Shown here in pieces: positions 1 through 64,000 of a DNA stretch of 64,000 nt (its first letter is position 1; each line of letters opens with the position of its first letter). The notes below the pieces were generated by a model. It did not search any database. It worked only from the letters and a program-made list of their open reading frames with translations, and was not told the origin of the DNA. The stretch is from Pycnococcus provasolii (taxonomy: Eukaryota > Chlorophyta > Pseudoscourfieldiophyceae > Pseudoscourfieldiales > Pycnococcaceae). The position numbers were made by a program, and so were the translations under genes. Where the stretch lies: NCBI GenBank assembly GCA_938743325.2, contig OW568871.1, positions 372,001 to 436,000 on the forward strand, written 5' to 3'.

Positions 1-31
1 CCAAAAATTGGTCCCTCGCATTCTTAGCGAT

Positions 32-72
32 AAAAAACAGCTTCCCTACCGACAAAAAACAGCTTCCCTCCC
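32..72. repeat. 22-bp direct repeat in 5' flank
   Basis: The word AAAAAACAGCTTCCCT occurs twice, 22 bp apart, about 100 bp upstream of the first gene. The rest of positions 1-165 shows no coding signal. The sequence CATTTCACAACGC at about 138 recurs at about 205 inside the signal-peptide codons, so the leader may itself have arisen by a short local duplication. Confidence 0.6.
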
Positions 73-165
73 CCCCCAGCCCCGTACTACCCCGCCTAAA
101 TTCGCCTCGTGTGACGAAAACGTTGGTTTGTCACATTTCACAACGCACAAGAAAAAGCAAACGAC

Positions 166-973
166 ATGGCGTACTCAGCTGTCGCGCTCCTCGCATTCTT
201 TGCCGCATTTCACAACGCCGATGGCGTCCTCGGTGGTGACTCGATGGCGACTGACGAGCCCATGATGATGGCACCCGAACCAGAATTCGATCTTGCGACT
301 TCGCGCTCGCGTGTCAACCAAGATCCGGCGACGCTCTCGCGCCCGGAGCTGCGATTCGGAAACTACCTGCCGCTGCTCGGTCAAAGTGGACGCAAGCTAC
401 TCGAGGAGGCAGCCGCCCCCGCGCCGGAGGCTGGTGAGCTGGATCTTGCGACGGAGCGTGGTCGTTTGGGGGGCCGAACAGGCTACAATTTCGGATCGGG
501 AACGCTTTACACGCAGAACCGCTTCGACAACCGCCGTCATCTTCTGGAGGCGCATGACGACCACGACGACCACGACGACCACGACCACGACCACGACCAC
601 GAGGCGGAGGCGGAGGCGGAAGCGGAGCCTGCTGCTGCTGTCGTCGATGATGAGATGGCGTCGATGATGATGATGATGGCACCCGAGCCAGAATTCGATC
701 TTGCGACGTCGCGCGCGCGTGTCAACCAAGATCCGGCGACGCTCTCGCGCCCGGAGCTGCGATTCGGAAACTACCTGCCGCTGCTCGGTCAAAGTGGACG
801 CAAGCTACTCGAGGAGGCAGCCGCCCCCGCGCCGGAGGCTGGTGAGCTGGATCTTGCGACGGAGCGTGGTCGTTTGGGGGGCCGAACAGGCTACAATTTC
901 GGATCGGGAACGCTTTACACGCAGAACCGCTTCGACAACCGCCGTCATCTTCTGGAGGCGCATGACGACCACG

Positions 974-1007
<34 letters not shown>

Positions 1008-1341
1008 GGCGGAGGCGGAAGCGGAGCCTGCTGCTGCTGTCGTCGATGATGAGATGGCGTCGATGATGATGATGATGGCACCCGAGCCAGAATTCGATCT
1101 TGCGACGTCGCGCTCGCGTGTCAACCAAGATCCGGCGACGCTCTCGCGCCCGGAGCTGCGATTCGGAAACTACCTGCCGCTGCTCGGTCAAAGTGGACGC
1201 AAGCTACTCGAGGAGGCAGCCGCCCCCGCGCCGGAGGCTGGTGAGCTGGATCTTGCGACGGAGCGTGGTCGTTTGGGGGGCCGAACAGGCTTCAATTTCG
1301 GATCGGGAACGCTTTACACGCAGAACCGCTTCGACAACTAA
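166..1341 (+). CDS. secreted protein of three tandem 135-aa repeats, His/Asp-rich
   Basis: The protein has 391 residues. It starts at an ATG followed by a hydrophobic leader (AVALLAFFAAF) that reads as a signal peptide. The mature part is three tandem units starting at residues 36, 172 and 305. Each unit runs APEPEFDLATSR, a Leu/Pro stretch, RKLLEEAAAPAPEAGELDL, a Gly/Arg stretch, FDNRRHLLEAHDDHDDH, then EAEAEA and a Met run. The third unit stops right after FDN, before the RRHLL and His/Asp part. Lengths of 408 and 399 bp differ only in the His/Asp and Glu/Ala tracts. RKLL (three times) and RHLL (twice) fit the RxxL-type sites of site-1 protease, as in plant pectin methylesterase precursors, so processing into small peptides is possible. 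The HD tracts could bind divalent metals. I do not recognise the family; secretion is well supported, function is not. Confidence 0.8.
271..1341 (+). repeat. three tandem coding repeats (408, 399 and 264 bp)
   Basis: Units begin at 271, 679 and 1078, each opening with codons for APEPEFDL. DNA identity between units is near complete outside the GAC/CAC and GAG/GCG tracts, which points to recent unequal exchange or conversion. The last unit is cut short by the stop codon. Confidence 0.9.
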
Positions 1342-1469
1342 GAATATGGGGAGAAAGAGAACAACAATTGAATGTACTGTTGCGCGTGTACACGACGAGT
1401 TGCACTAAGAATTTGGGGAGAAAGAGAACAACAATTGAATGTACTGTTGCGCGTGTACACGAGTTGCGC
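1339..1469 (+). repeat. 67-bp tandem duplication spanning stop codon and 3' UTR
   Basis: A segment starting at the stop codon (TAAGAATATGGGGAGAAAGA) is repeated at 1406 (TAAGAATTTGGGGAGAAAGA) and continues to the word GTACACGAGTTGC. The first copy has an extra ACG before GAGTTGC. The second copy runs directly into the left arm of the inverted repeat that flanks the next gene. Confidence 0.85.
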
Positions 1470-1488
1470 AGTCAATACGTGTATGGCA
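1443..1488 (+). repeat. left arm of inverted repeat flanking the next gene
   Basis: This 46-bp arm includes GTGTACACGAGTTGCGCA. Its reverse complement lies at 2785-2828 with one substitution and a 2-base gap. The arms enclose about 1.3 kb containing the whole of the next gene. Positions 1489-1847 between the arm and that gene hold no supported feature except a TC/CCG-rich leader. Confidence 0.85.
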
Positions 1489-1847
1489 ATAATTTTTGAA
1501 AATCAAACAAACTTTTTTCTACGAGCAACAACACAACAAACACGTAAAACATTTCGCACAAATAAACTCCCAATCCCCAATCAATTGAAGCCGACCGACC
1601 GATCAGGAATCAGGATATTTTTCTCGGGGGATCTCTCGGCAGGTGCGCTTAGAGGAAGCGGTGCGGTTGAGGTTTCGGATCGGTTCGGATCCGAGGATTA
1701 CCCCAGTTCAAAACTCCAATAGAAATCATCCTCGTACGCCCTCCTTTGCCTCTCGCCCGTTCACCCGTTCACCCGGTCACCCCGACCTACTCATCCCACT
1801 CCATCACAATCACAACAAACAAGTGCGTGATCACCACAATTACGACG

Positions 1848-2612
1848 ATGGCGATGAAGACGACGACGACGTTCTCTGCGATACTCGTGCTCCTCCTCGT
1901 GGCACTCTACTACACGCCGCAGCAGGGCGCACTCGCGCAAGAATCTGACACCGCGGCGGTAGCTACTCCTCCAGCAGGTCCTCTCGCTACCTTGATCACG
2001 CAATTCACATCCATGTCGCCCTTCGAGCTAATGAACATGACAATGCAAGCCCTTGTTGTAGCTCCACTTGCGGCTTTCGCACCTACCGCGGAGCAATTTA
2101 ACGCCAGCATCACCGAAACGCTGCGTGCCTTCGCACCTGCCGCGGAGGCTGCCGCGGAGCGCTTTCGCACCGACGCGGAGCGCCTTGGCGCCGAATTCAA
2201 CGATACTTTACGTGCCTTCGCACCTGCCGGGGAGCTCTTTAACGCCAGCATCACCGAAACGCTGCGTGCCTTCGCACCTGCCGCGGAGGCTGCCGCGGAG
2301 CGCTTTCGCACCGACGCGGAGCGCCTTGGCGCCGAATTCAACGATACTTTACGTGCTTTTGCACCCGCCGCCGAAGACTTTGCTCGAGCCTTGAATGAAA
2401 CGGGAGCAACACTTGCGCAGGCTGTTGCACCTGCCGCCGAAGAGTTTCGTCGAGCTGTTGCACCTGCCGCCGAAGAATTTGCTCGATTCGTGAATGAAAC
2501 GGGAGCAAATGTGACTGCAGCATTGGAGGCTGTGGCCCCCAACCGTACTGCCAACACGAATCCAACGCGCAGGAACCTGCTCGACGCTGAGGTGGTTGCT
2601 GCCAACGCGTGA
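1848..2612 (+). CDS. secreted amphipathic-helix repeat protein
   Basis: I start at the ATG at 1848 because it is followed at once by a clear signal peptide (MAMKTTTTFSAILVLLLVAL, ending near ALAQES). The upstream in-frame ATG at 1746 would add a 34-residue non-hydrophobic leader. The protein is 254 aa. It is mostly the helical phrase LRAFAPAAEAAAERFR and its relatives, with a 47-aa unit present twice. It carries several N-glycosylation sequons (NMT, NAS, NDT, NET, NVT, NRT). The C-terminus has TRRNLLDAE, whose RNLL resembles the RKLL/RHLL sites of the preceding gene. The repeat pattern recalls exchangeable lipid-binding helices of apolipoprotein or LEA type, but I recognise no family. It lies inside the 45-bp inverted repeat. 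Confidence 0.75.
   Translation: MAMKTTTTFSAILVLLLVALYYTPQQGALAQESDTAAVATPPAGPLATLITQFTSMSPFELMNMTMQALVVAPLAAFAPTAEQFNASITETLRAFAPAAEAAAERFRTDAERLGAEFNDTLRAFAPAGELFNASITETLRAFAPAAEAAAERFRTDAERLGAEFNDTLRAFAPAAEDFARALNETGATLAQAVAPAAEEFRRAVAPAAEEFARFVNETGANVTAALEAVAPNRTANTNPTRRNLLDAEVVAANA
2097..2378 (+). repeat. 141-bp coding tandem duplication
   Basis: Two units of 141 bp (47 codons) at 2097-2237 and 2238-2378 are almost identical. Each starts with codons for FNASITETLRAFAP. Confidence 0.85.
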
Positions 2613-2784
2613 GGGTGATTGGGTGAACAAACGCTTGAAGAAGGGAAATGGGGAATGGAGATGACGCGGACAATTTCTGTTGCGAGGCTGAACGAACAAT
2701 TGTTGCTAATGTTGTTGTTGCTCAAGTAAAAAAAAAAGTTCGTTTGTTTGGTTTTCCAAAAAAATAGTGCAGCTCACGAAATAC

Positions 2785-2828
2785 TGCCATACACATTGAC
2801 TGCGCAACTCGTGTACACACGCAACAGT
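2785..2828 (-). repeat. right arm of inverted repeat
   Basis: This arm reads TGCGCAACTCGTGTACAC and flanking bases, the reverse complement of 1443-1488. It lies about 170 bp past the stop of the enclosed gene. The rest of 2613-2901 is a T-rich intergenic stretch between a plus-strand and a minus-strand gene. Confidence 0.85.
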
Positions 2829-2901
2829 AAAAGAAGTGTCTTTTAAAATACAAAAAATGTTACTCTGGGCTTGATGATTTCTTCTACATTTGGATTACCA
2901 A

Positions 2902-4509
2902 TCAATATTGTTGTTGTACATGATGATGTTTTTGCTGCATGCGGCGTGCATCCGCCAAACCTTTTCTAGCACGTGACGAAACGTCCACAATCTTCCTTCG
3001 AGCTGCAATGAGTGCACCGCGCAGCCGATCCGCCTCCTTGCGTGCATTGTGCTTCCGCGACTCGCCTGAAACCGTTGTCGCAGATCCTCCCTCCTCGCCT
3101 CTCTTGAGATCGTCGAGAACACGCGCAAGCCTGTGAGCACGCGTTCGCATCTCACTCTCCGCCTTCTCAGCTTCAGACAGAGCTCGTCCCTTAGCGGCCA
3201 TGGCATTTGCCGCACGCTCCGCCGTGGGGCTTAGCGATAGCGCAAGCCTTGCGCGCAAGTCCGCGCTTCTTGCCGCCGTTTCCGCAGCCACGCGTGCGGC
3301 GTACTCCGCCGCCGATCGACTATGATCTGCATGGTCCTCGACGACGCCCCTCACGCGATCATCATGTGACACTGAGGATGTCGTGGACACGGGCACAGCT
3401 GCCGCCGCCGCCGCCGCCGCCTCGCGCCTTTTCTCCTCCGCCTCGCGCCTTTTCTCCTCCGCCTCGCGCCTTCGCGCCTCTCGCCGTGCAGTCATCCTCT
3501 CGGCGAAGTTGTCACTCCACCTCTCCACATCCCCTCGCATGTCAGACACGGTGCCAGCGGTGTGCTCACGCGCCGCGCGCACGTCTGAGATCGCGTCGGC
3601 GGTCGTCTGGCGCGCTTCTTCCACCACCCCTCTCATGTGCGACTCGGAGTTGGCAGCCAAGCTTGCAGACATGGTCGCAATGTCGTCCATCTCGCCTCGC
3701 AAACGCTGCTGAAAGGCATGCGTCGACTCCACGTGTGTCGCGTGTCGCCTGCGCTCCGATGCCAGCGCCGCGCCCAGCTCGTCCGCCTCTGCGCGCGTGC
3801 GTGCTAGCGCCAGAGACGTTCGCTCGAGCTCTTCTTGCAAGGTTGCGACCTTGGTCTCATACTCCGCCTGCTGCTTTCGCATGGCAAGCTGCAGACGCTC
3901 GAGCTGTGCCATGCTTGCCGGCGAAGTTGCTTGCGACTGAAGTGCAGCCTTGCGCTCTCTCGCCGCAGCCGCCGCTTCCATCTGCAGCGAGGTAACAAGC
4001 TCCTCAAGCCGCGCAACCTCTGCAGCCTGCACGCGGGTAGCTTCCCTTGACTCCGCGAGCTCTCGGTGCAGCCTTGCTACGTCGCGGTTATGCATGACCT
4101 GCGCCTGACTTGTCATTCTCAGGGCGCCCGCCTCGCGTGCAGCCACGGCTCGCTCGCGCGCGACGAGGCGTGCGTACCGCTCGTCCGACTCCCCCTGCTG
4201 CGGTAACTGCGAGTCGGTCGCCCAGCCAGCCCATCGCGTTGGTGGCACCGCGTGTTCGCCACCGCTGGTCCCTGCCGTATGCGACGTTCGTCCCGACGGC
4301 GGCAAGCCTTGGTCCGCCGCGGGGGCTGACCGCAGGTTGCGACTTTCCGTCGCAGCAGGCGCCTGCGTCAACGACTGTGTCGCAGCTCGTCGTGTGGGCA
4401 CGATGCCACCTGGTCGCGCCGCGGGGCGCGAGCTCATCACGCGTGGGAGCGTCTGTCTGTCGCCATTCGTCCACGCGTTTGCAGGGCGCGCGTCTGAAGT
4501 TGGCGCCAT
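2902..4509 (-). CDS. Ala/Arg/Glu-rich coiled-coil protein
   Basis: The protein has 535 aa from the ATG at 4509 (MAPTSDARPAN). The frame stays open upstream to 5154, but that part reads through the 3' flank of the ATP synthase gene and looks non-coding; an ATG at 4842 is the only other plausible start. Residues 1-115 are Pro/Thr/Ala-rich and disordered. From about residue 120 to the end the sequence is nearly continuous heptad-like helix, for example VARLEELVTSLQMEAAAAA. A charged block with two copies of REAEEKRREA is followed by an Ala run. The C-terminus is basic with a His/Gln tail (QQKHHHVQQQY). There is no signal peptide or membrane segment. It could be cytoskeletal or a scaffold; I do not recognise it. 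Confidence 0.65.
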   Translation of the reverse strand: MAPTSDARPANAWTNGDRQTLPRVMSSRPAARPGGIVPTRRAATQSLTQAPAATESRNLRSAPAADQGLPPSGRTSHTAGTSGGEHAVPPTRWAGWATDSQLPQQGESDERYARLVARERAVAAREAGALRMTSQAQVMHNRDVARLHRELAESREATRVQAAEVARLEELVTSLQMEAAAAARERKAALQSQATSPASMAQLERLQLAMRKQQAEYETKVATLQEELERTSLALARTRAEADELGAALASERRRHATHVESTHAFQQRLRGEMDDIATMSASLAANSESHMRGVVEEARQTTADAISDVRAAREHTAGTVSDMRGDVERWSDNFAERMTARREARRREAEEKRREAEEKRREAAAAAAAAVPVSTTSSVSHDDRVRGVVEDHADHSRSAAEYAARVAAETAARSADLRARLALSLSPTAERAANAMAAKGRALSEAEKAESEMRTRAHRLARVLDDLKRGEEGGSATTVSGESRKHNARKEADRLRGALIAARRKIVDVSSRARKGLADARRMQQKHHHVQQQY

Positions 4510-5160
4510 GTCGGCACGTGCGCGCAAGCTGTCGTTCTTCTTGAGCGCGCCTAAAGTTACCGCCCGACGGAACGGAGCTTTCGCGTTTCGACGGCCGGCG
4601 TCGTGGGGTCGTCGAAATCGAGGGGCGCAGTGGCAAAGTTGACCACCGCCGGGTGCGTTGCGGTTCGATGTGACGACACCGAGCAGGTCGGGACGGGACG
4701 GATCGCGTCGGAGCGTCCTCCCTCCGGTGGCCGATGCGCGACCGAGAGGGTGGTCAACACAACACAGCACCACATCACCACGTCGCCGGCCTCCGCGTCC
4801 GCTCGACTGCACGAGAGGAGACTTGACCAGCACCTCCTGCATAACCACCCGCAGGCCGCAGGGGGGGTGCGAAAACGGAAAGCGATGGCGTTGGTGCGAC
4901 GAAAGGGACGACGACAACGACTTCAAGCGCAAGCGGAGCTCTCGCGACGCCAGTGATTCGCGCACTAACGTAACAGAACCTTCGAAACCACTATAGTTAG
5001 CGACACGTACATACGCGCTGTGAATAGCGCCATTGAGGTGTGAGAGGTGAATTGGACGAAGTAAACCCCATTCCATTACTGAATGAGCAAATCCAGCTTT
5101 CACGTTTTCAAAGATAGCTTGTTCAGTGTGCGCTGAGGAGCTGTACGACAACATAGACCT
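4510..5160. other. 650-bp intergenic stretch
   Basis: This GC-rich sequence between the coiled-coil gene and the ATP synthase delta gene is open in several frames by composition, but I see no protein-like translation. It contains the promoter of the coiled-coil gene and, near its upper end, the 38-bp repeat at 5051-5088. Confidence 0.5.
5051..5088 (-). repeat. 38-bp dispersed repeat, copy 1 (3' flank of ATP synthase delta)
   Basis: In gene orientation it begins GCTCATTCAGTAATGG. It matches the copy at 27275-27312 at 36 of 38 positions and shares its first 16 bases with 33323-33338. It lies about 70 bp past the stop codon. Confidence 0.8.
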
Positions 5161-5956
5161 TTACGTGGTCTTCTCCAGAGCACTTTGCATGGCAGAGTAC
5201 ACCTCCACGCCAACCTGTGCGACCGCGCGCTCGTAGTCGTCATTCGCGGTGGAAGCCTTAGACTGGTACTCCGCGAGACCTTGCTTCACCATCTCCGGGT
5301 CGAGGTCTTCAAGCAAGACGCACTCTACGTATTAGAGTTTTAGTTCAGAGAGATATGCACGTTTGTTTGTGTGTGTGTGTGTGTGATGTTCGTACAGCGT
5401 GAGTTTTTTGAAACAATCACAAGAAAAGAAAGCAAAAAGACAAAAAAAAAAAGAGGTATTGAGACGTACCCTGCGCCACGACGTCCGCCTGTCCATTAGC
5501 GTGCACGAACGCGAATCCGCCGTTAATAAAGTAGTTTGTAACGTCAGTGTCCCGCGTCTTGTGCACCTGCAGCACGCCCGGCTTGAGCTGCGCCACCGTG
5601 GGGACGTGGCCCGGAAGCACGCCAAAGTCGCCGGTGGAAGCCGGCGCGAGCACCATGTCCACTTCCTCGCGACTGTACACCGCCTGGTGCGGGAGCTGCA
5701 GGCTGAACGTGACCTTTTCCGGTATGGGCAGCGGCGTTCCGTCCTCGGCCGTGGCTGCTGGCGCGTTTCCGTAGTCTCCCTGGAAGGTGGGCGGGTCGAG
5801 TCCGCTGGGCGCCACATCCATGAATTTGGGCAGGTATGCCTTGCTTCCCACGGATGCCTCGGAGCCCTCAGCGAATAAGTTTGCTGCCGAGGTGCGCATT
5901 GCTCGCTGGTGTGGTAAGGTAGCTGCCCCTATGCGCCTGAGCATGGTACCCAGCAT
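5161..5956 (-). CDS. ATP5F1D: mitochondrial F1-ATP synthase delta subunit
   Basis: This is the central-stalk subunit of the F1 motor (bacterial epsilon homologue). Exon 1 is 5956-5470 and exon 2 is 5324-5161, giving 216 aa. The intron has a GTACGT donor and a TACGTAG acceptor. The join reads VVAQ-ECVLLEDLDPEMVKQG, which is the expected transition into the C-terminal two-helix hairpin (LAEYQSKASTANDDYERAVAQ). The N-terminus MLGTMLRRIGAATLPHQRAMR is a mitochondrial targeting sequence. The beta-sandwich follows with KVTFSLQLPHQAVYSREEVD, GDFGVLPGHVPTVAQLKPG and FAFVHANGQADVVAQ. The gene shares a 270-bp divergent promoter with ELP3. Identification is secure; the splice sites are read by eye. Confidence 0.93.
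5325..5469 (-). other. intron of ATP synthase delta gene
   Basis: The 145-bp intron is in phase 1. Donor is G|GTACGTCTC and acceptor is TACGTAG|AGTGCG. A CTAAT branch-point candidate is only about 8 nt from the acceptor. The interior has T- and CA-rich runs. Confidence 0.85.
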
Positions 5957-6227
5957 GGCGACGCCTGGAAGACGGAGGGAGTGAAAACCCTCGCACGCTC
6001 TCGCACGCACGCGAGAAGAGGAGAGGAGAACCCGCGGGGGACGAATACGAGCCCGAGGCGAGGCGGCCGAACCGGGGTCCCCTCCCTGCACTCCTCCTCC
6101 TGCCACCTGATGACCTGAGGGCCCGGGCATTGAAGAGGGCCCTTCCTACCCTAACCCCCAACTCCATCCCCGGAAGTTAAGTTAGGGGTTCCCCGCTGTC
6201 TTCCCTTTTGTGGGCTCACTCCTTTCC
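5957..6227. promoter_or_regulatory. divergent promoter of ATP synthase delta and ELP3
   Basis: The 271-bp region contains CCTACCCTAACCCCCAACTC at about 6147 and TTAGGGGTTCCCC at 6182-6194, a telomere-like word joined to GGTTCCCC. The same joined motif recurs upstream of the genes at 19423 and 31403. It lies about 35 bp before the ELP3 start. Confidence 0.5.
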
Positions 6228-8630
6228 ATGTCTGCGCCGCCGCCGCCGCCGCCTGCGGTGCACCACGCGCGCCCGAGGTTCACGCGCGACCCCGCGCTCT
6301 TCGCCGTCACCAACGGGCAGTGCGCCGAGCAGTGCGACGAAATATACCACTACACGGACCTCGAGGACATATTCAGGCACTGGGACACGCTCATACCGGA
6401 AGACCAGCTCGCGTTCTTCCAGGAAATGGTCACATTCCTGCACAACCTCAAGAAACAGTACACGTGCGAGGCGGACCTCACGTCGGCGATGATCGTCATG
6501 CGCAAAAAGTTCAAATCAATACCCAAAAAGTCACAGCTGCTGTACGCGTACAACACGCTCGTCGCGTCCACGCCGAACTTTCAGCAGCGTTCCGACCTGC
6601 TTGCGCACCTCACAAAAAAGGCTTCCAAGTCCAACTCCGGCGTGCTTGTGATCACCGTGCTGACAAGCCCCACGCCGACGCTCAGCGACGGCACGAAGCA
6701 GAGGTTCTCGTGCGCGTGGAACTGCTACTACTGCCCGAACGAGCCGGGGCAGCCGCGCAGCTATCTGCACGACGAGCCTGCGGTGATGCGAGCGAACGCC
6801 AACGGCTTCGACCCCGTGATGCAGTTCCACGACCGTGCGGGCACGCTTGCGTACAACGGACATCCGGTGGACAAAATCGAGATCCTCATTCTCGGTGGCA
6901 CGTGGTGCAGCTATCCGCGTCAGTACCAGGAGGAGTTTGTTCGTGACCTGTTCTTCTCGGCCAACACGTTCTACGAGCGGCAGAAGCGGCCACGACACAG
7001 CCTTGCGGAGGAAATCGCGCTCAACGAGAAGGCAGCATGCAAGATCATCGGCGTGACGCTCGAGACGAGGCCTGACACCATCGACGCGGAGGAAATACGG
7101 CGCTTCCGCATGCTCGGATGCACGCGCGTGCAGCTGGGGATCCAGCACACCGACGACGCGGTGCTGACGCGAGTCAACCGAGGACATACGACGGACCACA
7201 GCCGAACAGCCATACGAAGACTCAAGGATGCGGGCTTCAAGGTGGACGTGCACCTCATGCCTTGCTTGCCAGGTGCAGACCCGTCGGCTGACATGGCGAT
7301 GTTCGACGACGTGCTGTACGACCACACGCTGAGCGCGGACCAGTGGAAGATCTACCCATGCGAGATTACGCCGTGGACGGTGATCGAAAAGTGGTACAAG
7401 GAGGGGACGTACAAGCCGTACGGTGCGGACCAGCTCATGCATGTGCTCCGATACGTGCTGCGGCGCGTTCACCCTTGGATTCGCCTCAACCGCGTCATCC
7501 GCGACATCCCCACGCAGTACATTCTCGGTGGTTGTGTCACGTCGCCAAACATGAGGCAGGACGTCGATGCGGTGATGCGCAAGGCGGGGGAGTTCTGCAA
7601 CGACATACGAAGCCGCGAAGTGCTCGACGACGCCGAGGCGAGTTCGACGAGCGAGCTTGTGGAAAGGCGCCACGTCGCAAGCCACCGCGTGGAGTACTTT
7701 CTCAGCTTCGAGACGCCGAGCCGCGACAAAATTGCAGGCTTCCTGAGGCTGCGCCTGCCTGACACGGAGCCGCCGGAACGCGGCGACGAGAACGGTGACG
7801 ACGTAGCATCAAAATTTCCCGACGAAGGAAACGTGCAACCCTTCCCCGAGCTGAAGGGCTGTGCTTTGATCCGTGAGTTGCACGTCTACGGACCGCTTGT
7901 TACCGCGCTGTTCCCGGGCGAGGAGGCTGCAAAATCGTCGAGCGCGATGGCACTCGCGAGGGCGACGAGCGCGGCAATTGCGGCAGGTGCTACTTCGGTC
8001 TGGAGTGACGGACGTTCCTTTCGCAGTGCCTGGATTGACCGCAGCAGACAAAATAAGCCGCCCGCAGACGCCGCCGCGGCTGCGGCGGTGGCAGCGGCGG
8101 CGGTGGCAGCGGCGCCTGAGGCGGCAATGCCTCCTGTCGCGGCCGCGGCGGCACCTGAGGCGGCAATGCCTCCTGTCGCGGCCGCGGCGGCAGCGGCGGC
8201 GGGGAGGTCACAAGCCCCGCTAACAAAGAGCCAACGCCGAAAGGAGCGACGTCTGCAAGGTCAGGCGTCGCCTTCGCCTTCTCCACCGCCACGTCGCTCG
8301 CGTGCGAAGAACACGGAGTCTCAGCCTCGTGAGGCTGCACAGCATCGTGGGATTGGTCGAAGGCTGATGGATCGTGCAGAGAAGCTTGCGAAAATGCACG
8401 GCTACCGTAAGATCGCGGTCATCTCTGGCGTGGGCGCGCGGCACTACTACCGCCGCCTCGGTTATCACGACGACGGCGGCGAGGGACAGTACCTTGTGAA
8501 GTATCTAGACGACACGCGCAACACGTGGTGTTCGTGGTTTTTTCAGCTGCTACAAATCGCACTGGGTTTTGTGCTCGCACTCGTAGCATTTCGACTGCGC
8601 GACCTTTTTGTTGTACCTTCAGTACCTTGA
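6228..8630 (+). CDS. ELP3: Elongator subunit 3 (radical SAM / acetyltransferase) with C-terminal membrane anchor
   Basis: The 800-aa protein starts at the ATG at 6228 (MSAPPPP); the upstream in-frame codon is GTG. Elp3 makes the cm5U-type modification of tRNA wobble uridine. The radical SAM domain covers roughly residues 120-460. Its cluster cysteines are in FSCAWNCYYCPNEPG (C162, C166, C169), a CxxxCxxC form unlike the longer canonical Elp3 spacing, followed by ILILGGTWCSYP. The GNAT domain starts near 544 (GCALIRELHVYG) and ends with AAQHRGIGRRLMDRAEKLA and ARHYYRRLGY. An Ala/Pro insertion (about 610-700, including two 39-bp repeats at 8115-8192) splits it. Residues 770-792 (WFFQLLQIALGFVLALVAF) form a transmembrane segment close to the C-terminus, as in tail-anchored Elp3 of Toxoplasma. 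A TGTAA word follows the stop by 3 nt. Confidence 0.93.
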   Translation: MSAPPPPPPAVHHARPRFTRDPALFAVTNGQCAEQCDEIYHYTDLEDIFRHWDTLIPEDQLAFFQEMVTFLHNLKKQYTCEADLTSAMIVMRKKFKSIPKKSQLLYAYNTLVASTPNFQQRSDLLAHLTKKASKSNSGVLVITVLTSPTPTLSDGTKQRFSCAWNCYYCPNEPGQPRSYLHDEPAVMRANANGFDPVMQFHDRAGTLAYNGHPVDKIEILILGGTWCSYPRQYQEEFVRDLFFSANTFYERQKRPRHSLAEEIALNEKAACKIIGVTLETRPDTIDAEEIRRFRMLGCTRVQLGIQHTDDAVLTRVNRGHTTDHSRTAIRRLKDAGFKVDVHLMPCLPGADPSADMAMFDDVLYDHTLSADQWKIYPCEITPWTVIEKWYKEGTYKPYGADQLMHVLRYVLRRVHPWIRLNRVIRDIPTQYILGGCVTSPNMRQDVDAVMRKAGEFCNDIRSREVLDDAEASSTSELVERRHVASHRVEYFLSFETPSRDKIAGFLRLRLPDTEPPERGDENGDDVASKFPDEGNVQPFPELKGCALIRELHVYGPLVTALFPGEEAAKSSSAMALARATSAAIAAGATSVWSDGRSFRSAWIDRSRQNKPPADAAAAAAVAAAAVAAAPEAAMPPVAAAAAPEAAMPPVAAAAAAAAGRSQAPLTKSQRRKERRLQGQASPSPSPPPRRSRAKNTESQPREAAQHRGIGRRLMDRAEKLAKMHGYRKIAVISGVGARHYYRRLGYHDDGGEGQYLVKYLDDTRNTWCSWFFQLLQIALGFVLALVAFRLRDLFVVPSVP

Positions 8631-8704
8631 GTTGTAATAAGAATTTGTACTAACTATTGACGTCGTTTACAGCAAAGGTTTATACTTTATCATGTACAGA
8701 GCGT

Positions 8705-9082
8705 TCATTGCGGCTGCGTGTTTGGCACCATCTCCAACACCGTGCATGGCATGTTGCTCGCCTTGGTGCCCGGTCTCCTCGGCCCACGCTCGCTCATCTT
8801 CTTTTTGTATTCGTCGATTTCGTCCCTGAGCACGTCGGCAACTTGTTCCGACACCAAGAGGACCGCGACGTCCTCCCGCGACGAGAGGTCTCGGAAGGCT
8901 GTTTCCATGTCAGCTCGCGACGTTGTATTTGATACGACGAAGAAGTTTGGTCCTTGCGTGGCAGACGCGTCGCCAATGCCAGCGAGGAGATATCCGGATA
9001 CGGTGTCAACGTCCGCCATGATTGCGAGCAGGCGTCCCGCCGACGCGTCGACGGTGCTGCGCGCGACGTCGTCCGTCTGCAT
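8705..9082 (-). CDS. VMA7: V-type ATPase subunit F
   Basis: The 125-aa protein, near the usual 115-130 aa, is a V1 central-stalk subunit that couples ATP hydrolysis to proton pumping. It shows the family landmarks LLAIMADVDTVSGYLLAGIG, NFFVVSNTTSRADMETAFRD, and DVAVLLVSEQVADVLRDEID, ending CTVLEMV. An insert of about 18 basic residues lies before the last strand, and the C-terminal tail is short. I start at the ATG at 9082. The frame is open further upstream, but a TTCTTCCAG at about 9103 could be the acceptor of a leader intron. The gene converges on ELP3 (75 bp) and diverges from the Nas2-like gene (161 bp). TGTAA lies on its strand at 8671-8667. Confidence 0.85.
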   Translation of the reverse strand: MQTDDVARSTVDASAGRLLAIMADVDTVSGYLLAGIGDASATQGPNFFVVSNTTSRADMETAFRDLSSREDVAVLLVSEQVADVLRDEIDEYKKKMSERGPRRPGTKASNMPCTVLEMVPNTQPQ

Positions 9083-9243
9083 CGATCGGCAGAGTGACGG
9101 CCTGGAAGAAAAAATGAGGAGAGGGGGACGAGGGGGTCGGCCTCGGGGGATCCACCATTGGTCCATGCACGCCGCATTTCTGCCTTCTCGCCCCTCCCTC
9201 CCCCGCCCCCGCCGAGGTTCTTTCTGTCTCGCGTCGAGGGGCG

Positions 9244-9525
9244 ATGGCGGCGGGCGACGACGAAGGAAACCTGCGCGCGCGATTCAAGGAACTCGACAAG
9301 AAGCGCGCGAACCTCGAGCTCGAAATTGAAGTCGTCAGCAGCCGTCTAGAAACCACAAAGGGACAAAAGCTCGTAGACGACGAGGGATTCCCACGCGACG
9401 ACGTCGACGTCTTCGCCATCCGAAACGACCGCGCGAAAGTCGCGCAGCTGCACGGCGACCATAAGCAAGTCACGCAGGAAATTGAGGCGGTCATGGCGAA
9501 GATTTTCGCTGGAGCCAAGGAATGA
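9244..9525 (+). CDS. Nas2/PSMD9-like proteasome assembly chaperone, N-terminal domain only
   Basis: The 93-aa protein matches the N-terminal coiled-coil domain of Nas2/p27 (PSMD9), which chaperones the Rpt4-Rpt5 module of the 26S proteasome base. Diagnostic parts are the long helix RARFKELDKKRANLELEIEV, the loop LVDDEGFPRDDVDVFAIRND, and the second helix VAQLHGDHKQVTQEIEAVM. Usual family members are about 200 aa and carry a C-terminal PDZ domain. Here the frame ends at AKIFAGAKE, and only 120 bp separate the stop from the convergent RRS1 gene, so no PDZ exon fits. TGTAA at 9577 may be the poly(A) signal. Family assignment is good; PDZ loss is inferred from the open frame and the small gap. 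Confidence 0.85.
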   Translation: MAAGDDEGNLRARFKELDKKRANLELEIEVVSSRLETTKGQKLVDDEGFPRDDVDVFAIRNDRAKVAQLHGDHKQVTQEIEAVMAKIFAGAKE

Positions 9526-9645
9526 GGCAACCACGCCGTCTCTTGTTCTCTAGCATTGCATTATTTTGTGTGTGCGTGTAAAGTCCCTCAAAAACAAGCA
9601 AAAAAGAATGAATACAACACTTTATTGGTCAACACTTCACAAGCT

Positions 9646-10632
9646 TCAACCCTTCTTTTTCTTCTTCGGCGGTGTGCGTTTCTCCTTCCTACGCTCGAAT
9701 GCCTTACGCTCGTATGCCTTCGCTTGTCTTCGCTCGTTCTCCATCTTACCAGCAGCCTTGTCCGAGTCGACGAGAACGTCGGAACGCTCACGCAAGATAC
9801 GACCAACCGTCGCACGATTCGCCTGGCGGTCGGCGGAAAGGTCTGTGGCATCGATACGGCGCTGGCGCTTGCCCTCCAGTCGCAGAGCACCACCCTCCGA
9901 TGTAGCGCCGTGCTTGCCAAGTCCCGCCGTCGCACGCTGCACCAGCGCTGCCGTCTGCGCGAGGTTGCCGCGGTCGCGCTTCGTGCCACGCTTCAAGCCG
10001 CCATCCAGGCTAGGAAGGCCGACGCTTGCTCCTGCGCCGACGAGCGCCGACGCGGCGGCGGACCCTCCGGCACCCCCACTTCCTGCTGAAAGCAACACGT
10101 TGCGCTCTTGCTTGCGCGCGTTGTCCTTCGAGCGCTGCTTTCGCTCCTTCACGAGCGCGTTGAACGGGTCGGCACCCGCCTCGAGGCCGTCCTTTTCGCT
10201 GTGCTCGATGATGGCGATGTCGTTCGCGTCGTTCACACGTCCGTATCCGTGGCGTCGTCGCCATTCGCCCATCTGCTCGTCAAACACGAGCTTGGACCTC
10301 TTTCGACTTCTGATACCCTTCTCTTCCGCGAACTTCTCCCATCGCGTCTTCTGCTTTGGTTTCGGCAGCGGCTTTGTTCGTGGCAGCCTCTCCTCCGGGT
10401 CTGGCAGCCTGACGACGCGTCCGTTGGGCGCGGCGTCAGGTACGGTTGGCCTAATGAACAGGTCGCTGACGAGCGCCTGTACGAGTGTCCTTCCGTGTTT
10501 GAGTACGTACTCGTCGACGTCTTTGCTTGACTTTGGGTTATGCGCGTGCGGCGCGGGGTCGTACGCGAGCAAGTTGCCGGTGTCAAGCTCGAGCGTATCT
10601 GCGAGCTCGATATCTACATCGACGTCGTTCAT
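9646..10632 (-). CDS. RRS1: ribosome biogenesis regulator RRS1
   Basis: The 328-aa protein starts at MNDVDVDIELADTLELDTG. Rrs1 works with Rpf2 to load the 5S RNP into pre-60S particles in the nucleolus. Conserved signatures are LDTGNLLAYDPAP, the segment VVRLPDPEERLPRTKPLPKP, and TRWEKFAEEKGIRSRKRS with VFDEQMGEWRRRHGYGR. The C-terminal third is basic and ends in PPKKKKKG, fitting nucleolar localisation. The frame is open upstream to 10728, but those residues are not family-like. It shares a 401-bp divergent region with the kinesin gene. Confidence 0.93.
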   Translation of the reverse strand: MNDVDVDIELADTLELDTGNLLAYDPAPHAHNPKSSKDVDEYVLKHGRTLVQALVSDLFIRPTVPDAAPNGRVVRLPDPEERLPRTKPLPKPKQKTRWEKFAEEKGIRSRKRSKLVFDEQMGEWRRRHGYGRVNDANDIAIIEHSEKDGLEAGADPFNALVKERKQRSKDNARKQERNVLLSAGSGGAGGSAAASALVGAGASVGLPSLDGGLKRGTKRDRGNLAQTAALVQRATAGLGKHGATSEGGALRLEGKRQRRIDATDLSADRQANRATVGRILRERSDVLVDSDKAAGKMENERRQAKAYERKAFERRKEKRTPPKKKKKG

Positions 10633-11033
10633 CTCGCTACACGAGGAGTAGCTGGAGGCACCGAGTGACGGCGAGGGAGCAAAGGAGTGATGGAGTGATG
10701 GAGGGAGGCGCCGCCGCCAGGGCACCACCCCCTCCCCCTGGCTGCCTGGGACTTGGGAGGGGGGGCTGACAGGAGAAGGCCACCTAACCTTAGGACATTC
10801 GGAAAAAACGGAGGTTAGTTAGGGGTTAGACGGACGTCGGGATCCCCTAAGGGTAAACCTTTAGGGGTTTGGTCGGGTCTTTGAGCCATTGAGCCAAGGT
10901 GGTCCTCTTTGGCGCGCGCCCCTTCCCCTTTCCCCTTTCCCCCGGTCAGCCGGCCACCCTCCGCCTCTTCGCATTGGCAGCATTGGCAAGGCGTCACGTG
11001 GTTGTTCACCAGGCCAACACCACATAACATAAC
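10633..11033. promoter_or_regulatory. divergent promoter of RRS1 and kinesin-14
   Basis: The 401-bp region is rich in telomere-like half words: CACCTAACCTTAGG near 10782, GGTTAGTTAGGGGTTAG near 10812, and an imperfect palindrome of CCCCTAA and TTAGGGG arms at about 10852-10872. A pyrimidine-rich block CCCCTTTCCCC follows near 10920. No ORF is supported. Confidence 0.45.
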
Positions 11034-14018
11034 ATGCCCACGACGCGTTCCTCCGTCGCCGCACAGCTTAACGGCGGTGGCTTAACGGCGCCTCTCTCTC
11101 GCTCTTCTGCGAAAACCAAAAATAAGGCGAAAAATAAGGATGCCACTTCAACGGCCACCTTGACTTCGCCTCTCGATGACGAACTCGCAGCCATCTCAGC
11201 GCCTCTCTCATGGGGGGACGCGCCAGTCGCACAGCCACCCGCACCGGCCGGCGTTCCGAGGCTCGCCTTGCCTCAAACGACGCAACCTGCACTCAGTCAC
11301 CCGCGCGTCTCGTACGGGGGGGAAAGCCACGCAACCACCACCACCGGCGACGGACTTTCCAGTGACGACGACGAAATCATACCCACGAGACCACCGAGCA
11401 GCCCGCTCGGTGCACTACCTGCGCTTGCAACGCTACCACCGCGCACGGCGCCGGCGAGGCCGCCGCCAAGCCCAAGCCGAAGGCCGCCCACCTCGCGCCT
11501 GAATACACCAAGCGGACGTGCTCTGCAGGAGCAGGCACCGCCGCTGCGACCGGAGCAGCTGTTTGGGCCCACGGGGTCGACTGATGCAGCAGAACGCATG
11601 GTGCTGGACACGAACAACCGCGCGACGTTCCACGGCGTGGCGAATCAGCGCACAGCCACAGCGGGCATGGCGTCGACAAGCCAACGCCCGTCGACGTTCG
11701 GTTTCCTGCACTCTGCGCGCCCGCCTCCCGCAACCGCACGCGTGCCGACGACTGAGGAAAATGCCGTCTTCGCTGCACAATGGCTACGCGTGCGCGAGCG
11801 AATTGGCAACGCCTCAAGCCTGCTCAACGGCGTCGAAGGTGTTGTCACCGAGCTAGAGGCTGTTGCAAAAGACCGCGTGCGATCACTTGCCGACGAGCGT
11901 GCTGCACTGCGCAGTGCGACCGAGGCGGCGCGCTCGACTGGTTACATTCCTCCAGAGCTGCACGGAGTCTCGTTTCTCGAAGCACGTCTCGCGGAAACGC
12001 GTGACGAGGTGGCAACGCTGAGGCAGACTGTGATGACGCTCGAGGCAGAAAAGGTGCGATTGGAGGCGCGGTTGGCTGAGCTTGAGCAACACACGGCGGG
12101 ACCAAGTGCGGAGGCTTACCTTGCACTCACATCGCGCGTGGAACGGGACGTTGGATACCTCACGGAGGAGCTGTCCCACCTCAAGGATGTGCACGCGGAC
12201 ACGGTGAGGAAGCTTGAGGAGGAGGCGAGGAAACGCGTCGAAGCGGAGTCGAAGTTGATACAGCTCGACGAATCGGGCGAATTGCTCACCGCGAGCCGTA
12301 AGAGGGAGACGGAGATGGAGAAAGAATGCGAGGAGATGGAGGCAGAGCTTGCAGAGGTCACAGAGAAGCTGCAGACGGCATCGGTCGCATCGGCAGAAGC
12401 TGAACGAAAGATCTTGAAGTTGCACGAAGAGCTCGATCAGGCTCGCCAATCGGCAACCGATGATGTCGCCGCAGCGGCAGCCGCCGCGCGTGCGGAAGGA
12501 GTGGAAGCCATGGACACGAAAGCACAGGCGGCGCTGACTGCGGCAATTGAAAAGGAGCGCGCGACAGCGCGCGAGCACGAGAATGAGCTTTCTGCGGCTG
12601 CGGCGGAGGCTGATGCGAGAACGGACGAAGTGCGTACGCAGTACGAGGCGAAATTCGAGAAATTCGAACAGGATATGGAACGAGTTGCGGCGGTCAATGC
12701 ACGGAATGTGGAGCTTGAGAAGCAACTTGCGGCGGCCATTGCGCAATATGACGTTGAGCTATACAGGCGCAAGGCTCTGCACGACGAACTCGTGAATATT
12801 AAGGGATCGATACGCGTATTCTGCCGCATGCGCCCACTCCTCGCATTCGAGCGCCAAAGGCTTGAGTCATCGGCGGCGAGTGGTGATGTGAGCGAGGTGG
12901 TGCTCAACCTGAAGGATGATACCATCGGAACTCTTGATGCTGGTCGCAATACGAATCCAGAGCGTACATTCGAGCTTGACAAGGTGTTCGGACCAGCGGC
13001 GACGCAGTCTGACGTCTTCGACGAGGTAGAGCCGCTCGTGACGAGCGTTCTCGACGGGTACAACGTTTGCATCTTCGCGTATGGTCAGACAGGAAGTGGA
13101 AAGACGTTCACCATGGACGGAACGAAGGAGGCTCCTGGCGTGAACCTCAACTCAATTGAGCGTCTGTTCGAAATTGTTTCGCAGCGTTCGTTGGGAGGAG
13201 CATTCGACGTTACCGTGACATTCTCCGCGATTGAGGTGTACAACGAAGGGATCTACGACCTGCTAAGCGCACGTGCCGGAAATCGCTCAGCTCTTGGAAG
13301 TCGTGCATCGACTCCCGCGCCATTCGGCGAGGGCGCCGAGGAATCTACGAATAAGGTGGACGTGCGTCTCACTCGCGATGGTGGCGTGTACTTGCCTGGC
13401 TTGACTGAGACGGTTGTTTCAGACTCGAATGTCGCGCGCAACCTCATAGAGCATGCCAAGTCTAATCGAGCAACGGCAGGGACTAGCATGAATGAGCATT
13501 CGAGCCGTAGTCACCTGGTGCTCACTTTCACGGTGACGGTGACCTCTTCAACATCACCGGCACTTGCGGAAGAGCCATCCTTCTCTCGATCACCGAGCCC
13601 CGCGCCTTGGGCGAGCGGGTCGAAGAAGAAGAAGGAGAAAAAGGAGGAACCATCTCCAAGCTCGACTCAGACAACGGTGGCAAAGCTTAACCTGATTGAT
13701 CTCGCCGGATCTGAGCGTGTCTCCAAAAGCGAGGCGCAGGGTGAGCGTCTCAAGGAGGCAACGCACATCAATAAGAGCTTGAGCGCTCTCGGCGATGTCA
13801 TCAATGCACTCGGCGAAAAGGCACCGCACGTGCCATTCCGCAACAGTCGCCTGACACATTTGCTTGCAGACAGCCTGAGTGGCAACTCCAAGCTTGCTAT
13901 GTTCGTGAACATTTCACCGGCAAGCGACTGCATACGAGAGACAAACTCGAGCCTCGAGTTTGGAAAACGCGCGAGGAGCGTACATCTTGGACCCGCAAGC
14001 AAGAATATGCAAGGCTAA
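11034..14018 (+). CDS. C-terminal-motor kinesin (kinesin-14)
   Basis: The 994-aa protein is a minus-end-directed type of microtubule motor. Residues 1-220 are disordered and Pro/Thr-rich, and residues 225-580 are coiled coil. The neck ELYRRKALHDELVNIKG leads into the motor at about residue 590 (SIRVFCRMRPLL). P-loop GQTGSGKT is near 684, switch I NEHSSRSH near 821, switch II LIDLAGSE near 888, and the microtubule-binding helix VPFRNSRLTHLLADSLSGNS near 933. The motor being C-terminal, with the neck before it, defines kinesin-14. Two low-complexity inserts lie inside the motor (about 755-775 and 850-885). The protein ends 18 residues after FGKRARSV. TGTAA occurs at 14084. Confidence 0.95.
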   Translation: MPTTRSSVAAQLNGGGLTAPLSRSSAKTKNKAKNKDATSTATLTSPLDDELAAISAPLSWGDAPVAQPPAPAGVPRLALPQTTQPALSHPRVSYGGESHATTTTGDGLSSDDDEIIPTRPPSSPLGALPALATLPPRTAPARPPPSPSRRPPTSRLNTPSGRALQEQAPPLRPEQLFGPTGSTDAAERMVLDTNNRATFHGVANQRTATAGMASTSQRPSTFGFLHSARPPPATARVPTTEENAVFAAQWLRVRERIGNASSLLNGVEGVVTELEAVAKDRVRSLADERAALRSATEAARSTGYIPPELHGVSFLEARLAETRDEVATLRQTVMTLEAEKVRLEARLAELEQHTAGPSAEAYLALTSRVERDVGYLTEELSHLKDVHADTVRKLEEEARKRVEAESKLIQLDESGELLTASRKRETEMEKECEEMEAELAEVTEKLQTASVASAEAERKILKLHEELDQARQSATDDVAAAAAAARAEGVEAMDTKAQAALTAAIEKERATAREHENELSAAAAEADARTDEVRTQYEAKFEKFEQDMERVAAVNARNVELEKQLAAAIAQYDVELYRRKALHDELVNIKGSIRVFCRMRPLLAFERQRLESSAASGDVSEVVLNLKDDTIGTLDAGRNTNPERTFELDKVFGPAATQSDVFDEVEPLVTSVLDGYNVCIFAYGQTGSGKTFTMDGTKEAPGVNLNSIERLFEIVSQRSLGGAFDVTVTFSAIEVYNEGIYDLLSARAGNRSALGSRASTPAPFGEGAEESTNKVDVRLTRDGGVYLPGLTETVVSDSNVARNLIEHAKSNRATAGTSMNEHSSRSHLVLTFTVTVTSSTSPALAEEPSFSRSPSPAPWASGSKKKKEKKEEPSPSSTQTTVAKLNLIDLAGSERVSKSEAQGERLKEATHINKSLSALGDVINALGEKAPHVPFRNSRLTHLLADSLSGNSKLAMFVNISPASDCIRETNSSLEFGKRARSVHLGPASKNMQG

Positions 14019-14214
14019 AGGGCATTTGGAGATGCCATTTTTCTCATTGATATCATTCCAAAGGAACGATTTGTTGCACTGTATGTAAACCATTTGCAGT
14101 AACTTTAATATGTGTTGATTGATTTATTTTTTCAACAGGGTGGGATGTCGTTGTGTGTGTCGTGTGTTGTCAAAATAAATTCATTACTTACAAAGTTTGC
14201 ACAGCCAGCATTCA

Positions 14215-16254
14215 TCACACGAGTCGCCCTGCGCTGAGCAGAGAGCCTCGTGCACCTGAGCGCGTGCATCGGAAAAGGAGAGCCACGATGAGTGCGGAGA
14301 CGAGGAAGCCAAGTGCAACCTCGACAATCACAATGGCCATGTCTCGCGAAGTATTGACTGGTTTGCCGAGCCCTCCAAGTCCATCCTCGCCAATTTTTTG
14401 CTCGTCGCGCGCCATCGACGCCCTCACATGTCCATACGTTCCAGGATCAAGCCGTTCCGCCACCTCTAGATTTGCCGCGACTTGCTCCGGCGTGGCATCA
14501 GTGGCGATAGCATCCTTGCGCGAGCTCGGTGAGCCGACACCCATTAATCGACGCTCCGTGCACCACCTTCCTGTGAACAGCACATGCTCGAAATTATGAT
14601 CTGGATCCTCCTTGCGCCAACCGGTGAGGCCAACCGGAACCTGGGGAACAGGTTTCAGCGGGCACACACACTTGTCGACAGGCGGTACACCTCCCCTTGC
14701 ATCGTACATGCCTCCTGCTACGAAACACGAACGCTCGGCGAGGAATCGAAAAGCTTGATACCACAGCGCGTCGCCCACGGCACCAAAGTATGACATCCGC
14801 TGACGCTGGCGATCACGGCTTGCGTGGAAGATTGGCGCCTCGTCGAAGCGATGCCCAACGCCATCCACCGCGCAGTATGTCGCGTTGTTCAATCCACCGT
14901 AGTGTATGCTTCTGCTCTTGTCGACCATGACGCTCGCTCGACCGGAACCTTCCGTGCGCTTTGTTCCGTCACGCGCCATGTACGCACAGTTTCCCAGCGA
15001 TCTGCATCGAAAGGCTGACGACGTGCGCGCCGTGAGCTGGTCGCCGCGCATCGTCGTCTCTCCCACGTGAAGTTTTGTCTCCCCCGACTCGATGGAACGC
15101 TTTTTGCCAAGTTCGAATTTGAGCTCCTCGAGGGTTGGGTCGGCACGTGCGTAGCTGTCGAACATGTGACCCGCACACCCGTTGCCTATGCGACCCCATG
15201 TCGTGAACACGTCGAGCGTTGAAACGCACGGCTTGCTCCCGCGCCTGGACGACATGTCACAGCAACATGCTTGTGCGTTGCAGCACCCTTGGTCGCTCAC
15301 CAGCGCGTCGTTCGTCGCGTGGATGAGCATGAATGGCAGAGGATGTCCCATCTCATTGAATCCGTCGTACACCGTTCCTCCCCACGCCTGCACGGCGAGG
15401 AATGGCGAACCACCGGGTGGAGGGTGCACGGCAAGCAGCGTGGCAAGCATCGCGCCGTTGGAGTGGCCGACGGCGAACAGGGCGTCGGCGGAGATGGCGC
15501 GGTGGACGGCGGGAACGTGCATGGCGAGATGGTTGATGAATCCGACGTCGTTCAGGCCGTTGGCGAGCGCCGAACCACAGCAAACTTCAGCGTTCCAGGA
15601 GGCGGGCGAGCCGGTACCCACAGGAATCACGAGAGCAAATCCCCACGCGTCGGCGATGGGAGCAAACGCATCGTACGTGATACGAGGCGTGCATCCAAAG
15701 CAGTGCAGGAGGACAATCGTCGGAAGTTTGACCGCCGGGTCATCTTGCGCCTCGGGTGAACCGCAGTACCCGGGTGGCAGGTGAACGAAGTACTCACGCT
15801 CGCTTCCTTCGAAGGTGTATGAGTTGGACTTCATCTGGTCAACCGTTTCGCATCCGATGGGAAGTGGTCGCATGCTCCTGGTCTCGTTGTCGTCGTTGGA
15901 AGTTGCTGTCGTCCTCTGCGGAAAGACGCCGTCCGGGTGCTCCGCCTTGAAGTCACGAACCGTCTGCGCCTTCGGCTCCGGCGTGTCGACGCGCGCGTGC
16001 CTTGGCAGGATCTTAGCCATCCAAGACCGCGTGTCCACCTTAACCACCTTGCCGCTGGCGGGAAGGCGGTACTCCGCGTGGCGTCCCGTCTCCAGCGCGC
16101 GGCCGTCCGTGTCGCCCGCGACGAACGAGTCGTCAGACTGCGCGAAACAACAACGAGGACCGACGAGAAAGAGACAGACCAACGAGACCAAGACGAAGCG
16201 AGCAGGACGAAGCGAGCAAGACCAAGAGAGCGGGCGCCGGGCCAAAGAGCCCAT
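14215..16254 (-). CDS. membrane-anchored alpha/beta-hydrolase of the PHB-depolymerase/feruloyl-esterase type
   Basis: The 679-aa protein begins at the ATG at 16254, because the following MGSLARRP then RFVLVSLVCLFLVGPRCCFA is a signal peptide; an ATG at 16449 would add a Gly/Val-rich leader. The catalytic part resembles LpqC/PHB depolymerases: strand LPTIVLLHCFGCT, GFALVIPVGTGSPASWN, NDVGFINHLA, and the nucleophile elbow VGHSNGAMLA. PLPFMLIHATNDALVS and the His in GVGHRFDE are candidate Asp and His regions. A Cys cluster (QGCCNAQACCCD) follows. Near the C-terminus AIVIVEVALGFLVSALIVALLF is a single membrane helix, so the enzyme would be a type I surface or vacuolar protein. The substrate is unknown. 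TGTAA lies on its strand at 14192-14188. Confidence 0.8.
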   Translation of the reverse strand: MGSLARRPLSWSCSLRPARFVLVSLVCLFLVGPRCCFAQSDDSFVAGDTDGRALETGRHAEYRLPASGKVVKVDTRSWMAKILPRHARVDTPEPKAQTVRDFKAEHPDGVFPQRTTATSNDDNETRSMRPLPIGCETVDQMKSNSYTFEGSEREYFVHLPPGYCGSPEAQDDPAVKLPTIVLLHCFGCTPRITYDAFAPIADAWGFALVIPVGTGSPASWNAEVCCGSALANGLNDVGFINHLAMHVPAVHRAISADALFAVGHSNGAMLATLLAVHPPPGGSPFLAVQAWGGTVYDGFNEMGHPLPFMLIHATNDALVSDQGCCNAQACCCDMSSRRGSKPCVSTLDVFTTWGRIGNGCAGHMFDSYARADPTLEELKFELGKKRSIESGETKLHVGETTMRGDQLTARTSSAFRCRSLGNCAYMARDGTKRTEGSGRASVMVDKSRSIHYGGLNNATYCAVDGVGHRFDEAPIFHASRDRQRQRMSYFGAVGDALWYQAFRFLAERSCFVAGGMYDARGGVPPVDKCVCPLKPVPQVPVGLTGWRKEDPDHNFEHVLFTGRWCTERRLMGVGSPSSRKDAIATDATPEQVAANLEVAERLDPGTYGHVRASMARDEQKIGEDGLGGLGKPVNTSRDMAIVIVEVALGFLVSALIVALLFRCTRSGARGSLLSAGRLV

Positions 16255-16666
16255 ACCCAAAGAGCCGAAAGAGCGTGAGCGGCCAACCCCCCCAGAGACC
16301 CCCAAAGCAACAAACCGCACCCCGCCTCCTACTCCGTGGAGGGCCACACCCTCCACACAAGCGCCGCGGCCGACGACTCCTCCCAAACCGCCACCGCCAC
16401 CAGCAGGGCCACACCCTCCTCCTAAACTCGAGACGTGGAGGGACGCCATTGTATGGAACGGCGCAGATGAAACAACAATGATGCAAGGGGGGGATGAAGC
16501 GAGGTAAGGCGCGATCGCGAAGAGAGGGGAAAGGGAGGGAAGAATTCTCCGGGGTCGGGAAGAGGATAACCCCGGGATCCCTCGCTGGTCCCTGATCCCT
16601 GGTCCCTGGTCCCCTCGCGAAAAATGTCCCCTCCGTCAGGTTCGAAAGAAGCACAAGGTTACTGGC
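16255..16666. other. 412-bp gap between eL21 and the hydrolase
   Basis: Both flanking genes are on the minus strand. The hydrolase frame stays open here as far as 16449 with low-complexity Gly/Val codons, which I take as 5' UTR. A short minisatellite of the word CTGGTCC or CTGATCC (four copies) lies at about 16580-16612. Confidence 0.5.
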
Positions 16667-17170
16667 CTACGACTGCACGCCCTCGCGCAAAATGTCGTAC
16701 GGGAAGGGCGTGACGAGCTCGACGTCGCCAGCCACCTCCGCGCCCTCGTGAGGGCCCGCGGGCTTGCGCTTCACGATAAGGTGCTCGCCGCGCTTCTTCG
16801 CCTCAGCCTTGCGTGCGTCGTTGTCAGCACGGCGCGCCAGGAACTCCTCGCGGCACCGCGACGGCTGCACGTGCTCGATGCGAACGTGAATTCGCTTCTT
16901 CATGAACGTTCCCTTCACCTTCTTGAACACCTCCACGCCGACGCTGCGCTTGTTCACGTTCCACACGACGCCAGTCTTGCCGTGGTAGAACTTATAAGGC
17001 ATGCCGAGCTGCACCGCGGCGTTCGCCTTAATGTCGACATACTCTCCGATGCGGTACGTGCGCAGGTAGGTCGTCAACGGGATGACGCCCTTCTTGCGAA
17101 AGTCGCGGCTGAAGAGGTCGCGCGTCTTGGCGCGCAGACCCTTGGTGCGTCCACACGGTCCGTTTCCCAT
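16667..17170 (-). CDS. RPL21: 60S ribosomal protein eL21
   Basis: The 167-aa protein is the usual length for eL21. It is recognised from end to end: RDLFSRDFRKKGVIPLTTYL, YRIGEYVDIKANAAVQLGMP, KFYHGKTGVVWNVNKRSVGV, KKRIHVRIEHVQPSRCREEF and the C-terminal VTPFPYDILREG. The start MGNGPCGRTKGLRAKTRDLF has a GCCATGG context. It is intronless, unlike many ribosomal protein genes. Confidence 0.96.
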   Translation of the reverse strand: MGNGPCGRTKGLRAKTRDLFSRDFRKKGVIPLTTYLRTYRIGEYVDIKANAAVQLGMPYKFYHGKTGVVWNVNKRSVGVEVFKKVKGTFMKKRIHVRIEHVQPSRCREEFLARRADNDARKAEAKKRGEHLIVKRKPAGPHEGAEVAGDVELVTPFPYDILREGVQS

Positions 17171-18043
17171 GGCTCACTGTTTTGTTGATGACGGGTATGT
17201 GTGTGTGTGTGTGCGTGATCGTGAGCAAAAGGAACATGAAGATTCGACCCTCGGTCTGTCTGAACAGCCCAACCTAACGACACCACACCACTCCACCCCA
17301 CCGCCGCCTTTCCTTGCCATCGCACGAGCGATGATGAGGGTTGATGAGGTCGTCGGCAAACGTGACGACGCCACAGACGCCCAAGACGCTGAGGACGACC
17401 AAGCCACATCCAAATGCCACCAGTGCGACCCAAACCGCGGCACTCAACCGAAAGCAGGACCAAGTACGACAACAGAGCCGCCACTACCCCCCCCAAGCAC
17501 TCCCTATTCACTCCACCAAGCCCAACCGTACGCGTACCTTGTTTGTGCGTGCGAATGCCGGCGAGGGATGCGCGCAGAGCCAAAACCCACGAGCCGGGGG
17601 GAAACGGCGGCGGTGCAAAAACACGGAGGGAGCCTCAAGGGGTATCCCCAAAGGCAACTACCCATGAACATAGACTGGTTTCGGGGTTGGGGGAAAAAGC
17701 AAACTCCCGGGGCAAAAAAACAGGACGAGTTCGGGGTTTCCTTGATTTCCCCAAACAAATTCGTTTCGTTGGAATGAGTGGCTCGGAATCATCCAGTACA
17801 GGAGTGCAAACTAATTGGGGGTTCTTCTCCCCATGCTTTCCCCATGCTTTTTTATTTTTGAAACCCCTAGTTATTAGTTCAGAGAAGGCGGAGTTCCCCG
17901 ACTCTTCTCTTTTTGCATTTGCTTCTTCCGCGTCCAACTTCCCTCCTCTTCTCTCCTCCCCCAGTTCGTCGTCGTCGTCGTCGTCGACGTCACTCCCCTC
18001 CCCCTCAGCCTCAGATCACCTTCTCACGTCCATTGTTCAAGCC
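17171..18043. other. 873-bp divergent region of eL21 and desaturase
   Basis: It includes a GT microsatellite at about 17193-17213. The desaturase frame is open upstream to 17414, but its translation (Pro/Ser-rich, then Phe-rich) is not like the family, so I treat it as leader. At 17640-17780 there is a G-rich segment with repeated TTTCGGGGTT or TTCGGGGTTT words. Immediately before the start is a TC- and TCG-repeat leader (GTCGTCGTCGTCGTCGTC). Confidence 0.45.
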
Positions 18044-19087
18044 ATGTGCAAGTCCTCTCGCACGGATGTACGACGCACGGCGTTCGCGGAGACGTCCGAG
18101 CCCACCGTGCACTTCGAGCGACGCAAGACCATCACCAAGGCACACCCCGAAGTGAAAGAACTATGCAAGCCGGAACCGCTCACCAAGTACATCGCTTTCG
18201 CTACAGTCGCTATGCAGTTCGCGATCGCAAACTGGGCAGCCACGCAGCCGTTCTGGCTCCTCTTCGCCGTCGCGTACGTCGTCGGTGCCACCGCACACCA
18301 CAGCCTCTTCCTAGCCATACACGAGTTCAGCCACAGCCTGGGAAGTGGGGCGGTCAAAGTGAACGGCAAGACGCTCCTCAGCGCGTCGTCCGCAAATAAG
18401 CTGCTCGGCATCTTCTCCAACGTCAGCATCACCATCCCATACTTCGTCGCGTTTCAGAGGTACCACCTCCTGCACCACAGCCACATTGGTGAGGAGCACA
18501 TGGACACCGACATCTGCGGACGTGGTGAGGCTGGCGTGCTGAGCGGGCCGAACGTCAGCAGTTGGCGTCACCGCCTCAACAAGCTGTTCATGGCCACCTT
18601 CCACCTCGCCTTCTACGCGCTCAGGCCCTGCCTGACGATGAGCTCGAAGCTGCTGCAGCTCGACTCGTGGTGGATGTTCAACACGTCGCTCGTGATCGCC
18701 TCCGACATCCTTGTTTACAGTTACCTCGGAGGAGCTCGTGCGCTTCTCTACCTGTTCCTCTCTACCGCTCTCGCTGGGTCGCTTCACCCTTGCGCCGGCC
18801 ACTTCCTTGCGGAGCACTACGTGCTGCCCGAGGCACCGGCGGAGACGTACTCGTACTACGGTTGGTTGAACATCTTCAGCTACAACGTTGGCTACCACAA
18901 CGAGCACCACGACTTTCCCCAGGTTGCGTGGACGAGTTTGCCGAAGCTGAAGGCGCTCGTGCCGGAAGTGTACGACACCCTCCCGCAGTGCCCGAGCTGG
19001 CCTGGCATGATCTACCGCTACGTGATGAGCGACGAGCTGTCTGCGTACAACCGCGTGCTTCGCCCGACGAGCGGGAAGGTGCAGTAG
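18044..19087 (+). CDS. sphingolipid delta-4 desaturase
   Basis: The 347-aa protein is close to the 320-340 aa of DES1/DEGS enzymes, which introduce the 4,5-trans double bond into dihydroceramide in the ER. An N-terminal segment (about 24-45: TVHFERRKTITKAHPEVKEL) resembles the Lipid-DES domain. The three di-iron His boxes are HEFSH (93-97), HLLHHSH (141-147) and HNEHH (285-289). Hydrophobic segments near 55-85, 190-225 and 225-255 fit the four-helix desaturase topology. NVGYHNEHHDFPQVAWTSLP is highly characteristic of this branch. The start at 18044 gives the expected N-terminus. Confidence 0.93.
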   Translation: MCKSSRTDVRRTAFAETSEPTVHFERRKTITKAHPEVKELCKPEPLTKYIAFATVAMQFAIANWAATQPFWLLFAVAYVVGATAHHSLFLAIHEFSHSLGSGAVKVNGKTLLSASSANKLLGIFSNVSITIPYFVAFQRYHLLHHSHIGEEHMDTDICGRGEAGVLSGPNVSSWRHRLNKLFMATFHLAFYALRPCLTMSSKLLQLDSWWMFNTSLVIASDILVYSYLGGARALLYLFLSTALAGSLHPCAGHFLAEHYVLPEAPAETYSYYGWLNIFSYNVGYHNEHHDFPQVAWTSLPKLKALVPEVYDTLPQCPSWPGMIYRYVMSDELSAYNRVLRPTSGKVQ

Positions 19088-19209
19088 ATGCCCATATTGT
19101 GTTTCCTACTAAAAGTAATCAAAACGCACGACACATTTTTTTTCCCAACAAATATGTAGTCTAAGGTACCGTATCAGTCGTGAACTTAGACTAACCTACC
19201 GGCATTGTG

Positions 19210-19260
19210 GTTAGGGTTAGGGTTAGGGTTAGGGTTACGGTTACGGTTAGGGTTAGGGTT
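19210..19260 (+). repeat. telomere-like TTAGGG array in promoter
   Basis: About eight hexamers, mostly TTAGGG with two TTACGG variants, end in TTAGGGTTCCCC at 19254-19265. The array lies about 165 bp before the giant gene and 120 bp after the desaturase stop, so it is interstitial. The rest of 19088-19422 is a short 3' flank and a pyrimidine-rich leader ending in a CT run just before the start. Confidence 0.9.
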
Positions 19261-19422
19261 CCCCGTGCAGTTTGGTATTTGGTACGCCTTCCTCCTTCCT
19301 CCCCCCGGTGCCCGGCAGCCCCCCTCCCGGGATCTGTCTGGTCAGCTCCAGTCAAGTTTCCGGGGCCCGGGGGTGTTCGTTTGACCGCCTCGCACCCACC
19401 CACCCCCTCTCTCTCTCTCGCC

Positions 19423-22400
19423 ATGCCCTCTCCCCCTGCGGCCATGCTCCCTCCTGCGGCCTCTGGGTCAGATTTATACGGCGGCCGGTCGTTCGACCCG
19501 GAGGACGAACTCGCGCCGGAGTACGCCTCGTCGTCTCGGAACGTGCTCCACGCGCTCCAACAAAAGGCAACCTCGCAGGCGGCGGAGGCAAGACTGAGGC
19601 AACTTCCAATACCTCCCGCAGCGGAGGCGGAGGCACTGCTTGCGGTACGTCACTGCCGAAGCCGAAGAGGTACAAACCTGCTCGTGCTTGCTCCCGGCGC
19701 ACGCGACGGCGCACCTCTGCTTCCCTCGGCCGCGCTTGCCGCGGCGCGCGCTGAACTCAACGGCGACTCAAATAAACCTGTCGTGTTGTACCACGCATTT
19801 GGCGACCCGGCGTTCAGCCCGTCCCTTCCTCGCGTGCTTGCGTCGCTTGTCGCGTCCTGCCGTGGTACTCTGCACAGCGCTGGAATCCCACTACAAGCTG
19901 CACGCCAGTACGCCGAAATTGCAACATCTATCGAGGACGACACGTTCGGACGCACGACAGACTCACGGCCCACGCCGCCGTGGGCAGCCACCACGTCCCG
20001 CCGTTCGGAGCGTCATGCGGCGCAAGTCTTCGCCGCGTTGCTGCGAATGCTCTCACACCACGTACCGGTCTACGTGCTGCTAGACAATGTCGACGCCGCC
20101 GCCTTCGGTGGAATCGACTCCGCGCTGCTCGACTGCCTGCCCGTTGACCTTCCAACGGCGTGTCGCGTCGTGCTTCGCATCTCAAGTGGACCGAGTGTCG
20201 ACAGCTCCCTTGTGCAGACGCTCGTCACAAGCGCGCAGTGGCTACGCGACATGGGAGAAGAGGCGATGGCGTGGAAGGATAGAACAAAAAACAACGACGA
20301 CGGAGAAACCTCATCGCGAGGTGCGGAATTTGTACGCACTCTTGCGAGCCGTCGTCACGCAACCGATATTACCGTTCGCGTGCGACCCGCCGATGAACAC
20401 GCGGCGCAGGATGCAACGAAGGCCGCGGCCGATGCGCACGATGCGCTTCTCGCGTGTGTGCCACCCGCGACAGCTGCACGCGCTCTCGCCACGGCTGTCG
20501 CTCTGCTGAGTAGCGCGCGTTTCGGACTCTCGGATGAAGCACTTGGCGATGCCATCGCAGCACTTGCCACGGACAACACAGGAGAGGCTGCCGCGCTGCG
20601 TGGTGCCGTGTCTACACTGCACGAATCGCTTGCGTCGTTGATGTGGCCGGCGGTTGACAGCGGGAGAGCAAAGCTTTTACCGCGCCTCGCAGTGTGCCCA
20701 TTCTTCGTATTCGCGATGGAAGCTCGGCTTAGAGGATGTGGTGTCTCCGCACCGTCGTCGGAGCAGATGCAATCGCTCCTCGCAGACCTTACACCGCCTG
20801 ATGCTCATGCTCGTGTGCAGCTGTGGCAGGCGCCGGTGGTGGACATTGGACGCACGCTCTTCGGTACGTCTGATGCGGCGAATCAAACACTGGCGGCAAT
20901 GTGGGATGACATGGAGTCTCGCGATGAGGTGGGAGTGCTGCTCACCACATGCGTGGCCGAAAAACGCGCCGTGAGCACGAAGGTGACTCACGCCAAAGAC
21001 GAACTTACGGTGCTTGTCAACTGCCAAGTGTGTGGTACCGTCGCAGCCCGCGGCGGTGCACTTCGTTTCTGCCATGCATGTGGTTCTACGCTTCCCAACT
21101 CTTTGCACGATCCGAATGGCGCGATTTTTGACAATCTCGATCATGCCTATGACAAACTGCTGAACCTTGAGGCGATGAGATCGTCAGACGCGCTATGCAA
21201 TCTTTGTGACGACGGCGACGTGTTGTCGGAGTTGGACGACAATCGCCCACTCATTCGTCAGAGTTGGCAAGTGGCTGGATCGCAAGTACGCGGGACCATT
21301 CTGGATCGTCATGCGGCAAGACATGATCATAATCTCGAGCACACCAGCGACTCTCCGCTGCCACACAGACTAGAGCGTAAGGCGCTTCTTGCTCTGGGCC
21401 ATGGGTTCATCAGCGTTGGGCGTCTGTTAGATGGGTTGCTGTGCATGCTTGCGTCTGCCTGCGTAACCGCCGCACCGCCGGGAAATAACGAGGAGGAGGA
21501 TTCGCAGAATGCTCTGCCGGTTCTCGCCGAGGACATGCACGAGCTCGCCCAGACTGTCCTGATCCTACCCCAAAAACGTGACTTCACAATCGACACCACG
21601 GACTCTACGGTCCGAGCACGTCAGCTAGAGCGGCTCGTGGAATCCGCAAACGCTTTGGATGCTGCGGCAGATATAATAGGTATGCTTGCCATGAACGCTG
21701 CACATGATGACGATACGTGGGACGATGCCGAAAGGCTCGAGGAGCATTCGCGAGCCTGCGTGATGTTCTCCCAAAATCTACGGAGCACGTATTTTCAGCA
21801 TGCTGCTAGCATGCCATTCAACGTGTTGAGCGAATTTCCGTATTTCACGAACTCATGCCCCGGCACGTCGGATGGCGAGGCTGCTCAGATTCGTGCCGCA
21901 CGGCGCATCGCGCATACTTTCTCTTCCGCGGCATTCAAGCGATCTGAATATTTGTGTCCCTTCGCACCTGATTCGCGGGGTTTTGACGTGACAACGTGGG
22001 TCACCACGTCTGGTAAGGCAATTCAGGCTAAAGTCGTGCTTCAAGATGCACTAGCGAGACATCGGCGTGCAATTGCAGTTTTGGAGGTATGCATCGACGG
22101 GTTAGATCGTCGCGTGCGACATGCTGATTCGCGGGGTGATGCACAGTCAGATACCCGTGGAGTTTGGTATTCAACAGCGGCAATTCCCTGGCGTCTCTTT
22201 GCATCGTGCGATTCCACGTCATGGCGCGACGGCGAGGCTGCGGACTCACTTGTCTGGTCACCGGAAGTTCCTTCAACGCGGCTTGAGCAGGCTGCACACG
22301 ACGTGCGTGCCAAACTCATTCCTGCGCTCTCCGAACGTGCCAGCGGCGTCATACCTTCGACGGATTCTTTGGACGCGACTTCACCCCAACACGCAGCTCT

Positions 22401-25400
22401 CGATAGTGCGGCACATCGCGCTTTACGAACTCTTGTTGAGCTCGAGGCTGCCTTTGCAGATATGGCTGTTCTGTACACGCGTGTTGCGCACTTTGCACGC
22501 CTGCTTGCCTTTCTCGAGCAACTATGCGGTCAGCAGCCAGACGACTTTCAAACAGCCGTGGGCACACTAAAAACCGTCGTTCGATTTGATGCTCTCGATG
22601 GCAAGCCATTTGCAGCCGAGGCGCCGCTCTTGTCGCTTGTTGCCAGCGAGTCGCGCGATGCAGATGGCTTGACTTCGGATGCCAGAGGATGCGCGATGGG
22701 AATTCGAGACGTGGCAATGGCGCTTGTCCGAACGAAGGCGAATTTGAAGATACACCGCATGGCTCCTCAACTCGCACTTGCAGCCGCCGAAGCGAGCGTT
22801 CAGGCTGCGGATGCTGCATCTCGAGTATTCTTGGGAAATCTTGAGCATCATGCTAATGCCTTTACGCTTGCAGCTGTTATGTCAAAGGCGCGTATCCATC
22901 AGTCTGCTGGTGATCATAAAGGCTTCGTGCAGTGCCTGACCGATTCCCTCAAAGCTTTGGAGACGGCGAGGCGCTCGTCAGTGGGACCCGCGGCACCGCC
23001 CACTCGAACGGCATCCGCGGTTGCATATGCGCTTGGCCGCCAGTGCCTCGTGGATGGTGAGCCTCAACTCGCATCCGCTCTGCTGCACAAGGCGGCTTTA
23101 GGTTTAGCAGCACAAAGCTCGTTGACATCGCAAACGGTGCTTTACGATCTCTTACTGCTCGATGTGGTCGCTTGCTTTGACCAGGACCGTCCCTCTGATG
23201 CTGAGGCTTTGCTGTGGCGTTGTTTGAGAATGCAAACAGAAACGGCTGGAGATCGTACGCGTGCAGAGCTCCTTGCCCTTCTCGCGCGAAGTTTGCTTGC
23301 TCAAGACAAGCCGCGGGATGCCGCACAGCTGCTGCGTGAGGCAATTGGCCTGCTATCCGAGGCATGCGTGCAGTTCGAGACCACCCGCTCACGTGCGGAC
23401 GGCGGTGCGTTGCGACTCGTCATACATCCTCGCACCGAACCTGCTGGCATCGCTTTCGCAGTTTGCCTGTGCGGACCGCTGATCCATTTGCTCATGACTC
23501 AGCACATGCTTGCAACTTCTGAAAGTCAAGACGCTGCACCTGTCCTAGACAGGGCGGCGGAGACGGCATTTGAAGTAATTAGCCGACTCCGCTCTCTCGC
23601 CACGCCAACATCTTCTGCTGAATGTGAAGTGGTTCGCGCCGAATTTGCGACTCACTTGCTTGCTGAGTCTGAACTGCACTTGCTTGCCCCAACAATCAGC
23701 CGGCTGGGACGTGAACTGCAGCATGAAGTGGCTCCCCCGCAGACTCCCGGAATCCGTCTTGCACACGCTGCCTCGCTACCCACATCGTCACGCAAGTCCC
23801 TTGCCGCTGCCGTGGATTGTCACCGCAAGGCAACCAACGCCTTACTTCGTGCCTCGTCCTCGCGTGTGACATGTGTGCAGCGTCTGTTCTCGCTTTTGCA
23901 AAGAAACCCTCTTTGGTTGCAGCTCGCCGATCAAGTTCGGGATGATACGCACGCTGTTCTGAACCGATTTATAGTTGCCGTGCAGGACACGGCATGTGAC
24001 GCGGTCATCGACACAGCTCTAGCACTTTGTGCAATGACACCTGAAAGCCATGAAAGACAGGCGGCAGCTCTCATGAATCTTCATGGGCGGAAGCGCGCGC
24101 TCTCCGCGGATATTGTCGAGGCCCTTGAGTTATGCCTTATGGCGTTGGAGAGTGGAACGCTGCGTTTTGACGACACGAGTCAGCCTGGTATGCCCGAGCC
24201 ACTTGTGGTCGCGGTACGTCGTGCGTATGTTGGCTATATGTACTCCATGCAACGTCGTGACGGTGATGCTCTTCGAACGCTAGGTCAAGCATATCGCGCG
24301 CTCGCCATGGCGGATGGTGGTAAAGATGCGGATGTGGCCCGACTGACGATCGGCGCTTGGCTTGACGAAGTCAAGGCACGCCTGCACACATCACGCCGCC
24401 TACGCGATGTTACCGTCGTTGCGCCATTGCTGACAACTTGGGCGGCAAGACGTACGCCAAATGTTGTTGAGGTGAAGAATTGCACACTGATCGCAAATCG
24501 TTTTCGTGTTGGAGCTCTTCGGGCGCTTTGGAGGCGGGCTGCATGTAGACTCATGTCCAGTCCGTCTGATCGAATCGTTTCCTCGCGTAGGGACGTGCAA
24601 GCTGCGCTGAATGTTGACGGTGTGCTGATTTACCTCGCAATGTGCCATGCAAGCGCAAAATCAGCTATCGGAGGTTTACGAAGGGCTCTCCGCGACTTCG
24701 TCAAGTGGAATCCGTGGGATCCAGATGGGCATGCGATTGAGGATTTGTCTTTTGAGGACTTGATGTCGGCATGCACATGCACTAACGGAGAGTTGAGCCG
24801 ACCATGCAGCGAGTATTTCAGTCATTTACCCGTTCTCTTCGCCGATGACACAAGCGAAAGTACGGAGAATCCGGATGAATTGCTCGAAGTCGTTGCTTCC
24901 TTGTGCGGCATACACGCCGAGGCTTTGAGCCTGGCTTTCGAGGCGGCAGTGAAGACACACAACAGTGCTTCGTCAACCGCAAAACGGCTGGTGAGCGGTC
25001 GCGCATGGCCACAAGCACTTGCGGATGCTCGAAATGCCACGGCACAATCTAAATCACCTGATCCCGTGGTGAGCGCTCCACGCACACTTGTGTACAACGA
25101 GCTCGTTTCCACCGACTACATTGCAATTTTGCTGCAACATCCATTGACGGCAGAGCCGGTTCACCGCACTCTGTCAGAATTTCTCGCAGCTCCCTCGCCT
25201 GGCAAGGGTGAGATGGTCACTTGGGACACACTTGTGGCTCACCTCACCAAATGCGGGTCATCGAGTGGGGTGAATGTTCTATATGTCGGCTCTTGCGAAG
25301 AGCACCTGCACCATCTCGGGGTTGCATCCTCGCAAGATATGGAGGCTGCACACGATGACGCGGGTGATCACGCTGACAGCAATGATGGGACATTTGCCTT

Positions 25401-27117
25401 CCATGCGGCATGGCACGAGGCAAGAGACGTTGACGACGTACTTGATGATATTCTTGGTTTTGCAGTGGAAGAGGTAGATGCAGAAGCAAACGGCGATTTC
25501 ATCGCCGATGAAGTACTAATATCGATCGTAGACGGGGTATGCGATGATGACAGTAGCATGCTGCGCGTGGACGCTTCGCCAAGCACTGTAATTGCTGCGC
25601 AGGCTGTGCAGCACATTCTATCTACAGCAGTTGATACGGCAGTGCGACAGGCGCGGCGTCGGGAAGCGGAGGAGGTGGCTGCGGACATTCTGGATCTCGT
25701 GATTGAGCGAGTGGAGATTCGAAAGACTTACGGTTTGCAGTGCTCGATCATAGATCATGAAGATGTTGCAGCATTGACCCTAACGCAGCAGCGTGTGGAA
25801 GAACTTGAGACTGAGCTCGAAACATTGCGGTGGCCTTTGCGCGTTCTCGCGAGAACGCAGGCTACAAATCCGCACGTGCGCCCTTTCCTAACGGCAGCCG
25901 GTGTGACCGGTGTGGATGAGGATCTGCACCTCGATGCACCTAGATTGTCTGAAGGGCCTCGGCAAATGCTCCAAGCGCAGGTGAGGCAAGAGGTTCGGCT
26001 GGAAGTTGAATCGGCACTTCGAAATACCCTGCGAGGGGACGGCGGCAGAGCCGGTGGTGGGAGGGACAATCCCAGTGGCAGCACGGAAAGCTTACAGGAC
26101 ATGCTCCAGAGCGAAATTCGCAACGCAATTCTACCCGCACTGCGAACATCACTTGCAGAGCTTGGTCTCGTATCTCCCACGACGTCGCAGTCGAAGGAAA
26201 GTCCTCCTGCTGCCGCAAGAATTGAGGCGGTGCAGCCTGCAACCGCCGAACCAGCTGCCCAATCGCAACCCCTGTCGCGCGCGGAGTTGTGTCGCAAGCA
26301 TGAAGAGGAGGTGTCTTCGTTCCTCGATCATAATTGCAAACACATCGGCCCACGCGTCTTTCGATGTCGATGCGATGGCGTAACAGTCAGCACGCTGCGG
26401 CTAATGCGCCTGCATGTTGAGCGCGCTCATATCATACCGCCCGAAATCGAAGATGACGAAGATGACCGCGAAGATGGCGAGAAGACAAATCATCACGCGG
26501 CGGTCAAAGTCCTGGACGACAAGGTTGAGGAATCTTCAACTTCGGCTGTGAGCAAGAAGAAGTACCAAATCGCACCGACGCCGAAACTTCCACCACCCGT
26601 TCTCACCTCCGTCTCAACGGCACCAATAATGGGAAAAGCTGCGCGTCGGACCGACGTGAGCCCACCACTCCGTGCAATGACACCACGTGCCGCCGTTCGA
26701 AGTTTGCCTCCACTCAACGGTACGACTGCGAGCCTTGCAGTCGATCCGTCATCAGCCTCAACGGACTGGGCAGGATGGCGCACACCACATCCATCGCCTT
26801 TGCCTGTCCATCCTCTGGACGGCTACGCTGACGCGCATCGAATGGCATCACGTGCGATGAAGGAGAGTCGCATGCTCGCTCAAGCATTGGCACATCCATC
26901 GATTCCTCTCGACGAGCCAGCACGCGAATTACTCGCAGACGTGGCTGCCGCGGCAACGCGCACCTCCTCTGTTGATGATTTGCGAGATTTCAGCTCGAGG
27001 CTTCGGTACGGCGTAGGGCACGAAGGCGGAGGAGAGTTGACTGAATCGGCAAGTGACGTAATTCGCACCGTTCACGATCTCGGTGATGTGGCACTCGGCT
27101 TCATGCGGCGCATGTGA
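19423..27117 (+). CDS. 2564-aa STAND-like/TPR-like protein with zinc-binding motifs
   Basis: I start at the ATG at 19423, since the upstream frame begins at GTG and reads through the TTAGGG array. Residues about 80-260 look like a degenerate NACHT/STAND NTPase of the NPHP3/TANC type: VVLYHAFGDPAF, a Walker-B-like VYVLLDNVDAA near 216, and ACRVVLRISSGPS. No GKS/T Walker A is visible. A four-Cys ribbon (CQVC and CHAC, C534-C553) follows. About 600-1900 is helical and Ala-rich with TPR-like spacing (for example ASALLHKAALGLAAQ). Then come acidic stretches, a coiled coil (VEELETELETLRWPL), an atypical C2H2 finger near 2315 (FRCRCDG then LHVERAH), and a disordered tail. No close family is recognised; a ciliary or scaffold role is only a guess. 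Confidence 0.7.
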   Translation: MPSPPAAMLPPAASGSDLYGGRSFDPEDELAPEYASSSRNVLHALQQKATSQAAEARLRQLPIPPAAEAEALLAVRHCRSRRGTNLLVLAPGARDGAPLLPSAALAAARAELNGDSNKPVVLYHAFGDPAFSPSLPRVLASLVASCRGTLHSAGIPLQAARQYAEIATSIEDDTFGRTTDSRPTPPWAATTSRRSERHAAQVFAALLRMLSHHVPVYVLLDNVDAAAFGGIDSALLDCLPVDLPTACRVVLRISSGPSVDSSLVQTLVTSAQWLRDMGEEAMAWKDRTKNNDDGETSSRGAEFVRTLASRRHATDITVRVRPADEHAAQDATKAAADAHDALLACVPPATAARALATAVALLSSARFGLSDEALGDAIAALATDNTGEAAALRGAVSTLHESLASLMWPAVDSGRAKLLPRLAVCPFFVFAMEARLRGCGVSAPSSEQMQSLLADLTPPDAHARVQLWQAPVVDIGRTLFGTSDAANQTLAAMWDDMESRDEVGVLLTTCVAEKRAVSTKVTHAKDELTVLVNCQVCGTVAARGGALRFCHACGSTLPNSLHDPNGAIFDNLDHAYDKLLNLEAMRSSDALCNLCDDGDVLSELDDNRPLIRQSWQVAGSQVRGTILDRHAARHDHNLEHTSDSPLPHRLERKALLALGHGFISVGRLLDGLLCMLASACVTAAPPGNNEEEDSQNALPVLAEDMHELAQTVLILPQKRDFTIDTTDSTVRARQLERLVESANALDAAADIIGMLAMNAAHDDDTWDDAERLEEHSRACVMFSQNLRSTYFQHAASMPFNVLSEFPYFTNSCPGTSDGEAAQIRAARRIAHTFSSAAFKRSEYLCPFAPDSRGFDVTTWVTTSGKAIQAKVVLQDALARHRRAIAVLEVCIDGLDRRVRHADSRGDAQSDTRGVWYSTAAIPWRLFASCDSTSWRDGEAADSLVWSPEVPSTRLEQAAHDVRAKLIPALSERASGVIPSTDSLDATSPQHAALDSAAHRALRTLVELEAAFADMAVLYTRVAHFARLLAFLEQLCGQQPDDFQTAVGTLKTVVRFDALDGKPFAAEAPLLSLVASESRDADGLTSDARGCAMGIRDVAMALVRTKANLKIHRMAPQLALAAAEASVQAADAASRVFLGNLEHHANAFTLAAVMSKARIHQSAGDHKGFVQCLTDSLKALETARRSSVGPAAPPTRTASAVAYALGRQCLVDGEPQLASALLHKAALGLAAQSSLTSQTVLYDLLLLDVVACFDQDRPSDAEALLWRCLRMQTETAGDRTRAELLALLARSLLAQDKPRDAAQLLREAIGLLSEACVQFETTRSRADGGALRLVIHPRTEPAGIAFAVCLCGPLIHLLMTQHMLATSESQDAAPVLDRAAETAFEVISRLRSLATPTSSAECEVVRAEFATHLLAESELHLLAPTISRLGRELQHEVAPPQTPGIRLAHAASLPTSSRKSLAAAVDCHRKATNALLRASSSRVTCVQRLFSLLQRNPLWLQLADQVRDDTHAVLNRFIVAVQDTACDAVIDTALALCAMTPESHERQAAALMNLHGRKRALSADIVEALELCLMALESGTLRFDDTSQPGMPEPLVVAVRRAYVGYMYSMQRRDGDALRTLGQAYRALAMADGGKDADVARLTIGAWLDEVKARLHTSRRLRDVTVVAPLLTTWAARRTPNVVEVKNCTLIANRFRVGALRALWRRAACRLMSSPSDRIVSSRRDVQAALNVDGVLIYLAMCHASAKSAIGGLRRALRDFVKWNPWDPDGHAIEDLSFEDLMSACTCTNGELSRPCSEYFSHLPVLFADDTSESTENPDELLEVVASLCGIHAEALSLAFEAAVKTHNSASSTAKRLVSGRAWPQALADARNATAQSKSPDPVVSAPRTLVYNELVSTDYIAILLQHPLTAEPVHRTLSEFLAAPSPGKGEMVTWDTLVAHLTKCGSSSGVNVLYVGSCEEHLHHLGVASSQDMEAAHDDAGDHADSNDGTFAFHAAWHEARDVDDVLDDILGFAVEEVDAEANGDFIADEVLISIVDGVCDDDSSMLRVDASPSTVIAAQAVQHILSTAVDTAVRQARRREAEEVAADILDLVIERVEIRKTYGLQCSIIDHEDVAALTLTQQRVEELETELETLRWPLRVLARTQATNPHVRPFLTAAGVTGVDEDLHLDAPRLSEGPRQMLQAQVRQEVRLEVESALRNTLRGDGGRAGGGRDNPSGSTESLQDMLQSEIRNAILPALRTSLAELGLVSPTTSQSKESPPAAARIEAVQPATAEPAAQSQPLSRAELCRKHEEEVSSFLDHNCKHIGPRVFRCRCDGVTVSTLRLMRLHVERAHIIPPEIEDDEDDREDGEKTNHHAAVKVLDDKVEESSTSAVSKKKYQIAPTPKLPPPVLTSVSTAPIMGKAARRTDVSPPLRAMTPRAAVRSLPPLNGTTASLAVDPSSASTDWAGWRTPHPSPLPVHPLDGYADAHRMASRAMKESRMLAQALAHPSIPLDEPARELLADVAAAATRTSSVDDLRDFSSRLRYGVGHEGGGELTESASDVIRTVHDLGDVALGFMRRM

Positions 27118-27274
27118 TGATGAACTTTTTTGTACAATAGGAAGAAAAACTTGTTACAGTGTGTACAGTAGTACTTAGTACTTATATTATTGCGAGCCTC
27201 CACCCCAAGACAGCTTCATTGCCAAAAATAAGACTCCTATAGAGAGAATAGTGAATGGTGTGAATCGACGACCC

Positions 27275-27312
27275 ATTGGACGAAGGAAACTCCATTCCAT
27301 TACTGAATGAGC
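27275..27312 (-). repeat. 38-bp dispersed repeat, copy 2 (3' flank of HEAT protein gene)
   Basis: In minus orientation it begins GCTCATTCAGTAATGG and lies about 20 bp past the HEAT-protein stop. It matches 5051-5088 at 36 of 38 positions, in the same orientation relative to the neighbouring gene. Confidence 0.8.
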
Positions 27313-27332
27313 AGTCTTAATTTTATAACAGT

Positions 27333-30300
27333 CTACAATGGTGACCATGCGCTGTGCGCAGAGGATGCTTCGCTCGTGCTCACACATATACGACCGTGTC
27401 GTGCGGCTCGAGCAGTCACCCTGCTCATGGCAGCAACGTTCAGGTCCGTGTCCACCGAAGCGGCGGCGGCAAGTGCCCATCCGACTTCTGCATCGTCTGA
27501 TGGCGAAAGCGAGCGACGCGAATCTATTGCGTACGAAGCGCAAGCAACAACGCTGTCCAGAACGCAGCTAGCCAGCCAGGGCTGCACGGATGCAGGAATG
27601 TCATCAGCAGAGCCGTCGAGTGCTCGAGCTCTTCGAGCCAGTGACGCTGCAGCCGACGCTAGCGCGGGTGAGAGCGTGGAATCCCGTTGAGCAGTCGGTG
27701 CCGACGCAGCCCCCCTTGCAAGGGATGCCAAAGCAAGCGCCGCATGACCCGCTAGCTTTGCGTGACCAGCATGCTCCACCGCAGCGGCTAGGTGAGAGAC
27801 AACTTGCGCAGACTTTGCGGCATGTGGACCGTCGAAGCGCGCGTGAAGATCCTTTAGTGCAACACAGGCGTTCCATGCTGCCTTCGATGCGACAAGTCCG
27901 GTGGCAACCTGAGATCGTCCGCTCAGCGAGGGCCGTCCTCCCGGCGATGTACCCGCGGCGGCATTCATGACAATCTCATGCGCGATGCTCTGCCATGGCA
28001 TCTCGGCGGCAGCACCGGACAGTAGAAGGAATCCAAGAAGGCGAATCGCGTGAGGCCTCGCCTTCGGTGCGGCTTTAGGCACATTCAGCGTAAGTGTGCG
28101 TAACTCGTCTTCACCCATGGCGAGGTCCAAAGCTCGTATGCACGCGGGATATGCAAGCGCGTCGCTCGCCAGTAGGCCAACCAACGCCAGCGATGCTAGC
28201 GGATCGCCAAATGCCGACACCGTTAGATTCAACGAGCAAGGCACACCTTGCTCTGCGGGAAGCGCAACCACCGACCAATCGACGGGTGTGCGTGCATCAG
28301 CGACCTCGTGTGGCTTGTCACGCACGGCGTCGGCAATCGCAGCGGCGGCCGCGGTGGCGGCAATGCGCACAGCAGCGCTCGAGTCGCCAATCGCGGCGCA
28401 CGCTATCGCGTCGATAGTTCGTGCAAGCTGCATTTCCAATGACGCTACCTTAACCTCGCTGCTTGCCCTCACGCGAATTAGAGTACGTGAAGCTGAAGAC
28501 GAGGTGTCACGATGTACATGCGCCATTCTCGAGCTCATGCAAGCCGCAACCGCACGTGCAGCGGCACGACAAGCTGCCGAGCGGCACGCAGCACTCGCAT
28601 CAGTGCGAGCAATCCTCGTCACACAGGTAAGCACGCTCATCATCACCGCCTGCGTCGGCACCGCATGCTTTTGATTGGCGATAGGGCTATCAGCCCCAGC
28701 TTGTACGACGTCTCCATTTACCATGAGCATTGCACTAGCCCACTGCGGAGTCCGCGCGACGCTAGGATCTGTCACCGCACCGCCAATGGCTTCCAAAGCA
28801 GCTTCTCGCATGTCCACGGCACGGTGACACGCAGCTAGAGGCACCCAAAGAGAGGCGAGCATATTCTGCCAAGTTCGCGCGAGTGTCGCCGCGTAGGCCA
28901 TCTTGCGTGTGGATGTATCCTCGTCGTCACTTTTCCCCGCGGACGAATGCGCAACGCTCGCGGCAGCCGTGCCCTCCGCAATAGCTGCGGCGTCACCGTC
29001 TATGGCCAGTACCGCAGCGACCACACGCAGTGCCGCACGCGCTGCCGCGAGCTCTGGAACATCGCCTTGACTTGTCGCCGATACACCACGACTGAGCCGC
29101 AGTGCATCCTTCAGGCTAGCCACGAGCGCAGCACGATTTACGTCTGAGCCAATACGTAGAGCACTGGGCGCACACACGAGCACGGATGCCAATGCGTCGA
29201 GAGCGGCTGCGCGAGTGCCGAGTGGATGAGGAGCTCGAGTGTGCGCGAGCAGCGGTCCAATGGCCGTGGGCAGGGCACTGTCATCAATATTTCCGGACAG
29301 AATCAAGTCGCGAACGAGAAGTGGGTCCAACATGCTCACCGAGGTACCGTTCGGAGCACCGACAGCGCTCGTCGCGGCGGCGGCAACGGCGGCGGCATGA
29401 CGGTTATGCGCAGCTGCAAATTGGCGGCCAACGCAGGCACATGCCCACAGAGGAGTACAATCCGCACGCACGAGAAATTCATGCGCGGCGGCAAATGCTG
29501 GGATGGTTGATGCTGGTTGGCTGGCTTTTGGTGCCGTTCTGGAATTTGGTAGGATAGGTTCTGCTGCTAGGGCGAGCAAGGCGGCAAGACATTTCGAATC
29601 GTCCACGGTGGGCGGATCCGCGGCGCCGTCTTGAAGCCTTCGCAGACCAGCATTAAGCGCCGAAAGATGCATTCCCGGTTGCCACCCCGGCTGCGTGCCG
29701 ATTCCAAGCAGTTCAGCCAGTGCGCCGAGAGCATCAAGCGCCATATTTGTGAGGCAGGCGTCATTCTCGAGGGCGGCCGATGCGCAGAGCGCGCGTTGGC
29801 TGGCTGCCATCGCCTGTCTCGCGTTTGCCGCAAAACCAGCACCAGAAAGCGCGCGCTCACACGCCGTGGCGGACAAGCTGGGTCCAAGAGGCACGACGCG
29901 CCGAGCCTGCTCTCCGTATGCGAGCGATCGCACCAGCATAGCAGCGGCACGTCGCGCGTTCGTACTCGGATCGAGAAGCAGTGCTGCCAGCGCCGTCCAA
30001 TGCTGCGGCGCGCTGCGAAAGCGCGCGGGCACCGAAGACTCGGAGGAGGAGAGACCGTGGAGAGACCGTGCCGCGATAGCCATGTCAGCGGAGGTAGGAG
30101 TTAGGAGCACGTTGTGCCACAGCGCCGAGGCAGCGACGGCGTGCAATCGCACGAGTGACTCGAGCGCCAGCCACGCGGCAGCGCGCACGTCAGAGGCAGA
30201 CTTTTGAACCCTGCACGCGAGCGCGACAAGCCCAGGTTGAAAGCGCGGCGGCTGTCTATGAACGATGCCTTGTGCAGGTGAAGATGGCCGTGGCGGCGTC

Positions 30301-30471
30301 GGTGGCGGTGTAGTCGATGGCGTCGCACTGCCACTGCCACTGCCACCTCCACTTCCTCGCCGATGAGGTGGCACATAAGAAGACGACGTTGACGTTATCG
30401 CCGCGGGTGTTGGAGCAGCTTCCTCCTGTAGCGGCGCTGGGACAGGCGCTGCCGATATATCTCCTCTGTCA

Positions 30472-30515
<44 letters not shown>

Positions 30516-31016
30516 CTGGCTGTCCTCCGTGTGGTGGTGGATACCCCAACGAGCAGGTCCTGCAGCAATTGCGTTGATCCAACGCGCGACATCGCCGTCA
30601 GCGTCGTCGGCGTCCCGCGGCGTCGCCTCGAGAGTCGCGCGGAAGAGGTGTAGTGCCGCAGCCATGTGGGCAGGTCGCAAGGACTCGTCCGTCGCAATGC
30701 GCCTTGCCACGTCTGTTCGCACACGCCTGACTATCGCCGGTGCGACGATCCTCGCCTGTGCTCCTTCTGCGACACGCACGCACGCCGCATCCCACGCGAG
30801 CACTGCGGTGAGTCTTCGAGCTGCTCGTACGTCAAACGCCGATGATGGACTACTAGAAGTAAGCCTGGAAACGTGGGACGATGCGGCAGAGATCAGAGAA
30901 GAGCGAAGAGAGTCAGCATCACCACTATAGCTATCGTCAAGATCAAGGAGAGAAGAGAGACGCGCGACGAAGACGTCCACCGTGCCACCTTCCCGGAACG
31001 ACGACGACACGGACAT
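27333..31016 (-). CDS. HEAT/armadillo-repeat protein, HEATR6-like
   Basis: The 1227-aa protein starts at the ATG at 31016 (MSVSSSFREGG); the open frame upstream to 31160 is atypical. It is built of Ala/Leu-rich helix pairs throughout, for example DVRAAAWLALESLVRLHAV and STNARRAAAMLVRSLAYG. An N-terminal acidic insert near 168-182 is a run of Asp codons (GAC repeats at 30475-30513), followed by a Pro/Ser linker ending QPPRFQPGLVALACRVQ. That layout (linker, then DUF4042-like helices, then C-terminal HEAT repeats) resembles HEATR6, a poorly known protein. The match is by architecture and a few segments, not by an unmistakable motif. It converges on the giant gene with 215 bp between. Confidence 0.65.
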
Positions 31017-31402
31017 GTTTTTGTTTGAGAAAAAATGACTAAAAGGGAGGGGGGGGAGATTGGGGGGGGCCAAGCGGAAGGCCGCGGGAAAACAACAACC
31101 CCTTCTTGTTTTCTGCCAAAATAATGGGGAGAAATCAGACCTTCTCCGACCACATGACAAGGTTCAGGGGATCCTCTGTAGAACTATGTTTAGAAGTGCA
31201 TGATTATTAGACTATCTGGTGAGCCTCAGGCGGTTGTTAGGGTGTTTTAGGGTTAGGGTTTTAGGGTTTTAGGGTTTAGGGTTTAGGGTTTAGGGTTTTA
31301 GGGTTCCCAGAATTGCTCCCCTCCCCCTTGCTCCCTGCCCAGTGCTCCGTCCTCCGTCCTCATTTTCCTCTTTCCCTTGTCAAGACCACCCGTACGATAA
31401 TA
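31017..31402. promoter_or_regulatory. divergent promoter of HEAT-repeat gene and transferase fusion
   Basis: The 386-bp region contains the telomere-like array at 31229-31305 and G- and T-rich leader on the HEAT-gene side. No ORF is supported. Confidence 0.45.
31229..31305 (+). repeat. mixed TTAGGG/TTTAGGG/TTTTAGGG array in promoter
   Basis: About ten units mix the animal/diatom-type hexamer, the plant-type heptamer and the Chlamydomonas-type octamer. It ends in TTTTAGGGTTCCC, the same joined motif as at 6182 and 19254, about 100 bp before the transferase start. Confidence 0.9.
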
Positions 31403-33298
31403 ATGGCGGAGGAAGCGCGCACGTACCGCCGCGGCGCCGCGTTGGGACCGGGACCCGTGTCCATCGCCGTTGGTGCATCGGCGTTAGAAGGGTTAGGGCG
31501 GGTGCTGCACGTCTGGTCGGGACCGCGCTGCCGATCCACAGCACTCATGTACGCATTCCACGCGCGGGGCGACTGCGAGGCGCTCGACGAACCGCTGTAC
31601 GCGCACTACCTCGTGTCACACCCGCACGCGAAACGACAGTACCGCGATGAACTACTCGCGACCATGGATGGTGACGCTTCACGCGTCGTGCACAACATGA
31701 CGCAAAGAAACCTGCCGCAGGGCGCCACCGTCAGGTACTGCAAACACATGGCGAAGCAGGCACGAAGACTTCCCGCCGAGCAGAGGCGTGCCGTGCTCGC
31801 GAGTGGAGCTCACGTTCTCCTCGTTCGAACACCTATCGACCTCATATTAAGCTTTGCGAAGGTGGAAGCGGCGACGTTCGAAGAAACTGGGTATGCTGAC
31901 CTCGTGCAACTGTACGCGGACCTCGTCGACGTCACGGGCACCCCCCCGCTTGTCGTTGACAGCGACACGCTCAACGCGCACCCGGAAGGCGTTCTGCGCG
32001 CGATGTGCGCACACGCCGGAATCAAGTTTACGCCGAACATGCTAACCTGGCCGGCAGGGCCAAAGCCGTGCGACGGCATGTGGGCGCCGTACTGGTACGA
32101 CCGCGTTTGGGCATCCACGGGCCTCGACCCAACGGACGGTGCCAAAAAGCGCGAAGTCGACGACGAGCGAGACCAGCCATTCCCGCTGGAACTCGTCCCA
32201 CTGCTTGAGTTGTGCCTGCCTATGTACGACACACTTCGCCGACTTGCCATCTCACCGGCCGACCTTCCCGTGGCGGAACTGGAAGGTGGCGACGAAGGAG
32301 TGGATGGCGACGGGCAGCAGAAGGGTATCGTCGGGCAGGGCACGCACCGCGTCGTCAAGGATATGCGCAACGAACGTATCCTCGTTGGCATACGTGACGG
32401 CGTATCCGGACGCTTTGAGCTGCGCCCACGTTCACTCTCTCACGTAAGCGTGCTGGATGCCGGTTTTGTGCTCGGTGACGGCGTTTGGGAGGGCATCCGG
32501 GTACACCAGGGCGTCTGCCTCTTTCTGGCGGACCACATCGAGCGTCTGTTCGAGGGCGCGAAGGGAATTGCCATGAACCTCGCGCTGACGAAGGAGGAGC
32601 TCGCTAGGCACATATACCGTACACTGGATGCAAATGCGATGACCGATAATGTGCACATTCGACTGATGGCTACGCGAGGGCTCAAACCTACGCCGTATCA
32701 GAACCCTCAGTGCATCATCGGCGACCCGACCATCGTCGTTTTGGCAGAGCACAAGAAAGCGGACCCGGAAACGAAGACTCGTGGCATTAGCCTAGGAACG
32801 TGCCCAATCCTGCGTGGGCCAGCAAACGTGCAAGATCCGATGTGGAATTCACACTCGAAGTTGAACTGCATCGCCGCCTGCATTCACGCCAATTTTATGC
32901 ACGTGGATGAGGCGATCATGCTCGATCCACACGGATTCGTGGCGACGTGCAACAGCACCAACTTGTTTATGGTGCGCCGCGGTGAAGTGTGGGCGCCAAC
33001 AACTAAGTACCAGCTGCACGGCATCACAAGGTACAACATTCTTGTGCTGTGCCAGCAGGCTGGCATCCCGATTCGAGAGTGCGATTTCTCGCTCACGCAG
33101 CTGTACAGTGCCGACGAGGCGTTCGTGACAGGAACCTTCGCCGGGCAGATACCGGTGACGAAGGTGGACGGACGCGTGATTGGTGACGGCGCTAGAGGGC
33201 CGATCACCGAACGGCTTCAGACGTTGTACGCTACCATGTGCGACGCACATGCTGCCCTGGGTAGAGCCACATGGGCTGACCCGCCACGCGTTCCCTAG
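31403..33298 (+). CDS. sulfotransferase-like / class IV aminotransferase fusion (plant BCAT-like protein type)
   Basis: The 631-aa protein has the architecture of the plant branched-chain-aminotransferase-like proteins (Arabidopsis At3g05190 type). Residues about 28-275 are sulfotransferase-like: VWSGPRCRSTALMYAFHARG as the PAPS-binding start, DEPLYAHYLVSHP, VRYCKHMAKQARRLP, LVRTPIDLILSFAKVEA and GMWAPYWYDRVWASTG. Residues about 320-631 are a fold-type IV PLP aminotransferase: GDGVWEGIRVHQGVCLFLAD, HIRLMATRG, EAIMLDPHGFVATCNSTNLF, LHGITRYNILVLC, and FVTGTFAGQIPVTKVDGRVI. The usual PLP-lysine region reads DPMWNSHSKLNC, where the expected Lys is not obviously in place. The substrate is unknown. 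TGTAA lies at 33355. Confidence 0.88.
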   Translation: MAEEARTYRRGAALGPGPVSIAVGASALEGLGRVLHVWSGPRCRSTALMYAFHARGDCEALDEPLYAHYLVSHPHAKRQYRDELLATMDGDASRVVHNMTQRNLPQGATVRYCKHMAKQARRLPAEQRRAVLASGAHVLLVRTPIDLILSFAKVEAATFEETGYADLVQLYADLVDVTGTPPLVVDSDTLNAHPEGVLRAMCAHAGIKFTPNMLTWPAGPKPCDGMWAPYWYDRVWASTGLDPTDGAKKREVDDERDQPFPLELVPLLELCLPMYDTLRRLAISPADLPVAELEGGDEGVDGDGQQKGIVGQGTHRVVKDMRNERILVGIRDGVSGRFELRPRSLSHVSVLDAGFVLGDGVWEGIRVHQGVCLFLADHIERLFEGAKGIAMNLALTKEELARHIYRTLDANAMTDNVHIRLMATRGLKPTPYQNPQCIIGDPTIVVLAEHKKADPETKTRGISLGTCPILRGPANVQDPMWNSHSKLNCIAACIHANFMHVDEAIMLDPHGFVATCNSTNLFMVRRGEVWAPTTKYQLHGITRYNILVLCQQAGIPIRECDFSLTQLYSADEAFVTGTFAGQIPVTKVDGRVIGDGARGPITERLQTLYATMCDAHAALGRATWADPPRVP

Positions 33299-33322
33299 CT
33301 AGAGCAGGCATCCTAAAAGATC

Positions 33323-33338
33323 GCTCATTCAGTAATGG
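33323..33338 (+). repeat. short copy 3 of dispersed repeat
   Basis: GCTCATTCAGTAATGG lies 25 bp past the transferase stop, in the same gene-relative orientation as copies 1 and 2. Homology stops after 16 bases. Confidence 0.6.
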
Positions 33339-33415
33339 TAATTAATAGTCACACTGTAAAACTTCGACTTCTGGAAAGAATTCTCATTTAGTTGATTACA
33401 GCAAAAGGGGAAACC

Positions 33416-34546
33416 TTAAAATCGCCCAGACTTGCGCTTTCGACCCGTGTACTTCGAGTCGCGGGGTATGTCAGTGTATCCACGCATCATGCGCTGCTCC
33501 TTTTTCTTACGAATCCAGTCTGCGCCACCTTTACGCTGCGGGTGGCGCACGCTGCCACCTCCACCGGCTCCGGCGCCAGCAACCTTACGTCGCTTCGCCG
33601 ATCGTACCATTTCGCCGTCACCACCGTCGTCTGGATCACCGTCACGTCCTTGTGGTACCGCGGTGGAGGTTGACGGCGGTCCGGCACAGAGCGTCAGGAA
33701 GTACTTCTTCGCGCGCGTACTGTTCGGATAGTCGACGACAAGGCCGCCGGAGAAGCCCGCCTTCATGGCAGCCGATGTGATCATCTCAGCCTGCTGTGGC
33801 GAGTCGGGGTAGATCTGAAGTACGGCGCGCGCGCCGCGCTTGAGTGCGGCGTACAGCGTGGCGAAGAAGCGGCGTAAGCGCAGCCTTGGTACAGCCCCGG
33901 AGCTATCTGCGTTGCACAGCCACTGAACGGCAGAAATGGATACGGCACCGTCGAATACGCCGCCAGCAGCCGTCTCCCCTCCTCGTGCTGAGACAGTCAC
34001 GGGTGCGCCGGCGTGCCTAGACAAGGAACCCGACCCGTGCACGAGTCGTAGTGACGTTCGGAGCGGAAGTCCTTGACCAAGGTCACCGACCATGACGTCA
34101 CCAGTGCCAGGCTCGTCGTCGTCGTCGCCGTCTTCGTCTTCGTCTTCGTCATCCTCGTCATCCTCGTCGAAGAGAACGGGGGCAGCGACACCCACACCCG
34201 TGGGGTTGGTGTCAACCGGCGCTTGCCTATCAGCTGATTGCACGCCCGTGACCCCACGGTCGACCGCGACTCTGAGCATAGCCTCTGAAAGGTCCATGCC
34301 GACCCAGTGGTGTCCATAGGAAGCCAGGACGGAACCGCTGAGCGCTGAGCCGCACCCTAGGTCAAGGAGGAGTTGCGGCGGTGCGTCTTTCGGCAATGCG
34401 AGCAGTTCGAGCGCTCGTTCCGTCAGTTGGTGTTGCGTTTTAATCATGTGCGAGTTGGTCGTGTACTTGCGCGCCTCCCTGTTATCGTAGAACACGTCGG
34501 CTGGCGCCACCAGCTCCGGGCGCGAGTGCGCCTTGCGTGTCGCCAT
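33416..34546 (-). CDS. BUD23: 18S rRNA (guanine-N7)-methyltransferase BUD23
   Basis: The 376-aa protein starts at MATRKAHSRPELVAPADVFY. Bud23 (WBSCR22/MERM1) methylates G1575 (yeast numbering) of 18S rRNA with Trm112 during 40S maturation. Landmarks are YDNREARKYTTNSHMIKTQH, SAM motif I LLLDLGCGSALSG, WVGMDLSEAML, VSISAVQWLCNAD, RRFFATLYAALKRGARAVLQ, and the basic tail near DIPRDSKYTGRKRKSGRF. Compared with the usual 280 aa, there is an acidic insert (EDDEDEDEDGDDDD) between SAM motifs and a longer Gly-rich region before the tail. TGTAA lies on its strand at 33400-33396. Confidence 0.95.
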   Translation of the reverse strand: MATRKAHSRPELVAPADVFYDNREARKYTTNSHMIKTQHQLTERALELLALPKDAPPQLLLDLGCGSALSGSVLASYGHHWVGMDLSEAMLRVAVDRGVTGVQSADRQAPVDTNPTGVGVAAPVLFDEDDEDDEDEDEDGDDDDEPGTGDVMVGDLGQGLPLRTSLRLVHGSGSLSRHAGAPVTVSARGGETAAGGVFDGAVSISAVQWLCNADSSGAVPRLRLRRFFATLYAALKRGARAVLQIYPDSPQQAEMITSAAMKAGFSGGLVVDYPNSTRAKKYFLTLCAGPPSTSTAVPQGRDGDPDDGGDGEMVRSAKRRKVAGAGAGGGGSVRHPQRKGGADWIRKKKEQRMMRGYTDIPRDSKYTGRKRKSGRF

Positions 34547-35700
34547 ATTCTTTCTTGGCTTACTCCTGGACCGCCTGGTGCGCTTCGGAAGGTACGTACT
34601 ATCGCCGGTGTGCCGCCGCCGCCGCCGCCGCCGCCGAGGGGGATTGGACCGGGGGAGCAGAGGTCTAAAAAGGGGGGGGGGGGAGCAGGGGGGGGGGGGA
34701 GCCTCTGGGTTAGGGTTAGGGTTAGGGTTAGCCCCCCCCCCCCTCCCTCTCAAAGGACCCGTTGCGTCTGCGTTGTGCCTCCTGCCTGGGAGCTTGGGTT
34801 TTAGGGTGAGTTATTCATATATTTGGGCGCTCCAGTGTCGCGATGTACTGAACTTTACTCATTTGGAAGGAGGTGGATTTAGGCTCACCGCCTGGAATGG
34901 ACTCCTCCAGTATGGGTAGGCTGACGACGAGGGGGAGGGGGAACGTGTGCATGTCGACCACAAACACTTCATCTCTCTGAACCTCTGAGGAAGGGAGTGT
35001 GTGGCCTTGGCCGAAGGAGAGGAAAGCGTAAAAAAAGACGAAATGGAACGTCCATGCTGTGCCCACGGTAAAATGAACTGACCACCCGGGTAGCACTACA
35101 TACTGCTGCAACTCCCATCACTGTAAAGGTATGGACCCCAGACGAAAAACCAACAACGCAAAAATCTTCTCCTGCTGAGAAAGATTTGAAAATCTACATG
35201 GACCGAGAAAAGATTTGCTTGGGTCCATCCCCCCGGCCGAACGAAGAACAGAGACGTCCGGAGACGCCGCCCACGTGCCGCCTAAAGGTTTAGAACGCGT
35301 CCGCTTGTTGCCCAATAATTTCCAACCACCACCACCACCACCAAGCAAGAGAGTGAAATAAGAGCCAATCGATCCCTCGAGTTCCTTATACAAATTGTGG
35401 AATCTTCCCGTTGAAAGGGAAAGAAAGAGTCGTTGAAACGTAAAATCTACATACTCGTTGGAGAATACTGCCTTATAAAATCTAACCTCAAAGCAGAAAA
35501 TCAAGTGGTCCCAAACTAAGGTTAGCTCGAAATAGTCCACTCGTAACCTTAGCAGGAGGAGGTGGTTCGAGCGCAATTAATTCTTCCCCGACCGCGACTT
35601 CTCGCGACTGGGAGTGGGCCGGCCCCACAGGCTCAAGACCACAGCTCCGCTCCGAGACGTCAAACCAACTCCCTGGACCAGCTCAGTTCCACAGAGATCC
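34547..35700. other. 1.15-kb gene-poor, partly AT-rich region
   Basis: Next to BUD23 it is a G-run-rich promoter. From about 34800 to 35560 base composition drops well below the neighbouring genes. Two open frames on the minus strand (34815-35111 and 35118-35576) give Phe/Leu-rich translations without family features, and I do not call them genes. A (CCA)n run lies at 35328-35345. No terminal repeats or transposase are visible. The segment near 34890 (TGGAATGGACTCCTCC) weakly resembles the dispersed repeat. Confidence 0.5.
34709..34730 (+). repeat. short TTAGGG array upstream of BUD23
   Basis: Three to four TTAGGG units are flanked by long G and C runs, about 165 bp before the BUD23 start and in reverse orientation to it. 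Confidence 0.85.
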
Positions 35701-38700
35701 ATGGCGTCAACACCTCTCGGAGGACTGGGTGTATCCATGGCCGCCAACCCTTCCTCCTCTACTCTTAGTAGGAGCTCCACTGCCAGCTCCTCTCGTTCTC
35801 ACTCTCGTTCGCGCTCTCACTCTCACTCTCGTTCTAGGAGAGTCTTAGTGAAAGCTCATTCTCATTCTCATTTTAACCACTCCTCTCACGCTTCTCAAGG
35901 CTTCTCTTTGGTCAATCATAAAATCCCGGGGCTCGCACACAACAATAATAACAGTCTCGCTTCGAAGAATAACACAACCGCGTGCAAGGCGGCCACGTAC
36001 TCCGAGGATATCGCTGCCACGCCAAGAGAACGCGCAGAGGCGGAGGCGAGAGAAAAGGCCGAGGCGGCCGCAACGGCATGGGAAGAGCTGCAGACGATTC
36101 GAAAAAGGCAGGAGGAGGCGAGAGCGCAGGCATTCGCCCAAGCCAAGGCGCAAATGCCGCTCATTGCTAACCACGCACCGGCAGGACCAACCGTGGAAGA
36201 GCAGCAGGCTATGAACGCACAGGCATTCGCTGACGCGATGGCGCGACAGAAGTTACAGGCCGAGCGGCAACAACAGACAGAGGCTCGGGCGAAGGCTTTT
36301 GCGGAGGCGAAGGCGCAGCAACTCGCCGACAGGTGGAGAGAGCAGGCGGCTCAGGAACATGTGCTGGCTACGAAGAGAAGGGAGAATATTCCCGCCGTGC
36401 ACGAATACACCATGGTCTCAGCTGAGCCAGCAAGGGAGAGCCAGCAGCACCACGAGCAGGACGAGCTGGATGCTTGGCACGCAAAACGCCAAAAGGCGGT
36501 GCAGGCTCGCGCGAAGGCGTTCGCGGAATTGAAGGCGCAGCAGCTGAACGCCGTTGCAGAGCCAACGAACGCGAGGGTTGAGCGTGACGAGGAAGCTCGA
36601 AAGGCAAAGGCTGAAGAGGAGGCGCGGCAGAAAGTGGCGGATGAGGCGCGTGCTAAGACTATGGCAGAGGCGCGTGAAGAGCTGGAGAAAGCTCGGGCTG
36701 AGTCGGAGGCTCGGGCGATGGCGGAGGCTGCTCAGAAGCTGGCTGACACGGAGGCTCGTGCAAGGGCCGCGATGGAGGCTAAGGCGAGAGCTGAGGTGGA
36801 GTCTCAGGCGAGGGCGGAAGCTGATGCGCAGGCTGAAGCGGAGGCCGCAGAGGCTCGGGCGAAATTGGAGGCTGAAGAGAAAGCAAAGGCTTTGGCGCAG
36901 GCTCACGTTGAAGCGGAGGCTGCGGAGGCTCGGGCGAGACAGCAAGCAGAAGTGAAAGCTCGAGCTCAGGCTCGAGCTCAGGTCGAAGTGGAGGCTGCGA
37001 GGGATCGCATGAAAGATGAAGCTGAAGCGGACTTCTGGGCTCAAGCGTGGGCGGAGTCAGATGCACTTGCTGAGGCGGAGAAGAAAAAAGCAGCGACTAC
37101 CGCGGCAGCCGCCAAGATGGAGGAGCAGGCTTGGGCAAAGGCGGAGGCTGATGCGAGAGATCAGCTCGTCGCTCGAAAGGAACTTCAGGCGATGAACAAC
37201 AGAATGAAGCGTCAGCAGAACAGGACAAAAGCCAAAGCGATATTGTTTGCCCAAGCAAATGCACTTTCTCAAGCTGCTATGTATCCTGCTGAAGTGCCGC
37301 CAACTGCTCAGGTGGAGGAAAGTGCAGAAGCGGATGAGGAGGCTCTAGATAGCATTGAGATGATTGAGATGGAAAAGGCGATGGCGGAGGTGAAGGCTGA
37401 GGAAATGGCCACGGCTGCCGAGCTTGCAGCTGCCACAGAGGAACTGATTAAAGAGCGGCAAATGATCGCAGAGCTCAAGGCATCATTGCTCGAGCGAGAG
37501 GCAGAGGCTTCGCACCTTCGCTTTGAGCTCGCAGATTGGCGCACCGTGATGCAGATCAAGCATCGAAAGCTAGAGGATGCGTTTGTATTGCTATCAGAGG
37601 CGGCAATCGAGCGAGGCGCGTTAAAATCTGAAATTGAGCAGCTCGAGGATCAGCTCAGCGTGTCGAAGATTATGCTTGCGCGCTGGTCGGAAGAACTTAC
37701 TGAGCTCATGAGCTTAATTGAACACGAGGTAGCGGAGAAGTCTGAGAAAGAGACATTGATGCAGGTGGAGGCTCGGGCTGCCATTGAAGAAGCGGAAAAG
37801 GCTGAGGAAGAAGCTTGGGCACAAGCGGAGGCTCAGGCTGCGATTGCTGCCGCGGCAAAGGCTGAAGCGGATGCTTGGGCGCAGGCTGAGGCGGAGGCTC
37901 GTGCGGAGGCTGAGGCACAGGCTCAAGCTGAAGAGGAGGCTCAAGCTCAAGCCGAAGAGGAGGCTCGGGCAAAGGCGGAAGAAGAAGAGGATGTTCGGGC
38001 GAAAGCTCGGGCTAAGGCAGAGGCGGAGGTGGAGGCTCGTGCGAAGGCGCAGGCTGCGATTGCCGCCGCGTCGAAGTTGGAGGAGGATGCATGGGCTCAC
38101 GCTGAGAAGGAGGCTGCGATTGCGCAGGCAAAGAAGGCGGAAGAGGAAGCTCGGGCTCAGGCTGAGAAGGACGCTGCGATTGCCGCCGCGTCGAAGCTGG
38201 AGGAGGAAGCATGGGCTCACGCTGAGAAGGAGGTTGCGATTGCCGCCGCGTCGAAGTTGGAGGAGGAAGCATGGGCTCATGCTGAGGTGGAGGCTGCCAT
38301 TGTATCAGCAAAGAAGGCGGAGGAGGATGCATGGGCGAAGGCGTTAAGTCACTCTGCCATCGCATCAGCAAAGAAGGCGGAGGGGAGAGCCTGGATGGAT
38401 GCATTGAAGGAAGATGCCTGGGTTAAGGCGGAAAAGGCTGAAGAGGAACTTCTGGCGAAGGCTGAGAAGGAGGCTGCGATTGCTGCCGCAGCAAAGGCGG
38501 AGGAGAAGGCATGGGCAAAGGCTGAGGAGGAGGCTGCCATCGCATCAGCGGCGAAAGCAGATAAGGAGGCTGCCATCGCATTGGCAAAGAAGGCTGAGGA
38601 GCAGGCATGGGCGAAGGCTGAGAAGGAGTCTGCCATCGCACCAGCGGCGAAGGCTGCACTGACTCAGGCGAAGATCCGTGCTTGGGAAAAGGGCTACCCA

Positions 38701-39135
38701 GCTCCCGCAAGCCATACTGAGCTTATGAATCTCGAGAAAAAGCTGAATGACGCCCTCTCCTTCGACGAGCAGGCAGCGAAGAAGGTTGAGGCAAAGAAGG
38801 CTCGTGCCCGTGAAATTTTGAAATTGGAGAAGGAGCTCAGCGCATCGAAGCAGGAGGTTGCACAGTTTTCCGAGGATCTTATGGACCTCAAGGCTTTCGT
38901 GGAAGCAGATGAAGCTGCCATGCGTGTGCACACGCTTTCTCAGACGAGACTGATGTCGTCGCGCACGGACTCGCACGCGCTTTCGCCGAGAGGAGGCGTC
39001 GCCGAGGCTGTTCGCGAGGAGCAGCTGGTTTCCGCGGTGAGGTCGAAGTCGCGGCGATCGCAGGAGAATGAGGAGGGCATGCATGTGGGCCGTCTTGTGG
39101 GTCGTCTGTGGAACATCATTAGCAAGCACAAATAG
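35701..39135 (+). CDS. long Ala/Glu/Lys coiled-coil protein with 20-aa repeats
   Basis: The 1144-aa protein starts at the ATG at 35701 (MASTPLGGLGVSMA); the open frame begins earlier only with GTG. Residues 1-90 are Ser/Arg/His-rich (SRSHSRSRSHSHSRSRR), possibly disordered and phosphorylated. From about 110 to 1080 the chain is almost wholly charged helix of the form AEAEARAKAEEEA, with a central less repetitive coiled coil (about 560-690, including LKSEIEQLEDQLSVSKIMLA). Near the C-terminus ELMNLEKKLNDALSFDEQAA resembles the central coil. Homology searches will be confused by composition. No membrane segment is present. A structural, filament-like role is plausible but unproven. Confidence 0.7.
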   Translation: MASTPLGGLGVSMAANPSSSTLSRSSTASSSRSHSRSRSHSHSRSRRVLVKAHSHSHFNHSSHASQGFSLVNHKIPGLAHNNNNSLASKNNTTACKAATYSEDIAATPRERAEAEAREKAEAAATAWEELQTIRKRQEEARAQAFAQAKAQMPLIANHAPAGPTVEEQQAMNAQAFADAMARQKLQAERQQQTEARAKAFAEAKAQQLADRWREQAAQEHVLATKRRENIPAVHEYTMVSAEPARESQQHHEQDELDAWHAKRQKAVQARAKAFAELKAQQLNAVAEPTNARVERDEEARKAKAEEEARQKVADEARAKTMAEAREELEKARAESEARAMAEAAQKLADTEARARAAMEAKARAEVESQARAEADAQAEAEAAEARAKLEAEEKAKALAQAHVEAEAAEARARQQAEVKARAQARAQVEVEAARDRMKDEAEADFWAQAWAESDALAEAEKKKAATTAAAAKMEEQAWAKAEADARDQLVARKELQAMNNRMKRQQNRTKAKAILFAQANALSQAAMYPAEVPPTAQVEESAEADEEALDSIEMIEMEKAMAEVKAEEMATAAELAAATEELIKERQMIAELKASLLEREAEASHLRFELADWRTVMQIKHRKLEDAFVLLSEAAIERGALKSEIEQLEDQLSVSKIMLARWSEELTELMSLIEHEVAEKSEKETLMQVEARAAIEEAEKAEEEAWAQAEAQAAIAAAAKAEADAWAQAEAEARAEAEAQAQAEEEAQAQAEEEARAKAEEEEDVRAKARAKAEAEVEARAKAQAAIAAASKLEEDAWAHAEKEAAIAQAKKAEEEARAQAEKDAAIAAASKLEEEAWAHAEKEVAIAAASKLEEEAWAHAEVEAAIVSAKKAEEDAWAKALSHSAIASAKKAEGRAWMDALKEDAWVKAEKAEEELLAKAEKEAAIAAAAKAEEKAWAKAEEEAAIASAAKADKEAAIALAKKAEEQAWAKAEKESAIAPAAKAALTQAKIRAWEKGYPAPASHTELMNLEKKLNDALSFDEQAAKKVEAKKARAREILKLEKELSASKQEVAQFSEDLMDLKAFVEADEAAMRVHTLSQTRLMSSRTDSHALSPRGGVAEAVREEQLVSAVRSKSRRSQENEEGMHVGRLVGRLWNIISKHK
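38041..38400 (+). repeat. 60-bp coding tandem repeats
   Basis: About six units of 60 bp encode 20-aa helices such as EAAIAAASKLEEEAWAHAEK. Less regular copies continue to about 38660 (AIAAAAKAEEKAWAKAEEE). The Trp in each unit is regularly spaced. Confidence 0.8.
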
Positions 39136-39943
39136 CAAGACTGCGTGCATGCACATGACGAGTTGACGACGTGCTCTTACCATGATTCGATCTTTTCTGA
39201 CACACACAAACACATCACATCACATACACGAACGAATTTATACCACTAAAAACATACCATACATTATTTTGATTTCTGACTGATAGCATGTCGTGGCTTC
39301 CAGTATGTGTATAACTATTTTTCAGAGAAATGTTAATACATACGCCTGTAAGTACACAAAATACCATTTTTTTCTAGACGTTAGTTATCATTGTGCAGCA
39401 CCGAGAGAAGTAGAGAAGTGCTTAGACTTAGTCTATGAACTCAAGCAAGAAGTCACACAAAGTGAAACTACAGTAAAGCGAGGTGAAAATAAGGGAGGGC
39501 AGGATCGCCGAGGGCGCCGTAACCCTAGTCTATAGATCTATCGTAGGGTTTGGCTTGGGAAGAGTTTTTCACATAAACTCTTCACATGAACATGGACTGG
39601 AAAAAGAAACTTCACAAGGAGAGGGAACCCAGAAAAGAAAAGAGGTCCAAGGAAGTTGTCAACCACCTCTAAAACCCTAAACCCAGTAGGGGATCCCTCT
39701 TAGGACGAAAGCACATGGGCCCCCCTTTAAACCCTAACCCAATTATTAGGGGATCCCTCTTAGAACTGAACGACGTACATGGCCCCCCCTTCTCCGCCCT
39801 GGTTTCCTTCCGGAGCCAGAGGGGTTTCCATTCCCGTGGCGGCCATACCACACACGCTCGCAGGCAGGGCTTGTTGGTGTGGTTGGGTCCGTCGTCGCTC
39901 TCCTCATAGGTGTTAGCTTGTGTGGAGGGTAGGTCAGACGGTC
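39136..39943. other. 808-bp AT-rich region before CNOT4
   Basis: I see no supportable gene. It holds CA-rich sequence near 39200-39230, a reversed pair of teloboxes (GTAACCCTAG near 39520 and CGTAGGGTTTGG near 39542), and the 58-bp direct repeat at 39672-39791. Confidence 0.5.
39672..39791 (+). repeat. 58-bp direct repeat carrying teloboxes
   Basis: Two copies start at 39672 and 39730. Each has AAACCCTAA, then AGGGGATCCCTCTTAG, then CATGGGCCCCCCC or CATGGCCCCCCC. AAACCCTA is the plant telobox, often found in promoters of translation-related genes. It lies 150-270 bp before the CNOT4 start. Confidence 0.8.
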
Positions 39944-42088
39944 ATGTCGTCGTCCGACGAGGAAGACAACGAGTGCCCCCTATGCACAGAAGAACTCGAC
40001 CTAACCGACCAGGCGGCGGAGCTGTGCCAGTGCGGGTACAAAATATGCCTCTGGTGCTACAACCAAATCATAGAAAACGCTGCCAAAGACAACACAGAGG
40101 GAAGATGCCCCGCGTGCCGAACCGTGTACAACCCTGACAAGATCAACATGGCGGAGATCGACCAGGACCTGCTCGCGGAGTCCAGGAAGAAGAAGCGAGA
40201 GAAGAAGCGAGAGAGACAGGATGCACACGCCTCGTACGCGTCGCCCTTAGGAAGAGGGGGCAGCGGAAGTCTCGGCGGAATGGCCGGAAAGCATGGCAAC
40301 AACATCGCGCAAGCCACGGCATCCGCCGGCGGAGTGATGCAACCAGCCATGTCACAAGCGCAAGGTGCGTCGAGCGCGTCGCTGTCCGGTGCCAACGTCG
40401 ACCGAAAGCTGCTGCAGAACGTGCGCGTGATCCAGCGAAACCTTGTCTACGTCATTGGACTCAGCCTAAACATATGCCGCGAGGATGTGCTGCGACGCTC
40501 GGAGTACTTCGGGCGCTTTGGAAAGATTCTGAAGATCAGCGCGAACCGAGCGGCTGCGGGCAACGTGCCAGGCGGCTCGGGGAACAACGCTATGCCCACG
40601 GGCTCGGCGTACGTCACCTTCGTCCGCGCGGAGGATGCGTGGAAGTGCATCTCCGCCATCGACGGCGCTGCATGGGACGGACGGCCTGTGCGCGCCTGCT
40701 ACGGAACGACGAAGTACTGCAACGCGTTCCTCAAGTACCAGACGTGCACAAACCCGGAGTGCCTGTACCTGCACGACGTTGGCGACGATGCGGACAGCTA
40801 CACGAAGGAGGAGCTTGCCACTGGGCATCTCGGCGCCAAGGCAGCGGCACTTGGGCCTCCGGGCGGCGCCCCAGGTGCCGCGGCGGCGGCAGCTGCAGCC
40901 GCCGCGGGAGCCGCGGGAGGAGCACCTGGCACCGTGCCTCCTCGTGCTGGCATGCCGCCTGCGAGTATGCCGTACGGCGTGGATCCACGCAGCGTCGGGC
41001 CTGGCGGCGCACCAGCCTGGAGCGGTGCGTCGGCGAACGGAGCCGGTGCACCGCAGGGCGCGCCATTCAACGCGGCGGCTGCGGGGGGTAGCTTCGCAGG
41101 TGCGGCGGTCGGGATGCCGGGCGCAGGCGGTGCCGCCGGTGCCGCCGCTCCGGGCATGGGTGGCGTTCCCGCGTCGGGTGGATACGGCGGTGTCGAGGCG
41201 GGAAGCCTTCCCGTCGGACCTCCGAGCGGCGTTCAGCCGATCGGACCTCCGATACCCACCGGGCCACCTGGAACGCCGCCACCGCCGCATCTGCTTCTCC
41301 TGCGCGATCCGCACGCAAAGACGCTGATGGCGCTTGACGCTCTGGAGCAGGCGGCGCTGGCTCAGTCTGGAGGCGGAAAGGATGGTGGCGCTATGCCTGG
41401 CTTTGGAATTCCCACGAATGGCGGACTCGGCATGCTCGCACTCGTGCGGCAAACGCACGAATCCGAGGAGGCGATGAGGCGCCGCAAGAGTGCGGAAATG
41501 GCGGCACAGGCAGCAATGGGCGGTCGCGGCGGTACGCCGCCCGTCAACGCAGCCCCTGCGCCTGCTGGCGGTAGCTACGCCACCGGTGGTGGCGCTGGTG
41601 CGCAGGGGATGCCGCCACGCCTAATGAGCCGTTTTCCCTTCGCGGATGCCGCGGTAGGTGGAGGCGGTGCAGGGGGTGGTGGTGGTCCAGTGCCCGCGGA
41701 GGACAGCGCACGAATGCTCAGTGCACTTGGCCTTGGCGATTTCCCACCCATGAGCGGTGCAGGCATCGGTGGAGCAGCCGGAGGTGGCTGGCCTGCGGGC
41801 GGCGGAGGCTTGCCATTCGACGGAAGCATCGGGCCACAACTTGGTGCAGGACTTGGGCCGGGGGGCATGCCACCTAGCTCCCAGCAGGGTGGCCCTCCCG
41901 CCGCCGCCGCCGCTGCCACTGGCAGTGGTGGCAGTGCCCAGAGCTCCGCAGCCGCGGCGGCAGCGGCGGCAGCTGCAGCGGCAGTGCAAGGTAGCGGTCC
42001 AACGTCGGCGGCATCGTCTGCGAGTGGAAGCAGCGGAACCAATCGCAGCAAGCGCTCTGGACGAGGGCGTCGACCGGAAGGTTCCTAA
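39944..42088 (+). CDS. CNOT4: CCR4-NOT subunit 4 (RING E3 ubiquitin ligase)
   Basis: The 714-aa protein starts at the ATG at 39944, after an in-frame weaker start. NOT4 is the ubiquitin ligase of the CCR4-NOT complex and acts on stalled ribosomes and mRNA decay. The C4C4 RING is at residues 11-58 (CPLCTEELDLTDQAAELCQC, then CLWCYNQI and CPACR). A basic helix follows (ESRKKKREKKRERQDA). The RRM runs from about 166 (NLVYVIGLSLNICREDVLRR) to 250, with a CCCH finger at 257-279 (YCNAFLKYQTCTNPECLYLH). The C-terminal 430 residues are low-complexity Gly/Ala/Pro, longer than in animals but typical of NOT4 tails. Confidence 0.96.
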   Translation: MSSSDEEDNECPLCTEELDLTDQAAELCQCGYKICLWCYNQIIENAAKDNTEGRCPACRTVYNPDKINMAEIDQDLLAESRKKKREKKRERQDAHASYASPLGRGGSGSLGGMAGKHGNNIAQATASAGGVMQPAMSQAQGASSASLSGANVDRKLLQNVRVIQRNLVYVIGLSLNICREDVLRRSEYFGRFGKILKISANRAAAGNVPGGSGNNAMPTGSAYVTFVRAEDAWKCISAIDGAAWDGRPVRACYGTTKYCNAFLKYQTCTNPECLYLHDVGDDADSYTKEELATGHLGAKAAALGPPGGAPGAAAAAAAAAAGAAGGAPGTVPPRAGMPPASMPYGVDPRSVGPGGAPAWSGASANGAGAPQGAPFNAAAAGGSFAGAAVGMPGAGGAAGAAAPGMGGVPASGGYGGVEAGSLPVGPPSGVQPIGPPIPTGPPGTPPPPHLLLLRDPHAKTLMALDALEQAALAQSGGGKDGGAMPGFGIPTNGGLGMLALVRQTHESEEAMRRRKSAEMAAQAAMGGRGGTPPVNAAPAPAGGSYATGGGAGAQGMPPRLMSRFPFADAAVGGGGAGGGGGPVPAEDSARMLSALGLGDFPPMSGAGIGGAAGGGWPAGGGGLPFDGSIGPQLGAGLGPGGMPPSSQQGGPPAAAAAATGSGGSAQSSAAAAAAAAAAAAVQGSGPTSAASSASGSSGTNRSKRSGRGRRPEGS

Positions 42089-42321
42089 AGCACTCGCGCG
42101 GTGGTGATGAAGCCTTTCTTTCCCGTCTCTTTTTTTTTCTAGGAGGTGTGTGTGTGAATGTCCTTTTCCTTGTCGTGACTGATGAACTATGGATAGTGTT
42201 CTATCTTGCGCTCACTCGGTAAAAGACGATCATGACACGCTTCTACTCAATTTATTTTTAATTTTTCCACCATCCTTCCCTCCTTCCATCGTCGTTCTTC
42301 AAAAAACTAATTGTTTGTTGT

Positions 42322-42338
42322 AGTGCTGCGACAGCACT
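42322..42338 (-). other. 3' UTR stem-loop, unit A
   Basis: AGTGCTG and CAGCACT form a perfect 7-bp stem with a CGA loop, 18 bp past the stop codon of the minus-strand gene. An identical hairpin is at 43378-43394 in unit B. It may act in 3'-end formation or mRNA stability. Confidence 0.6.
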
Positions 42339-42355
42339 ATCGTAGCACTGCTCGT

Positions 42356-43171
42356 TTATACACCATCATTGTCATTCGTCAGATCCGCCTCCTTCAGATC
42401 CGTCACATTAGCTGGCGCCTCACAGTGCTCGTACATTTCATCCACCGCCTTCTTCAGAGCTTCCTTATCTTCGCAATTCACCGGAGGGCACATCGACAGC
42501 TTAGGATTGTACTGACGTCCAATGTAGCAAGTATCGAAGTGTTCTTCCATTGCGTGAAAGACAATTTCGTTGAACGCTGGCAAATCATCGTGCGCACAAA
42601 AGTCATGGTGTGCCTGAAAAATGTAGAAGTTCCTGATGCACTCCGACGTTTTGTTGTTGCTTTGAAGGATGCAGTTTTCGTCCTGAAGGTAGTCCACAGC
42701 TGCTTGTACCACCTCGGTCTTGTTGCAGTCAATCACAAATCCAAACTCTTTCGCTATGCATCCACAACGCTCGTGGTCGTGGTCGTGGTCGTGGTCGTGA
42801 TCGTCGTGATCGCAGTTCGCCACCATAGGATCAAACGGCTCGGACACGGAGTTACAAATTCCGTGCTCGCACGTGTCCTCGAACACGTGGAGTCCCACTT
42901 CAAGGCTCAAGGGCAACTGCTCCTCCTCGCAAATGTCATGCGCCATGAGCACGGTTTGGAACGCCTTCTTGCAAAGTTCGTTGTTGGCACATCCCTTCTT
43001 CGTCTCATCATCATGTCCGTGATGATCATGGTCATGGTGGTCCTCTTCAGCAAGAGCACTTGCCATCTCATCATCATGTCCGTGATCATGGTCGTGCTCC
43101 TCTTGAGCAAGAGCGCTTGCCGCCACCATCACCAACACCGACAGCAATACGAAGACAATCTTAGCAAGCAT
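42356..43171 (-). CDS. secreted His/Asp/Cys-rich putative metal-binding protein, short paralogue
   Basis: The 271-aa protein has a clean signal peptide (MLAKIVFVLLSVLVMVAASA). Three His/Asp tracts follow (EEHDHDHGHDDE, EEDHHDHDHHGHDDE and CDHDDHDHDHDHDHE). Between and after them are two related Cys motifs of the form CxxxFx(6)HDxCx(4)LP, then a His helix and DTC: first LCKKAFQTVLMAHDICEEEQ, then ECIRNFYIFQAHHDFCAHDD. Twelve or more Cys suggest disulfides. The ligands fit binding of zinc or another divalent ion at the cell surface. No named family is recognised. It is the downstream member of a tandem pair with its own copied promoter. Confidence 0.8.
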   Translation of the reverse strand: MLAKIVFVLLSVLVMVAASALAQEEHDHDHGHDDEMASALAEEDHHDHDHHGHDDETKKGCANNELCKKAFQTVLMAHDICEEEQLPLSLEVGLHVFEDTCEHGICNSVSEPFDPMVANCDHDDHDHDHDHDHERCGCIAKEFGFVIDCNKTEVVQAAVDYLQDENCILQSNNKTSECIRNFYIFQAHHDFCAHDDLPAFNEIVFHAMEEHFDTCYIGRQYNPKLSMCPPVNCEDKEALKKAVDEMYEHCEAPANVTDLKEADLTNDNDGV

Positions 43172-43282
43172 ATTTCAAAGAGAGCAAAGTGAAGAATGAT
43201 CTTCCAATGTGTGGTAAATGCGCGCATGGTGGCGGCGGCGCAAAACGCGCGGAGCCTTTCCGACCAAAAAAGCATTACAAAT

Positions 43283-43299
43283 CATGTGTTCATCATGTG
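43283..43299. promoter_or_regulatory. paired CATGTG element, unit A promoter
   Basis: CATGTG occurs at 43283 and 43294, 11 bp (one helical turn) apart, within ATCATGTGTTCATCATGTG. It lies about 110-130 bp before the short paralogue. The same pair occurs in the unit B promoter. Confidence 0.55.
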
Positions 43300-43377
43300 T
43301 TCACAATCACATTGCATAAACCCTATTTCTCCCCTCCCCTTCCATCGTCGTTCTTCAAAACACTGAATATTTGTTGT

Positions 43378-43394
43378 AGTGCTGCGACAGCACT
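43378..43394 (-). other. 3' UTR stem-loop, unit B
   Basis: This is the same AGTGCTG-CGA-CAGCACT hairpin as at 42322-42338, 18 bp past the long paralogue's stop. Confidence 0.6.
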
Positions 43395-43411
43395 ATCGTA
43401 GCACTGCTCGT

Positions 43412-44614
43412 TTATTCACCATTGTCTTTCGGCGTAGCTGGCGCCTCACAGTGCTCGTACATTTCATCCACCGCCTTCTTCAGAGCTTCCTTATCTTCGC
43501 AATTCACCGGAGGGCACATCGACAGCTTAGGGTTGTACTGACGTTCAATGAAGCAAGTATCGAAGTGTTCTTCCATTGCGTGAAAGACAATTTCGTTGAA
43601 CGCTGGCAAATCATCGTGCGCGCAAAAGTCATGGTGTGCCTGAAAAATGTAGAAGTTCCTGATGCACTCCGGCGTTTTGTTGTTCTTGCAGTTTTCGTCC
43701 TGAAGGTAGTTCACAGCTGCTTGTATCACCTCGGTCTTGTTGCAGTCAAGCGCAAATCCAAACTCTTTCGATATGCATCCGCACGGCTCGCTTCCGTGTC
43801 CGTGGTCGTGGTCGTGGCCGTGGTCGTGTCCACCACCACCACCCGATGGAATTTGAGCCACCGGTTCGATGTCCGTGCTCTTCGAGTCATACAGATAGTG
43901 GCGGTTGCGCTCAAACTCGGTGGGCACGTGCTGGGCATAGATCACAACACCAGAGATGCCAGTCGTATCAAGCGTGAACTCCGAGTCGTCGGCCGAGCCA
44001 ACCGTCATTTCGAAGCACGATCCACCTTGCTCAATCTTCGACGTCGAGCCTGGCTTGGTGACTGCGCAAGAGGTGCCCGTCATCATGCCCACCGCCTTCG
44101 CTTCGTGAGTCTTGATGGCCCCTTCGGTCGTGTCCGTCGTGGGAATGAATACCAGTCGCATCGCCGGGTCGGCGTACTTGCCGCCGACCGCCTGCATTGA
44201 CCACGTGTGCGAGGCGTCACCAGAGAAGTTGAACGTGCCAGCCCACTCGTAGGCGTCGTTGCCTGTACCGCACTCGACCGCCATGGGATCAAACGGCTCG
44301 GACGCGGAGTTGCAAAGTACGTCCTCGCACTTGTCCTCGAACACGTGGAGTCCCACTTCAAGGCTCAAGGGCAACTGCTCCTCCTCGCAAATGTCATGCG
44401 CCATGAGCACGGTTTGGAACGCCTTCTTGCAAAGTTCGTTGTTGGCACATCCCTTCTTCGCCTCATCATCATGTGATTCATGTCCGTGATCATGGTCATC
44501 ATGGTCCTCTCCAGCAAGAGCGCTTGCCATCTCTTTATCATGTCCGTCAGCAAGAGCGCCTACCGCCACCATCACCAACACCGAGAGCAATACGAAGACA
44601 ATCTTAGCAAGCAT
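43412..44614 (-). CDS. secreted His/Asp/Cys-rich putative metal-binding protein, long paralogue with extra domain
   Basis: The 400-aa protein is nearly identical at both ends to the 271-aa neighbour (signal peptide, Cys motifs LCKKAFQTVLMAHDICEEEQ and ECIRNFYIFQAHHDFCAHDD). Between the two Cys motifs it has an additional block of about 130 residues, roughly 112-245. It starts YEWAGTFNFSGDASHTWSMQ, includes GGKYADPAMRLVFIPTTDTT and ends VPTEFERNRHYLYDSKSTDI followed by EPVAQ. That block looks like a small beta-rich extracellular domain. A GHDHGHDHDHGHG tract follows. I know of no named family for it. The short paralogue probably lost it, or this copy gained it. Confidence 0.8.
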   Translation of the reverse strand: MLAKIVFVLLSVLVMVAVGALADGHDKEMASALAGEDHDDHDHGHESHDDEAKKGCANNELCKKAFQTVLMAHDICEEEQLPLSLEVGLHVFEDKCEDVLCNSASEPFDPMAVECGTGNDAYEWAGTFNFSGDASHTWSMQAVGGKYADPAMRLVFIPTTDTTEGAIKTHEAKAVGMMTGTSCAVTKPGSTSKIEQGGSCFEMTVGSADDSEFTLDTTGISGVVIYAQHVPTEFERNRHYLYDSKSTDIEPVAQIPSGGGGGHDHGHDHDHGHGSEPCGCISKEFGFALDCNKTEVIQAAVNYLQDENCKNNKTPECIRNFYIFQAHHDFCAHDDLPAFNEIVFHAMEEHFDTCFIERQYNPKLSMCPPVNCEDKEALKKAVDEMYEHCEAPATPKDNGE

Positions 44615-44746
44615 ATTTCAAAGAGAGCGAAGTGAAGAATGATTCCAGTGTGTGGCGAATGCGCGCATGGTGGCGGCGGCGCAAAGCGCGCGGTTACAAC
44701 GGCGACCGCACGTTTGTCGACCGACATATGATGACACCAACCCCCC

Positions 44747-44862
44747 GACCTAATTTCCCGACCAAAAACGCATTACAAATCATGTGATCATCATGTGAAC
44801 AATCCCCCGACCTAATTTCCCGACCAAAAAAGCTTACAAATCATGTGATCATGATGTGTTAT
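44747..44862. promoter_or_regulatory. 62-bp promoter repeat with paired CATGTG elements, unit B
   Basis: Two copies start at 44747 and 44809, each reading GACCTAATTTCCCGACCAAA then ATTACAAATCATGTGATCA or the close variant CTTACAAATCATGTGATCA. CATGTG pairs are at 44781/44792, and at 44842 with a degenerate partner at 44853, always 11 bp apart. A third, diverged copy is in the unit A promoter. The rest of 44615-44940 shows no gene. Confidence 0.65.
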
Positions 44863-44940
44863 TACTATCGTAACCCTATTTCTCCCCCTCCCCTCAACAT
44901 CGCCTCAGAATCTCAGATGTCTCAGAGTGACATCAAAACA

Positions 44941-47900
44941 TCATTGAATGATTCCTCTCCTCCAGCGGCTCATCGGAACGAACCAGTACGCCGTGCTGAT
45001 ATGCCAAAGCCATGCCTGTATTATTTAGTAGTGTTGTTAGGTTGTTAGTGATTGTTGTTCATCTGCCATGGATGGTTAGAGGTAGGCTTACCAGCCCCAG
45101 CATCTGTAGCCAAAGCACCGAGACATGCTGCAGCACAGTCGCGTTCTGATCCACACCAAGTGCTGCAAGAAACGTCGAGCCGTCCAAATCTGACAATGAC
45201 TGCCATGTGCCTTGAAGTTCCACAGAAACTTCAAAAGGAACGGGGCTATCTTTCAGTTCGTTTAAACACATGGCGCAAAACGCGTGATTGAATGGGCTGA
45301 GGTTGCGCAAAGCCAGAACGGCTGGGGGCATTGATGTTGGGTTGATCAAAAATCCACCAAGCAGAACTTCGAACAGCACCACAATCGAAGCCAGTAGCGT
45401 CGCTGTTCCGGCGCTGGGAGAGATTGACGCCAAGAACATTGCCTGGATTCCCATTGCGACAGAATACAGAATTCCAATCGCAACAAAAATTCCAAATCTT
45501 GGCAAGCTTTGGGCGTCAACGCCGCTGACGTTGAACCCAGCGAGACCCATCAGCGGATAAAAGATGATGGAGTAGAGTCCAGCTGGTATTGCCCTGAGGA
45601 GGAGGCAGTCCGCGACTGCGCGAGCAGTCACGAGAGGCGCAGCGCTGTATTCCAGATATATCAGCGCCAGTACGTCACGGTGCTTCATTGCGAACACATG
45701 GTCGATCGCGCTCAGCGAAGCAAATCCCCACAAACAAAGAAAGAAGAAAAATCCTCCCATTCTGTTTATGACGCCGGGCAAAGTGTTTGGTACGTTGCGA
45801 TAGAGTAACCCTAGCAGTAGACCTAACACGATTCCAAAAGCGAGGTGGCTGAGCAGCGCAGCAGGTCGTCGAAGCACACCCCTCATTTCACGCAGAAGAA
45901 GGGTTCGAACCGAATTATGGAACGGGCGATACTGCTCCATCCAGTTCAGGGCACGACGCGACGACGTTTGCGCAACTCGGTCAGGATATGATGATGCCAT
46001 GCCGTCATCCTCTTCTGCTTGTTTCACCACAGCGGCCTCAATCTGCGCACTCGTCAACTCCACAAGATAATCCGCGGTTGTCACAACAGAGTACTTGTCA
46101 AATCTCCTTGACTGCGCCGGACTGGTCGCCATCTTAACGGCGTCGCATAGCAACTCTGCCGACTCAGGGACACCTTTCCACGCGAGTTTACCCTGCAAAA
46201 TAAGCCACACATCGCCGAATTGCCGAAAAAGGCGATCAGAGGGTTGGTGCACGGACAGGGCAACAATGCGATCCTCCTCCTTGGCATACCTGCTGAGCAT
46301 GGTGACGATGTCCATCGCGGATGACGCATCAAGCCCTGAAGTTGGCTCATCCGCCAGAAGCACCAGCGGCGCGCCAACGATCGCACACGCGAGAGCGACG
46401 CGACGACGCTCCCCTCCACTTACGCCGCCGTCATCGCCCTCCCCGCTTCCCACGGGACGATCCCATAAGTGCTCGAGTAGGTGGACGTCACTGAGCGATT
46501 TTTGCACACGCTGCGCACGTGCCACCAGGGATAGAAGAGGCGACTGTAACGACGAATGCATGGCAACATTCTCTCGGGCCGTGAGCCGCTCGAATAGCAC
46601 CTCGCTCCCCTGATCCATGAAGCTTGTTGCAAACGTCAGCGAACGGGATGTCCAGGAAGTTGTCGGATTTTCTACAACGGGATCGTTGTTGTCGGTATCG
46701 TCGGCAGTGCCAAGCACGACCTCATTGTCCACCTTCACACATCCCGTGATGGCGACGGATGGGGGCATCGGAGCTCGCGCGATGGCTCGAAGGAGCATTG
46801 ATTTGCCTGCGCCACTCTGACCCATGATGGCGGTCATCCGTCCAGCACGCAATTCGCAGCTTGCGGCTACAAGAACACGATGGCGGCGTGACTGTCGTAG
46901 TTGTGGCGTCGTCTTCTCTGGGTGAATAGCATGATCCCCATCACCGTCTTCGGCGGTGTCGTTGCGAAGCACGAAGACTGACTTTTCACAGGAAGGGTCA
47001 GCGGGAGCTTCAGGATCGGCAGCAATTACCATCGTTGTTGGCGTATCGCTGCTATTGCTGTCATCGCGAAGGCAGTGGTCACGTATCATTGGTACACGTT
47101 CCAGCATGCGAGACGCGACATCTCCCAGCGCTGTTACCTGAATGTTCATTGTAAGTTTGCCCAGTCGCGCAGCGTCTGCTTCTTCTTTCTTCGAAGCAGC
47201 AGCTGCTGCACGTCTTGTGAAGAAATGCGAGATGAGCGCACGAAATGCAGTAAGAATGAGGGCAAGCACCGCGCTAGCCGCGATTGCCGCCACGGCGGCA
47301 CTTGGTGTGTATGCCGGCGCAAAAGCCTGGGGGACGGGCACATCCCCTCCTGCAGTTCCAAATAATCCGCCCGTCGACTGAGCGAGCGACGCCTGCACTG
47401 CCGCAGCCTTGTCTTCGGTATTTGGATTCTGGAAGCGGTCCCACGTTGCCAACGCACTGAGCGACGGTTCGTGTCCTGTCGGTCGTCCTGCGGTGGCATT
47501 GGCAGGGAAGGGACCATCAGGCAGGTAGGTGGGCGAGCACCGGGTAATCGAATCAAGGATGTCGTTGAGAGAGAAATCCTTCGCCGCGAGGCCAGGCAAC
47601 ACAGCCAGCACGCACGCCGCAGTCATTGAGTTCATTGGGTTCGGTGGGGAAAAATCAAAGCCTGGTGTGTATGGGCTCATTCCTGCCTCTGTTTTGTTTT
47701 AGTGTGTTCGGTTATTAGTGATTGTTGTTTATCCGCCACGAATGATTAGAGGTAGGCTTACCTGCAAATGGCACGTAAAGATCATCCAAGCACTTTTTGC
47801 ATGCGAGCTGCAGCTGCGACCCTGAGGGATATGTGACACCTTCCGTGACGTTCGGGATCACACCCACACTGCACGACGCCTGCGGATTGAAGCGCGCCCA

Positions 47901-47972
47901 TGACGCGGTGGACGTCACCTGCGTGTTGTTCAACGGGCAGCGGAATCCAGCGGCTGGCGGAGGAGACGCCAT
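44941..47972 (-). CDS. ABCG-family ABC transporter (plant ABCG24/28-like layout)
   Basis: Three exons (47972-47762, 47688-45092, 45015-44941) give 960 aa. Exon 1 encodes a Cys-containing lumenal N-terminus (MASPPPAAGFRCPLNN, CKKCLDDLYVPFA). A lone helix at about 185-230 (AAVAAIAASAVLALILTAFR) precedes the ABC domain: Walker A GQSGAGKS near 360, signature VSGGERRR, Walker B LVLLADEPTSGLD. Six C-terminal membrane helices follow. This order, N-terminal ectodomain, one helix, ABC, then TMD, matches plant ABCG24/28-type half transporters. Splicing of the last intron replaces a premature end with AWLWHISTAYWFVPM, completing the final helix. Both introns are nearly the same sequence. The substrate is unknown; its position beside the His-rich pair is suggestive only. 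Confidence 0.88.
45016..45091 (-). other. introner-type intron, copy 2 (76 bp)
   Basis: It starts GTAAGCCTACCTCTAACCAT and ends AATAATACAG, phase 0. CACTAAC is a good branch point. Over the first 58 bases it differs from the intron at 47689-47761 at about seven positions, mostly transitions. Confidence 0.88.
47689..47761 (-). other. introner-type intron, copy 1 (73 bp)
   Basis: It starts GTAAGCCTACCTCTAATCAT and ends AACAAAACAG, phase 1, with CACTAAT as branch-point candidate. Removing it joins exon 1 in frame to the 873-codon main exon. Confidence 0.88.
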
Positions 47973-48206
47973 GGAAAATCTGGCGAGTGTGATTTTTGTA
48001 CGGCGAAAACTTGGCGAAAAGCAGGATTCTTTTGATGAGAATTTCAGATTTATGTGAAAGAAGTCCACATCCTTGGACTCTTTCAAAAAACCCTATCCTG
48101 GATTTTTGGGTAAACCTGGATAAACCTGTTTTTTTGGGTAAACCGGTTTGGGTTTGCGGAGATTGTCCGATATCCAAATCCTTGCGTTCCAGGAAGAGAC
48201 TGTAGA

Positions 48207-49124
48207 TTACGTGTCGTCGTCGCTCTTAGCAGCCTCGCCAACGATAACAAGCAGCGGACTCAGGTCAGAGTCATTTTTCTGCGAGTCATCTTTACGATCG
48301 GTGAGCGCTTCACGCATGCGCCCGTCCGCCGCCTCCGCGAGCGTGCCGACCCACCGCGCCTCGTCTGGGGAACTCGCACGCCGTACGCCCATGCACGGCG
48401 TACTGTCGCCGCGCTCAGCGCACAGGCGTCGCGCCAACGACTCCAGCTTGCGCGCGCCCATGTAGATCGCGATGGTATTTGCACCGCGCGATACGGACGT
48501 CCAGTCGACGTCCGCGTGGGCGGATACCACGGACAGGCTTGCGACTTGCCGTCGGGCGCGAGGCGCGGTCAGCGGAACGCCGAGCGATGCGGCGGCTGCG
48601 GATGCCGACGTCACGCCCGCGATGACGCGCCAGCTAAGGCTGTTCGCCTTGCACGCCTCGATTTCGTCTTGCAGACGTCCAAACGTGCTCGGATCTCCGC
48701 CCTTTAGCCTGACAACGCGTTCACCGTCGAGCGCGCGCCTGACAATCTCCTCGCAGATGGCAGACTGCGCCGTCGCCCCCGTTGCGCCGTCCCGCGCGCC
48801 TCTCTTACCCACGTACACTTTCTGTGCATCTTTTGCGGCGTGTTCGTCCATGACCGCCTGACATCCGAGGTCGTCGTATAGGATGGCGTCAGCACTTGCG
48901 AGAGCCGCGGCGGTCGCGATTGTGCACAGCGCCGGGTCGCCAGGACCCGCGCCCGCGAATGTGACTCCTGCGAATTCAACTCCTGATGGTGCTGCTGATG
49001 CCCAAGTGGGGAGGGAGGGACGCCTCCGGGATTGAAAAGAGACACGCAGCGCATGAAGACGTTGTGGGAAAGAACATCTTACAGGTAAGCGCCACAGAGA
49101 GAGAGAGAGAACAGGCGGCGGCAT
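48207..49124 (-). CDS. uroporphyrinogen-III C-methyltransferase (SUMT)
   Basis: The 305-aa protein converts uroporphyrinogen III to precorrin-2 using two SAM, the first step toward siroheme for nitrite and sulfite reductases. Signatures are VTFAGAGPGDPALCTIATAA, AILYDDLGCQAVM, YVGKRGARDGATGATAQSAI, VVRLKGGDPSTFGRLQDEIE, and VIAGVTSASAAAASLGVPLT, then IYMGARKLESLARRL. Residues 1-50 are Arg/Ser/Pro-rich and fit a plastid transit peptide. It is a single-domain SUMT, as in plants (UPM1), not fused to a dehydrogenase. Confidence 0.93.
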   Translation of the reverse strand: MPPPVLSLSLWRLPVRCSFPQRLHALRVSFQSRRRPSLPTWASAAPSGVEFAGVTFAGAGPGDPALCTIATAAALASADAILYDDLGCQAVMDEHAAKDAQKVYVGKRGARDGATGATAQSAICEEIVRRALDGERVVRLKGGDPSTFGRLQDEIEACKANSLSWRVIAGVTSASAAAASLGVPLTAPRARRQVASLSVVSAHADVDWTSVSRGANTIAIYMGARKLESLARRLCAERGDSTPCMGVRRASSPDEARWVGTLAEAADGRMREALTDRKDDSQKNDSDLSPLLVIVGEAAKSDDDT

Positions 49125-49184
49125 GGCATGCGACTAGAAAATGGACAGATATGGATAATAGCCCGAAACGAAGAAGAAGAAGAA

Positions 49185-49250
49185 ACCCCCAAACCAAACC
49201 CCCAAACCAAACCCCCAAATACCAAACCCCCAAACCCAACCCCCAATCAT
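49185..49250. repeat. C-rich AACCCCCAAACC microsatellite in divergent promoter
   Basis: About six degenerate units of AACCCCCAAACC lie between SUMT and the SUI1 protein gene. The complementary strand is G-rich and quadruplex-prone, recalling the G-rich arrays of other promoters here but with a different unit. Confidence 0.7.
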
Positions 49251-49345
49251 AATATTTATTCCGAGCCCTGGAACAATCGAAATGGGGTTTCAAAAGGCCT
49301 CTGTTTTCCCTCCTCTCCCGTTTTCAGACGTAGTTGTTTTGCTTC

Positions 49346-49366
49346 ATGGCGAAACCAAGTAAGTAA
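49346..49366 (+). CDS. six-codon upstream ORF before the SUI1-domain gene
   Basis: ATG GCG AAA CCA AGT AAG TAA encodes MAKPSK and ends 4 bp before the main ATG, in a different frame. If it is in the mRNA, it would require leaky scanning or reinitiation. Alternatively CAAGTAAGTAAG is part of a splice donor. Confidence 0.35.
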   Translation: MAKPSK

Positions 49367-49370
49367 GTAA

Positions 49371-51170
49371 ATGTCCGCTGTCGTCGCAGGTGTCTCGGTG
49401 AACGCCACGAAAGCTGGCGCACTACCCGTCAGCCTCGAGCTGCGCAAAGGACACGCGGTCACGCTCGTCGCGAACGTCGTCGGGGATGCGCGCGCGTTAT
49501 TAAATTACCTGCAAGAGAACATCGGATGCGGAGGAACCGTCGCAAACGAAGGCAACGTCATCGAACTGCAGGGAAGACACGAGGAACCTGTCAAAAAACT
49601 TCTGCTTGATGCGCACGTTGCCAAGGGAGTTGCTGGCACAGGCAAAAAGGCGCTCGCGAAGAAAAAGCTGCAAGAGCAGCAGCAGAAAAAGGTGCAGCAG
49701 CAAAACGAGCCGTCGGAAAAGAAAGAGCGTCTTAAGCCGAGAAGGGAAAAGAGGCCTGCAGCGCAGGCGTGCCTCATCGTCGACAATGCCACGCCTTCTC
49801 TAAGAACGCCGCCGCCGAAGCGAAAACGCACGCACAAGGAGCGGTACGATGCTTTCGTCAACATGATGACCGAACGTTGGCCGTACTGGTCTCGTGAGCC
49901 ATCGGAATTGCCGGCAATCTACGGCATGATCACGGACGACGAGGGGGCGACGGCGACGGCAACACTTGGTGCAGCAATCCTTGAGGCAAAACCTGGCGAA
50001 GTGCTCAGCGCAGGAGGGGAGGAGGCGCTCGAAGACCCCTTGAGCACATTCTCCGTGACTGACGGCGCGAATCGAAGAGAACGGTTGGCTGCGGCAAAGG
50101 CAAAAGCAATCGCGCCAAAGCCTGCACAACCTGTTCAACCTGTGGCCACACCCATTGCATGGACAGCCAAGGCGCCTGCCGCCTCAACAAGCAGCGGCAG
50201 CTACGCGTTTGCGGCCGCACCATCGGCATCGGCATCGCACGATGTGTACGACAATGCCCCACAACGATCACGAAACCGTCTCGGTCAAATGTTCGATCCG
50301 CGCCGCACGGCCGTGCGCTCGCAAATCCATCGATCTGCAAGAGGTGGCGATCGGCGTGGTGGTGGTGGTGGTGGTGGTGGTGGCCGCGTGTTTGTAAAGC
50401 AGCGGCACAGAGGTGGTTCGGCTGGTCGGGCGGCACGTTGGGGGGGAGACGACGACGACGATGGCGGAAGTGACGACGATGGACCATCGATGATAGGTTC
50501 CGCTGTGGATTGGTTTCATCGCGATGGCGACGAAGACGAGGAACATCGAGAGGAGGAGCATGAGAAGCACACGCTTGACTCATGGTTCACGGCGCGAGCG
50601 CCATTGCCAGATCGTCGTCGTATCGAGGAACAACCCATACATGCATTCGCAGCTTCGAGCATTCACTCGTACGAACCAGCTGCACGTCACAACAACGCGG
50701 ATGGTGAGCGGCAGCGAGTCTTACCTCATCTCTTTCAACCGGCTGAACTGAGCGAGGAGGAGGCGCTGGCAATGGCGCTTGCTATGTCGGCAAGAGAGGA
50801 CGAAAGGCATTCGTCCGATTACGACGACGACGACGGCGACGACGATGACTACTACGACGATGACGACGGTACACTGCGACAGCAGGAGCACGCATCGGCG
50901 TTACCTCAGGACGATGAGGAGGCACAGCAGCTCGCCGCAGCTCTTGAGGCGAGTCGCCTGGACACGTCCGCCGCCGCCCCGCGCGTACAGGAGGAGGAGG
51001 AGGAGCAGCTCGCGGCGGCTCTTGAGGCGAGCCTTCGCGATGCGCCCGCGCCCGTCGTCGCGACTTGGTCTTGTCCCGCGTGCACGTTAGAGAATGCATT
51101 GAACGTGGACTGTTGCGATTTGTGCGGCGGTCCATCTCCAAGAATCGTACAGCTAGCTTCGGAGACATGA
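49371..51170 (+). CDS. SUI1/eIF1-like domain fused to three UIMs and a RanBP2/NZF zinc finger
   Basis: The 599-aa protein starts at 49371 after stops in frame. Residues about 17-85 resemble the SUI1 fold of eIF1/DENR: VSLELRKGHAVTLVANVV, LLNYLQENIGCGGTVANEG, NVIELQGRHEEPVKKLLL. A basic helix follows (KKLQEQQQKKVQQQ) and then a globular part (HKERYDAFVNMMTERWPYWS). A Gly-rich and an acidic disordered stretch come next. Three ubiquitin-interacting motifs follow near 460 (EEEALAMALAMSARE), 515 (EEAQQLAAALEASRLD) and 541 (EEEQLAAALEASLRD); each has the Ala and Ser of the UIM consensus. The C-terminus is a zinc finger at about 566-590 (WSCPACTLENALNVDCCDLC). I know no named protein with this order. 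Roles at ubiquitinated ribosomes or initiation complexes are inferred. Confidence 0.82.
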   Translation: MSAVVAGVSVNATKAGALPVSLELRKGHAVTLVANVVGDARALLNYLQENIGCGGTVANEGNVIELQGRHEEPVKKLLLDAHVAKGVAGTGKKALAKKKLQEQQQKKVQQQNEPSEKKERLKPRREKRPAAQACLIVDNATPSLRTPPPKRKRTHKERYDAFVNMMTERWPYWSREPSELPAIYGMITDDEGATATATLGAAILEAKPGEVLSAGGEEALEDPLSTFSVTDGANRRERLAAAKAKAIAPKPAQPVQPVATPIAWTAKAPAASTSSGSYAFAAAPSASASHDVYDNAPQRSRNRLGQMFDPRRTAVRSQIHRSARGGDRRGGGGGGGGGRVFVKQRHRGGSAGRAARWGGDDDDDGGSDDDGPSMIGSAVDWFHRDGDEDEEHREEEHEKHTLDSWFTARAPLPDRRRIEEQPIHAFAASSIHSYEPAARHNNADGERQRVLPHLFQPAELSEEEALAMALAMSAREDERHSSDYDDDDGDDDDYYDDDDGTLRQQEHASALPQDDEEAQQLAAALEASRLDTSAAAPRVQEEEEEQLAAALEASLRDAPAPVVATWSCPACTLENALNVDCCDLCGGPSPRIVQLASET

Positions 51171-51556
51171 AAGGTGCAAAATCATATGTATGTAACACCA
51201 AAACTACAGTACTGTACATACTTAAGGTTACGATAGAGTAAACGCAGATCCTATCTCCACCTAGGAGCTCCGCGTGTGACGTCGTGACGTGCCACCAAGA
51301 GCGACTTGCAAGAGCTCTGAAGAGTTCTGAATGGAATGATTTCGGGGTTTGGGAATGCCTTCGTCCCTATGCAAACCGGTATCCCCCCCGGGCAGTCCCC
51401 CGGGTCCGGTCTTTCAGAGGTGAAGGGCTTTTGTCGCGTCGGCCCCCCCCCCCCCCCCCCTGGCCCCCTGTCGGGTCGGTCTCTCTTCGTCGCCGCCGCC
51501 ACTTGCAACCCCCCCCCCTTGCCGCAGCACTTTTGCTCCAAGCAGCTCTGCTCGAC
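51171..51556. other. 386-bp gap and fibrillarin leader
   Basis: TGTAA at 51191 is a likely poly(A) signal for the SUI1 gene. The fibrillarin frame is open back to 51284, but its translation is Pro/Arg/Leu-rich and unlike the family. Long C runs lie at 51449-51467 and near 51513. Confidence 0.45.
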
Positions 51557-52603
51557 ATGAGGCCGCCAGCAGGACGTGGACGTGGTTCACCTGGTGGTGG
51601 ACGTGGCTTTGGAGGTGGTCGTGGCTCTCCTGGTGGTGGACGTGGCTTTGGAGGTGGTCGTGGCTCACCCGGTGGTGGACGTGGGGGATTTGGTGGTGGT
51701 CGTGGCTCACCCGGTGGTGGACGTGGGGGATTTGGAGGTGGTCGTGGGGGACGTGATGGTGGACGTGGTGGACGTGGTGGAGGTCGTGGTGGACGTGATG
51801 GTGGACGTGGACGTGGTGGAGGTCGTGGGGGACGTGATGGTGGACGTGGTGGAGGACGTGGTGGAATGCGTGGGGGAGCGAAGGTGGTGGTGGAGCCGCA
51901 CCGTCACTCGGGGGTTTTCATTGCGCGAGGCAAGGAAGATGCGCTCGTCACGAAAAACATGGTGCCTGGAGATTCGGTGTACGGAGAAAAGCGCGTGAGC
52001 GTCGAGGCGCCCGCGCTCGAGGGGGCGGAGAACCAGGCGCCGGGAAAGACGGAATACCGTGTCTGGAATCCCTTCCGCTCCAAGCTCGCGGCAGCTGTGC
52101 TCGGCGGAATTGACAACCTTCACATTGGACCGGGCATGAAGGTGCTGTACCTAGGCGCAGCCTCAGGAACGTCCGTCAGCCACGTAAGCGACATTGTCGG
52201 AAAGGACGGGTGCGTCTACGCCGTGGAGTTCAGCCATCGCTCTGGACGCGACCTCGTCAACATGGCGAAGAAGCGCACGAACGTCGTGCCTATCATCGAG
52301 GATGCGCGACACCCGCAGAAGTACCGCATGCTCGTGGGCATGGTGGACGTCATGTTCGCCGACGTGGCGCAGCCGGACCAGGCGCGCATCTTCGCGCTCA
52401 ACGCGTCGTACTTCCTCAAGAATGGGGGAAAGTTCTTGATTTCCATCAAGGCAAACTGCATTGACAGCACCGTTCCGGCGGAGGCTGTTTTCGCACGGGA
52501 GGTGGCGAAACTCAAGGAGGAGAAGTTCAAGCCGCAGGAGCAGCTGACTTTGGAGCCCTACGAAAGGGACCACGCCGTCGTCGTCGGCACGTACCGCCCG
52601 TAG
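51557..52603 (+). CDS. FBL: fibrillarin, box C/D snoRNP 2'-O-methyltransferase
   Basis: The 348-aa protein begins [17 protein letters not shown]. Residues 5-115 are a GAR domain of [13 protein letters not shown] and RGGRDGG repeats. The conserved methyltransferase then reads [106 protein letters not shown], and [18 protein letters not shown]. The catalytic residues K (RSKLAAA), D (VMFADV) and K (ISIKAN) are present. It guides rRNA 2'-O-methylation in the nucleolus. Confidence 0.97.
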
Positions 52604-52735
52604 GATAGGATACGAAATGCAAAGTAAACTAACTGCTAGTAAACTTCTCTTTTTTGTGCCAAAACGAAAACAATGTCACAAGTCCTTATAGGTACTACTT
52701 AATAGTGCGTGTGTCCTGGCAAAACCTTAGCTCGC

Positions 52736-53796
52736 TCACGAAGATTCTTCGTCATCTGGAACGGTGACGGGGGCAATTTGTGGAGGAACGTACTGTGAAC
52801 AAGTTTTGTGTGTGTGTGTGTGTGTGTGCGTATTTGAGCTTATGTTAGTGACTCTGTCATGTATTGCTTCGAATGCCGTCACCATTTGTGAAGCGACATC
52901 CATCAGAAACGAACCAACACAAACAAAAGAAACAAACAAACAAACAAAAAACTCACCTGGCGTTCGTTCTCCCAAACAACCTGTGCCATCATCGTGAGCA
53001 TGCTTCTTGCATCCCTCTCGCTGTTGACGGCACGCTCGAAAGGCACGCGCACGATGGTGTTCTCGACGATTCCGTACGGCGAGAGCGTTCGCACCGCGAC
53101 GTCAAGCCCAAGTCTGTCGACGTCTACAACCTCCGCGTCGTCTCCCGAGGTGACGTTCACCCCCGCGGCACGGCAGAATGCGGCGACGTCGTCCGGGCGC
53201 TGCTCGTTGAAGGTTCTGATGATGTCCTCGGCGCAGTCAAGGAGCGGGTCGCGCTCCGCCTCTGCAAAGGCTGCGGCGTCCACCTCCTCCTGCGGCGATC
53301 CTGCTGCAGAGACGGTGACGCGGTCGACGACTATGCGCAGCATCGTTCCGTTCGCCTTATCGACACGGCGTTTCTTCATGAGTTTGCGCGCCTCCTCGAC
53401 TTCCGCCTCGTCTTCGACGCGCGTGGCGATTCCAACGACGCACGCTTCCTTCCCTCTGGCGTTAGCGTGCAGGCACACTTTCGCGGGCAGCATGTCCGCG
53501 CTAGCGACAGCTCGGCTTGGTTCGACGTCCACGAGCATGGACGCACCGTCGCATACGAATTGGCACGACGCGGCGTTTCCCGCGTCGAGTGCACACAGCA
53601 CACCTTCTGTGACAGATTCGAGCGCGTTACGTGCCCTTGCCGAGGAAGCGATTGGGAGTGGAGCGGAGCCCAAGGACGGTGCAGAGGAAGCGGCAGCAAA
53701 ACAAGCATGTTGACGAGCACGAGCACGAGCACGAGCACGAGAAAGACCAATGGAAAGAGCACGAGGACGACTTAGGGACGTCATCATGGATGCCAT
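52736..53796 (-). CDS. plastid-targeted DUF2470 / split-barrel haem-utilisation-like protein
   Basis: Exons 53796-52957 and 52792-52736 give 298 aa. Residues 1-40 (MASMMTSLSRPRALSIGLSR, then ARARARA repeats) fit a transit peptide. The middle resembles a degenerate FMN-binding split barrel (GVLCALDAGNAASCQFVCDG, PAKVCLHANARGKEACVVGI). The C-terminal domain matches DUF2470: LLDCAEDIIRTFNEQRPDDV, VVDVDRLGLDVAV, VRVPFERAVNSERDARSMLT. Relatives include the plant glutamyl-tRNA-reductase-binding protein and HugZ-like haem proteins, so a tetrapyrrole role is likely but not shown. Exon 2 adds only 18 residues with an acidic end. Confidence 0.78.
52793..52956 (-). other. intron of DUF2470 gene
   Basis: The 164-bp intron is in phase 0: donor CAG|GTGAGT, acceptor TTCACAG|TACGTT. 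CACTAAC lies about 60 nt before the acceptor, with a CA microsatellite between. Confidence 0.85.
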
Positions 53797-54161
53797 CTTA
53801 TTAAAATAAGTGAAGAAGATTACTCCCAATTGGGAGCGGAGAGAACAGAACGAGCGAGGGGAGAAAACTGAAACCTGAGGCGGTTTGGGCGGTGCAAAAA
53901 GTCCTTGAGAATCCAGGATGGATTTCCGAGGATAAGACATACTCTGGGAACACTCTAGGGGGGCGCGGTTAGGGTTAGGGTTAGACGGTTAGGGTTGTAG
54001 TTGGTAGGTAGTTGGGCTAGCTAAGGTTAGAACTAGGGTTACGAAGCTGCTCTCGTGCCAGCCTCCCTCTCTCTCCCTCTCAAAAGGTAAGGGGGACCGT
54101 CCCCTCTCGGCGGCGCCCTGTTCATTTCCATTTTCCCATTCATTCAGCCAAGCCTTTCAAG
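53797..54161. promoter_or_regulatory. divergent promoter of DUF2470 and Fes1 genes
   Basis: The 365-bp region contains TTAGGG words at 53967-53997 (GGTTAGGGTTAGGGTTAGAC, GGTTAGGGTTG), a further CTAAGGTTAG word at about 54019, and a CT-rich leader. No ORF is supported. Confidence 0.5.
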
Positions 54162-55478
54162 ATGTCCGGTGGTGGTGGTGGTGGTTCCCATGTACCTGCG
54201 AATATGGGTCTGTGGTCTTCTTTATTAAAGTGGAGTCTCGCACAGGAGAATACCTCAGGCTCAGGAGAAGAAGCCCCCGAATCGGCTTCGGGTAATGCTT
54301 CTCCTTCTCAGAGATCGGACGATTTACAGTGGCTCAAGGAAGCTTTCTCAAGTGCTCACGTAAGGTCAGACGGGGAGAACTTAAGACTTGTCGCAGATTT
54401 CCTTCGGGGCGCCTCATTCGCACTGGGCGCTTCACTCGACGCAACACTACTCGACGCATCACGTAAACAAATCGAAGAATCGCAAGAATCCGATCACGCA
54501 CAAAGTCCTCCACCACTGTCAGACGAAGTGAAAGAGGCGCTCGCGAGACTTCCTGCCGAAGGAGTCAGAGAAAAACAGGACGTCGCGCTGGAAATGCTCA
54601 CGGACCTGTGCGAAGTGCAGGAAAATGCAAACGACTACCTCACCATACCAGAAGCGCCGCAGCGCCTGCTCTCGCTCTGCGACGTCGCGAGACCCGCGGT
54701 GGAGGAGGGGGGCGAAAGCGTACCGACGCCAGAAACGACGAGGTGCCTTGCACTGGACGCGATAGCAACGAGCTGCCAGAACAACCCGAAGGCGGCGCGA
54801 GGATATCTGCTCGCCGCCGACGCGCCTAAGCGACTTGCGCAGCTCATTTCCGTGAACGTCGCCACGGCGACGCAGCAGGAGGAGGAGGTGCGCGCGAAGC
54901 TCCTGCTCGCGGCGGGAGCCCTTGCGCGGGCCGATGCCGCTTGCCTGACGCGCTTCGTCGCCGCGGACGGCGTGGGCGCGACGACACGCCTTTTGCCAAC
55001 GGTTGGGGCTGGCTCAACCGCCGCGACGGTCGCGCCGCTGCCTCGGCTGAGGATGTGGCGAAAGGCGCTCGCTCTTGTGCACGATGTGCTCGATGCTCTG
55101 TGCTCGGACGAAAACGTCGACAACGCTCGGCAAAATGCTGCATCCGCCGTCGAGCTAGGCCTGCTCGTGCGCGTCACCTGCGTTCTCGACGATCTGCACG
55201 CTCGCGCGTGCGGTCGAGGCGTGGCTTCTGACGACGACGAGGTTGCGCGCGCGTGCACGGCGCAGGTGCTCGAGGCTGCCCTTCGCCTGCTCATGGGAAC
55301 GTGGGCGAAGCACGACGACGTACGCGCAGCTATGGTGAACGAATCGGGCTTGCGGGAAGCGCTCACGCGTTGGCGAGACGCTCTGCAGACTGGTGGCGAG
55401 GCGGCGGCGGTGCCGGAAGGTCTCGTCGCGTCACTAGGATCAGCAGCGGCGGCGACACTCGCTATGATTGAGAGCTGA
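54162..55478 (+). CDS. FES1: Hsp70 nucleotide-exchange factor, Fes1/HspBP1 type
   Basis: The 438-aa protein opens with a Gly run, then the Fes1 signature NMGLWSSLLKWSLAQENTSG and DLQWLKEAFSSAHVRSDGEN. Armadillo-like helices follow: KQDVALEMLTDLCEVQENAN, RCLALDAIATSCQNNPKAAR, AKLLLAAGALARADAACLTR. Fes1/HspBP1 wraps the Hsp70 nucleotide-binding domain and releases ADP. The protein is longer than yeast Fes1 (290 aa) and similar to plant Fes1A. No signal peptide or ER retention signal is seen, so it is likely cytosolic. Confidence 0.88.
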   Translation: MSGGGGGGSHVPANMGLWSSLLKWSLAQENTSGSGEEAPESASGNASPSQRSDDLQWLKEAFSSAHVRSDGENLRLVADFLRGASFALGASLDATLLDASRKQIEESQESDHAQSPPPLSDEVKEALARLPAEGVREKQDVALEMLTDLCEVQENANDYLTIPEAPQRLLSLCDVARPAVEEGGESVPTPETTRCLALDAIATSCQNNPKAARGYLLAADAPKRLAQLISVNVATATQQEEEVRAKLLLAAGALARADAACLTRFVAADGVGATTRLLPTVGAGSTAATVAPLPRLRMWRKALALVHDVLDALCSDENVDNARQNAASAVELGLLVRVTCVLDDLHARACGRGVASDDDEVARACTAQVLEAALRLLMGTWAKHDDVRAAMVNESGLREALTRWRDALQTGGEAAAVPEGLVASLGSAAAATLAMIES

Positions 55479-55550
55479 ATCGAATACCACGAGAAGTTGT
55501 ACGTAATCTTTTAACTTAACAAGAAAAGAAATGTTTTTTGTTTTCACCTT

Positions 55551-56210
55551 TTATATTTGGCCACGTCGCACTGCGTCGTCAATGTCGTCCGCAGTTAGCT
55601 GCCCAGGTAAACGTCGCATGCCTTTGTTGAATACGCTGTATGCGGACATTTCGCCCTCCTTCCTCGTTCCGAGGTTTAAGAAGATGGCTGTGATGAGACT
55701 GACTATGACATACATGGGCGCCACGCTCGGCGCAACTCGCGTGAGGATTGGCCCGCCGGCGAGCCACGCGATGGTCACGCCCTTCCACAATGTGGGCGTG
55801 GTGCGCCACTTGTGCTTGATGAACCACGTCCACGTGTCGAGGTCGTCACCTCCGTCAGCTGCACCCTTGATGGAGTTTGTCGTCGGCGGAGGGTATGGGA
55901 TGGTCATGATTCTTGCGCCGTACGGCAAGTCGCTGATGTGCATACCCTCCTTTTTCTCCTTCTCCGTTTCGTTTCTTGTGTCCGTGTTTCCAATGATGCG
56001 CCTCCCCTTGTACAGCAGCTTGACGCGGTGCGTGTGTATGGATGTCTTGGCGGCGGCTCTGTCGTATAAGCTCCTGGCGTCTCCCGCGCGTTCCGCCGGC
56101 GTGAGGTCGATGGGGCACGTGTGACCGCAGATGGTGACGAGCGTGACCGTGACGGTACCGTCGTGGTCAGGTGGAGGTGTTGCGACGCCGTCATCGTCGT
56201 CGCGTCTCAT
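55551..56210 (-). CDS. ubiquitin-like plus SAYSvFN-domain membrane protein
   Basis: The 219-aa protein has a ubiquitin-like N-terminus (VTLVTICGHTCPIDL, then HTHRVKLLYKGRRIIGN). A Lys/Glu-rich loop follows, then two close hydrophobic segments (TLWKGVTIAWLAGGP and MYVIVSLITAIFLNL). The hallmark SAYSVFNKG sits in GTRKEGEMSAYSVFNKGMRR, followed by LTADDIDDAVRRG. Animal SAYSD1 is an ER protein that recognises UFMylated ribosomes at clogged translocons. Here the added UBL domain could link it to a ubiquitin or UFM1 reader. Domain assignment is firm; function is by analogy. Confidence 0.88.
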   Translation of the reverse strand: MRRDDDDGVATPPPDHDGTVTVTLVTICGHTCPIDLTPAERAGDARSLYDRAAAKTSIHTHRVKLLYKGRRIIGNTDTRNETEKEKKEGMHISDLPYGARIMTIPYPPPTTNSIKGAADGGDDLDTWTWFIKHKWRTTPTLWKGVTIAWLAGGPILTRVAPSVAPMYVIVSLITAIFLNLGTRKEGEMSAYSVFNKGMRRLPGQLTADDIDDAVRRGQI

Positions 56211-56421
56211 TTATCGGCACGTGCGCGTTTCCGAAAAAGAAAAGGTTACAGTACACCCCTCAGAATACTTGCACCTAATGCTTGCGCCCGGAAACGAAAC
56301 CCCTACCCTAAACCCCGAATCGAATCGAAATTCGGCTCATCACGCCAGTTCGTTCGGGTAGATTTATTCTGTACATGCGTGTGTGTGTGTTACAGTACAT
56401 ATTAGTTGGTACGGCGTGTTG

Positions 56422-57282
56422 TCAAAGCGCGACGGCGACCTTAGTAGGAACTGGCGACACTTCTATTGTGAGCTTGATGGAAGCTTGCAAGGTGATTGGC
56501 GATGCCGTCGTCACGGGCGCAATGTGTGCAGCCGTCACGTACAGGGCGCGATTCCTCAGGCGCGATTCCCACGCAGAGATGGAAGCGCGAGCGGCATCCC
56601 AGCAGCCTGACGGACACGTGAAGGCGACAAGCGCGTTGCCTGCTCCATCTGAGCCGTCCTCCCATCGCGCCTCCACGAGCCAACTGCCACGTGCAACAGA
56701 TGATGAACGCGCGTCGCGAGGAGGAACGCGCACGACGGGATAGTCGCAAAGCATACCCACGAGCGTTTGCGGGTGCACGCCTGTCGCGTCGACGGAAACC
56801 GTCGAGGCGTACTGCTCGGCGCTTGTGTGTTGCAAAGCCGGTTTACCACGTCGTCTTGGCCTTCGGCGCGTCACAGTCTCGAACGTGCCCTCCGATTCCT
56901 CCGCGCTCCAGTCCGCAATCGTCACCTCGACCGTCGCTCTCGATATCTCGCACTGCCTGATCGCCACGGCCAGACGCGCCGCAACGTCACACGCTGGGCC
57001 ATACACCTCCCTCGCCGCGAGCGTGTCGTTGTGCGCATCCACGAGAATGACGTCGGACTTTCCGTCGATGCTCGGCCAGTTCTCGAGACGTTCAGCTAGT
57101 TGACGTGCGCGGCAAACAGCGAGTGCCGCCCCCGCGACGTCGATAAGCACCAAGCCTTTATCTGCCGCGTGCGCACTGCGTACTTCGTTTTCGTCGTAGT
57201 ATGAGTCGAGGTACGTGCAGTCGCGAAGTCCTTTAGAGACCGCAAGCAGTCTCAGGTCACGAGGACTGTGCGTTGTGTCCAT
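56422..57282 (-). CDS. unknown 286-aa protein, second cistron behind MOCS2A
   Basis: The ATG at 57282 is only 7 bp past the MOCS2A stop, on the same strand, in a strong context (GGCATGG). The sequence is globular and mixed alpha/beta: GLVLIDVAGAALAVCRARQL, SDVILVDAHNDTLAAREVYG, VTIADWSAEESEG, a basic linker (TRRRPRRRGK), QTLVGMLCDYPVVRVPPRD and ALYVTAAHIAPVTTASPITL. It has no signal peptide or membrane helix. It is not MoaE-like: I see none of the MoaE motifs, so the animal MOCS2A-MOCS2B arrangement is not repeated. TGTAA follows on its strand at 56394-56390. I do not recognise the family. Confidence 0.7.
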   Translation of the reverse strand: MDTTHSPRDLRLLAVSKGLRDCTYLDSYYDENEVRSAHAADKGLVLIDVAGAALAVCRARQLAERLENWPSIDGKSDVILVDAHNDTLAAREVYGPACDVAARLAVAIRQCEISRATVEVTIADWSAEESEGTFETVTRRRPRRRGKPALQHTSAEQYASTVSVDATGVHPQTLVGMLCDYPVVRVPPRDARSSSVARGSWLVEARWEDGSDGAGNALVAFTCPSGCWDAARASISAWESRLRNRALYVTAAHIAPVTTASPITLQASIKLTIEVSPVPTKVAVAL

Positions 57283-57289
57283 GCCGTGG

Positions 57290-57643
57290 TTACCCGCCGC
57301 TGATGGGTGGAAGGACTGCGATTTCGTCTCCGGAACGAACGTTGCGAATCACCGAACTTGTCGGGTCAACAAATTCCTGGTTGTGCGCGAATGCGACGCC
57401 AGCCGGTAGAATTGCAGATAGTTTCGGGTACCTTTCCGTGATTGCACGAACGAGCGCGGCGAGCGGTACGTCTTCAGGACCCAACTCAAGTTCAGCTTGA
57501 TGATCCCCTTCCCCAGAGCCCGGTAGGTTTCCTCTGATGACTTCAATCTGCGTTTTTTTTGTGCCCGCGAGTTCACTACACGATGCGAAAAATAACACGG
57601 TTACTGTAGCCACAGAATCACAAGCAGAAGCAGAAGCGGACAT
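57290..57643 (-). CDS. MOCS2A: molybdopterin synthase small subunit (sulfur carrier)
   Basis: The 117-aa protein starts MSASASACDSVATVTVLFFA. It is a beta-grasp MoaD/CNX7 protein that carries the thiocarboxylate used to make molybdopterin. Family features are VTVLFFASCSELAGTKKTQI, LAALVRAITERYPKLSAIL, VAFAHNQEFVDP, LRNVRSGDEIAVLPPISGG-type ending (here RNVRSGDEIAVLPPISGG), and the essential C-terminal GG directly before the stop. The extra loop RGNLPGSGEGDHQAEL makes it longer than bacterial MoaD. It lies head to head with a small ORF and directly before the 286-aa ORF. Confidence 0.93.
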   Translation of the reverse strand: MSASASACDSVATVTVLFFASCSELAGTKKTQIEVIRGNLPGSGEGDHQAELELGPEDVPLAALVRAITERYPKLSAILPAGVAFAHNQEFVDPTSSVIRNVRSGDEIAVLPPISGG

Positions 57644-57846
57644 ACAAATAAAAAAAAAAAGAAGAGTATGTAAGTAATTAAACGGATGACAAATAGTGAC
57701 AAAAATGACATAATGACGTAGTGGTAGGGACAGTGTTTCAGACCGGAGGGGGAGGAGGAGGTTTTGCTGAGAGGTTTGGGGTTCGGGGTTAGCGAGGCCC
57801 CCCAGCCAGACGTTTTTCCCATCACTCCCCATCACTCTCCCCATCA

Positions 57847-58083
57847 ATGTCCGATCGTTTGGTGCGTTTCGTCGAGCGTCACCGCACTTCCTTGACGGCG
57901 GGAATTCTCGTGTGGGCGTGCTTATTATCCATGGACATGCAAAATATTAAACAATCACAAACGTTCAAAGATTCTAAACTTAATCAGAATAACCACGTTG
58001 GAGCACCCTTGGAGGAGTCTATGACGCAAAATCAAAACAACTCCAGGAAACGGGGGGCGTGGTGGAGATGGTGGGAGGCGTAA
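57847..58083 (+). CDS. small single-pass membrane protein (78 aa), tentative
   Basis: The ORF starts MSDRLVRFVERHRTSLTAGI, with one hydrophobic segment (SLTAGILVWACLLSM) after a basic N-terminus, then a polar Gln/Asn/Lys tail ending WWRWWEA. It has a separate promoter with GGGGTTCGGGGTTAG about 60 bp upstream and is divergent from MOCS2A. It looks real by position and the clear helix, but I know no family, and a chance ORF of this size is possible. Confidence 0.4.
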   Translation: MSDRLVRFVERHRTSLTAGILVWACLLSMDMQNIKQSQTFKDSKLNQNNHVGAPLEESMTQNQNNSRKRGAWWRWWEA

Positions 58084-58167
58084 TTATCCTCGTGTCGAAA
58101 ATCGACGAAAATCGAACTCATAGGAGGAGGAGAACATATGTATATATCACGTGAGCCTGAATCTTAC

Positions 58168-60300
58168 TTACAAAGGGGATGCGGATCCCAAAGAACGCAA
58201 CGAGTCAATAAACTCGCACGGTGTGTCGATCGAGCAACCGCCAACTATGACGTCGCGACCGAGCTTGCGGCTCAGCAGGTGCGCCATGCGAACTTCAGAT
58301 CGGCCTACGCCACCAACGACGAACACAACCAGAGCCGCGGACTGAGTCGCGCGAGTACTTCCGCCAACGGCGCTTACGCCGCCGCGAGCTGCTGCGGCAT
58401 ATGCGTCGTCGCCGCTGGGGGCACCACCCGACGACGAAGAGCGCTTCGAACGCAGGCTCTTGCCCTTCGGTGCTGACGCCGCGCTCGCAGACGCTAACGT
58501 GCCCGACGCTGCTGGAGGTGGCATATGGTGCGCGCCGGCACCAACGTCCACAAACTCGCTGGAATCGAGCTCGCCCGCAGAGCACGCCACCACGAGGTCC
58601 GCGAGCCGAGGTGTGAAGGCGTCGAGCTCATAAGCCGCTTCTTGCATGTCCTCCGAAGATCGCGACTTGTGAAAATTGTGCTTCTTTCCCCCAAACCAAG
58701 TGCTCTTGCCCTCTCCACTGGTCTCGTTCAGGCTTCCCTTGGGCGCTTCCTTCGTCACGGGGATGCCCAGCCGCTCCAGCGATTCGATCGCGGCCATGTC
58801 CGCCGCGGTGAGATTGGCAACCTTGCGCCACTGCGACATCTTCGCACCGTCGAATTTTCGAAGGTGTGTCGCGCCGTAGCAGATGAGAGCGCGCAGCTTG
58901 TCCGAAGGGTGGCAATTGCCGCCGGCTGGGCCGCTGAGGAAGGGAACGAGGTCCTTGCCCTGTTTTTTGCCCGCAACGAGCTCCTGTTCAAGTGTTCCTA
59001 GATCCTTTAGCGATCGCGCAGTCAGAGCGGCATTCATGCGCGCGCTCATGTCGACGTGGCAGCTGAGCCGTCGCATCTCAATCTGGTACTCCGGCAGAGC
59101 TGCCACAAGCTTCGAGAGGTCTCTTGTGTTCGTAGCCTGCAAGCTGCCCTCCTTGCCCGCCTGCTCTCCAGCCTTGCGTGCACGTGCCGCGGCGTTGCGC
59201 GACGTGAAATCTTTCAGCTTAGCATCCAGTCGCTCGAACGCCTCCGCGACGTGAAGGAAGCGCAGCTCACCGAAGAGCTCGTCGGTTGGACCGAGGACGT
59301 GATGATTCGACGGAGCTCCCGCGGGCGGGGGAGGTGGAGGTGGGGCAGCGGCGAGCTCCGAATGCGCAGTTGCGGCGGCGTCCAGGGTGCCAGGGGCGGG
59401 AGGCACGTACACGCCGTCGGCCCGCACCGCAAAGAGGTCACACGCGAGTGTTTCGTAGTGGAAGTCGTGGATGACGGGAGCGACTGCGTCGAAGCCGCGG
59501 TCCACGACCAGCAGTTCGGGACCACTCGCACTTCCCATCGATGCGCCAGTTGCCGCCAGCGCACGCGCCGCCGCCTCCGCCACCCGTCTTGTGGTATCCG
59601 CGCGCCGCGCGCCTCCCGGAACGTCCTCGGCGTCAACAGATGCGACGCGCCGGTAGCGCACGCGCGGCGCCTCTCCGAGTGTCGCGAACACGGTTGCGAG
59701 TCTAGCGCCAATTTCCTCGCACGCTGCGTCGGCGTCTCTCGAGCCACCTGCTATGGACGCTTCGCCGTACAGCCTTAGCATCGCGCGAGGCACTGGAACG
59801 GTGAACGCCCTGGGGTCGCTCGCGATGAACTCGACGTTTGCCTCTGCGAGCGCCGTCAGTCGCGAAATGAGCGGCTGGCACCTCTTGATGGCATCGAGCA
59901 GCTGCGGCGGCACAGCTCTCGAGAAGTAGACGCGCGCTTCTCGGTACCTGGCTTCCCCGTGCGGCCAGTCTGCGATAAGTCGGTTGACAGAATTCACGGA
60001 CGGCTCAATGAAGTACGTGACAGGCATTGTTGGCATAGGTTCTCTTCCCTTGTTGAGGTCTTCGACGAGTGAGAAGCCTAGGTCAACGAGGTCGGCCATT
60101 TTCATGCATGCGGAGAGCACGGGTGTGGTGGTGGCGTCGAGCACGAGAACGCGCCATGTGGACCCCACAAGATCTTGTGGACCCACAGACCCAAGCACTT
60201 CGCTGCGCAGGCGGTGAAGAAGCGCGCGGGACAGTGCACTGGGACCTGCCCCCCCGCTTGCGCCGGTAACAGCAGGCAAGGACGACGGAGCAGCTGCCAT
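58168..60300 (-). CDS. Sec1/Munc18 (SM) protein
   Basis: The 710-aa protein is close to the 600-700 aa of SM proteins, which clasp syntaxins and SNARE bundles in membrane fusion. Landmarks are WRVLVLDATTTPVLSACMKM, YFIEPSVNSVNRLIADWP, ARVYFSRAVPP, ELLVVDRGFDAVAPVIHDFH then YETLACDLF, VLGPTDELFGELRFLHVAEA, LSKLVAALPEYQIEMRRLSC, LEQELVAGKKQGKDLVPF, DKLRALICYGATH, and the final VVFVVGGVGRSEVRMAHLLS. It is nearest the Sec1/KEULE/Munc18-1 branch (exocytosis). Pro-, Ala- and Ser-rich loops are inserted in domains 3a and 3b. Confidence 0.93.
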   Translation of the reverse strand: MAAAPSSLPAVTGASGGAGPSALSRALLHRLRSEVLGSVGPQDLVGSTWRVLVLDATTTPVLSACMKMADLVDLGFSLVEDLNKGREPMPTMPVTYFIEPSVNSVNRLIADWPHGEARYREARVYFSRAVPPQLLDAIKRCQPLISRLTALAEANVEFIASDPRAFTVPVPRAMLRLYGEASIAGGSRDADAACEEIGARLATVFATLGEAPRVRYRRVASVDAEDVPGGARRADTTRRVAEAAARALAATGASMGSASGPELLVVDRGFDAVAPVIHDFHYETLACDLFAVRADGVYVPPAPGTLDAAATAHSELAAAPPPPPPPAGAPSNHHVLGPTDELFGELRFLHVAEAFERLDAKLKDFTSRNAAARARKAGEQAGKEGSLQATNTRDLSKLVAALPEYQIEMRRLSCHVDMSARMNAALTARSLKDLGTLEQELVAGKKQGKDLVPFLSGPAGGNCHPSDKLRALICYGATHLRKFDGAKMSQWRKVANLTAADMAAIESLERLGIPVTKEAPKGSLNETSGEGKSTWFGGKKHNFHKSRSSEDMQEAAYELDAFTPRLADLVVACSAGELDSSEFVDVGAGAHHMPPPAASGTLASASAASAPKGKSLRSKRSSSSGGAPSGDDAYAAAARGGVSAVGGSTRATQSAALVVFVVGGVGRSEVRMAHLLSRKLGRDVIVGGCSIDTPCEFIDSLRSLGSASPL

Positions 60301-61299
60301 GCTACTACAAGCTTCTTAAAAGCACTATTAACACGAATGCAAATAAGAGAGAGAGAATGACGAAGCAGGCCGGCACAAGGAGAATAAATTGAAGCGCGCG
60401 GGAGAAGAAACAGAAATTCCTCCGCGCTGTTTATGGGCATCTCCGGGATCCCTCGTTGCACTATTTGCCATATCCTGAGTCCATGCTCGTCGGGCCCTCC
60501 GACAGCGGGCCTACTACTCATAGCTAGTGCGCACTCAGCCACTCACTGTCCCGCACCCGCGGAGAGTACGGAATTACCCAACCTGCTGGGAGCCGGGCAG
60601 CCGGCACTCATGGATCAAGACGGTCAGCCACCACCATAGCCCGACAGACACGGAATCGAGTTCGACGAATGGCGCATCAGATACTTCTCTCTCCGTACGA
60701 GCGCGAGCGCGCGGAGCGCGTCGCTTCCAACAAGAGGAAGATGGACAACATTTTCGGACGAGCATCGACGAAGACGTGGTACGTCGCTGCGATCGACAAC
60801 ATAAGGAGTTGGTGTTCGGCAATGTCGTGGCGCAGGGACAAGAGGTGAAGAAGATCCCACATCGTCAGGCAGGGCGAGTGGGACGAAGAACTCGTTTCCG
60901 CGACCTACTTACGGCGTGACATCGTCGTTCGCCTTGTCAACTGGCTCAACTCTCGCGCCTTTCCGCTCGTGATCTCGCACTCGCAAACGCACCGCGTTGG
61001 TATCATACTGGTACGCTGGTACTTACTCCTACATATGTACTTCAGAACCGCGCCTAAGTTGGTCTGTTACACACACACGAAAGATCACCGTCGAGAGTTA
61101 GTCGGGGGAGTCGGGGCCCCCGGGGCGGCGGGGCCCGCCGGCCCCCGAGTTCCTCCTGCAACCCGCCCACAAGGGGGGTTTGACCCTCTCGCGACCGGAC
61201 GAGGTCAGCTTAAGTTGAGTTGACCGTTTGAACCCCCGGGCCCGGGGAGGCCCGGCGGAGAACTAAGTTCCCCTCCATTTCCACAGAGCAGGAGTTCCG
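60301..61299. other. 1-kb gene-poor region, possible decayed gene
   Basis: No full gene is supported. A plus-strand ORF from 60671 begins MAHQILLSPYERERAERVAS with protein-like charge patterning and continues about 60 codons. In another frame, from about 60860, TYLRRDIVVRLVNWLNSRAF also looks protein-like. They may be exons or pieces of a broken host gene. From 61090 to 61260 the sequence is extreme G/C runs (GGGGCCCCCGGGGCGG). Confidence 0.4.
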
Positions 61300-64000
61300 A
61301 TGTCCGGCGTATACGGCTCGACCGTCGAAGACGTCGACGACTCCGAGCTCGAGACGATTATGGTGCACGGCCGTGGTGGTGGTGGTGGTGGTGGTGGTGG
61401 TGGTGGTGGTGGTGGTGGTGGAGTTGGCCCTCGTCGCGACTCGCTCTCCTCCTTGCAAGGTGGTGGTGGTGGTGGCCTTCCTGCTGGTGGTGGTGGTGGC
61501 CTTGCTCCCGAACGCCGCCGCGACTCGCTCTCCTCCGTGCAAGGTGGTGGTGGTGGCGACCTTCCTGCTGGTGGTAATGAACTTGCACTTGCAGAGCGTG
61601 AGCACTTGCAAGATGAAAGACAAGAAGGAAATGGGAATAGGCCGGCCATGGCGGCGCCCTCCGACGTCGACTCCGACGAAGACCACTTCGACGAAGTCTT
61701 CCACGACGAAGATGAACAATATGAGGAGGAGAGAGATACGAGCGCAACCTTGAGAGACAGGGGGAGAACGCAAGTGACCATGATGAGACGCGTCTGTGCA
61801 GCCGTCGGTGAACCGCTTCCGCCGTCCACATTTCTCGTCGACCCGAACGCGCCCATGGACGAAGTCGCGAGAGAACTCGCAGCCAGAACTGCTTCTTTCG
61901 CAGACCTTGCAAACTACGTGCACTCGGGCATGGACGTCGCGGGTGTCGACGACACGGACGTGCGGGCATTCTACACGACGCTGTGTGCTGCGGCGAAGGG
62001 TGTACGAAAAGGACGACAACCCGTGTTTCGCGACGACTCCCTCACGCTGCACGAGTGGTATCTGCAGTTCCTCAACGGAAACTTTCAAATCGCATGGAAA
62101 AGATACGCAGCCGGAGCGCGGTCGCGCGCGCTTGCCGCTGCCTCACGTCCTGACAGACCACACACAAGCTCGCTGCTCACGCTCGTGGCGACGACGAGCG
62201 CGGATCCCAGCCAGATTCCCATCGCGCCCGAAACCGCTCTCACCGTTTTGCGCCTGCCACGGCACTACACGCGCGCAGTCGCCGCCTTAACCTTCCTGCC
62301 ATTCACGGGCGCTGCCAGCTTGTTTGGTCTTGCACGCATAGCTGGCGACACCATCGATATGCTGCGCGTGCTCCTTGCCACCGCGGGAAATGCGGGAGGA
62401 GAAGGAGCAGTGGGCGGCGTCGGTGGTGCGAATTCCGGCACCGGAAAGATGGGCGCCGCGCTTGTGCTCGCGGTCTGCGTGACGCCCACGTGGCTTCTTG
62501 CCTTCTGCGGTCTCATGATTGTCGCGGCATTCCGACCTCGCTACACCACGGATGATGCCGTTGCTAGTCTCCTCATCTGTGCGTTTGTAGTAAGCCTGGC
62601 GGCGAGTCATATTGCGCGCTTGACCGAGCTATGCGCCGCGGCTGCGCAAGCGGCTCTTGACGAGGACGGTGCACGTGGCGCATCCTCGCCGCCGAGCCTG
62701 ACTTTCCCAGGGGGTGAACGGCACATGGAACCAGATGCTCGCGCGAGCGTACGAGTGGTGCACCCACGCGAGGATGGTGTCTTCAAACTCGGTGACATGT
62801 CCGCAACGGCAGCAGCCTCGACCGCCGCCGCACCTCCTCCTCAAAAGGCGTCTGATGCCGTGGTCGAATACGAGCCCCCTGCAAATAATGAGGAGGAGAT
62901 CCTGCTTGCGGCGCGACGCGGCGCTGAAGAGGAGGAGGAGCAGCCAAGCGGTGCCGGTGTTCTGGATAATGGAAAGCGGCACAAGTACAGTGTACGTGGA
63001 AGGCACAAGGCGAAGATGACAGCGGCGTCCGAAGGGTCGCCGACACGCGCGGGTCGTGCACACATTGCAGCGGCGATGAACGCCTCGGCAACCCTCTCGT
63101 CAATGAATGCACCACCCGCGCAGCAATCTCACCTAAGCACACGCAAACCTGTGCTACAAGGTCTGAAGAGATTTGGGCGGACATCCTTGGCACCGCGCGT
63201 GCACCCATGGGCCGCGGCGGCCCGCCCACAGGCACGTGCGAGCGACGCGATGTCAGAGCGGCGAGTTGCGCAGATCATACTGAGTCGAGGAAGTGCGACA
63301 ACTTCCTCCGTGCGTGGTGGTATGCGAGAAGGCGCACCTCCGCTGCCGGCAATCACGGGCAAGCGTGGCGTTCGCCACGCCAAGGCAACCGCACGATGGC
63401 TTTGGTCTCGCGGCGAAGGCTTGCTTTTGTTAGCGCTCGTGGTCGCCCTTGCAGCTCTCCCGACTGTGGTGCGTATAGCGTCCGGGGTGCCGGCACTCGG
63501 CGGAACGCCAGAGTCGGCTGTGTGCGTGCGCCGTGTCGTACCAAGCTTTGTGAGCGACGTGATTGGATTCAAGACTTGCGATCCGCATGTTTCCAGTGAC
63601 GACGTGAATGCGGCAAAGGCGGCGGCAGCTGCCGCGGATGCCTACGTGATCCGCGATGCCAAGCAACCTCCAACGCCTCCGCCAAAACCGCCGCTTTCGG
63701 ACAGCCTGGCACCGTTTCGTCTGGATGCCTTGGTTCCACCTCCACCGCCATTCGCGGAACCGCCGCCTCCACCGGCACCAGGCAACAACTTCTCATTCAG
63801 CCCGCCAGATGCACCGAGCCCACCACCAACTTCTCCACCACCTCCCCCGCCACCACTGCCATTTGTACAGACGGTGACAAATCTCGACGATGTGCTGAGC
63901 GTCGCCCGCGGCGAAGCCGACGGCGGATCCGTCGTGGGAGCTACGTGCACAGCCTTGCTTGCTGCAAACGCGCTACTTCTCGGGACGGCAATTTTGCTCG
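61300..64000 (+). CDS. large multi-pass membrane protein with poly-Gly and Pro-rich parts, 3' incomplete
   Basis: One frame is open from the ATG at 61300 to the window end (900 codons), without a stop. Residues 1-95 have poly-Gly tracts alternating with RRDSLSSLQGG and RRDSLSSVQGG. An acidic stretch follows, then a globular part (about 165-310, including DDSLTLHEWYLQFLNGNFQI). Hydrophobic segments lie at about 330-349, 384-411 and 420-441. A long Ala/Glu/Arg cytosolic-type region follows, then another helix at 705-728 (LLLLALVVALAALPTVV). A Pro-rich linker (about 785-855: PSPPPTSPPPPPPP, extensin-like) and a further helix start (ALLAANALLLGTAILL) complete the visible part. I do not recognise it. 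Confidence 0.65.
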   Translation, partial: MSGVYGSTVEDVDDSELETIMVHGRGGGGGGGGGGGGGGGGVGPRRDSLSSLQGGGGGGLPAGGGGGLAPERRRDSLSSVQGGGGGDLPAGGNELALAEREHLQDERQEGNGNRPAMAAPSDVDSDEDHFDEVFHDEDEQYEEERDTSATLRDRGRTQVTMMRRVCAAVGEPLPPSTFLVDPNAPMDEVARELAARTASFADLANYVHSGMDVAGVDDTDVRAFYTTLCAAAKGVRKGRQPVFRDDSLTLHEWYLQFLNGNFQIAWKRYAAGARSRALAAASRPDRPHTSSLLTLVATTSADPSQIPIAPETALTVLRLPRHYTRAVAALTFLPFTGAASLFGLARIAGDTIDMLRVLLATAGNAGGEGAVGGVGGANSGTGKMGAALVLAVCVTPTWLLAFCGLMIVAAFRPRYTTDDAVASLLICAFVVSLAASHIARLTELCAAAAQAALDEDGARGASSPPSLTFPGGERHMEPDARASVRVVHPREDGVFKLGDMSATAAASTAAAPPPQKASDAVVEYEPPANNEEEILLAARRGAEEEEEQPSGAGVLDNGKRHKYSVRGRHKAKMTAASEGSPTRAGRAHIAAAMNASATLSSMNAPPAQQSHLSTRKPVLQGLKRFGRTSLAPRVHPWAAAARPQARASDAMSERRVAQIILSRGSATTSSVRGGMREGAPPLPAITGKRGVRHAKATARWLWSRGEGLLLLALVVALAALPTVVRIASGVPALGGTPESAVCVRRVVPSFVSDVIGFKTCDPHVSSDDVNAAKAAAAAADAYVIRDAKQPPTPPPKPPLSDSLAPFRLDALVPPPPPFAEPPPPPAPGNNFSFSPPDAPSPPPTSPPPPPPPLPFVQTVTNLDDVLSVARGEADGGSVVGATCTALLAANALLLGTAILL
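61375..61422 (+). repeat. (GGT)15 microsatellite encoding poly-Gly
   Basis: Fifteen GGT codons plus one GGA lie near the start of the large membrane protein. Shorter GGT runs recur at about 61458 and 61485. Confidence 0.9.

Follow-up and report, generated by a model that had tools for sequence, protein, structure and literature searches.

The source of new introns in genomes is an old question, and most of the known introner families resemble DNA transposons. The question is posed anew by a stretch of 64,000 nucleotides (hereafter the window) from the green alga Pycnococcus, a chlorophyte of the Pseudoscourfieldiales, in which a single ABCG transporter gene is interrupted by two similar introns. 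Did one of these introns give rise to the other, do both belong to a wider mobile family, and by which route were they inserted?

Two introns in an ABCG transporter gene

The preliminary description placed two GT-AG introns on the minus strand of the window, at 47761-47689 (73 nt) and 45091-45016 (76 nt), in phases 1 and 0, respectively. Both are present as described, and their joint removal yields a single 960-amino acid open reading frame (ORF) for an ABCG half-transporter, which starts at 47972 and whose stop codon ends at 44941. The gene is organised as follows:

47762..47972, minus strand: exon 1 of the ABCG gene, with the ATG at 47972 (spliced 960-aa ORF)
47689..47761, minus strand: intron 1, almost certainly an introner copy, 73 nt, phase 1, GTAAGC...AACAG; nearest relative (95 %) in RPA2 on C4
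47714..47718, minus strand: putative branch-point motif CTAAT of intron 1, predicted from the consensus
45092..47688, minus strand: exon 2, coding for ABC_tran and ABC2_membrane (Pfam; spliced ORF)
45016..45091, minus strand: intron 2, almost certainly an introner copy, 76 nt, phase 0, GTAAGC...TACAG; nearest relative (75/76) in a PEP-synthase/PPDK-like gene on C5
45044..45048, minus strand: putative branch-point motif CTAAC of intron 2, predicted from the consensus
44941..45015, minus strand: exon 3, comprising the final 24 codons and the stop codon (spliced ORF; ungapped against the intronless C32 paralogue)

The two introns share their first 16 bases, as described before, and differ at seven positions over the first 57 bases when counted by eye, in agreement with the approximately seven early differences originally noted. 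While their relatedness is real, the term 'near-identical' is too loose for a pair with 84 % identity over the whole length, each member of which has a far closer relative elsewhere. Intron 2 is 99 % identical (75/76 bases) to its counterpart in the PEP-synthase/PPDK-like gene and intron 1 is 95 % identical to that in RPA2, with the two window introns ranking only seventh and fifth to each other among 77 copies. As these closest relatives are found in unrelated genes, the pair arose through separate insertions. Copying of an intron within the same gene, which had been suggested as one possible origin, would fit the shared gene, the spacing of 2.6 kb and the 84 % identity, but it is at odds with the closer relatives in other genes and with the mutual ranks, and the exons surrounding the two introns are dissimilar by inspection. 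Intragenic duplication is therefore considered very improbable.

The spliced ABCG protein matches a paralogue on C32 at 47-54 % identity, in a single stop-free frame of 1345 amino acids that covers both junctions. At junction 1, the DNA of the C32 paralogue reads LWKPFAEAGIDPYT versus LYVPFAEAGMSPYT in the ABCG gene, while at junction 2 the C-terminus of the paralogue aligns without gaps. Judged by this alignment, the C32 paralogue is an uninterrupted version of the gene, and intron gain can be seen by way of this intron-free paralogue, at a level of identity too low for the insertions to be dated. The best protein match of exon 2 is the metagenome protein P0006 (869/873 residues identical), with the runner-up being only 30 % identical. 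P0006 terminates in LGLVSLPLTIHGR, which represents read-through into intron 2, and a second natural allele thus carries the same introner. A segment of approximately 50-60 bases (TCACATGATTTGTAA...TTTTTGGTCGGGAAATTAGGTCGGGGG) is tandemly doubled 3' of the ABCG gene, at 44740-44850 of the window.

Dispersal, anatomy and predicted splicing of the intron family

The host assembly comprises 32.3 Mb in 46 contigs, while the published genome of P. provasolii NIES-2893 is reported as 22.7 Mb in 43 scaffolds, in a study that also includes 19 Gbp of RNA-seq (PMC8209157). The two are distinct assemblies and differ in size despite the Pol II subunit RPB2 being 100 % identical over 964 amino acids to a P. 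provasolii protein (P0126). Using the 76-nt intron as DNA query, 36 places could be identified in its own genome at E ≤ 1e-3, and 20 places were found with the 73-nt intron at E ≤ 0.1, both window copies being included in each case. A 24-nt 3' motif (≤3 mismatches) occurs at 78 genome sites, with none for the reversed-pattern control, while a 19-nt 5' motif gave 103 matches (control 11) and the 16-nt common start (≤2 mismatches) gave 76 (control 15). Dozens of further copies are thus evident from both DNA and motif searches, contradicting the possibility, allowed for in the preliminary description, that none exist. The exact 5' and 3' introner motifs had no match in the viral contigs scanned.

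When merged, the matches listed represent 141 places, including 92 with support from DNA similarity or the 3' motif and 49 backed by the 5' motif alone. Among the former, 57 were examined, giving 54 retained copies and three exceptions, namely a tandem-duplicate introner (L040), a place with an atypical start that may be real (L093) and a motif without an intron (L083). Examination of 24 of the latter gave 21 retained copies, the three failures being telomere-like repeats. The copy set (n = 77) was drawn from these 81 examined of 141 listed places by dropping L040, L083, L093 and the telomere-like L065, L073 and L076, with two double loci each adding one copy; nine of 86 rows, which either gave another start for an intron already listed or matched spuriously, had been left out before the copies were counted. 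On this basis, the family is estimated to comprise about 90 copies with good support, and perhaps 130 overall. L039 and L040 (C8:529748 and 531358) lie in tandem repeats of a gene with identical introner placement, and were counted once. The internal telomere-like CCCTAA repeats of L065 (C2:667741) and L076 (C4:426964) lie on separate contigs in two segments that are nearly identical to each other, and are possibly part of a mobile or subtelomeric element.

The copies are between 61 and 101 nt in length, with 58/77 falling between 70 and 80 nt, and are typically AT-rich, with a GTAAGTCTACC start, a CACTAAC region and a ...CAG end. Most begin with GTAAGT (67 copies), followed by GTAAGC (5), GTACGT (3) and GTATGT (2), while the ends comprise CAG (69), TAG (6) and AAG (2). 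A branch-point-like motif (CT[AG]A[CT]) occurs in 74/77 copies, the mean GC content is 38 % as opposed to 56 % in the flanks, and the middle segments are of at least two kinds. A consensus RNA structure was sought for the family and none was found. Similarity extends over the full length of the introns up to both splice boundaries across the 77 copies, and the differing flanks and protein families place them in several non-homologous positions beyond gene duplication. The nearest relative is at least 90 % identical for 21/77 copies, with unrelated flanks.

Resemblance of this kind could also stem from long and strongly constrained splice and branch signals, with no mobile family involved, and the most conserved columns do include the 5' splice site and the branch-point region. 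However, the similarity spans the whole intron, including two kinds of middle segment, with a median pairwise identity of 0.71 among the 77 copies compared to a median of 0.58 and a maximum of 0.67 when the interiors are shuffled and the ends kept (300 pairs), and introns in unrelated genes reach 95-99 % identity. Signal constraint is thus a most implausible explanation. The reading of both segments as recently gained introners, as first put forward, is instead backed by the dispersal in unrelated genes, the exact GT-AG ends, the restored frame, the intronless paralogue and the 75/76 copy, and their membership of an introner family can be regarded as nearly certain.

The effect of intron removal on the host genes was assessed by scoring the coding frame of each flank separately, with codon statistics taken from the long ORFs of the window. 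The flanking frames agree after removal in 67/77 copies (P = 2e-22 against the expected one third), and in 39/39 where both flanks have a strong coding signal. Coding scores are higher in sense than in antisense in 67/77 copies, the unspliced frame is open in 5/77, and phases 0, 1 and 2 are represented by 20, 25 and 22 introners, respectively. Of the 77 copies, 65 combine agreeing frames with a spliced frame that is open; ten lack frame agreement and twelve fail in one or other respect. Hand reading assigned four of these twelve to the L028 and L069 double loci and four to positions near an ORF end (L001, L003, L044 and L074), while L051 is probably coding with an extra intron, L036 and L047 are tRNA-like and L082 is unexplained. 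The spliced RPA2 protein shows no gap at its junction when aligned, through GDKFSSRHGQKG, with a Pol I subunit of solved structure, and the PEP synthase junction is likewise ungapped through LYTDRAIRYRIDRGFEH in its own alignment. Furthermore, the best Pfam domain stretch spans the junction in eight of nine spliced proteins, picked for looking conserved (L043, also long and conserved-looking, was left out), the exception being a cryptochrome/photolyase.

These frames indicate that the introners are probably removed by splicing in the cell. As each sits between two bases of the host, without any detectable gain or loss, splicing would restore the host mRNA. It is thus very likely that the copies, as spliceosomal introns, make up a single introner family, which has spread through the Pycnococcus nuclear genome by seamless insertion and whose splicing would restore the mRNA.

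Insertion sites, tRNA-like loci and the route of spread

Target-site duplications (TSDs) were tested at k = 2, 3, 4, 5, 6 and 8 over 130 offset pairs each in the 77 copies and none stands out, the largest flank-match excess being 10 versus 4.7 expected (k = 2, best of 130 offset pairs), so that weak single-offset excesses exist. No terminal inverted repeats (TIRs) were found in the 77 copies, with the longest end-to-end complementary run having a median of 3 versus 4 in shuffled copies. Similarly, no AG|G protosplice site was found, AG preceding the intron in 4/77 copies against 5.1 expected. Insertion of the copies without sequence gain or loss is firmly indicated by these boundaries, and in view of the missing TSD, TIR and AG|G marks a seamless, possibly RNA-mediated spread is favoured over a classical DNA transposon. 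The insertion sites are non-random, with C/G at -1 in 59/77 and G at +1 in 42/77 copies, a bias which could reflect a preference at the DNA level.

By a simple ORF estimate 84.5 % of the window is coding, and under a null model of random insertion on both strands, with antisense copies purged, approximately 27 % of the copies would be expected outside genes. Hand reading placed no more than 3/77 there (P = 1.5e-7; 1.3e-3 with intergenic copies counted in one orientation), while an automatic count leaves at most 12/77 outside genes (P = 0.015; 0.58 under a milder model). The automatic count leaves a modest deficit of intergenic copies, or none under the milder model, and the argument for transcript targeting thus rests on the hand reading; targeting of transcripts is likely, although not settled.

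The copies are also clustered. Among the matches listed (137 places, i.e. the 141 minus six plus two doubles), eight pairs lie within 3 kb of each other versus 1.7 expected, one of the eight being a tandem gene duplicate. Four pairs, all on the same strand, lie within 150 nt versus 0.09 expected, and one of these four (on C12, outside the examined loci) has 5'-motif support only. In L028 (1414-1574) two introners flank a 15-nt micro-exon, and in L069 (minus strand, 2001-2158 of the reverse complement) two flank a 12-nt micro-exon. L008 (C11:266350-266538) contains two introners from separate subfamilies, both in phase 0 and separated by 108 nt within one gene; the locus lies on the contig of the window copies, approximately 150 kb away from them.

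Spread through RNA is thought the most likely route, with roughly even prospects of being correct; it was at first rated somewhat better than even, and the rating was lowered because the recount of the gene bias proved weaker. An excised intron would be reverse-spliced, in sense orientation, into another transcript, which would then be reverse-transcribed, and the cDNA of the intron-bearing transcript would recombine into the gene. Both insertions in tRNA-like loci, described below, are sense-oriented relative to the tRNA halves.

Alternatively, the introners may be non-autonomous DNA transposons that carry splice sites and are mobilised by a transposase encoded elsewhere. Most surveyed introner families have TSDs and/or TIRs (PMC9860276), and both the base preference at the insertion sites and the clustering (eight listed pairs within 3 kb versus 1.7) are in keeping with such elements. 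However, no TSD was evident at any of the offsets tested with k = 2-8, nor a TIR (median complementary end run of 3 versus 4 in shuffled copies), the empty sites in the C32 paralogue are precise, and no consensus structure is apparent, making a transposon of this kind a possible but rather unlikely vehicle. Another route would be the repair of double-strand breaks with captured intron RNA or cDNA, which would be seamless and transposase-free. Seamless insertion at varied sites without TSDs fits this route, and a model of this kind has been proposed for the fungal stwintrons (PMC12403724). Break capture nevertheless predicts both orientations and extragenic sites, while hand reading placed at most 3/77 copies outside protein genes, with the caveat that automatic scoring leaves up to 12/77 unplaced. 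Capture at breaks is accordingly deemed unlikely, and the RNA-mediated route is retained as the preferred reading.

Two of the introners interrupt tRNA-like loci. L036 (1446-1607; C7:375425-375586) resembles a permuted tRNA gene with the 3' half upstream and the B box ahead of the A box, and its introner lies in the acceptor stem, whose 5' strand it divides after GCGCCT. The acceptor pairs with TAGGCGT at 7/7 positions with the introner removed and 3/7 with it retained; the anticodon stem pairs at 5/5 positions, the anticodon is UAU (Ile) and base 37 is odd. L047 (1483-1662; C16:504165-504344) is likewise a permuted tRNA-like gene, with the introner in the T stem. Here the acceptor pairs across the permuted halves at 7/7 positions, the T stem forms 5/5 pairs whether the introner is retained or removed, as the first base of the intron is likewise a G, and the anticodon 3' strand is absent beside the T arm. 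No second copy of either locus was found by genome DNA search, ARAGORN calls no tRNA gene in either, and Rfam gave no tRNA match at E ≤ 10. With its halves rearranged, L047 receives four inconsistent ARAGORN calls (Phe, Tyr, Pyl and Trp) and L036 none among the arrangements run, while the minimum-energy fold of the rebuilt L036 is not a cloverleaf. ARAGORN and a permuted-order scan, applied to 102 records (338,280 bases, overlapping loci included), yielded nothing, under a rule blind to L036 and L047.

Among the 63 of 587 candidates scored with Rfam, at least 27 tRNAs were recognised. These include 24 on C45 and C46, which are presumably organellar, and three on C3 and C11, which are 133-136 nt long and the only ones outside C45 and C46 among the scored candidates. 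Strict A-box/B-box patterns gave no match in permuted order, and one each in normal order on C45 and C46. Permuted tRNA genes occur in Ostreococcus and Micromonas (PMC3978253), and nuclear tRNA genes may be widely disrupted, split or permuted in the host alga. The introns of L036 and L047 are 96 % identical to each other. The tRNA intron endonuclease is not expected to cut at insertions in the acceptor or T stem. It is conceivable, though doubtful, that introners also enter nuclear tRNA genes and that the spliceosome removes them from the tRNA precursors. If these two genes work, the spliceosome would process tRNA transcripts, and any transcript, beyond mRNA, could be a target of reverse splicing; some insertions of the recently active introner subfamily would then have been made by way of tRNA.

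Comparison with known introners

The Pycnococcus family, with about a hundred or more near-copies, provides a fresh example of a known route of intron gain. It combines a culturable green alga with clean boundaries, pairs of 99 % identity in unrelated genes, an empty paralogue and no mark of transposition, and these features make a seamless, possibly RNA-mediated route directly testable in Pycnococcus.

Gozashti et al. (2022; PMC9860276) described 27,563 introners in 548 families from 175 genomes. Like the Pycnococcus copies, these are similar introns in unrelated genes with the similarity reaching both splice boundaries, and they likewise occur in more than five copies, are AT-richer than the exons and leave the mRNA unchanged by splicing (PMC9860276). 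TSDs, TIRs or both are reported for 59.2 % of the families in which both could be judged (PMC9860276), in contrast to the Pycnococcus family, which shows neither. By their definition, the latter is a further introner family, of the type without TSDs or TIRs. In the literature searched, introners in Pycnococcus were not found reported, and the main text of PMC9860276, supplementary tables aside, makes no mention of the genus.

The introners of Micromonas (M. pusilla and M. commoda) also have a marine prasinophyte green alga as host, and families with TSDs or TIRs and families without them both occur in M. pusilla, while the ascomycetes are the outlier with neither TSDs nor TIRs (PMC9860276). 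The ascomycete introner-like elements resemble the Pycnococcus family in this respect and in their direct insertion, and their spread has been read by some as reverse splicing (PMC9860276). Their hosts are fungi, and shared ancestry with the Pycnococcus family is not claimed. Similarly, the stwintrons of the Hypoxylaceae and Xylariaceae are inserted seamlessly at varied sites without TSDs (PMC12403724). These are nested double introns, with one intron located in the donor of an external intron, and have terminal inverted repeats (PMC12403724), whereas each Pycnococcus copy is one GT-AG unit, 61-101 nt in length and without TIRs.
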